Assembly (NCBI GenBank): GCA_001767075.1
Contig: MEKX01000114.1
Location: 1,289-36,090, forward strand
Source: Acidobacteria bacterium RIFCSPLOWO2_12_FULL_54_10
GTDB lineage: Bacteria > Acidobacteriota > Terriglobia > 2-12-FULL-54-10
Direction: 5' to 3'
DNA length: 34,802 nucleotides
Shown in pieces: positions 1-34,802 of the stretch. The first letter of the stretch is position 1, and every line of letters starts with the position of its first letter. The notes beneath the pieces are model-generated. The model saw nothing but the letters and a program-made list of their open reading frames with translations, ran no database searches and was not told the origin of the DNA. The position numbers and the translations under genes are program-made.

Positions 1-767
1 AAAGTGTCGGCAATGTACAGGTTTCCGGTTGCATCTATCGCCACGCTAGAACCAAACACATATATATTCAGGGAAGCACTCGTGGCAGGACCCCCATCTC
101 CGGAGAAACCCCTAACGCCATTGCCAGCCACTGTGGTAATAATCCCGACGGGATCGACTTTGCGGATGCGTGCGTTGCCGCCATCAGCAATGTAGAGGTT
201 GCCCGCCCCATCTGCCGCCACGCCGCCGGGTTCACGGAGTGAAGCGTTCGTGGCCTGGCCGCCATCGCCGGAAAAGCCCCTGACCCCATTTCCGGCCACG
301 GTTGAGATGAACCCAGTCGGGCTGACCTTGCGGATGCGATGGGTACCGAAGTCGCTGATGTAGAGGTTGCCGATCGAATCCACGGCGACACCGTTTGGGT
401 AACGCAGTGAGGCGCTGGCGGCTGGCCCCCCATCGCCGGAATACCCACTGATTCCGTTTCCCGCCACTACGGTGAGAACGCCTGTGGGAGAAATCTTTAC
501 AACGATGTGGTTATCGAAGTCAGGTGCGAACAGATTGCCAGCAGAGTCTACGGCTACCCCATGAAGCCCCCCCAACGGCGCGTCCACTGCCGGTTTGCCG
601 TCACCGCGAAACACCCAGGAGCCGCCTGCGACAGTGGTGATGATGCTGTTCGGAGTGATCCCCTGCGCCAGCGCACGGGTGGGGAGTAGGGAGTAAGGAA
701 TGGGGAGTAGCAAGAACAACAAAGCAGTAACTAGTGAAGAGTGATTAGTGATTAGCAAGCAGAACAT
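1..767 (-). CDS. NHL-repeat secreted protein, partial (runs off left edge)
   Basis: Open minus-strand frame, missing from the ORF track because it has no stop in the window. From ATG at 767 it reads MFCLLITNHSSLVTALLFLLLPIPYSLLPTRALAQGITPNSIITTVAGGSWVFRGDGKPA..., then repeated NGVAVDSIGNLYISDFGTHRIRKVSPTGFISTVAGNGVRGFSGDGGQAT-type units, typical of NHL beta-propellers. Confidence 0.82.
   Translation of the reverse strand, partial: MFCLLITNHSSLVTALLFLLLPIPYSLLPTRALAQGITPNSIITTVAGGSWVFRGDGKPAVDAPLGGLHGVAVDSAGNLFAPDFDNHIVVKISPTGVLTVVAGNGISGYSGDGGPAASASLRYPNGVAVDSIGNLYISDFGTHRIRKVSPTGFISTVAGNGVRGFSGDGGQATNASLREPGGVAADGAGNLYIADGGNARIRKVDPVGIITTVAGNGVRGFSGDGGPATSASLNIYVFGSSVAIDATGNLYIADT
682..709. 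repeat. Degenerate heptanucleotide tandem repeat
   Basis: gggagta-gggagta-aggaatg-gggagta, four units in 7-bp register. Confidence 0.75.
730..757. repeat. Degenerate heptanucleotide tandem repeat
   Basis: actagtg-aagagtg-attagtg-attagca in 7-bp register. Confidence 0.65.
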
Positions 768-790
768 CCGAGCCGCGACTGTAAGCGAGC

Positions 791-825
791 GGGGAGTGGG
801 GAGTATGGAATGCAGAATGGGGAGT
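791..825. repeat. Degenerate heptanucleotide tandem repeat
   Basis: ggggagt-ggggagt-atggaat-gcagaat-ggggagt in 7-bp register. Confidence 0.75.
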
Positions 826-973
826 CCGCGCATTCGTGTCTTTCTCTGATACGACTGGAATGCTGTCAGCAAGTGGGACAATTTTACGCAGGCGCGCTGT
901 CGCTGTCAACCGAGAGAACCGAGGGAACCGAACGTTCAGGCAGCATGGCGCGGCAGGGTTGTTAATCGGGGAG

Positions 974-1008
974 GAGACTGAAGTTAGAAGTCAGGAGTCA
1001 GAAGATAC
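974..1008. repeat. Degenerate heptanucleotide tandem repeat
   Basis: gagactg-aagttag-aagtcag-gagtcag-aagatac in 7-bp register. Confidence 0.6.
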
Positions 1009-1181
1009 ACAAACCGAGCCGGGATAGCCTGCTCTGAGAGATGTCGAAGGAGGATTACCCACGAGTAACGGCGTTTTGTTTACTAATCCTTTCTACAGTC
1101 GGGTAGTTGGACCTGGTTGTGGAAGTTTAGCCGGGGTAAAGTGGGACAAAGTGGGGATCGGGCAGAACGCTGATTCAAAAC

Positions 1182-1271
1182 TGGCGGTGAGGGTGGGATT
1201 CGAACCCACGGAACCCTTTCGAGTTCAACGGTTTTCGAGACCGCCCGATTCAACCACTCTCGCACCTCACC
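1182..1271 (-). tRNA. tRNA-Ser(CGA), CCA end encoded
   Basis: Reverse complement GGTGAGGTGCGAGAGTGGTTGAATCGGGCGGTCTCGAAAACCGTTGAACTCGAAAGGGTTCCGTGGGTTCGAATCCCACCCTCACCGCCA: 7-bp acceptor stem, anticodon loop CTCGAAA (CGA), long variable arm, GTTCGAATC T-loop, encoded CCA. Confidence 0.93.
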
Positions 1272-1277
1272 GCGTGG
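1229..1277. repeat. Putative att repeat, copy 1 (inside the complete tRNA-Ser)
   Basis: CGGTTTTCGAGACCGCCCGATTCAACCACTCTCGCACCTCACCGCGTGG; 48/49 match to 9149-9197 at a constant offset of 7920 bp. Confidence 0.85.
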
Positions 1278-1323
1278 TTACTTTTCAACAGATTAGCAGC
1301 ATTCCCCGCAGGTGTCCAACCGG

Positions 1324-1521
1324 TTATTGTGGGGGATTTTGTGGGGACCCCCGCCGACGCTCATACGCTTGGAACACCTGTTCAGCATTGAACCGCTCCA
1401 GCTTTTCCACCGCCGTCCGCTTATGCTCCGGTGTCGGATGCACATAGCGCATCGTTATGGAAATGTTGGAGTGCCCCATTAACTCCTTTCCAATGTCATG
1501 AGACCATAGACAGAAATCCAC
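1324..1521 (-). pseudogene. Truncated tyrosine recombinase/integrase C-terminus
   Basis: GKELMGHSNISITMRYVHPTPEHKRTAVEKLERFNAEQ matches the integrase C-terminal pattern xLGHSxxxxTxxYxH with the catalytic Tyr. The upstream catalytic domain is absent. Confidence 0.8.
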
Positions 1522-1566
1522 ATATGCTAAATGCCCGGCCTGAAGCGTTTCAGTTGACTTAAGTAT

Positions 1567-4500
1567 CTAGCGCTTGTCCTTGTGCATCGGCAGACTACGT
1601 CCTTTCCACACCGCGAAAATAGCCGGGTAAACCGTCAGCTCCAGAATCAATGAGGTGAAAACGCCGCCAATCATGGGCGCGGCGATGCGTTTCATAACAT
1701 CCGCTCCGGTTTCAGTAGACGCAGCCCACATAATGGGGAGCAAGCCAGCCAGGATGGTTGCCACGGTCATGATCTTGGGGCGCAGTCGCTTGACCGCTCC
1801 GTGGTGGATGGCTTTGTGCAAGTCTTGGCGGCTGGTTAATCGTCCTTCCTCTCGCCATTGCTTGTAAGCGAGTTCCAGATAGAGGAGCATGACGACACCG
1901 GTTTCCGCATCCAGTCCCGCCAAGGCGATTAGTCCTACCCAAACAGCAATGCTCATGTTGTAGTCCAGCCAATACAATAGCCACACGGCTCCTACCAAGG
2001 AAAATGGGACGGCCAGTAAAACCAGCAGAGGCTCTTTCCACGACCCAAAGTTGAAATACAGCAGTAAAAAGATTGCAAACAATGTGATCGGAACTATGTA
2101 ATACAAGCGTTCCTTCATTCGCAAAAGATATTGGTATTGCCCAGCCCATTCCAGGCGGTAGCCGGGCGGCAACTGCACCTGCTGTGCAACAGATTGCTGC
2201 GCACCGCGTACATATCCTTCGTAATCTTGCGCAATCGTATCAATAAAAACATATCCCACCAGTTGGCCATCCTCATCGCGAATGCTCGGAGCACCGCGAC
2301 TATAGGACAAGTCTGCCAACAGTGAAATCGGGACGTGCGCACCGGCAGGCGTGGGAACCAGTACGCGCTGCAACGTTGTGGGGTCCTGGCGAAATTCGCG
2401 AAGGTAGCGGACATTGATGGGATACCGTTCTCTGCCCTCGATGGTCTGGGAAATATTCATGCCGCCGATGGCCGTTTCGATGATGTCCTCCACGTCGCCG
2501 ACCGTCAAACCATATCGCCCTGCATCTTCTCTGCGCACATTGAAGTCGAGATAATACCCACCTGTGACTCGCTCTGCAAAAGCTGTCCTTGTGCCGGGCA
2601 CATTTCTAAGCGCCTCCTCCACCTGAATCCCGATTTTCTCAATCACCTTCAAATCCGGGCCGTAGACTTTGACTCCCAGGCTGCTGCGCATGCCGGTCAC
2701 CAGCATCTCCGTTCGCGTCTGCACCGGCATCCACCACACGGCTGGCATGCCGGGGATATTTAGTTTCGGGTGCATTTCTGCAATCAATTCATTCCAGGAC
2801 ATGGGACGTTCTTCCGGCCAGAAGCGTTGCAGTTGCTTCTTTAGAAATTCAGGCGCCCAGCGGGAATACCACTGTTCTTCCCGCACCTTGCGCCATTGTT
2901 CAGGGGGTTTCAGCAATACCACGGTTTCCACCATGCTCAGAGGAGCCATGTCGGTAGCGGATTCCGAGCGTCCAATTTTGCCGAAAACGTTCGACACCTC
3001 CGGGAATTGAGCCAGGATGCGGTCCTGGATTTGCAAAATCCTGGCAGCCTCCGTGATGGACATACCCGGAACGGCGGTCGGCATGTAAAGAATTGATCCC
3101 TCATTGAGCGGCGGCATGAACTCCGAACCGAGCCGGTAAAAAATAGGGACTGTAGATAGAACCAATGCAGCAGCCAGCACAATGACCGTCTTGGGGAATC
3201 TTAGGACCACATGCAACACAGGCTCATACAGAGCCGCGAAAAAACGGCTGATGGGGTGCCGCTCTTCGGAGCGAATGCGGCCTCGGATCAGCATGACTCC
3301 CAAGGCCGGGACCAAAGTGATCGAAAGCAAAGCGGCAAAAAACATCGAAAAGGTTTTGGTATAAGCGAGTGGCTTGAAGAGGCGCCCTTCCTGGGCTTGC
3401 AGCGTGAATACCGGAAGGAATGAAATGGTAATAATGAGAAGAGCAAAGAAAAGAGACTTCCCGACTTCCTGGAAAGAATGTACGAGTACGTCCGTCCGGC
3501 TCCCGGGGCGGCCTTGTGTTTCCCAAATCTCCAGTCTCTTGTGGGCGTTTTCGATGAGAATAATCGCTGCATCGACCATGGCGCCCATGGCAATTGCAAT
3601 TCCGCCCAGCGACATGATGTTGGCGGTGAGGCCCAGGTAGTACATGGGAAGGAAGGAGAGGATAACGGCAACTGGAAGGACGATAATGGGCACCAAAGCG
3701 CTTCGGAAGTGCAACAGGAACAGGATAATGACCAAGCTCACGGCGATCATTTCCTCGGTTAGCTTGCTGCGCAGGGTATCGATTGACCGGAGAATCAAAT
3801 CAGATCGGTCGTAGGTTGTAACAATCTTGACGCCGGGAGGCAAAGACGGTTCCACTTCTTTGAGCCGTTGCTGCACGCGGCGGATGACCTCCAGCGCATT
3901 TTCTCCATACCGCATCACGACAATTCCGCCAACCGTCTCACCCTTGCCGTTGAGTTCCGCCAGTCCGCGCCGAATATCCGGCCCAATTTCGACGTATCCC
4001 AAGTCGTCAATATGGATAGGGGTGCCGCGCTGGTCGGTGCCGACAGGAACCGTTTCCAGGTCCCGCACCGAGCGGACGTATCCCCGGCCCCGCACAAAGT
4101 ATTCGGTGGTGGAAAGTTCCAGGACGCGACCGCCCACGTCGTTGTTGCTGCGGCGGATTGCGTCGATCACCCGAGACAGAGGGATGTTGTAAGCCGCCAG
4201 CTTGTTGGGGTCGAGGTTTACCTGATATTGCTTGACGAATCCGCCCACGCTGGCCACTTCCGCTACACCCGGCACGGAGGCCAGCCAATAGCGAAGACTC
4301 CAGTCCTGGAAACTCCTCAGTTCTTGTAAATTGTTCTGTCCGGTTTCGTCCACCAAGGCGTACTCAAAAACCCATCCCACGCCAGTGGCGTCCGGCCCCA
4401 ACTCTGGATTCACTCCTTCAGGTAATTTGCCGCGCACTTGCTGCAAATACTCCAGCACCCGCGACCGAGCCCAATACATGTCGGTTCCGTCTTCGAAGAT

Positions 4501-4785
4501 GACGTAGACAAACGACATCCCGAAAATGGATTGGGCACGCACATATTGCACCTTCGGAGCGGAAATCAGCGAGGTGACGATTGGGTAACTGATCTGGTCT
4601 TCGATGAGGTCAGGGCTGCGGCCTTCCCATTCCGCCGTCACGATGACCTGAACATCGGAGAGGTCGGGAATAGCGTCCAGCGCAATGTTGCGAATTGCCC
4701 AGATACCAGCCGCGGTGGAGAAAAGAACGCCGACGATAACGATAAACTTGTGGCTCGCGCAATAAGCAATGATTCGCTCAATCAT
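1567..4785 (-). CDS. cusA: Heavy-metal RND efflux pump, CusA/CzcA family
   Basis: MIERIIAYCASHKFIVIVGVLF..., DALPDLSDVQVIV-like motif (DAIPDLSDVQVIV), GAMVDAAIILIENAHK, MPPLNEGSILYMPT, LRPKIMTVATILAGLLPIMW. ORF is open to 4809, but the start at 4785 overlaps the upstream stop (ATGA). Confidence 0.95.
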   Translation of the reverse strand: MIERIIAYCASHKFIVIVGVLFSTAAGIWAIRNIALDAIPDLSDVQVIVTAEWEGRSPDLIEDQISYPIVTSLISAPKVQYVRAQSIFGMSFVYVIFEDGTDMYWARSRVLEYLQQVRGKLPEGVNPELGPDATGVGWVFEYALVDETGQNNLQELRSFQDWSLRYWLASVPGVAEVASVGGFVKQYQVNLDPNKLAAYNIPLSRVIDAIRRSNNDVGGRVLELSTTEYFVRGRGYVRSVRDLETVPVGTDQRGTPIHIDDLGYVEIGPDIRRGLAELNGKGETVGGIVVMRYGENALEVIRRVQQRLKEVEPSLPPGVKIVTTYDRSDLILRSIDTLRSKLTEEMIAVSLVIILFLLHFRSALVPIIVLPVAVILSFLPMYYLGLTANIMSLGGIAIAMGAMVDAAIILIENAHKRLEIWETQGRPGSRTDVLVHSFQEVGKSLFFALLIITISFLPVFTLQAQEGRLFKPLAYTKTFSMFFAALLSITLVPALGVMLIRGRIRSEERHPISRFFAALYEPVLHVVLRFPKTVIVLAAALVLSTVPIFYRLGSEFMPPLNEGSILYMPTAVPGMSITEAARILQIQDRILAQFPEVSNVFGKIGRSESATDMAPLSMVETVVLLKPPEQWRKVREEQWYSRWAPEFLKKQLQRFWPEERPMSWNELIAEMHPKLNIPGMPAVWWMPVQTRTEMLVTGMRSSLGVKVYGPDLKVIEKIGIQVEEALRNVPGTRTAFAERVTGGYYLDFNVRREDAGRYGLTVGDVEDIIETAIGGMNISQTIEGRERYPINVRYLREFRQDPTTLQRVLVPTPAGAHVPISLLADLSYSRGAPSIRDEDGQLVGYVFIDTIAQDYEGYVRGAQQSVAQQVQLPPGYRLEWAGQYQYLLRMKERLYYIVPITLFAIFLLLYFNFGSWKEPLLVLLAVPFSLVGAVWLLYWLDYNMSIAVWVGLIALAGLDAETGVVMLLYLELAYKQWREEGRLTSRQDLHKAIHHGAVKRLRPKIMTVATILAGLLPIMWAASTETGADVMKRIAAPMIGGVFTSLILELTVYPAIFAVWKGRSLPMHKDKR

Positions 4786-5249
4786 GGCAGTTCCTTTCGC
4801 GGTGACCACCGGCCCTGGGGAGCGCCAAGCTCTTGCAGGCGTTGTTTCATTTCATTCAGGCATCCGACCTCACACTGATCCACCGGACGTTCAAACTCGT
4901 GCCGGTGAAGAATCTTTATGGGCAGCATCACGTCAGAACGATTGCCGCGTTTGGGAGCATAGCGAATAGCTACATCGTAAATCCCGATCCTGTAGGCTGA
5001 GGGACGCCCTTCTTCCGGAAGGATATATGCTGCGATTGTCTGCAACGCCGTGAAGACGCGCAGGCAATCTGCGCAACCCGGCGTGGGATGTTCGACGTGC
5101 GATTCATGGGTGCCGTAGAGTTCAAGCGAAAACCCGATCTGGCGCTTTTCGTGGCTTTCCACGGTGTACTCCGGCCAGACTTCCCAGCAGATCCGGAAGT
5201 GCTCGACTAGGCTTGCCATCAACCCTGCATCATTTTGTGCCCTTTCCAT
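4782..5249 (-). CDS. Conserved-looking soluble 155-aa protein with CxxC and CxxxC motifs, coupled to cusA
   Basis: MERAQNDAGLMASLVEHFRICWEVWPEY...TPGCADCLRVF...DQCEVGCLNEM...; stop TGA overlaps the cusA ATG as ATGA at 4782-4785; no signal peptide or TM segment. Confidence 0.8.
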   Translation of the reverse strand: MERAQNDAGLMASLVEHFRICWEVWPEYTVESHEKRQIGFSLELYGTHESHVEHPTPGCADCLRVFTALQTIAAYILPEEGRPSAYRIGIYDVAIRYAPKRGNRSDVMLPIKILHRHEFERPVDQCEVGCLNEMKQRLQELGAPQGRWSPRKELP

Positions 5250-5286
5250 GAGAGCCTCCTTTTTCCCGATTCCCGGTCGCCCCTGC

Positions 5287-7068
5287 TCAACGAGCGAGGA
5301 GAGTCGTTCGCACCGTACCGGTCAATTGCCCTCCCTTTTTGATCGTGATCGTTGTCTGCCAGGAAAAAGCAGTGGGAATGTCAATTGCTCCTGAATACTG
5401 TCCTTGTCCAATCGGCCGGAGCGACGCGCTCACGGAAATCGGGGCCATGCTTCCCATTGCTGGCATGAATAGCGTGATCTCCACATCCGCGTCTGGCACC
5501 GGCGAACCCGTTGCATCCTTGACGAGAATTTGGACTGTGTTAGTTCCAACTCGCGCCTGTTTCGGCTCCACGATCTCCGCCGTTACTCCCGCAGGCTCAG
5601 ATGTTGCTGGCGATGGTTGCGTTCCGGTTGAAGTTGGTTGCTCGCGAGGCTGCCAGGCTGCAATCGCCCCTTGTACTTGACTCTCGGCGTCAACAAGGAA
5701 ATTGGCAGCAGATACCACGCGGTCACCACTGCGAAGTCCAGAAATCACCTCGTAAGCGTCCTCGATTTCCATGCCAAGGTGGACGGACCTGACTTCCATC
5801 TGTCCAGCCCCGCGATCGATAAACACTAAGTCCTGTTGCCCCGTGCGCAGGACGGTGTCTTTCGGGATCGTCAAGCGGGTTCCGAGTCCAATTTCCAACC
5901 TGAAGTCGGCGTACATTCCCGGCTTCAATCGCAGGTCCGGATTGGGAAATTCCAGGCGCACGCGCAGCGTCCGGGCTTCCAGATTCAGATGGGGATCGAT
6001 GTAAGTGATCAAACCACGGAAGACTTCGTTCGGGTAGGCTGGGACCGTTATTTCTGCCTTCTGGCCGGTTCGGATCAGGCTGATCTCGTTTTCGTAAATG
6101 TCCACATAGACCCACACGCTGCTGTGGTCCGCAATTGTGTAGAGATTCATTTCCGGCAGCACTCGTGTCTGAGGAAAAGCATTCCTTTCCATTACGTGGC
6201 CGCTAATAGGCGAGTAGATCGTGAGGGTGCGTTTTGCTGTCCGAGTCCGTTCCAACTCTTCGACCTGAGCGGCAGTGACATCCCAAAAATCAAGGCGGGC
6301 GCGAGCGGCCTCCACCAGCGTCTGCGCATACGATGCCGCCCGGGGAAAGGGATTCGCGGTATGCGCGAGCTGATCCCGTGCTTTTAAGGCCAGCAGGTAC
6401 TCTTCTTGTGCGGACACTAATTCGGGACTGTAGATAGCAAACAGCGGATCACCCTGATTGACGTGCTGCCAAGTAAAATCCACGAATATCTGCTCAATCC
6501 AGCCGCTCACTTTGGTGTGAATCTGGGCGATCCCGCGTTCGTCCAGTTCGACGCGACCGACGGTCCGTATGATCTTTGTTAGCGGGCGGCGGCGGGCTTC
6601 AGTGAACCGGACACCAATTAGCTGTTGGCGATCTAAACTAATGTTGAACTGGCTGCCTGGTCCCCCGCTCGAATCAACCATTGCCGCTGTCTGCGGGGCT
6701 GGAGGACTAACTCCGTGCGCTCCATGACCACCAGCGGGTGGCACTTCGCTCCGATCCGTGGATTCTTGGAGTACGGGGACCAAATCCATGCCGCAAATCG
6801 GGCATTTCCCTGCTTCGTCCGCCCGCACCCAGGGATGCATGGAGCAAGTCCAATACAGAATATTTCCTTCTTCATCCCGCACTGCAACCAGCTCATGCTC
6901 TGGTTCTTCGTACAGTCCAAGGGTCACCGCGATTCGCAGGGCTATCTCCTGTCCTGCATCAAACCAATAAACGCCAGCTCCCACCACTGTCAGCAAAAGC
7001 GCTGCGACCAGCAGGATGCCCTTTCGTGTTCGGTTGAATCTGGCGACTTCTATCCATTTCCTTTTCAT
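5287..7068 (-). CDS. cusB: CusB/CzcB-type periplasmic adaptor with N-terminal heavy-metal-binding domain and C-terminal FixH/YtkA-like domain
   Basis: YWTCSMHPWVRADEAGKCPICGMDLVPV motif; adaptor core VGRVELDERGIAQIHTKVSGWIEQIFVDF...; C-term VQILVKDATGSPVPDADVEITLFMPAMGSM. Confidence 0.9.
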   Translation of the reverse strand: MKRKWIEVARFNRTRKGILLVAALLLTVVGAGVYWFDAGQEIALRIAVTLGLYEEPEHELVAVRDEEGNILYWTCSMHPWVRADEAGKCPICGMDLVPVLQESTDRSEVPPAGGHGAHGVSPPAPQTAAMVDSSGGPGSQFNISLDRQQLIGVRFTEARRRPLTKIIRTVGRVELDERGIAQIHTKVSGWIEQIFVDFTWQHVNQGDPLFAIYSPELVSAQEEYLLALKARDQLAHTANPFPRAASYAQTLVEAARARLDFWDVTAAQVEELERTRTAKRTLTIYSPISGHVMERNAFPQTRVLPEMNLYTIADHSSVWVYVDIYENEISLIRTGQKAEITVPAYPNEVFRGLITYIDPHLNLEARTLRVRLEFPNPDLRLKPGMYADFRLEIGLGTRLTIPKDTVLRTGQQDLVFIDRGAGQMEVRSVHLGMEIEDAYEVISGLRSGDRVVSAANFLVDAESQVQGAIAAWQPREQPTSTGTQPSPATSEPAGVTAEIVEPKQARVGTNTVQILVKDATGSPVPDADVEITLFMPAMGSMAPISVSASLRPIGQGQYSGAIDIPTAFSWQTTITIKKGGQLTGTVRTTLLAR

Positions 7069-7081
7069 ACAGACCTCCCCC

Positions 7082-8422
7082 TTATCGGGTCAGCTCCTCG
7101 CCCACAAGAGGTTCTATGCGGGCCAGGGCTTTTTGGAATCGAGTCAAATATTCGTAGTACCGAATTTCGTCGTTGGACAATTGCATCAAGCTGGTGATCA
7201 TGGAAAGCGCATCCGCCCTTCCCACTCGATAACTGGCGGTTGTTGCTTCTAGCGTTAGTGTTTCCTGGGGGACAATGGCCTCTTCGAACAATCGCAGCAG
7301 CCGTTCGGTTGTTGTTGCCTCCAGGTAGGCATCCTTCAGTTCAAACTGCACCGAGGCGCGCAAACTTTCCAGTTGTTCTTTGGCCGCTGACAACCGCGCT
7401 CCGGCAGAATCGATTTCGTATTTCTGCTTCTTCTTAAAATAGAGGGGAATGCGAATGGTGCCTGCGACTTCCCAAATGTCCTTCATGCCCCCGCGATTGT
7501 GGTAGGCGAACATCACGCCGGCATCCGGCTTGCGCTCCTTTTCGGCAAGTGCCAGGGCGTACTGTCGCGCTTGGATCATCTCCTCTTGCTGGAGCAGCAT
7601 CGGAAACCGTTCCAATGCCAGATTTCGCAATTCCTCGAAATTGAATCGCAAGTCGGATTTTTCGAGCGGCGCTGGAGGCGGTAATTCCGATTCGGACGTC
7701 CGGTTCAGCAAGGATTTAATCTTGGCTTCAGTGGCAGCTTTGCTCTGCTCCGCCAACTCGATTTGTTCCTGCAATCGGGTTTGCTCTGTCTGGGCGCGCA
7801 ACACATCCGCTTGGGTAGCGTTTCCGACCCGATACTGCGAAGTCGCTGTCTCTTCAAACGATTCAAGCAAGGCCATGTTCTTGTGGAGCGTTTCGAGCGC
7901 GCGGAATTGATAAAACCATTCGTAGTAGGCGATTTTTAGATCACTCACAATGCGCAAGCGGACAGCGTCGTAATTCCGGGCTTCGGCATCGGCTTCCTTT
8001 GCAGCCATTTTTATTCGCAAATCCAGCTTTCCGAATAGCGGAAACTCCTGCTCTATCCCGATCGATACGCGGCTCATTTCATCTGCCCCCAAGCCAGCAA
8101 ACGGCCTAATATTGCCAGTACTCATCTGTCCGATGCTTGCGACAGGGTCCGGCAAGGCTCCGGCGGGAAGCACTTTCAGCCGCAAGGATTCCAATTCGTA
8201 AGCCGCAGCGCGCAGTTCCGGGTTTTGCTTTTCCGCCTCGGCAACTAATTCCTCAAGGGTGGTCCACTGATTGCTTGCTGCATTCATGCCGGTTTGCGAT
8301 TTGCCCGGCACGATCCAAGAACACAACAGGACAGCAATCAGGAAACCGCGATAATTTCTTGGTCGAACGATCATTTGGAAATTCCTCTCTATGCCTTCCA
8401 AAGAAGGCAACGTCACGGACAA
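7082..8422 (-). CDS. Outer-membrane efflux protein, TolC/CusC family
   Basis: Signal-like N-terminus; NPELRAAAYELESLR, QADVLRAQTEQTRLQEQIELAEQ, FELKDAYLEATTTERLLRLFEEAIVPQ; position in the efflux operon. Confidence 0.88.
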   Translation of the reverse strand: MSVTLPSLEGIERNFQMIVRPRNYRGFLIAVLLCSWIVPGKSQTGMNAASNQWTTLEELVAEAEKQNPELRAAAYELESLRLKVLPAGALPDPVASIGQMSTGNIRPFAGLGADEMSRVSIGIEQEFPLFGKLDLRIKMAAKEADAEARNYDAVRLRIVSDLKIAYYEWFYQFRALETLHKNMALLESFEETATSQYRVGNATQADVLRAQTEQTRLQEQIELAEQSKAATEAKIKSLLNRTSESELPPPAPLEKSDLRFNFEELRNLALERFPMLLQQEEMIQARQYALALAEKERKPDAGVMFAYHNRGGMKDIWEVAGTIRIPLYFKKKQKYEIDSAGARLSAAKEQLESLRASVQFELKDAYLEATTTERLLRLFEEAIVPQETLTLEATTASYRVGRADALSMITSLMQLSNDEIRYYEYLTRFQKALARIEPLVGEELTR

Positions 8423-8483
8423 ATGCTCATCGCATTAAATGTGCGAAGACACTACCCCCAACAATGTAAAAAAGAGGAAAGAA

Positions 8484-8861
8484 TCAAATCAGGAAAGATG
8501 CGTGAAGCAGAAAGAGATCAGGCGGATTTACTGATGGGTCCAACTGATACGTACTGGTAACGCGATTGCTTGATGAAATGACGATCAATGGGAAGGAATG
8601 GTCAGGACCTGATAATTCCAACGTTGTAGATGTGTCCTGGCTGTTAACTTCCTTCAAAATCGGCCGCACCTGAGCTGCAAAGGCACAGCACGGAGCTATT
8701 ACGGGAGAGGTGTTCGGTGCTTGCCCGCTATGCTTGCATTCGCTATCCGGCATGCTCCAAGCATATTGCGCTTCACACAGAACCGGCACGAAGAAGGAAG
8801 CGATCACTATGGCAATAAAAAGCCTCATAAAATACATATACTCCCTCAAGCTATAATGCAC
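8484..8861 (-). CDS. Small secreted Cys-containing protein at the head of the efflux operon
   Basis: MRLFIAIVIASFFVPVLCEAQ signal peptide, then DSECKHSGQAPNTSPVIAPCCAFAAQ; same strand as the cus genes. The internal Met (MRLF) is the likely start. Confidence 0.6.
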   Translation of the reverse strand: MHYSLREYMYFMRLFIAIVIASFFVPVLCEAQYAWSMPDSECKHSGQAPNTSPVIAPCCAFAAQVRPILKEVNSQDTSTTLELSGPDHSFPLIVISSSNRVTSTYQLDPSVNPPDLFLLHASFLI

Positions 8862-8999
8862 AAGGGTTTCTTAAAGTGTCCATTCGTCTGAATGTCACTG
8901 TTCGTATGCTTTTTAGACAGGAGTAAATCAATGAAACATACCCATCCGCAAATTTGCAGTGCTGGACGAGCAACAGAATTCAAGTATGGTGTTCACAAC

Positions 9000-9022
9000 T
9001 GTGGGGACTTTTGTGGGGACCC
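9000..9022. repeat. Direct repeat related to 1328-1350 (integrase-tail or arm-type-like motif)
   Basis: tgtggggacttttgtggggaccc vs tgtgggggattttgtggggaccc, 21/23 identical, same orientation. Confidence 0.7.
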
Positions 9023-9148
9023 TGCCTTCATTTTGGCAGATTTTTGTACATGTCAAAACAAACTGGTACAGGACGGAAATTGATTGACCTGGAAGGGCTT
9101 GCAAGGTTAACTGCCGTCTGATCAATAGATTAATAAAATTGACGAAAT

Positions 9149-9197
9149 CGGCTTTCGAGACCGCCCGATTCAACCACTCTCGCACCTCACCGCGTGG
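9149..9197. repeat. Putative att repeat, copy 2: orphan 5' half of tRNA-Ser
   Basis: CGGCTTTCGAGACCGCCCGATTCAACCACTCTCGCACCTCACCGCGTGG; no 3' half of the tRNA follows. Confidence 0.85.
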
Positions 9198-9380
9198 CTG
9201 GATTCCATAAGATTAGCAGTATAGCCGCGAGCAAACAACTCTGCGGCGGAATGGGCCGAATCATACGGCGAAATCCGTGAGCTTGAGTCGGTCCCCTGCA
9301 ATGAAGTATGATCGTCGTGGCGGGATAAGAACATCCAGAATGCTACGTCTGCCTGGAAATCACCGGAGAGGAAAACAAAA

Positions 9381-9854
9381 ATGCGCGGGAACAAGAAAGT
9401 CATTGCCCACCTGAACGAAGCCCTGAAGTCCGAACTGGTTGCGATCAATCAATACTTCCTTCATGCGGAGATGCAAGAGAATTGGGGCTACAAGCGCCTC
9501 AGCGATTTCACCAAGAAAAATTCCATCGGGGAAATGAAGCACGCCGAAGCGGCTATTGAGCGCATCCTGTATCTGGAAGGCGAGCCGGGCCTGGGCATGT
9601 CGCTGCCACTGAAGATTGGCGCCAATGTGAAGGCGCAGTTCGAAAACGATCTGGCGCTGGAAGTGGATGCCGTCGGGAAATACAATGCCGCGATTAAAGA
9701 TTGCGTCGAAGCGGGCGACAACGGATCGCGCGACTTGTTTGTGCAGCTATTGAAAGACGAGGAAGGGCACGTCGATTATCTGGAAGCACAGCTCAATCTC
9801 ATCAAAGAGGTCGGCATTCAAGCCTACCTCGCCCAGCAAATCCACGCGGGGTAA
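9381..9854 (+). CDS. bfr: Bacterioferritin
   Basis: MRGNKKVIAHLNEALKSELVAINQYFLHAEMQENWGYKRLSDFTKKNSIGEMKHAEAAIERILYLEGEP...; AG-rich RBS upstream. Confidence 0.93.
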   Translation: MRGNKKVIAHLNEALKSELVAINQYFLHAEMQENWGYKRLSDFTKKNSIGEMKHAEAAIERILYLEGEPGLGMSLPLKIGANVKAQFENDLALEVDAVGKYNAAIKDCVEAGDNGSRDLFVQLLKDEEGHVDYLEAQLNLIKEVGIQAYLAQQIHAG

Positions 9855-9927
9855 TCAGCGGCAAGGAATCGAATCGCAGGTTGATCGCCTCCGGCCTGCT
9901 GTCGCATCTGTGATCGGCATTGTCCTA

Positions 9928-10482
9928 TCACAGATCAAACTGGAAGATGGCCCAGGCAAGAAATCCAATATAGATTAGTCCAAAATATAATGGGAAGCTG
10001 ACAGCACGACGCGCCCACCATCGCCGATGGTGACGAAGAATCCAGTTCGGCTCAAAGGCAGGCGGGATGTTGGCCTCATCCCGGAGGCCTTCTTTCTGAT
10101 CGCGGAAGCGGTATAAATCCACAAACAATTGGCGGCGCGTCCACTGCGGAGAGCGCTCGATTCCCCGAAGCTGCCATTCCCACAATGCGTTCTGAGCATC
10201 GAATCGCGCCAGCACTAAAGCCATTTGTATAGTTATTCCGATGCCCAAAAAGCACAGCATCACCACAAGAAGATCGAACAAGCCAGTCATCATAGGTTGC
10301 GTCAAAAGGAAACCAATGGCAGCCACGAAAATAGAATTCGCAGTGAGGTAGGTGGCAAGCAGACTGTGAAAGTCGCGGACGCCGGCGGTCCACAAAACCA
10401 CCAGGTTGTTGTAGGTGCGGTCCACATCATCGTTACCCTCTTGCCGTTGATCGCTATTCATGAACCGGATTTCATCGCTCAT
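9928..10482 (-). CDS. Hypothetical membrane protein (about 3 TM segments)
   Basis: MSDEIRFMNSDQRQ...YNNLVVLWTAGVRDFHSLLATYLTANSIFVAAIGFLL...; hydrophobic segments. The ORF extends upstream into tadA, so the internal start is preferred. Confidence 0.7.
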   Translation of the reverse strand: MSDEIRFMNSDQRQEGNDDVDRTYNNLVVLWTAGVRDFHSLLATYLTANSIFVAAIGFLLTQPMMTGLFDLLVVMLCFLGIGITIQMALVLARFDAQNALWEWQLRGIERSPQWTRRQLFVDLYRFRDQKEGLRDEANIPPAFEPNWILRHHRRWWARRAVSFPLYFGLIYIGFLAWAIFQFDL

Positions 10483-10486
10483 AGGA

Positions 10487-10978
10487 TTACTTAATCGTGG
10501 ATGTGTCTGCCGCAATTCGCTTTTGCTGGAAAAATTCGCGCAGGAGCGCGGCGCTTTCCTCCGCGAGGACTCCAGAAGTGATCGCCATGCGATGGTTCAA
10601 GCGAAGGTCGTCAGCCAGGCGAAATAGAGTTCGTACCGCGCCGGCCTTGGGGTCATTGCATCCATAAACCAGGCGGTCGATTCGCGCCAGCACCGCCGCT
10701 CCCGCGCACATCGCGCAAGGTTCCACGGTGGCGTAAAGCGTGCAGCCGGGAAGCCGGGTATTGCGCAGGGCGAGCGAAGCTTCGCGCAGAGCAACCATTT
10801 CAGCATGGGCAGTCGGATCGTGTTGCGAAATCATGCGGTTTCCGCCGCGTCCGACAATGGTTTCACCCTTCACGACCACCGCCCCGACAGGAACTTCCCT
10901 GGCAGCTTCCGCAAGGCGAGCTTCTTCGAGAGCGACTAACATGAATTGCGCATCCAATTCGGCAGTGAACACCATCAT
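10487..10978 (-). CDS. tadA: tRNA-specific adenosine deaminase
   Basis: HAEMVALREA and PCAMCAGAAVLARIDRLVYGCNDPKAGA zinc motifs; start re-assigned to MMVFTAELDAQFM. Confidence 0.9.
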   Translation of the reverse strand: MMVFTAELDAQFMLVALEEARLAEAAREVPVGAVVVKGETIVGRGGNRMISQHDPTAHAEMVALREASLALRNTRLPGCTLYATVEPCAMCAGAAVLARIDRLVYGCNDPKAGAVRTLFRLADDLRLNHRMAITSGVLAEESAALLREFFQQKRIAADTSTIK

Positions 10979-11146
10979 GCAAAATATAGCACAACGCCCA
11001 GCGCATTCTGCCTGGTTCAGCTTTGCTCGATTCGAATTTACCACTATTGCCAATGAACAAAATTTACGGTACGGTAAGTGGTGAACTGATGGGGGATATG
11101 CAGCGGGCGATGCATGTCCGCTCTTGAGTGAAAGGAACTGGGCTTC

Positions 11147-11641
11147 ATGGCGGAAAGTGGCGGGATCGGCGGGTTTCTGAAGAAAATTTTCCTGGTGGAC
11201 TTCCTGGAAGGAATGCGGCTGACGCTGAAATACGACCTGGCCATGGCCATGCCCGGAAAGCCCAAGGATCTCTATACAGAGCAGTATCCCAAAGACAGAC
11301 CTCCCGTCGCCGAACGCTACCGCGGCGCGCCTCGCCTGAACATCAATCCGGATAGCGGAGAAACGCTGTGCATTGGATGCGACCTTTGCGCGCTGGCTTG
11401 TCCGGAGCATCTCATCGTGGTGACCACGGAGCGCGATGAAAAAACCCGGCGCAAAGTGCTGACGACTTTCACCTACGATATTTCACGCTGCATGTTCTGC
11501 GGGCTTTGCGAAGATGCCTGTCCGGTGGATTGCCTGGAACTCACTCAAGATTTCGAGCTGGCCAGCTACACGCGGGAGGGAACCATCTGGGACCGGCAAA
11601 TGCTGGAAGAAGGCCCTCGACCAACCCGCTACACGCACTAA
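11147..11641 (+). CDS. nuoI: NADH-quinone oxidoreductase subunit I-like 2x[4Fe-4S] ferredoxin
   Basis: CIGCDLCALACP and CMFCGLCEDACP motifs; EGMRLTLKYDL N-terminus and YRGAPRLNINPDSGE typical of NuoI. Confidence 0.88.
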   Translation: MAESGGIGGFLKKIFLVDFLEGMRLTLKYDLAMAMPGKPKDLYTEQYPKDRPPVAERYRGAPRLNINPDSGETLCIGCDLCALACPEHLIVVTTERDEKTRRKVLTTFTYDISRCMFCGLCEDACPVDCLELTQDFELASYTREGTIWDRQMLEEGPRPTRYTH

Positions 11642-11801
11642 TTCCTATCGCGGATTCACTTTCGCCTAAAAAAGTCTTCCCGCTCCTGTGGGATTGAACG
11701 GGATTACTTCCTCAGAAACTTTTCCAAATATTCTGTGATGGATTGAATCAGTCGATTTGAAAGGCGGTCCTGAAACCAGCCCGCGATGCAGATGCTAATT
11801 G

Positions 11802-12152
11802 CTAAGAATTCTTCTCGCTTTTCCCGATACCGCGCGCGTCTACGTAGTATCTCAAAGCTGCTTGATCGTGTGCGGGAACATTCTTAAAGCGGACACCAAG
11901 CCCTGTGGTGGATGCGTAGGCCACAATTCCGGTTACAGTAATCGCGGGTTGGTCTGGATTCAGTTCCAAGGCTAATCTAAAGTCCTGGCCAACCAGTTGT
12001 TTTTCATTCACCTTATCCTTCGACGCCAGCAGCACTCCAAATTCGCTGAATTCCTTTGCGCGCCACTTGAGTATCTTGCGGCCCATTGTTACGGCGACTG
12101 TAAAATCCACGGGGATTCTGGTGTTCCGTCTGCGCTCGGGTATTTTCGCCAT
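11802..12152 (-). CDS. PilZ-domain protein
   Basis: ERRRNTRIPVDFTVAVT...FSEFGVLLAS...VAYASTTGLGVRFKNV. Confidence 0.75.
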   Translation of the reverse strand: MAKIPERRRNTRIPVDFTVAVTMGRKILKWRAKEFSEFGVLLASKDKVNEKQLVGQDFRLALELNPDQPAITVTGIVAYASTTGLGVRFKNVPAHDQAALRYYVDARGIGKSEKNS

Positions 12153-12317
12153 AGGATTTATATACCTTCCAACCCAACTGTATGTGATTTATGCTTTGTA
12201 TTATCACACAACATATTGTCCATCTTTGCTGGATTAATTTTTCGACTCCTTTATATGACGATGCGTCATGCGTCCAGTCAAATGGTCACCGATCAGGATG
12301 TACATCAGCAAAGCCGA

Positions 12318-12563
12318 TTATTTATTGATGGCAACCGGCCACAGCAGCGCTCCGGGCACCGTTGCCTTCCTTAATTCCGCTTTTACGCGGCATTCGTCGC
12401 AAAGCCATACCGGGCCGCCATCGTCAACGGTAGATTGCTGGCACTCGGATATATTCTGGCAGGACCAGCAAAGTTCCAGCGCCAGAACATGGCGTCTGAC
12501 ATTGCCCCGAATTTCCGTGATTTCTTGAATTTCTGTGATTAGCATGGTCATGGCATCCTCCAT
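12318..12563 (-). CDS. Small zinc-ribbon-like protein (possible)
   Basis: CWSCQNISECQQSTVDDGGPVWLCDECR, two CxxC pairs in an 81-aa ORF. Confidence 0.45.
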   Translation of the reverse strand: MEDAMTMLITEIQEITEIRGNVRRHVLALELCWSCQNISECQQSTVDDGGPVWLCDECRVKAELRKATVPGALLWPVAINK

Positions 12564-12746
12564 GCCTATAACTTATAGGACGCCACGGAATTCGACAATA
12601 GACCAGAAGAAGGGTTTTTACTTGGACTTTAGTACTAATGAAATTGCGGAAGAATATTCACCGATTTTTGGTAATTTTTGACGACGAGTGGACCGTGGAA
12701 TGTATACGATAGGAGCGTTCCCCCCTCAGTAAGTTTTATCTGATAA

Positions 12747-12796
12747 CCTGCCTTTTAGCCACCGATCCGAATTTTACGGATACCTGGCAGGTGGCT
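12747..12796 (+). promoter_or_regulatory. Structured leader with mutually exclusive pairings (candidate cis-regulatory RNA)
   Basis: AGCCACC(12757-63)/GGTGGCT(12790-96), ATCCG(12765-69)/CGGAT(12777-81), CCTGCC(12747-52)/GGCAGG(12786-91); the last 3' arm shares 2 nt with the first. Confidence 0.4.
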
Positions 12797-12813
12797 GAAA
12801 AAGGAAACCAGCG

Positions 12814-12996
12814 ATGACTCAATCGTCTCAGAAGAAATCTTCATTGGATTTTAGAAATCTCATGGACAAGATTCATTAGGCTCCATTGCTTATCTTATGG
12901 GGGCTTTTATGCGCGGCGTGGTTGGTGCCGGCCAACTCATGGGCGCAGGCTTCTTGCGCCGTGAACTCTCCGGCACCGTGCAAAGCAATACTGTAA
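12814..12996 (+). pseudogene. Secreted-protein N-terminal remnant with in-frame TAG
   Basis: MTQSSQKKSSLDFRNLMDKIH*APLLILWGLLCAAWLVPANSWAQASCAVNSPAPCKAIL*; TAG at 12877-12879, single frame, signal-peptide-like segment after the stop; AAAGGAAA upstream. Confidence 0.45.
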
Positions 12997-13043
12997 GCCT
13001 GCCCTTCGCTCCCTAACTTCCAACGCGACCGTAGCAGACCCCG

Positions 13044-15470
13044 TCAAAATTCCCAATGCACGCCTGTCCGCACGGTAGCGCCCGGCGCCAGAAACCCGCC
13101 CTGATAATACTGGCGATCCAGCAGGTTTTCGACCTTCAGCACATAGCGCAAGCGGGACTCATCGGATTCCCGCAAAACCAGGCTTCCGGTCACATCCAGC
13201 AATGTGTATCCGGCAAAACGGTAAGTCTCCGATGGAATAGTGAAGACAATCCCAAAAGCCGGGTAATCGTAATCAGATACTGAATACCCTTGCAAATTCA
13301 GATTCACGCGGCGCGAAGGACTGACGTTGACTCCATAGCTGAACTGATGATCCGACAAACCTAAAACTCTGGTGGTCCCGGCTGAAGTCGCCGACGGCTG
13401 TATGGATTTCGTGAGCGTGTATGATGCATGCCACTGAAGGAATGCAGCCGGGCGCGACTCGGCGGAAATCTCCACGCCCCTGGCGTGGCCGCCTTGCAGG
13501 TTGACATACCCGAAGAAGCGGTCGAACGGGTCATTTTCTGGCGGGCCGAAATCAATGATGGTATTCAGATACGTATAAAAATACGTCGCGCTCATCTGAA
13601 GCTTTTCACGAAACAAAGACTGATCAATGCCGCCATCCGCGAAAACGGCTTTTTCAGCGCGCAGGCGCGGATCGCCAAAATACGACCGGAAGCCGCCAAA
13701 CTCGCCAGCGCCAAAGCGCTCGAACAGCGATGGCGAACGGTATCCGTTGCCGGCGTGGACCCGCACCTTGGTGCCCGTACGAGGAAAATAGTACGCGACA
13801 GCCGCGTCGCCGCTATGGGTCGCCGGAACATTCAGATCGGAGACAATGGCAAACGGGTTTGCCGGATCATTATTGAATCGCGGCTGGTCGAGATCGTACC
13901 GCTGCGCCCGGTACGCCAGATGGATGTGCAGCCGATGATCGAGCAGACGGGTTTGGTTTTGCAATTGGAGCGATAACGATCCCTGGGCCGCTTCGGTGCG
14001 CAATCCAAACACGGTTTGATCGAGTCGAGAATGATCGTAGCCCAGCGCGAAGTGCAGCGAGCTTTTCGCGTTCGCAAAGAAATTGTTGCGCCAGAAGAAC
14101 TCGTTCACTTCCCCGCGGAACCGCTGTTGATCCGGCGGGTTGGCGTCTTGAGCGCCCAGTTCCTTGGCAAGTGGCGACATGGCAGGTCCATCTTCGTCCA
14201 GCCTTCGCGGGTGAAAATTCTGAAATCCGACCGAATAATTCCAGTTTCGGTACGGACTGTGATCCCAGCGAACCGTTGCGCGCGCATACCGCACCTCTTC
14301 GCGAAAATCCGGGTCGTCCAATTGCGGGATGAAAGTTGCGCCCGGCCCCGGATAAGGAGTTGCGTTTCGCAGTCTCGACCCCGCTGCTAATGGCATCAAG
14401 CCCGGCACAGGCGTTGGACTTTCATTGAGCAGGAGAAATGCATCGGTTATCTGAAACCGTGCTACCAGGCGTGATTCCGAACTAGGTGCAATGGATGCGT
14501 ACGCGGAACCGGAACTGACGCGATACGGATCGTTCCCATCCTGTCCGCGCGTGTAATTGATGTGGTCCGCACGCAAGGAATAAGCAACTCTCCGCCCTTT
14601 TGTAAAGCCGCCGATTTCGCCGCCGCCGCGCAGCAGACCCAGCGATCCGCCTTGCAGGGAAATCGCTCCGCCGAGCGGTTTTCTCGGCTCTTGGGAAATC
14701 ATGTTGATCGCTCCGCCCATGGCGTTGGTGCCGTAGAGAGTGGAACCGGCGCCGCGAAGCACTTCAATACGATCCACATCGGTCGCCGTCAAGAACGATA
14801 AAAAAGGCCGCGCGGAGGTTTTTGTGTCCGTGGGGTCCAGCACCCGGAATCCATCCAGCAGCACCGCTGCATCCTCCGGACGCATTCCGCGCATACGATA
14901 TGCGGATAGCGCTCCTGGGCCTCCTTGCTGCTGCACTTGCAGCGATGGTATCTGCCGCAAACTCTCGTTTAACGTCAATGCATCCGAATTGATTAGGGTT
15001 TCCTGCGAGATCATGGACACCGACTTGGAAATTTCTTCCCACAATTCCGGCAGCTCCGAGGCAATGACGATCACGTGCTGGTCCAAGCCCGCAAGTTCCA
15101 ATTGCAGTTCGACATTCCCGGAGTCCGCCATGTTGATGCGGCGGCTAAGTTTCTGGAAGCCTGTTTTGGAGCATTCCACAACATACGATCCCGGCGCCTC
15201 CTGCTCGAATGCAAATCTGCCTTCTGCATCGGTTAGCAATTGTTTGCTGCGACCGGCACTGTCGTATAGCGTGACCGTGGCGGCGGCGACGCGCCCGCCG
15301 GAAGGGTCGCTGACCGTGCCGGAAAGTGATAGTCCATCGGCGGAAAATGTCGCCATGGGAATTAACAACAGGAAAAAACAGCAGATGATCCTGGTCCAAA
15401 AACGGCTGGCGGATCGAGAATTACTTGTAAACCAATTTTCCGAAGCAAAGTTCCGAGCGCAATTCTTCAT
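13044..15470 (-). CDS. TonB-dependent outer-membrane receptor (BtuB-like) with N-terminal carboxypeptidase-regulatory-like domain
   Basis: LSGTVSDPSGGRVAAATVTLYDSAGR; plug LNESLRQIPSLQVQQQGG...VDRIEVLRGAGSTLYGTNAMGGAINMIS; C-terminal VENLLDRQYYQGGFLAPGATVRTGVHWEF; downstream of cobalamin riboswitches. Confidence 0.92.
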   Translation of the reverse strand: MKNCARNFASENWFTSNSRSASRFWTRIICCFFLLLIPMATFSADGLSLSGTVSDPSGGRVAAATVTLYDSAGRSKQLLTDAEGRFAFEQEAPGSYVVECSKTGFQKLSRRINMADSGNVELQLELAGLDQHVIVIASELPELWEEISKSVSMISQETLINSDALTLNESLRQIPSLQVQQQGGPGALSAYRMRGMRPEDAAVLLDGFRVLDPTDTKTSARPFLSFLTATDVDRIEVLRGAGSTLYGTNAMGGAINMISQEPRKPLGGAISLQGGSLGLLRGGGEIGGFTKGRRVAYSLRADHINYTRGQDGNDPYRVSSGSAYASIAPSSESRLVARFQITDAFLLLNESPTPVPGLMPLAAGSRLRNATPYPGPGATFIPQLDDPDFREEVRYARATVRWDHSPYRNWNYSVGFQNFHPRRLDEDGPAMSPLAKELGAQDANPPDQQRFRGEVNEFFWRNNFFANAKSSLHFALGYDHSRLDQTVFGLRTEAAQGSLSLQLQNQTRLLDHRLHIHLAYRAQRYDLDQPRFNNDPANPFAIVSDLNVPATHSGDAAVAYYFPRTGTKVRVHAGNGYRSPSLFERFGAGEFGGFRSYFGDPRLRAEKAVFADGGIDQSLFREKLQMSATYFYTYLNTIIDFGPPENDPFDRFFGYVNLQGGHARGVEISAESRPAAFLQWHASYTLTKSIQPSATSAGTTRVLGLSDHQFSYGVNVSPSRRVNLNLQGYSVSDYDYPAFGIVFTIPSETYRFAGYTLLDVTGSLVLRESDESRLRYVLKVENLLDRQYYQGGFLAPGATVRTGVHWEF

Positions 15471-15473
15471 AAT

Positions 15474-15503
15474 CGTTCCTTTCGCCCTCGCAAAGAGGGA
15501 ACG
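15474..15503 (-). promoter_or_regulatory. Putative riboswitch expression-platform hairpin over the RBS
   Basis: CGTTCCctctttgcgagggcgaaaGGAACG just before ATTATG of the TonB receptor; the 3' arm holds the AAAGGA SD-like segment. Confidence 0.5.
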
Positions 15504-15514
15504 TGATGGGCCGC

Positions 15515-15688
15515 GGGACCGGTATCCTGACTTGCGACGGGATGCTGCTGCATCCAGGAGGCCTGCGCCTTCCCACCCTTTTCTGGCAGAGTAGTGGCTT
15601 CTTATTCAGGCCTCTTGCCGTCGCTCACAGTTGCGGGGCAGTGGCGGAATTGCACCGCCTTCCCGAGCATCCTGCAGCGGGGTTTAAG
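15515..15688 (-). ncRNA. Cobalamin riboswitch (proximal copy)
   Basis: Reverse complement contains GGGAAGGCGGTGCAATTCCGCCACTGCCCCGCAACTGTGAGC...AAGCCACTACTC...GGGTGGGAAGGCG...GCAAGTCAGGATACCGGTC, the classic B12-element order. Confidence 0.92.
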
Positions 15689-15837
15689 TTGTTAGTGGCA
15701 CCAGCCAAACAGACTTTGGAAAGATTGAAAAGGCATCTCGTACGAAATCTTTAACGCTGTTAGAAATTGGCCAGCGATAGTCTTTCGTGACGCAAAATGC
15801 TTATCGGCTCTTCCCTCGAAGCCGATCCAGCTTGGGG

Positions 15838-15976
15838 GTTCCTGGCAGGTCTCCTGGCTGATGCTTTTCCGGATTGAGCGCCTTCCCACCCTTTTCTTGC
15901 CGGGCAGTGGCTTGCTGCTCAATCCAACGCATTTACAGTGGCGGGGCCGCGCTGGCTTTTCACCAGTCTTCCCATT
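15838..15976 (-). ncRNA. Cobalamin riboswitch (distal copy)
   Basis: Reverse complement GGGAAGACTGGTGAAAAGCCAGCGCGGCCCCGCCACTGTAA...AAGCCACTGCCCGGCAAGAAAAGGGTGGGAAGGCGC...CATCAGCCAGGAGACCTGCCAGG. Confidence 0.92.
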
Positions 15977-16088
15977 TTGTCAGAACTGCACCATGAACGA
16001 TGCTCATCATGAACCAAGTTTGGCAGACTGTCAAGATGAGTCGTCTGCCCTTGCTCATCCACGCAGACTGCGCTAGTCTAGAATCATT

Positions 16089-16496
16089 ATGCAAATTCGC
16101 CTCAGTATGTTTTACCGAACACTCATTATATTTTCTCTCGGCATATTTTTAGCTGGTTGCAGCCAGAGTAGCAGCGATCCCAACGCGGCCATCCAAAAGG
16201 CGATTGAAGATCATTTGGCGAATCGATCCGATCTTTCCATCGGCAACATGGTGATGGAAATGAAAGATGTCCGCATCGACGGCGACCACGCTCAGGCCGA
16301 TGTGCTATTTCGCACCACATCCAATCCTCCCGCGCAGATGGCTTATACCTATCTCCTGCTCCAAACAGATGGCAAATGGGAAATTGAAACCGCACAGCCG
16401 AGCGGCGCCGATTCCTCTCATCCAACACCCGAGAATTCTGGCGTGGAGTCTGAAACTCTTCCCGAGGGGCAACCGCCGGCTCAGTCCCCTCATTGA
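16089..16496 (+). CDS. Small lipoprotein
   Basis: LIIFSLGIFLAGCSQSSSD lipobox (LAGC). Confidence 0.75.
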   Translation: MQIRLSMFYRTLIIFSLGIFLAGCSQSSSDPNAAIQKAIEDHLANRSDLSIGNMVMEMKDVRIDGDHAQADVLFRTTSNPPAQMAYTYLLLQTDGKWEIETAQPSGADSSHPTPENSGVESETLPEGQPPAQSPH

Positions 16497-16682
16497 TGCT
16501 GGGATATAGCTGACTATTTATCCCGTGTTATTTAGCAGCGCCAATTTATATCCTTTCCATTCTAGATACTCCGCTTTTACCAACCCTACCAAGCCGGTTA
16601 TCCGTATGTTAGTATGGGCTTTCGAACAGGAACCAGAATTACCTGCGCGGCAGGTATCATTTTTCTAGGGAGAGTTTCTTCC

Positions 16683-17525
16683 ATGGATGAAATAGAACCG
16701 GTACAGCCAGTCGAAGTCGATGAAGGAATGGGCGAGAAGCCCAAGCAGAGAACCTCCTACGAGCATATCCAGGTGGAGATTGTGGAAGGTGTTGCGCGGC
16801 TGACCATGAACCGGCCGCCTTATAATGTCCTGACCATCGCCATGATGGAAGAGATCGCCTACGCGATTGAACATTTGCGCGAGGAGCACCAGGTGCGGGC
16901 CATTCTGATGCAAGCGTCGCCGAGTTGCCAGGCTTTTTCCTACGGCGTGGCCGCAGAGGATTCCCGCCCCGACCGCGCTTTCCAGATGCTGGATGCTCTG
17001 CAAGCTGTATTTCGCAGCATGTTGGATATTTCCAAACCCGTGGTCACCGTCATCAACGGACCGGCGGTCGGCGGGGGCTGCGAATTGGCCGCGCTCGGCG
17101 ATATTCTCATCGCCACTCCCAAAGCTCGATTTGCCCAGCCGGAAATTCGGCTTGGAGTTTACCCGCCGGTCGCCTCCGTGATCCTGCCTCATATCATCGG
17201 CCACAAGCGCGCTATGGAAATGATTCTCACTGGCGAGCCATTAACCGCTCAAGACGCCCATCGGCTGGGTTTGGTAAGCCGTTTGGTTCCGGAAGAGAAA
17301 TTGGATGAAGAAGTTGCTAAACTTTTGACCAAAATCACGGATCAGAGCACTCCGGTATTGGAAATGGCCAAGAAAGTTCTTTATGACAGCATCGGGCTGC
17401 CCTTGGAAGCCGCCATGAAAAAATCCGTAGACCTTTATCTCAACCAATTGATGGATTTGAACGACGCCCAGGAAGGGCTTCGCGCGGCGGTCGAAAAAAG
17501 GAAACCCGTTTGGCAAAACAAATAG
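16683..17525 (+). CDS. Enoyl-CoA hydratase/isomerase family (possibly cyclohexa-1,5-diene-1-carbonyl-CoA hydratase-like)
   Basis: ARLTMNRPPYNVLTIAMMEEI, NGPAVGGGCELAALGDILIATPKARFAQPEIRLGVYPP. Confidence 0.85.
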   Translation: MDEIEPVQPVEVDEGMGEKPKQRTSYEHIQVEIVEGVARLTMNRPPYNVLTIAMMEEIAYAIEHLREEHQVRAILMQASPSCQAFSYGVAAEDSRPDRAFQMLDALQAVFRSMLDISKPVVTVINGPAVGGGCELAALGDILIATPKARFAQPEIRLGVYPPVASVILPHIIGHKRAMEMILTGEPLTAQDAHRLGLVSRLVPEEKLDEEVAKLLTKITDQSTPVLEMAKKVLYDSIGLPLEAAMKKSVDLYLNQLMDLNDAQEGLRAAVEKRKPVWQNK

Positions 17526-17575
17526 CTGGGCACTGCCTCGCGGCGCACCGCTGCCGCTGATCCTTGGGTTTTATT

Positions 17576-18121
17576 ATGGAACAAGTTTCTAACTCAGGCG
17601 GAAAGCAAGAACAGTCAGCGTCGTGGCCGCTGGTGGATTCTCGATTCCGCCGGTCTAGCGGGACCGAGCGCAGATTTCATCGCGCCGCTAGACTGCTCGT
17701 GAATGGCGCGTTTGTGGCCTTGATCGTGGTTGGAGTTTTGGGCGGGCTTTCCTGGATTCGGTCTCAACCGGCGGTTCGCGTCGTCCAGTCACAGTTGCAG
17801 GCGATCCATCAGGGCGAGCTGGTCAAAGCTTACGGATTTTTCTCCAACGAATACAAGGAGGAAACCAGCCTGCCCGTGTTTCGGCGCTGGGTCCGGCGCC
17901 AGCAACGGCTGACGCGCATCGACGGGGTCCAGTTCTGGAGCCGTTCCGTGTGGGGCGGAGTGGCTCTGCTCCGAGGGAGCTTTCAGGATGGATTCGGGCG
18001 AAGATACCCGGTCCGGTACCTCTTGATCCGGCAGGACGGCGAGTGGCGGGTTCATCAGTTTCAGCTTGCGCCTGACATTCCCAGGGTCGACACAGAGCCG
18101 GATTCGCTGCTGCGCATTTGA
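17576..18121 (+). CDS. Hypothetical single-pass membrane protein with DUF4864-like domain
   Basis: TM segment GAFVALIVVGVLGGLSWI, then VVQSQLQAIHQGELVKAYGFFSNEYK...DGEWRVHQFQL. Confidence 0.6.
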   Translation: MEQVSNSGGKQEQSASWPLVDSRFRRSSGTERRFHRAARLLVNGAFVALIVVGVLGGLSWIRSQPAVRVVQSQLQAIHQGELVKAYGFFSNEYKEETSLPVFRRWVRRQQRLTRIDGVQFWSRSVWGGVALLRGSFQDGFGRRYPVRYLLIRQDGEWRVHQFQLAPDIPRVDTEPDSLLRI

Positions 18122-18207
18122 CGAGCGCTCTCTGCCCTTTCTGCTAGCCGGTTACGATATACGCAAGTCCTGCATTAGGTTACGCGACTCGGAAGAGGGA
18201 GTATCCA

Positions 18208-18978
18208 TTGGGCCTCGTGGATGATTACGCCAAGCACAGGATCTTGGCGGTTCAGGATTTCACGCTTCTTTCCACCAGGACGCTTCAGAGCCTGTTCCGC
18301 TCCCCTCGCTATATCACCGACATCATCCAGCAAATGGACTTCATCGGCTTCGGCTCCCTGCCCATCGTCGTGTTGACCGGATTTTTCACCGGAGCGGTCC
18401 TCGCTTTGCAAATGGCAAAAACGCTTGCCACCTTTGGCGAGACGTCACTCACCGGGCAGCTTGTTATGCTCTCTCTGGTCCGCGAATTGGGCCCGGTTCT
18501 GACCTCCCTGATGGTTGCGGGCCGCAACAGTTCCGGCATGGCCTCCGAGCTGGGATCGATGGTGGTCAGCGAGCAGATTGAAGCCATGCGCGCTCTGGGC
18601 ACGGACCCGGTCAAAAAACTCGTCGCGCCGCGGCTGATTGCCACCGTCATCATGCTCCCCATGCTGACCGTCATTTCCGACTTCATCGGATTATTTGGCG
18701 GTTTTGCCACTTCGTTCTTTGTCATCCGCCTCAACCCTAATCAGTATTGGTACAGCGCTTATCAAGCGCTCGAATACGAAGACATTTTCCAGGGACTGCT
18801 GAAGCCTTTCGTCTTTGCCTTCATCGTAGCGCTGGTCGGCTGCTACTATGGCCTCCGCACGACGGGCGGAACTCAGGGGGTTGGCAAGTCCACTACGCAG
18901 GCGGTGGTGGCGGCTTCGGTGCTGATTCTCATCTGCGACTTTTTTATTACGAAACTGCTCTTGTGGATGTTGGGCTAG
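18208..18978 (+). CDS. mlaE: MlaE-type ABC transporter permease (TTG start)
   Basis: FTGAVLALQMAKTLATFGETSLTGQLVMLSLVRELGPVLTSLMVAGRNSSGMASELGSMVVSEQIEAMRALGTDP. Confidence 0.93.
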   Translation: MGLVDDYAKHRILAVQDFTLLSTRTLQSLFRSPRYITDIIQQMDFIGFGSLPIVVLTGFFTGAVLALQMAKTLATFGETSLTGQLVMLSLVRELGPVLTSLMVAGRNSSGMASELGSMVVSEQIEAMRALGTDPVKKLVAPRLIATVIMLPMLTVISDFIGLFGGFATSFFVIRLNPNQYWYSAYQALEYEDIFQGLLKPFVFAFIVALVGCYYGLRTTGGTQGVGKSTTQAVVAASVLILICDFFITKLLLWMLG

Positions 18979-18980
18979 GA

Positions 18981-19784
18981 ATGAACGTCGGGGCGCCGGA
19001 ACCAGTCATCCAGTTTGAAAACGTTACGCTGTCATTCGGTGACAAACCAGCGCTGGAAAATATTTCGTTCTCCCTGGACCGCGGGGAAACCATGATCCTG
19101 TTGGGAGCTACCGGTTCCGGCAAATCGGTTCTTTTGAAGCTGGCGATGGGACTGCTGGCCCCGGATTCGGGTAAAATTTTTGTCCTCGGCCAGGATATCT
19201 CCCATATGCGCGATCTGGATCTGTTCGCCGTGCGTCAGAAGATCGGCATGGTCTTTCAGGAAGGAGCCTTGTTTGATTCCCTGAAGGTCGGTGAAAACGT
19301 CGGTTACGTTTTTGAACGCATGCCCGAAGTGAACGCGGCGGAAGCGGAGCGAAGAGTTTTGGAAGCCCTGCGGTTTGTCGGGCTGGAGCACACGGTCGGC
19401 TTGTTTCCATCGGAGTTGTCCGGCGGAATGCGCCGCCGCGTTGCCATCGCCCGCGCCATCGTCGCGCAGCCGGAGCTTATGCTTTACGATTCCCCCACCG
19501 CCGGGCTGGACCCCATCACCGCCAAGCGCATTATGACGCTCATCGTCAAGCAACGCGATCTCCGTCAGGTCAGCTCTCTCCTGGTCACGCATCGCGTGCA
19601 GGACGCATGGAAGCTGGCCCTTTCTTATTACGATCCGCAGCAGGACAAGCTCGTGACCATGAGCCGTAACGGCGATTCCAAAACAAGTTTTCTCGTGCTT
19701 CGCGAGGGTGAAATCGCTTTTGTCGGCTCGCTTTCGGAACTGGCCGGTCATACGGATTCCTATGTTAAAAAATTTGTTACTTGA
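18981..19784 (+). CDS. mlaF: MlaF-type ABC transporter ATPase
   Basis: Walker A LGATGSGKS, signature LSGGMRRRVAIARAIVAQPELMLYDSPTAGLDP; start re-assigned to ATG 2 nt after the mlaE stop. Confidence 0.93.
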   Translation: MNVGAPEPVIQFENVTLSFGDKPALENISFSLDRGETMILLGATGSGKSVLLKLAMGLLAPDSGKIFVLGQDISHMRDLDLFAVRQKIGMVFQEGALFDSLKVGENVGYVFERMPEVNAAEAERRVLEALRFVGLEHTVGLFPSELSGGMRRRVAIARAIVAQPELMLYDSPTAGLDPITAKRIMTLIVKQRDLRQVSSLLVTHRVQDAWKLALSYYDPQQDKLVTMSRNGDSKTSFLVLREGEIAFVGSLSELAGHTDSYVKKFVT

Positions 19785-19840
19785 ATGCCTGACTCGCTTG
19801 ACTTTATCAACTCAAGGAAATTTCTCCCATCGGAGGCTGC

Positions 19841-20917
19841 ATGGCGTATAAAAAAAACGTTGCTTGGTCCCAGTTGAAGGTTGGCATGATTGCTATCACC
19901 AGCATCACGCTGTTTGCACTGACCATATTTCTCATCACGGGAGGGTCCAATTTCTTCGGTGAAACGATGCTCCTCCACAGCTTTTCGTCTGACGCAGGAG
20001 GATTGCGCGTGGGCGCTCCCGTGCGGCTGGCTGGCGTGGATGTCGGCATGGTTCGCCAGGTCTCGCTCTCTGGCCGCGAAGCTCAAGCCGAGGCCGTTGA
20101 AATTGTGTTCGAGGTGAATGCAAGTTATGCCGGGGATTTCCGGGAAGACTCTCGCGCCATCCTGGCAGCCGAAGGCCTGCTCGGCGAAAGATATATCAAT
20201 ATCAGCAAGGGTTCTCCGGCATCCCCTCAAATTCCTTCGGGCGGCACCGTGCTCTTCCGCGAAACCCCGGAATTCAGCGAGCTTGTCGGCGGCAGCCGCG
20301 ACCTGCTGGACAACCTGAACGTGCTGACCACGCGCTTGAACACCGTCGTGGAAAGCATTGAATCCGGCCAGGGCACGATTGGCAAGCTCATCACCGACGA
20401 CAGTTTGTACCAGCGCCTGAATACCGCAGTTAGCTCTGCTGAGTCACTGGTTTCCGACATCAGCGGCGGCACAGGCACGCTGGGACGCTTGGTTACATCT
20501 GACGAATTGTTTAATCGCGTTAACGACACAATGATGAAAGTCGACCGCACCGTTGCTCGCATTGACAGCGGCGAGGGCACGCTCGGCAAATTAATCAACG
20601 ATCCTGCTCTCTACCAGGAAGCGCAACAGCTCATGGCTCGCAGCTCCACGCTGGTGACCAACATCAACAGCGGCCAGGGCACGCTAGGCAAACTGGCCAC
20701 GGATGAGGAATTCTACAACCGCCTCAACAGCGCCGTCCGCAGCGTGGATAACGTGATGACCGGCATCAATAGCGGTGAGGGCACCATGGGCAAGCTCTTC
20801 AAGGATCAATCGCTCTACAACAATCTGAATTTAACTACTGGTGAGATGAAAGAATTGATGGGCGACTTCCGCCGCAATCCCAAAAAGTTCCTAACCATTC
20901 AACTGAAAATTTTCTGA
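19841..20917 (+). CDS. mlaD: MlaD/MCE-family substrate-binding protein with five 34-aa C-terminal repeats
   Basis: MIAITSITLFALTIFLITGG TM; LRVGAPVRLAGVDVGMVRQVSL MCE motif; GxGTxGKL repeats at 20366, 20468, 20570, 20672, 20774. Confidence 0.92.
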   Translation: MAYKKNVAWSQLKVGMIAITSITLFALTIFLITGGSNFFGETMLLHSFSSDAGGLRVGAPVRLAGVDVGMVRQVSLSGREAQAEAVEIVFEVNASYAGDFREDSRAILAAEGLLGERYINISKGSPASPQIPSGGTVLFRETPEFSELVGGSRDLLDNLNVLTTRLNTVVESIESGQGTIGKLITDDSLYQRLNTAVSSAESLVSDISGGTGTLGRLVTSDELFNRVNDTMMKVDRTVARIDSGEGTLGKLINDPALYQEAQQLMARSSTLVTNINSGQGTLGKLATDEEFYNRLNSAVRSVDNVMTGINSGEGTMGKLFKDQSLYNNLNLTTGEMKELMGDFRRNPKKFLTIQLKIF

Positions 20918-20939
20918 GATTGATTAATTACCGTCAAAA

Positions 20940-20970
20940 AAAAGGCAGCAGATACTATCTGCTGCCTTTT
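20940..20970. terminator. Bidirectional rho-independent terminator
   Basis: AAAAGGCAGCAGATACTATCTGCTGCCTTTT hairpin between convergent mlaD (+) and subtilase (-). Confidence 0.85.
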
Positions 20971-20993
20971 GCAATTTAACCTTTCGTAAATTG

Positions 20994-22385
20994 TTACGGT
21001 GCCTGTACTATTCCTTCGCGCTCGCCATCATAGCTATATCCGGAAGCCGGAGAATCAATTGGCGCAGTGCCGTCGAGGTCCGCATTGTTCCGAATCGAAG
21101 TCCGTATGTTTTCTACTCCGCTTAATCCCTCTTTTTGGATTTTCCGTGCCACTACACCGGCCACGTGCGGCGCCGCCATGCTCGTGCCGGACATGCGCGT
21201 CGTGCCGCCGCCGCGCTTCAGCGAAAGGATTCCCACCGAATTAATGAAGCAGGCCTTGCTGATGTTTTCCTTCTCGTTGCCGGGAGCTGAGATGGTCACT
21301 CCCATGTCTCCTGTGAACGCTCCGTCCGTCGTAAAGTAGGACGCGGTATCCGCTTTTATCGTCTTTGTGTAGGCTCTGCATCCAGCATTACTTCCATCCA
21401 CCGCCGTTGTGCTGGCCACTGCAAAAACTTCCGGGTACGTCGCGGGCACGTTATCCGTTACTTCCAGGCTGGAATCGTTGCCCGCCGAAACCACCACGAC
21501 GATACCGGCATCGTAAAGCGCATCTACGGCGCCACGCAGCGCGCCGTTATCTCCCAATGTTCCTTCCCTGCCCAGACTCATGTTGACCACTCGAATATTG
21601 GGAGTCACGGAAGTGGCATGGACTGCCACCCACTGCAATCCATTGATGACATCATCATCCGTGCCGCTGCCCTGCGCATTGAGCACCTTCACGCAAAATA
21701 GTTTGGCCCCTGGAGCCACGCCTGCCACATCCACTCCGTTCTTCTGTGCGGCAACGATTCCCGAAACGTGTGTGCCATGCCCCTGGTCATCCAGACAGGA
21801 ACTGCCATGCGCAGTAAAAGATTCCGCATTATTTGTTGGACTTCCATAAACCGACAAATCACGGTGATTGAAGTCAATCCCTGTATCTACAATCGCCACA
21901 CCGATGCCTGCTCCGTCCGTCGCAGATGGATCGGCACCACCCGCAATCACCCGTTTCACTCCCGGCTGTACTTCTGATGTTGTTGTTCCGCCCCCACCAC
22001 CCGTGCCGGGCTTGGCATTGATATTTTCACCATCCCTGCCCGCCGCGCTCTGGAAAGCGTGGACTTCTCGGTTGGGAATTATTTCCAGTATCGAAGTATC
22101 CCGCTGCAAAGCAGCATACACATTCGCATTGGGCACCACCGCCGACACGGCATCGACTATCGAATAATTTGACCGCAATTCAGCTCCGGCGCGCCGCACT
22201 GCGGCTGCCCGCTGCGCTTGCGATGTTCCCGCTCGGAACGTAATGATGTAGTTCGCTGGCCCGCGATTTTCCCCTGCGGATGGCCCCTGCGCCATCGCCT
22301 GCTGCATGGTGATGCTTCCCAAAACCAGAACCATAACTGCCATGCCGTGGGAAATTCCCTGGATTGCCATTCGTTGGCTGGACAT
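20994..22385 (-). CDS. Subtilisin-like S8 serine protease, secreted, with I9-like propeptide
   Basis: VAIVDTGIDFNHRDL, GHGTHVSGIVAA, GTSMAAPHVAGVVA catalytic triad; propeptide YIITFRAGTSQAQRAAAVRRAGAE. Confidence 0.93.
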   Translation of the reverse strand: MSSQRMAIQGISHGMAVMVLVLGSITMQQAMAQGPSAGENRGPANYIITFRAGTSQAQRAAAVRRAGAELRSNYSIVDAVSAVVPNANVYAALQRDTSILEIIPNREVHAFQSAAGRDGENINAKPGTGGGGGTTTSEVQPGVKRVIAGGADPSATDGAGIGVAIVDTGIDFNHRDLSVYGSPTNNAESFTAHGSSCLDDQGHGTHVSGIVAAQKNGVDVAGVAPGAKLFCVKVLNAQGSGTDDDVINGLQWVAVHATSVTPNIRVVNMSLGREGTLGDNGALRGAVDALYDAGIVVVVSAGNDSSLEVTDNVPATYPEVFAVASTTAVDGSNAGCRAYTKTIKADTASYFTTDGAFTGDMGVTISAPGNEKENISKACFINSVGILSLKRGGGTTRMSGTSMAAPHVAGVVARKIQKEGLSGVENIRTSIRNNADLDGTAPIDSPASGYSYDGEREGIVQAP

Positions 22386-22598
22386 TGCTGAACTCTCCTT
22401 GTTGGTTATTGAGCGATTGCTGATCCGATGAAAACCGCCTTGCTGCCGCCGGAATTCGCACGCTTCAATATTTCATATCGGGGGGATATCCAAAATCATA
22501 ATACATTACCGGCCCTCTGGCCATATTTATTTACTCGTTGCGGAAAGTAACAGAAATGGGCCTCCTGCTTTCCTGCCGAAACCATTGCCGTTCCTGCA

Positions 22599-23144
22599 TT
22601 ACCGTGCTGGCTGCCGCTGTTGCATAGCTGCTGTTCGAGGGGGAGTAATGCCGTTCAGCCGTATATACGTTACCAGGTTGCCATAATGTTCGTGATTGTC
22701 CTTCATGTTGGCGATGACGATGCCCATCCGTAGCGTCTGCTGCCCGCGGAAACCGGCTACGGTTTCTGTGGCTTTCTGGTCGTTCAGTCCGGCCAAAACT
22801 TTCACGCCATAGGCATAGCTTTCTTCCAATGCCTTCATGATTTCCGCCCGGCTTTTCAGGCTCTCCGGGTTCGGCGCTCCGCTGGCTTTCTCTCCTGCCA
22901 CCAAGCCCATGAACATGAAGTTCTCGCCCACCAGATGCTGCAACTGCTCGCGGAAGCTGCGCACTTCCGGTGTCGGCTTGTAGTCGTACTTGCCCTCCGG
23001 AATGGCCTCTGCCAATGTGATAATTTGATTCCGCGAAGCTTCCCACTGCCTGCGCAGCTCATCGGATATGGGGTCTGCCGCCTGCATCTTCTGCGCCGCA
23101 AGCAGTCCAACTATGGCCAACAACAATAATCTGACTTTCCTCAT
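22599..23144 (-). CDS. DinB-like secreted protein
   Basis: MRKVRLLLLAIVGLLAAQKMQAADPISDELRRQWEASRNQIITLAEAIPEGKYDYKPTPEVRSFREQLQHLVGENFMF... Confidence 0.75.
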   Translation of the reverse strand: MRKVRLLLLAIVGLLAAQKMQAADPISDELRRQWEASRNQIITLAEAIPEGKYDYKPTPEVRSFREQLQHLVGENFMFMGLVAGEKASGAPNPESLKSRAEIMKALEESYAYGVKVLAGLNDQKATETVAGFRGQQTLRMGIVIANMKDNHEHYGNLVTYIRLNGITPPRTAAMQQRQPAR

Positions 23145-23317
23145 CATATCCTCCTCTGGAGTAAACACCGGTTAACGATGCAAGCACCGCCCCAATCGTT
23201 CTGATCCATTATATCTTAGCCCTGCCAGCCTATGCTTGGTTTCTGTATGGATGCCATTGCTCGCTCAAGCGATGCCTCCATTGCTAACTGGATTATCGCT
23301 ATGGGGCAATGATCCCT

Positions 23318-23680
23318 TTATAAATTTTTCATCCGGTTCTTGATCTTTTTCGCCAGGCTCTCGATTTCCTCTGCTTTTCGGATCACCGTTATTGAGAGCG
23401 TATCCTCGCTGGCTTTCCCGACCTCTTCTTTCAGCTCCGTCGCCAGTTGCACCAGCCGCTCTGCTTCTTTGCCCAGTTCCTCAAAGCTGGCTTTCAGCAT
23501 CCGTTTCCGCAGGTCTTTCTGTATCGGCGAGGATGGCTCCTCGGTTTGCGTTTGAGGACCTTGCTGTTGTGATCGCGGATACTGCGCAAGGGTAGGGTTC
23601 GCCATCCATCCCAACAATAATGAAACGAATACGATCCATGTCCGCCGGCGGGTCCTGTTCATATCCCCTCCAATCCCCAT
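23318..23680 (-). CDS. Hypothetical secreted helical protein
   Basis: WIVFVSLLLGWMANPTLAQ signal; charged helical C-terminus. Confidence 0.6.
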   Translation of the reverse strand: MGIGGDMNRTRRRTWIVFVSLLLGWMANPTLAQYPRSQQQGPQTQTEEPSSPIQKDLRKRMLKASFEELGKEAERLVQLATELKEEVGKASEDTLSITVIRKAEEIESLAKKIKNRMKNL

Positions 23681-23797
23681 TGTTTACCGCCAGCATACCA
23701 GAAACCTCCCTGCCGATTTTATATAAATTCCGCCAGTGCACAATTTGGGCATTGCACCCTGCGCCAGCCGCCAGTGTCGCGTTGAGCGAACTTCCAC

Positions 23798-24475
23798 CTA
23801 AAGCAGCGGGCGGATGCGTGCGATCAGTTCAACTAGCCGGAAAGGCGTCTGCGAATGCGTGCTGGAGACCGCGCACCAGCCGTCGCGGAACCGCACAAAC
23901 ATCGCGCCGCAGTCGCCGAAGCCCTGCACGACACCCAGTGTGCTGGAATCCACCAGATCATAAAGGTTCGCGCCGGGCGGTCCCATGGCCGCGAGAAGAT
24001 TGGTGTCTTTCAACGCCAGCGGAATCTCCAGGCGCTGGAGGTCGTCGGGCTGCGCGTCCCACGGACCGGTGGCCAGTGCGGCCAGCATTTTTGTGGCGAG
24101 CCCTGGGGCGATCGACGAGGGCTTCACGGTCAGCAGCAGGCCCGCCGACGACGGCTGCTTCAACGGAAATAGCACCTCTTCTTCCACCAGCGCCTCATCT
24201 CTGGAATCCCCGTGCCGCGCCTTCACGTAGAAGTACACCGCGGGCTCGCCGGGCAGCCGTTTCGGATGGCGCACTTCGTAGCGAAATTCGCGGTTCTGCT
24301 CCATCCGCATGACCGTCTCCTCCAGCCAGACCTTCTGCTCCGGACAGGGCTGGAAGCCGAGCTGCTGCAATTCAGCCTTCTGCGCTTGATTCCTGCCGTG
24401 CTGCGCCACCAAGCTCCAGATCAGCAGGGCCAGCGCCACCGCTCCAATCAATATGAGGGGCCAATATTCGGACAC
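23798..24475 (-). CDS. Hypothetical membrane-anchored protein
   Basis: N-terminal TM WPLILIGAVALALLIWSLVAQ; long coherent ORF. Confidence 0.6.
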   Translation of the reverse strand: MSEYWPLILIGAVALALLIWSLVAQHGRNQAQKAELQQLGFQPCPEQKVWLEETVMRMEQNREFRYEVRHPKRLPGEPAVYFYVKARHGDSRDEALVEEEVLFPLKQPSSAGLLLTVKPSSIAPGLATKMLAALATGPWDAQPDDLQRLEIPLALKDTNLLAAMGPPGANLYDLVDSSTLGVVQGFGDCGAMFVRFRDGWCAVSSTHSQTPFRLVELIARIRPLL

Positions 24476-24635
24476 GCTCAGCCTCCTTCATCAGAGCGAA
24501 ATCATTGCCTAGATCAGTTCAGGGGACAATACAAAGGGGGAAGATGGAGCGGGCAGACTTACGCTGTTCCGAATTACATCTACATTTTTGAAATTCACAA
24601 GTTCACTCAAACCATTACAACTAATTTTCGCCCTG

Positions 24636-25376
24636 CTATTCGCGAAAATAGAACTGCAGTTTCAATCCACCAATCTGAATCAGATCGCCTTCGTTCAGCT
24701 TCCGCACCGCCGTCAAAACTTCTGAATTGACTTTGGTCGCTCCGGCTTTGTCGGATGGCGCAATCTCGTAGTACGTATCGCGGCGGTTGATGATGGAAGC
24801 AACTTTCGGCGCGAACCAGCCCTTCAGCTTTACCGTCGCCATCGAATCTTTTCCGATCACGCACAGCTTGCTGGTCAGTATATACTCGCGCTGCTCGCTC
24901 TTGCCGTCCAGCACGATCAGGCACCCCACCTTCTCTTTCGCAGCCGGCGAACTGCCCTCGGTCGCAATCGATGTCGCCTTCGCCAGCATCTCCCGGCGCT
25001 GCTTCGTATCCAGCACCACGGTTTCATCCCCGCCTAGCTGAATTTTTTGTGTTTTATCCACCGGGGGCGCTGAAATGTCCGTTATTGCGCCTTCTTCGAC
25101 ATAGGCCAGCGTATGTTTCCCTATCAATATCTCATCACCGCTTTTTAAGGCGCTTCTGCGGACTCTCTGCTCGTTCAGAAACGTTCCATTCAGGCTGTTC
25201 ATATCCTCGACGACAAAGTGATCTTCTTCGAGGATTAATTTGGCGTGATGCCCGGATACGCCCAGGTTGTCGATCACGATGTCATTCGTGCTGGCTCTCC
25301 CGATGGTCACCGAACCTTTTTGCAATGGATATTCCTTCAGCACCGATCCTTCGAATTTGAGGACTAGTTTCGCCAT
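24636..25376 (-). CDS. FHA-domain protein
   Basis: GSVTIGRASTNDIVIDNLGVSGHHAKLILEEDHFVVEDMNSLNGTFLNEQRV. Confidence 0.92.
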   Translation of the reverse strand: MAKLVLKFEGSVLKEYPLQKGSVTIGRASTNDIVIDNLGVSGHHAKLILEEDHFVVEDMNSLNGTFLNEQRVRRSALKSGDEILIGKHTLAYVEEGAITDISAPPVDKTQKIQLGGDETVVLDTKQRREMLAKATSIATEGSSPAAKEKVGCLIVLDGKSEQREYILTSKLCVIGKDSMATVKLKGWFAPKVASIINRRDTYYEIAPSDKAGATKVNSEVLTAVRKLNEGDLIQIGGLKLQFYFRE

Positions 25377-26191
25377 TTTCCATCCCCTCTTTTGAAAATT
25401 CCGGTCAGCTTATACAGCCAGCCGGTCTTCGAGGGAAGCAACCGGACCACAATCACCGTGACGTTGTCTTCTCCCCCGTTTTCATTGGCAGCCTCCACCA
25501 GTTGGTTTGCCGCCAGTTGCGGATCCTTCCAGGAAGTTAGAATCCGCGCAATTTCTTCATCGGATACCATCCGCGTGAGCCCATCGGAACAAAGCAGGAT
25601 CGTATCCTCCGCTTGCAGCCATACTTCATCCAAATCCACTTCGACGAAGGGCTCAGCGCCTAGCGCGCGCAGGATCACATTCCCAATCTCCGAGTTTTCC
25701 GCTTCTTCCTTGCTCAGCATTCCTAGCCGCACCTGCTCCATCACCAACGAATGGTCGTTCGTCAGTTGCTTCAATTCCTCCTGCCGCAGATGATATACCC
25801 GGCTATCGCCCACATGAGCCAGGCTCATGACATTGTCGGCTATTTGCACAGCCACCACCGTTGATCCCATCCCAGTCAATGTCATGTCATTGTTGCCTGC
25901 CTCAAAGACAGCGGCATTGGACATTCGCACTCCGTCCGCCAGCCGCGCCGTGACTTGAGAATAAACGCTGCCGGTATTCTCATCTGTTCCACGCTCTTCG
26001 TTGTGATCCATGTCTCGGCAGTGCTTTAATAGTATATCCGCACCCATCTTGCTGGCTACTTCTCCTGCCGCCTGCCCGCCCATGCCGTCGCACACAATGA
26101 ATAAATTCAGCCCGGGGTCCACGGCACAATAGTCCTCGTTATTTTCCCGCACTTTCCCAGGATTCGATTTTGAACCATATGCAATTTTCAA
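25364..26191 (-). CDS. PP2C-family serine/threonine phosphatase
   Basis: NPGKVRENNEDYCAVDPGLNLFIVCDGMGGQAAGEVAS, SLAHVGDSRVYHLR, LLCSDGLTRMVSDEEI, NGGEDNVTVIVVRL; 13-nt overlap with the FHA gene. Confidence 0.93.
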   Translation of the reverse strand: MKIAYGSKSNPGKVRENNEDYCAVDPGLNLFIVCDGMGGQAAGEVASKMGADILLKHCRDMDHNEERGTDENTGSVYSQVTARLADGVRMSNAAVFEAGNNDMTLTGMGSTVVAVQIADNVMSLAHVGDSRVYHLRQEELKQLTNDHSLVMEQVRLGMLSKEEAENSEIGNVILRALGAEPFVEVDLDEVWLQAEDTILLCSDGLTRMVSDEEIARILTSWKDPQLAANQLVEAANENGGEDNVTVIVVRLLPSKTGWLYKLTGIFKRGDGKWRN

Positions 26192-26605
26192 AATTGTCTA
26201 CCCGCTCTGGCCTTTACAACCCAGCCCCAGCAACGCTATATCATCCTCACACTACCACGGCGTTCTAATGTAACGGAAATTTCCGTTCCTCCGCAATGCG
26301 CTGAATTTTATCGTAGTGCCCACGCATCGTCAATAAATCGTATTTACCGCATTGATTACCCTTGTAGTAGGTTTAATCGATAAGCATGTATCACATTGGT
26401 TACTATTTTAGCTATTCAAATCTCCTGAAATCCCTTTTCCGGCCCTGGGCATTGATGTAGATTAAAAGCACTGCTCCCCGGCAACCGGCGGATCATTTTT
26501 CCGCCGTAAACGTCAAAATATTGTATCTTCTCTGGAAATAATCGCTATATACTGTATCCTGTTTGCGTACTCGAGCGTTTTCTATTTCCTAATGCGAGGT
26601 GACTC

Positions 26606-29600
26606 TTGCTGAAGCTTCAAAAAATTGCAATGCTTGGATTTAAGTCCTTTGCGGACAACACGGAAATTGCTTTCACCGGAACCGGCATCGCGGCCGTTGT
26701 CGGTCCCAATGGCTGTGGAAAAAGCAACCTCAGTGACGCTATTAGTTGGGTACTCGGCGAGCAGTCACCCCGCAGCTTGCGGAGCAGCCGCATGCAGGAC
26801 GTCATTTTTAACGGCACCCCGAATCGCAAGCCCACCGGCATGGCCGAGGTGAAGCTGACTTTATTTGATCCGGACGCCGTCGAACAGCCCCGGCCCGCCT
26901 CAGCCGAAGTCATCGCCATTTCCGGCGAACCTGTCTCTCATCCCAAAGAGCGGCACCAGCAAGACGACTCCGGCATCATCACCATTGCCCGCCGCCTATT
27001 CCAATCCGGCGAAAGCGAATACCTCTTGAACGGACGCGCCTGCCGCTTGCGGGACATCCATGAAATTTTTCTTGGCACAGGTCTCGGTCCGGATAGTTAC
27101 GCCATTATCGAACAGGGGCGCATCGGCCAGTTGCTCAGCGCCAAGCCTTACGAACGCCGCGCTCTCGTCGAAGAAGCCGCTGGCGTTACTAAATTCAAAG
27201 CCAAGAGAAAACTCGCCTGGGCGAAACTGGAATCTTCCAAGCAAAACCTGGCGCGCGTCAGCGACATACTGGAAGAAATCCGCCGGCAGTTGAACTCTCT
27301 CCAGCGCCAGGCATCGCGCGCTCGCCGTCACTCGGAACTGCGCTCGCAGTTGCGCACGCAGACGCAATCCTTGCTCGCCAATCAATTCCGCCTCCTCACG
27401 GAAGAGGCCGCGCGCATCAGCGGCGAGGTCGCCACGCTGGATCAATCGCTCCAGGAATCCCACGCGCAAATCGCATCCCAGGAAAACGAACGCCAAACTT
27501 TGCGCTTGCAGCTTGTCCATGAGGAAACAGAACTCCGCCAATCCGTGGAGGAGCGCTCCACGTTGCGTCTGAACGCGGAAAAGGCCCGCAGCCAGGTCGT
27601 TTCGCAGTCTCAGCAAATTATTTTTCTCGGCAACCGCATCACCGAAGCGGCTCGTGAATTGGAGCTTCTGTCTGCCCGTCTCGCGGACCTCAATGCTGAG
27701 CGGCAGCAAGCCCAAGTTTCTCAGGATGCCGTGCAGTCGGACATCGCGGCTTGCAACACGCAGTTGCAGAACCACGAGGGCCAGTTCCGCGCCGCACAGG
27801 ATGAGTTGAAGCAGGACGCCTCCCGCCTGGAGCAACTGCGCATGGAAACGCTGGAAGCGGTTCATCGTTCCGCGACCCTCAGCAATCAAATTCTTCAATT
27901 GGAGCAGTTCCTCTCGACCACCGAGCGGCAAATCGACCAGACGCGCATCCAGTGTACAGCCGTGGAAAGCATGAGAGCGGCGGCGAACCACAAATGCGAG
28001 ACGACGCGCGAATCTCTTGAGAAGCAGCGCGCCACGGCTCAATCACTGGCCAACAAACGGATGTCTCTCGAAGATACCTTGGCTGCTGGCAAACTGGAGC
28101 AAAGCTACCTGCAAGTATCCATCGAGGAATTGCGGTCGCATGTCTCCGGGCAGCGCGCTCGCCTTTCCTCCATTGAAGAAATTTTGAATCGCCATGCCTA
28201 CACCTCCGAGACGGTCCAGAAACTCTTTGACCTTCACACCTCGAAAAAGAATAGCTCGGCGGATGCAAGTTCCTCGGCGCACTTCGAGCCAGCAGGAGTA
28301 TTGGCGGATTACCTGGAAGTCGACCCCACTTACGAAAAGGTGGTCGAGGAATTCCTGAAGGAGGAGCTTGACTACGTAGTCGTCCGTAACTGGGATGTGG
28401 CCAGCGAAGGCGTGCGCTTGCTGAAAAGCGAAGTCTCGGGCCGCGCCACGTTCTTGCTGGACTCCGCTATTGCCAACTCCACTGCTGCTCCTGCGCCGAT
28501 GAGCGGCGTCATCGCAACGCTCGAAAGTTGCTTGCGCTTCACCAATGGCTTCACGAATTCCGCCGGGCACCTGATTCCCAAACTCAGGAAATCTTATCTT
28601 GTATCCAGCGCGGATGCCGGTCGGGCGCTGGCCCTGGAGCATCCGGAATGTTATTTCCTCGCGCCGGATGGCGAATGGCTCCACGGCGGAACCGTCACCG
28701 CTGGCCGCGTGGATAGCCGTGGGCCTCTCGGTCTGAAGCGCGAATTGCGCGAACTCGCACGCGCGCTCGCCGCGCAGGAAGAAGCTGTCGCTGCAACCGC
28801 TCAAAAATTGGCTTCTGTAAACTCCGGCATCGCCAGCCAGGAAGCTGACTTGAAAGTATTAGCTCAGGAACACCAGGAAGCGGAAAAACTTTTGGTCGTC
28901 GCCGAGCGCGATCTCCAGGAAGCTACGGCGGAATCCCAGCGCGCCGCCGAGCGCTATTCCTTCCTCGCCCTGGAACTGGAACGCCTCAGCCTGGAAGCCG
29001 ACCACGCCCGCCAGCAGCGTGAGAAAGATGCTTTGGAAATTCACTCCGGTGAAAAACAGAAAGAAGAAATTGCATTGCAAGTGGAAGCTTTGCGGTTTTC
29101 CCTGGCACAGCGCGAAGCCGAAAGAGAATCTGCGCGCGCGCAGATTTCCCAGATTCAGAACCAGATCGCCACTCTCGAAGAACGACGCCGCACCGCCGCC
29201 GATGCTTTTGCGCGCCTGCACCGCCACTGCGAGGAAGTCCAGAGCAAGACCAATTAACTGCGCCAGAGCATCGATGAATGGACCCGCCAGAAAAATCTTT
29301 TCACCCAGGAAAATCAGCGCCTGGAACTCGACGCTGCCGCCGCCGAGCAGCGCGCTGAATCTCTGGCCCTCCGCGTCACGGAACTCGAAACCATCTGCGA
29401 ACAGCGCCGCGTCAAGTTAACCGAAATTGAAAATCTGATCGAGCAGCATCGTCTTGCGCTGGAGCAATTGCGCGAACGCAAATCCACGCTCGAAATCCAC
29501 GCAGCGCGCCTGGAGTCGGATGCCCATCACATGAAGGAAACCTGTCGCGTTGAATTGCAAATCGAGATCGAACAATTGCTGGCTTTGGAGATTCCCATCC

Positions 29601-30304
29601 TTACGGACGAAGAGTTATCCGAGGCCGAGCAATCTGCCCGGCAGCTCCGCGCCAAGCTGGAAGCTCTGGGCCCCATCAACATGATGGCTCTTGAGGAATA
29701 TGAAGAGTGCCGCCAGCGCCATGATTTCCTGCATGCCCAGCAGCAGGACTTGCTAGCCTCCATCGTGGACACCACCAAGGCCATCGAAGAAATCGACGCC
29801 ATCACGAATCGGCAGTTCCAGGAAGCCTACGCGCAGATCAGCGTCCACTTCCAGGAAACGTTCCGTCAATTGTTCGGCGGCGGCCAGGCCAGCCTGCGCC
29901 TCACCGAGGCGGAGGACCCCTCCGAAGCGGGCATTGAAATCCTCGCGCAGCCTCCGGGCAAGCGCCTCCAGAACGTCCTCCTGCTTTCCGGCGGCGAAAA
30001 GGCTCTCACCTCGCTCGCCTTGCTCATTGGTATTTTCCGCTTCAAGCCGGCGCCCTTCTGCATTCTCGATGAAGTCGACGCCCCGCTCGATGACGCCAAC
30101 ATTGGCCGCTTCACCCATATGATCGAGCAGATGAGCGAGCAAACTCAGTTCGTCATCATCACGCACAGCAAAAAAACCATGAGCATCGCCCCCGTCCTTT
30201 ACGGCGTCACCATGGAGGAACCCGGCATCTCCAAAATCGTCTCCGTGCGCTTCCTGGAGCAAGCCGCTTCCGCAAGCGGCCCCGTGCTGGCCATGGCTCG
30301 ATAA
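26606..30304 (+). pseudogene. smc: Chromosome segregation SMC ATPase interrupted by in-frame TAA (29255-29257)
   Basis: Walker A GPNGCGKSNLSDAISWVLGEQSPRSLR, hinge region, then TAA, then same-frame LRQSIDEWTRQKNLF... to LLSGGEKALTSLALLIGIFRFKPAPFCILDEVDAPLDDANIGRF. Frame is continuous on both sides of the stop. Confidence 0.85.
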
Positions 30305-30564
30305 AGGATGGTCGAATAAAAGTTTAGACGGAATTTCCACATAGATGTCTTTACCAAACGAAACGCTCTGGCCGATTCAGCCCTCAACCCGATCCGTATT
30401 TACACTGCGCCTTAACCCCACCCGCTATTCACTTTGAGACGGACTGCTGCCGGTTTTCATTCGATGGAAATTAATTATGTTAAGTTTTCCCGCAGATTGC
30501 CGATAGCAGAACTTGAGGCGGCGTGTAAACCAAAAAGTGCTTCTGTTGGCGACAGGAGGTATGC

Positions 30565-30972
30565 GTGAATTCAAATGCTCAAAAGCCTGGGTTGCTGTGT
30601 GCGCACCCGGTCCAGGTCTCAGACTCCCGGGAGAAACACCCGCAACAGCAAGAAGCCTTGTTGGAGCAAATTTCCCGAGCGCGGGCGACCATTTCTCTGG
30701 AATGTCCCCTCCGCCGGGGCGCAACCGTAAGCATCGACTGCGGGACGTGCGAGCTGCGCGGAAAAGTTGCCGGCTGCAGATTTGCAGGATACGCCTATAT
30801 GGCGGACATTGACTTGCCGGCAGGCTCTCAGTGGTCGCCCGACCAGTTCCGGCCGAATCACCTGTTCAATGCGCAGAGTATGGTCTGCGAACAGCTAGGA
30901 TGCACTCCCGACTGCGTCGGCGAAAGCTGCGCCAAGCCGGAGACCCATTCGCCGCGGCGTGAGAATCCGTGA
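30565..30972 (+). CDS. Small Cys-containing PilZ-like protein (GTG start)
   Basis: AGGAGGT RBS at 30554-30560; ISLECPLRRGATVSIDCGTCELRGKVAGCRFAGYAYMADIDLP resembles the minimal PilZ-like beta barrel. Confidence 0.55.
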   Translation: MNSNAQKPGLLCAHPVQVSDSREKHPQQQEALLEQISRARATISLECPLRRGATVSIDCGTCELRGKVAGCRFAGYAYMADIDLPAGSQWSPDQFRPNHLFNAQSMVCEQLGCTPDCVGESCAKPETHSPRRENP

Positions 30973-31179
30973 TAGCCCCGCCGTAGTCTCACAACGGCTC
31001 GGCGCAGTTGTTTTTATTAACATTCCGGTACTCTTTCGTATATCGCATTAATTCTTATAAGCCGATGGAAAAACCTCGATAATTCTATATAATGGTTCCC
31101 TTCCTATGGCAATCGGAACTCATTCCTTGATGTTCGCCGGAAAATCGCCTGGCTTCCGCCGCGCAGGAGGTTTTCTCAT

Positions 31180-31944
31180 TTGACGGTACCACTGCGCAGG
31201 CCCATCATCGCGGGCAATTGGAAAATGTACAAAACCATTTTGGAGACGGAATCGTTTTTCGCCGACGTCGCTCCTCTGGTCAAAGATGTCCATCATTGTG
31301 ACATGATCATCGCTCCGCCGTTTCTCGCTCTGCGCAGGGCCTCGGAGCTTTCTAGTCCGTCTGGCATTGCCATCAGCGCCCAGGACCTTCATTGGGAAAA
31401 GGACGGCGCTTTTACCGGCGAGGTATCCGCTTCTATGATCCGCGAGGCCGGCGCCACCCATACCCTCATCGGCCACTCCGAGCGCCGCCAGTTGTTTGGC
31501 GAAACCGATGCCTCCGTGAACAAAAAAATCCGCGCTGCCCTGGCCTCCCGCCTCCTGCCTATTGTCTGCATCGGCGAGACGCTTGAGGAGCGCGAAGCGG
31601 GCCGCATGGAGCAGGTTTTAGACCGTCAGTTGACTCTAGGATTTGCCGGGTTGACCGAAGCCGATTTCTCGCCTATCATTATTGCGTACGAACCAGTGTG
31701 GGCTATTGGAACAGGCCGCACGGCAACCCCTGAGATGGCCCAGCAGGCACATGCCTTTATTCGCAGCCGGTTGCAGGGTCTTGTTTCTCGCGGAGTGGCG
31801 CAAGCAGTTCGCATCCTCTATGGCGGCAGCGTCAAACCCGACAATATTCGCGGGTTGATGCACCAGGCTGATATTGATGGTGCTTTGGTGGGCGGCGCCA
31901 GTCTCCAGCCAAAATCTTTCGCTGACATCGTACATTACCAGTAA
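31180..31944 (+). CDS. tpiA: Triosephosphate isomerase
   Basis: RPIIAGNWKMYK, IGHSERRQLFGETD, IAYEPVWAIGTGRTATPEMAQ, ILYGGSVKPDN, DGALVGGASL. Confidence 0.96.
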   Translation: MTVPLRRPIIAGNWKMYKTILETESFFADVAPLVKDVHHCDMIIAPPFLALRRASELSSPSGIAISAQDLHWEKDGAFTGEVSASMIREAGATHTLIGHSERRQLFGETDASVNKKIRAALASRLLPIVCIGETLEEREAGRMEQVLDRQLTLGFAGLTEADFSPIIIAYEPVWAIGTGRTATPEMAQQAHAFIRSRLQGLVSRGVAQAVRILYGGSVKPDNIRGLMHQADIDGALVGGASLQPKSFADIVHYQ

Positions 31945-31963
31945 GAAAGGCATCTAAGAAATC

Positions 31964-32359
31964 ATGATCGGATTGCTAATAAGTTTGCACGTGCTGACGG
32001 GCTTGATCCTTATCTTGGTTGTTCTTTTGCAGAGTTCCAAAGGCGCTGATATCGCTGGCGCTTTTGGAGGCATGGGAAGTCAAACGGCTTTTGGGCCGCG
32101 CGGAACCACCACGTTTCTTGCCAAAGCTACGGTTTTCCTGGCTGTTGTGTTTGTCGCGACTTCGCTGTCGCTGGGAATCATCTCGAATCGCTCGACGGGT
32201 TCTTCTCAATCCGTTTTGGGCGATGAACAGTCGCCCGCTGCAACTACGCCTGCGGCTCCAGCGGGTGCTGCCGCACCGGTTGCTCCCAATGTGGAAGTGG
32301 AAGTGGTGCCGCCGCCAGTTCCAACCACGGCGCCCAGCGTGCCTGCTCCGGGACAGTAA
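31964..32359 (+). CDS. secG: Preprotein translocase subunit SecG
   Basis: LISLHVLTGLILILVVLLQSSKGADIAGAFGGMGSQTAFGPRGTTTFLAKAT; Pro/Ala-rich tail. Confidence 0.93.
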   Translation: MIGLLISLHVLTGLILILVVLLQSSKGADIAGAFGGMGSQTAFGPRGTTTFLAKATVFLAVVFVATSLSLGIISNRSTGSSQSVLGDEQSPAATTPAAPAGAAAPVAPNVEVEVVPPPVPTTAPSVPAPGQ

Positions 32360-32368
32360 GCTTTCTTC

Positions 32369-32454
32369 GCGGGAGTGGTGGAATTGGCAGACACACCATC
32401 TTGAGGGGGTGGCGCCCAAAAGGCATGGGGGTTCAAGTCCCCCCTCCCGCACCA
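32369..32454 (+). tRNA. tRNA-Leu(GAG), CCA encoded
   Basis: GCGGGAGTGGTGGAATTGGCAGACACACCATCTTGAGGGGGTGGCGCCC...GGGGGTTCAAGTCCCCCCTCCCGCACCA; loop TTGAGGG. Confidence 0.94.
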
Positions 32455-32522
32455 TGTTTTTAGATTTAGACTTTTGCATGCGTTTTGGTTGTTTGTGGTC
32501 TTGAAATAATTGTTGTATTCAC

Positions 32523-32550
32523 TTGCCAATACAGGCCAGAGAGCTATAAT
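32523..32550 (+). promoter_or_regulatory. Sigma70-like promoter for the TPR gene
   Basis: TTGCCA, 16-nt spacer, TATAAT. Confidence 0.5.
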
Positions 32551-32652
32551 TGTTTCAGGCGTTGTGTTATCCTCATCGGATTGAAGCTAATTTAGATTTG
32601 GCCCCGTTGGGGCCGGGCTGGATAATCTCCTCGAAAGGGTAAAAATAAAGGT

Positions 32653-33906
32653 ATGAACAGGGGAAGAAAATTTAGTTTATTGTTGGCGTCGGTAGCTCTT
32701 CTTAGCTGGGCTTCCATGGCTCAGGCTCAACAGGCATCTCCCTGGAAGAACAGGGCTGAGTATGACGCTTTCACCGCAATCACACAAGCCACTGACTCCA
32801 ATCAAAAAGTGGAATTGGCTGACAAGTATCTAACTGACTATCCGGAAACAAAATTTCCCGATAAGGTCCAGGAGATGAAGCTCCAGGCTTATCAGTCGTT
32901 GAACAAGACTGATAAGCTCGAAGAGACTGCAACCAAGTTGCTCGAGCTAAATCCAGATCACTTCGCGGCAATTTACATTTTGAGTTACCTCACACCGCGC
33001 ACGGCAATGGCTCAGGACCCGGCCAAGCTGGATAAAGCCGCCGAATTATCACAGAAGGGGTTGGGCCTCGTCGATGCTCTTCAGAAGCCCCCGAATGCTT
33101 CCGATGATCAGTTCAATGCCCAAAAGAATCAGCAGAAGGCCGTATTCCATCAGACCGCCGGTTTTGTGGCTTTGCAGAAAAAAGATTATTCTGCTGCGGC
33201 GACTCATTTAAAACAAAGTTCGGATCTGAATGCCAACGATGCGCTGGGCTTCTACTGGCTCGGCCTTGCCTATCTTTCTCCTAAGCCTCCCGATTACGAC
33301 CCCGGCATTTGGGCGATGGCACGTGCGGCATCCATTTCAGGGCCTACCGCGCTCCCTGCTGCCACTCAAAACGAGGTGAAGAGCTACCTCACCAAGGTTT
33401 ATATCTCGCGTCATGGCGATGAGGAAGATCTTCCGGAATTGCTCGCCCAGGCTGGCACCTCTCCCACACCTCCTTCCGGATTCCACGTGGCCACCATTGA
33501 CGAGCAGGAACGCTTCAAGCCCCAGATGGTAGAGCAGGCACCAGCCCGGGAGCTGACGGTAAAGGCGGAAGAGCTGGGCACCTTCACTGATATCCGCAAC
33601 TACCTGCAAGCCGGTGGTGACAAGGAAAAAGACACTTGGACACTTTTGGAAGGTCAGGTACTCCCCTTGCCCGGCAGGGTTGTTTCTGCCACCTCCACTG
33701 TCATTAAGCTGGCCGTCTCTCCGGAGGCCATCACTCAGGGAGGCGTCACCGACGTGGAAGTCACTCTGGCCGCTCCTCTAACCGGGCCAGCGCTTGAGAT
33801 CGGAAAAGACATCGAGTTTGAAGGGACAATCTCTGCTTACACCAATAAGCCCTTCTTGCTCAAATTCACCGAAGCTAAGGTAACCAAACGCAACGTTACC
33901 CGCTGA
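32653..33906 (+). CDS. Secreted TPR-like protein
   Basis: Signal LLLASVALLSWASMAQAQQ; KVELADKYLTDYPETKF...KKDYSAAATHLKQSSDLNANDALGFYWLGLAYL. Confidence 0.75.
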   Translation: MNRGRKFSLLLASVALLSWASMAQAQQASPWKNRAEYDAFTAITQATDSNQKVELADKYLTDYPETKFPDKVQEMKLQAYQSLNKTDKLEETATKLLELNPDHFAAIYILSYLTPRTAMAQDPAKLDKAAELSQKGLGLVDALQKPPNASDDQFNAQKNQQKAVFHQTAGFVALQKKDYSAAATHLKQSSDLNANDALGFYWLGLAYLSPKPPDYDPGIWAMARAASISGPTALPAATQNEVKSYLTKVYISRHGDEEDLPELLAQAGTSPTPPSGFHVATIDEQERFKPQMVEQAPARELTVKAEELGTFTDIRNYLQAGGDKEKDTWTLLEGQVLPLPGRVVSATSTVIKLAVSPEAITQGGVTDVEVTLAAPLTGPALEIGKDIEFEGTISAYTNKPFLLKFTEAKVTKRNVTR

Positions 33907-33933
33907 TTCTTCGGGCGGTTTTTTTAGATTGGA

Positions 33934-33970
33934 TGAGCCCTCTTTGATTGAACCCAAAGAGGGCTTTATT
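33934..33970. terminator. Bidirectional rho-independent terminator
   Basis: AGCCCTCTTTGattgaacCCAAAGAGGGCTttatttttt hairpin between convergent genes. Confidence 0.85.
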
Positions 33971-34223
33971 TTTTCTTGGATTTTGCGCGCTTGGCGGGGA
34001 CAGCGTGTTGAAAGCCGTTGCGGCCTGCTATTTTGTATTCGTCAATCTTCCGGCCCAGCGTGTTGCGGTGGATGCCCAGTGTTTTAGCTGATTGTAACTG
34101 ATTCCATCCATTGCTTTCCAGCACCCGCCGGATATACCGTTTTTCAAATTCCGTCACCGCATCCTGAAAAAATACTCCCGTCTCGACCATCTGCGAAATC
34201 AGCTTATCGAATTGATCCTTCAC
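33966..34223 (-). CDS. Fis-family HTH protein
   Basis: FEKRYIRRVLESNGWNQLQSAKTLGIHRNTLGRKIDEYKI. Confidence 0.85.
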   Translation of the reverse strand: MKDQFDKLISQMVETGVFFQDAVTEFEKRYIRRVLESNGWNQLQSAKTLGIHRNTLGRKIDEYKIAGRNGFQHAVPAKRAKSKKK

Positions 34224-34278
34224 AACTTCTCCAATCGCCCTAGTAATGCGCCTTGTTGATTATTAAAAAAATTTCTGG

Positions 34279-34802
34279 TTACAATGAATGTCCTGTCAGC
34301 CTCTGGTAAATCTCCATATATCTGGAAGCCGTTTGCTCCACCACTTCGGGCGGCAGCTCCGGAGCAGGCGGTTGCTTGTTCCAGCCGATCTTTTCCAAAT
34401 GGTTCCGCACATATTGTTTATCGAATGAAAACTGCGGCCCGCCCGGCTTGTATTCTTCCGCCGGCCAGAACCGCGAAGAATCCGGTGTTAGCACCTCGTC
34501 GATCAGCATCATTCCTTCGGCGTCCGTCCCAAATTCGAATTTCGTATCCGCCAGGATGATGCCACGGCTCTCGGCGTGTTGGGCCGCTTTCCGGTAGAGC
34601 GCTAGGCTCGCTTCCCGCAGCTTTTCAGCCAACTCCTTGCCTACCCGCGCTTCCGTCTCCTCATACGAAATATTTTCGTCATGCCCGGTCATCGCCTTGG
34701 TGGACGGCGTAAATATAGGCTCCGGCAGGCGATCGGAATCCGTCAATCCGGATGGCAGCGCAATCCCGCACACCGTTCCATTTGCTTTGTATTCCTTCCA
34801 CC
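34279..34802 (-). CDS. purC: SAICAR synthetase, C-terminal part (runs off right edge)
   Basis: WKEYKANGTVCGIALPSGLTDSDRLPEPIFTPSTKAMTGHDENISYEE...GIILADTKFEFGTD...LIDEVLTPDSSRFWPAEEYKPG; frame is open to the window end. Confidence 0.95.
   Translation of the reverse strand, partial: WKEYKANGTVCGIALPSGLTDSDRLPEPIFTPSTKAMTGHDENISYEETEARVGKELAEKLREASLALYRKAAQHAESRGIILADTKFEFGTDAEGMMLIDEVLTPDSSRFWPAEEYKPGGPQFSFDKQYVRNHLEKIGWNKQPPAPELPPEVVEQTASRYMEIYQRLTGHSL

Follow-up and report, generated by a model that had tools for sequence, protein, structure and literature searches.

The TonB-dependent receptor gene in the analyzed stretch of DNA (the window; 34,802 nucleotides from Acidobacteria bacterium RIFCSPLOWO2_12_FULL_54_10) is preceded by two complete cobalamin riboswitches of separate ancestry, which likely exert serial OFF control by the same ligand, via the distal copy (A) and then the proximal copy (B), with B acting on translation. 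Both were found with cmscan as full-length matches to Rfam family RF00174 on the minus strand, A at 16033-15827 (96.6 bits, E 4.3e-23 over the whole window) and B at 15689-15500 (82.0 bits, E 6.3e-19 over the whole window), each covering model positions 1-189 of 189. The gathering score of the family is 31.5 bits, and each match lies over 50 bits above it, so that chance is excluded. Judged by these matches, A and B belong to RF00174, not to another family of its clan, and both have kept the P6 extension of the class-I type. No further credible RNA family was detected between 15400 and 16150 at a lax Rfam threshold, and A and B are the sole RF00174 copies found in the genome (2.95-Mb assembly, 88.6% complete by estimate). 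The first-pass annotation, which had been made from the sequence alone, was thus right in placing two complete B12 elements of the same orientation before the receptor gene. Its coordinates were less accurate: 15838-15976 is too short for the distal element (its outer stem, most plausibly, has its 5′ strand at 15998-15991), and the proximal one extends from about 15680 to 15511 instead of 15515-15688.

Same-ligand tandems are defined by two complete riboswitches spaced by less than 300 nt with no ORF between them; here, the spacer (15690..15826, minus strand) is 137 nt long and contains no gene, close to the ~150 nt without convincing gene noted before. The sole open frame between A and B, a 76-aa TTG ORF (15922-15692, minus strand), starts inside A and crosses the spacer; it showed no sign of coding and was dismissed as a gene. 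The region 15690-15836 folds better than shuffled sequences (z -2.33). The conserved block that the first-pass annotation had seen in both copies was recovered as well: the 20-nt AGAAAAGGGTGGGAAGGCGC (minus strand) lies in the P6 extension of A (within 15838-15976) and of B (within 15515-15688). At this site, other A copies of the window's family read CGGGATGGGAAGGCG; in the P6-extension hairpin, the window's A therefore looks B-like, as would result from gene conversion of a short stretch with B as the donor.

The two elements represent different subtypes. All 19 type B copies compared form one clade in the aptamer tree (SH 0.86) and are characterized by the core CACTGCCC-CGCAACTGT and the lack of a P2 arm, whereas the window's A clusters with the A copies of relatives G002, G005, and G006 (SH 0.945; 78-80% identical), support being modest for trees of 150-nt RNAs. 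The window's A and B are 55% identical over the columns compared, which, together with the tree, rules out a recent tandem duplication. By these comparisons, A and B are lineages that separated long ago, and several genera have retained both as neighbors. They also differ in position: most loci have B about 35-55 nt before the start codon, and most A copies are at least 150 nt from it.

The comparative check of the tandem layout proposed in the first-pass annotation came out in its favor. Same-strand A-B pairs with no gene between them were found in the window, in G017 (family f4) and G045 (family f6), in six species of genus g12 (family f7), and at locus L104. The genome survey gave 9 of 61 genomes, from 4 of 41 genera; L104 was confirmed separately. 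In G309, the second genome of g17, two copies on the same strand are separated by 335 nt. Most genomes compared are metagenome assemblies; the doublet of G046 resides on a single-contig chromosome of 5.1 Mb, so that an assembly artefact is not at issue there. In the receptor tree, the pairs fall into three separate clades of Acidobacteriota, that is, the window doublet together with the A-only orthologues of G002 and G005, the doublets of G017 and G045 together with the B-only G024, and the doublets of g12 and L104 together with loci having cobU between A and B (L041 and L053; the receptor piece of a third such locus, L106, was too short for the tree). In every pair, A comes first.

Aptamer A occupies 15827..15999 (minus strand), as delimited by the RF00174 match, by alignment with relatives of its family, and by its clade with their A copies. 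Its outer stem is most plausibly formed by 5′ GUUCAUGG (15998-15991) and 3′ CCAGGAAC (15845-15838) with seven of eight positions paired, and is in register with the family relatives in the alignment; the 5′ extension to 16033 in the Rfam match overruns a promoter-like site. This sigma70-like site, TTGACA-17-CATGAT (16006..16034, minus strand), lies directly 5′ of A and has 10 of 12 consensus matches, which is all that promoter calls are based on here. The search of 15400-16700 returned no other, with 1.1 expected by chance, so that the site, taken alone, is at chance level. At the equivalent position, G002 has TTGACA-17-GATGAT, and G005 and G006 have TTGACA-18-CAACAT and -CAATAT (assigned by eye); the six g12 species have TTGACG-18-TACGAT/TAGGAT immediately 5′ of A. 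When the pattern TTGAC[ACG]-16/18-NANNNT was applied to all loci, a full match was present 5′ of 21 of 51 A copies in first position, compared with 0.28 expected from mononucleotide shuffles (the loci are often related, and the counts not independent), and 5′ of none of the 15 B copies in second position. In a footprint of the g12 species, the -35 and -10 elements 5′ of A were conserved, and nothing comparable was conserved in the spacer. The promoter-like site before A, and the lack of one before second-position B, argue for a single transcript, which very probably spans both aptamers, and are the strongest sequence argument at hand against a start between them. Two observations had been named beforehand that would speak against joint control. 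Of one, a transcription start between the copies, no sign was seen in the window, where the sigma70-like pattern detected no promoter in the spacer (evidence from sequence only). The other, relatives with a gene between the copies, do exist, but in those checked there was no promoter-like site before B either.

The gene downstream of B (13044..15470, minus strand) encodes a TonB-dependent receptor of 808 aa with the Pfam domains CarboxypepD_reg (N-terminal), Plug, and barrel. It scored below the equivalog cut-off of TIGR01779, the TonB-dependent vitamin B12 receptor (105.7 versus 599.7 bits), and is, thus, of BtuB type by context, outside that equivalog. E. coli BtuB was among its best matches in a PDB sequence search, albeit over the plug region only. 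Among 80 loci encoding relatives of the receptor, nearly all with enough upstream DNA carry a cobalamin riboswitch in front, and at several of them the neighbors are CobU or a set of the BtuF/FecCD/ABC type. Upstream in the window lies a small, divergently oriented gene (16089-16496, plus strand) with a lipoprotein-like N-terminus (by eye), followed by a gene for enoyl-CoA hydratase. Methylmalonyl-CoA mutase, a B12 enzyme, was found in the genome; CobU, a B12-dependent MetH activation domain, and a FecCD (BtuC-like) permease were not, a provisional result at 88.6% completeness.

Candidate expression platforms were sought for both aptamers. Aptamer B (15511..15680, minus strand; CACTGCCCCGCAACTGT core) is followed by the hairpin CGUUCC...GGAACG (15474..15503, minus strand), whose predicted pairing takes in the Shine-Dalgarno region GAAAGGAA (15483-15476), and which presumably is the translational platform of B. 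In the local fold, this region has a mean unpaired probability of 0.11, and the best fold is at -17.0 kcal/mol compared with -10.9 kcal/mol for the fold leaving it free. Relatives with type B have hairpins of different sequence at the equivalent place, although the Shine-Dalgarno region was mostly unpaired in the local fold at 3 of the 10 other B loci tested (L104, G020, and G046). Together, the predicted pairing and the hairpins of the relatives support translational control by B. The core of the window's B is intact and its outer stem imperfect; J6/3 (about 15525-15519) reads GGAUACC, compared with GGAGACC in most other B copies and GGAAACC in L104. This unusual letter makes an altered ligand preference or affinity, or a loss, possible.

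For A, only a weak terminator-like site that is not conserved could be recognized. The hairpin GCUGG AUCGGCUUCGAGGGAAGAGCCGAU AAGC followed by AUUUUG (15799..15831, minus strand) sits right behind A, and many relatives of type A have a comparable hairpin at the equivalent place; its role as a terminator is uncertain. An equally good site arose in 3 of 100 shuffles, and the site is not conserved as a terminator. In other doublets, equally good shuffles were more frequent (G045, 41 of 100; L104, 43 of 100; G017 and one g12 species, 100 of 100), and no conserved intrinsic terminator was found behind A, by comparison with shuffles, in the doublet lineages tested. In contrast, A is followed by strong intrinsic terminators at single-A loci belonging to family f4 or to the Pyrinomonadaceae type. 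At seven Pyrinomonadaceae-like loci (L054, L057, L061, L062, L069, L110, and L115), the terminators seen after the A-type riboswitches consist of very long hairpins (-25 to -43 kcal/mol) with T-runs. A search for the L5-L13 kissing loop returned complements of L5 downstream that were 3-7 nt long and differed between relatives; the 7-nt match of the window's A in the spacer (CUUUUCA) was not used, as such a match is expected by chance in about 1 of 55 aptamers and 3 gave one.

The explanation which we favor, with moderate confidence, is that one transcript carries A and then B and that the BtuB-type receptor is made only if both are ligand-free. Transcription would start just 5′ of A, pass through A and then B, and encode the outer-membrane B12 receptor. 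Both aptamers would be class-I-like and, with cobalamin as their presumed ligand, OFF switches, a direction assumed from their class. Because the outer stem of B abuts the hairpin predicted to pair the Shine-Dalgarno region, bound cobalamin should lower translation. A would act earlier on the same RNA, perhaps via Rho, via RNA decay, or via the weak hairpin-AUUUUG behind it; as a convincing intrinsic terminator is absent behind A in the window's lineage, it would act otherwise than by one, or weakly. Requiring both aptamers to be ligand-free would amount to NOR logic on one ligand, with a steeper response. The tandem control of one receptor gene suggested in the first-pass annotation is supported by the doublets in other genera, by the promoter-like site before A only, and by the BtuB-type context.

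Other readings of the locus have less in their favor. B might be decaying or redundant, with A doing the work as in the A-only relatives of the family (G002, G005, and G006). In favor of this, these relatives retain a related ribosome-site sequence, and the window's B has an imperfect outer stem, the J6/3 change, and the lower score. We deem this unlikely, because 82.0 bits is inside the range of the other B copies (57.3-105.4), the core is undamaged, and the Shine-Dalgarno hairpin fits the start codon of the receptor in the window. Less likely still is a two-input switch in which the corrinoid or B12 derivative preferred by A differs from that preferred by B (e.g., AdoCbl versus MeCbl, or other cobamides). 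Their ancient separation and joint retention in several genera, the missing P2 arm of B, and the deviating J6/3 of the window's B could be taken in this sense, but both elements are assigned to RF00174 and not to a different family of the clan, the class-I type P6 extension is preserved in both, and no sequence feature shows a different specificity.

The least probable of these readings is that A remains from a gene since lost and has ceased to regulate the receptor, an alternative already raised in the first-pass annotation. Such a history is conceivable, since cobU (L041, L053, and L106) or three BtuF/BtuC/BtuD-like transport genes (the Pyrinomonadaceae loci L055 and L059, where the distal copy is A-like) lie between A and B in some relatives, and since neither CobU nor FecCD was found in the window genome. 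At this locus, however, the idea is not supported: the nearest receptor orthologues (G002 and G005, 53% and 46% identical) and the partial G006 carry type A alone before the same gene, which argues that the distal copy is no leftover in the window's lineage, and a lax Rfam search detected no degenerate second riboswitch in these relatives. Moreover, the window's A is undecayed, with intact core motifs, 78-80% identity to the A copies of its family, and a score within the 95.4-98.5 bits of the like copies therein, and no promoter-like site was found in the region other than the one preceding it.

As for the origin of the serial arrangement that we favor, the relatives with cobU or transport genes in the middle suggest that the pair belongs to a type of operon headed by one switch and carrying the other before btuB. 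The doublet probably derives from, or parallels, such operons with A at the head and B internal, and the comparison of loci suggests that doublets arise from A-gene-B operons as genes in the middle are lost or gained. The branch of the receptor tree that bears on whether the window gained B or G002 and G005 lost it has a support of 0.34. A broader scheme, which we put forward tentatively and hold to be rather doubtful, is a two-tier B12 control in Acidobacteriota, in which A would govern the whole transcript and the separately evolved B, perhaps preferring another corrinoid, the receptor cistron alone; the doublet would be the collapsed form.

Tandem cobalamin riboswitches as such are already known; less usual here are the old, separate subtypes in fixed order and the natural intermediates. 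Multiple aptamers occur in less than 1% of AdoCbl riboswitch leaders (PMC2258182), and 26 tandem AdoCbl doublets, termed pseudo-cooperative, have been reported (PMC9481103). As in these (PMC9481103, PMC2258182), a single gene in the window is preceded by two complete, serially arranged cobalamin riboswitches without an ORF in between; unlike in them, the pair consists of two old and distinct subtypes whose order is fixed, and only B has a recognizable ribosome-site platform, A being without a conserved terminator. The bi-mechanism SAM-II/SAM-V tandem (PMC9481103) likewise senses the same ligand twice, with the second unit at the ribosome-binding site, but its first unit comes with a clear terminator, and its units differ in structural class, whereas both units of the window are RF00174 and the mechanism of the first is putative. 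In the Bacillus clausii metE SAM-I/AdoCbl tandem, a NOR gate (PMC9481103, PMC2258182), two independent OFF riboswitches are also arranged in series, but respond to two ligands and both act on transcription termination. The AdoCbl riboswitch of E. coli btuB, which controls translation (PMC2258182), resembles B in that a B12 receptor gene is regulated via the ribosome site, but is a single unit; the L5-L13 kissing loop described for its class (PMC9600662) was not consistently found in the window or at the relatives' loci. In the open-licence literature, no report of cobalamin doublets in Acidobacteria was found.

Before homologous receptors, natural variants have A only, B only, A-B, A-cobU-B, or A-btuFCD-like-B. 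As these exist in related organisms, the purpose of stacking two switches for one vitamin is directly testable, and they suggest that riboswitch stacks can come from operon rearrangement, not duplication. At three A-only loci of family f1 (L042, L045, and L046), the ribosome site, at least 100 nt downstream of A, was observed to have a sequence similar to the B platform (CCTCTTTCCGGGGGCGAAAGGAG / CCTCCTTCCGAGGGCCAAAGGAG), possibly the footprint of a lost B. At four g12 loci (L035-L038), the A-B doublet is accompanied by a third cobalamin riboswitch, divergent and of type A, which lies back-to-back with it; in L035, this third element heads a gene for a periplasmic binding protein (BtuF-like).
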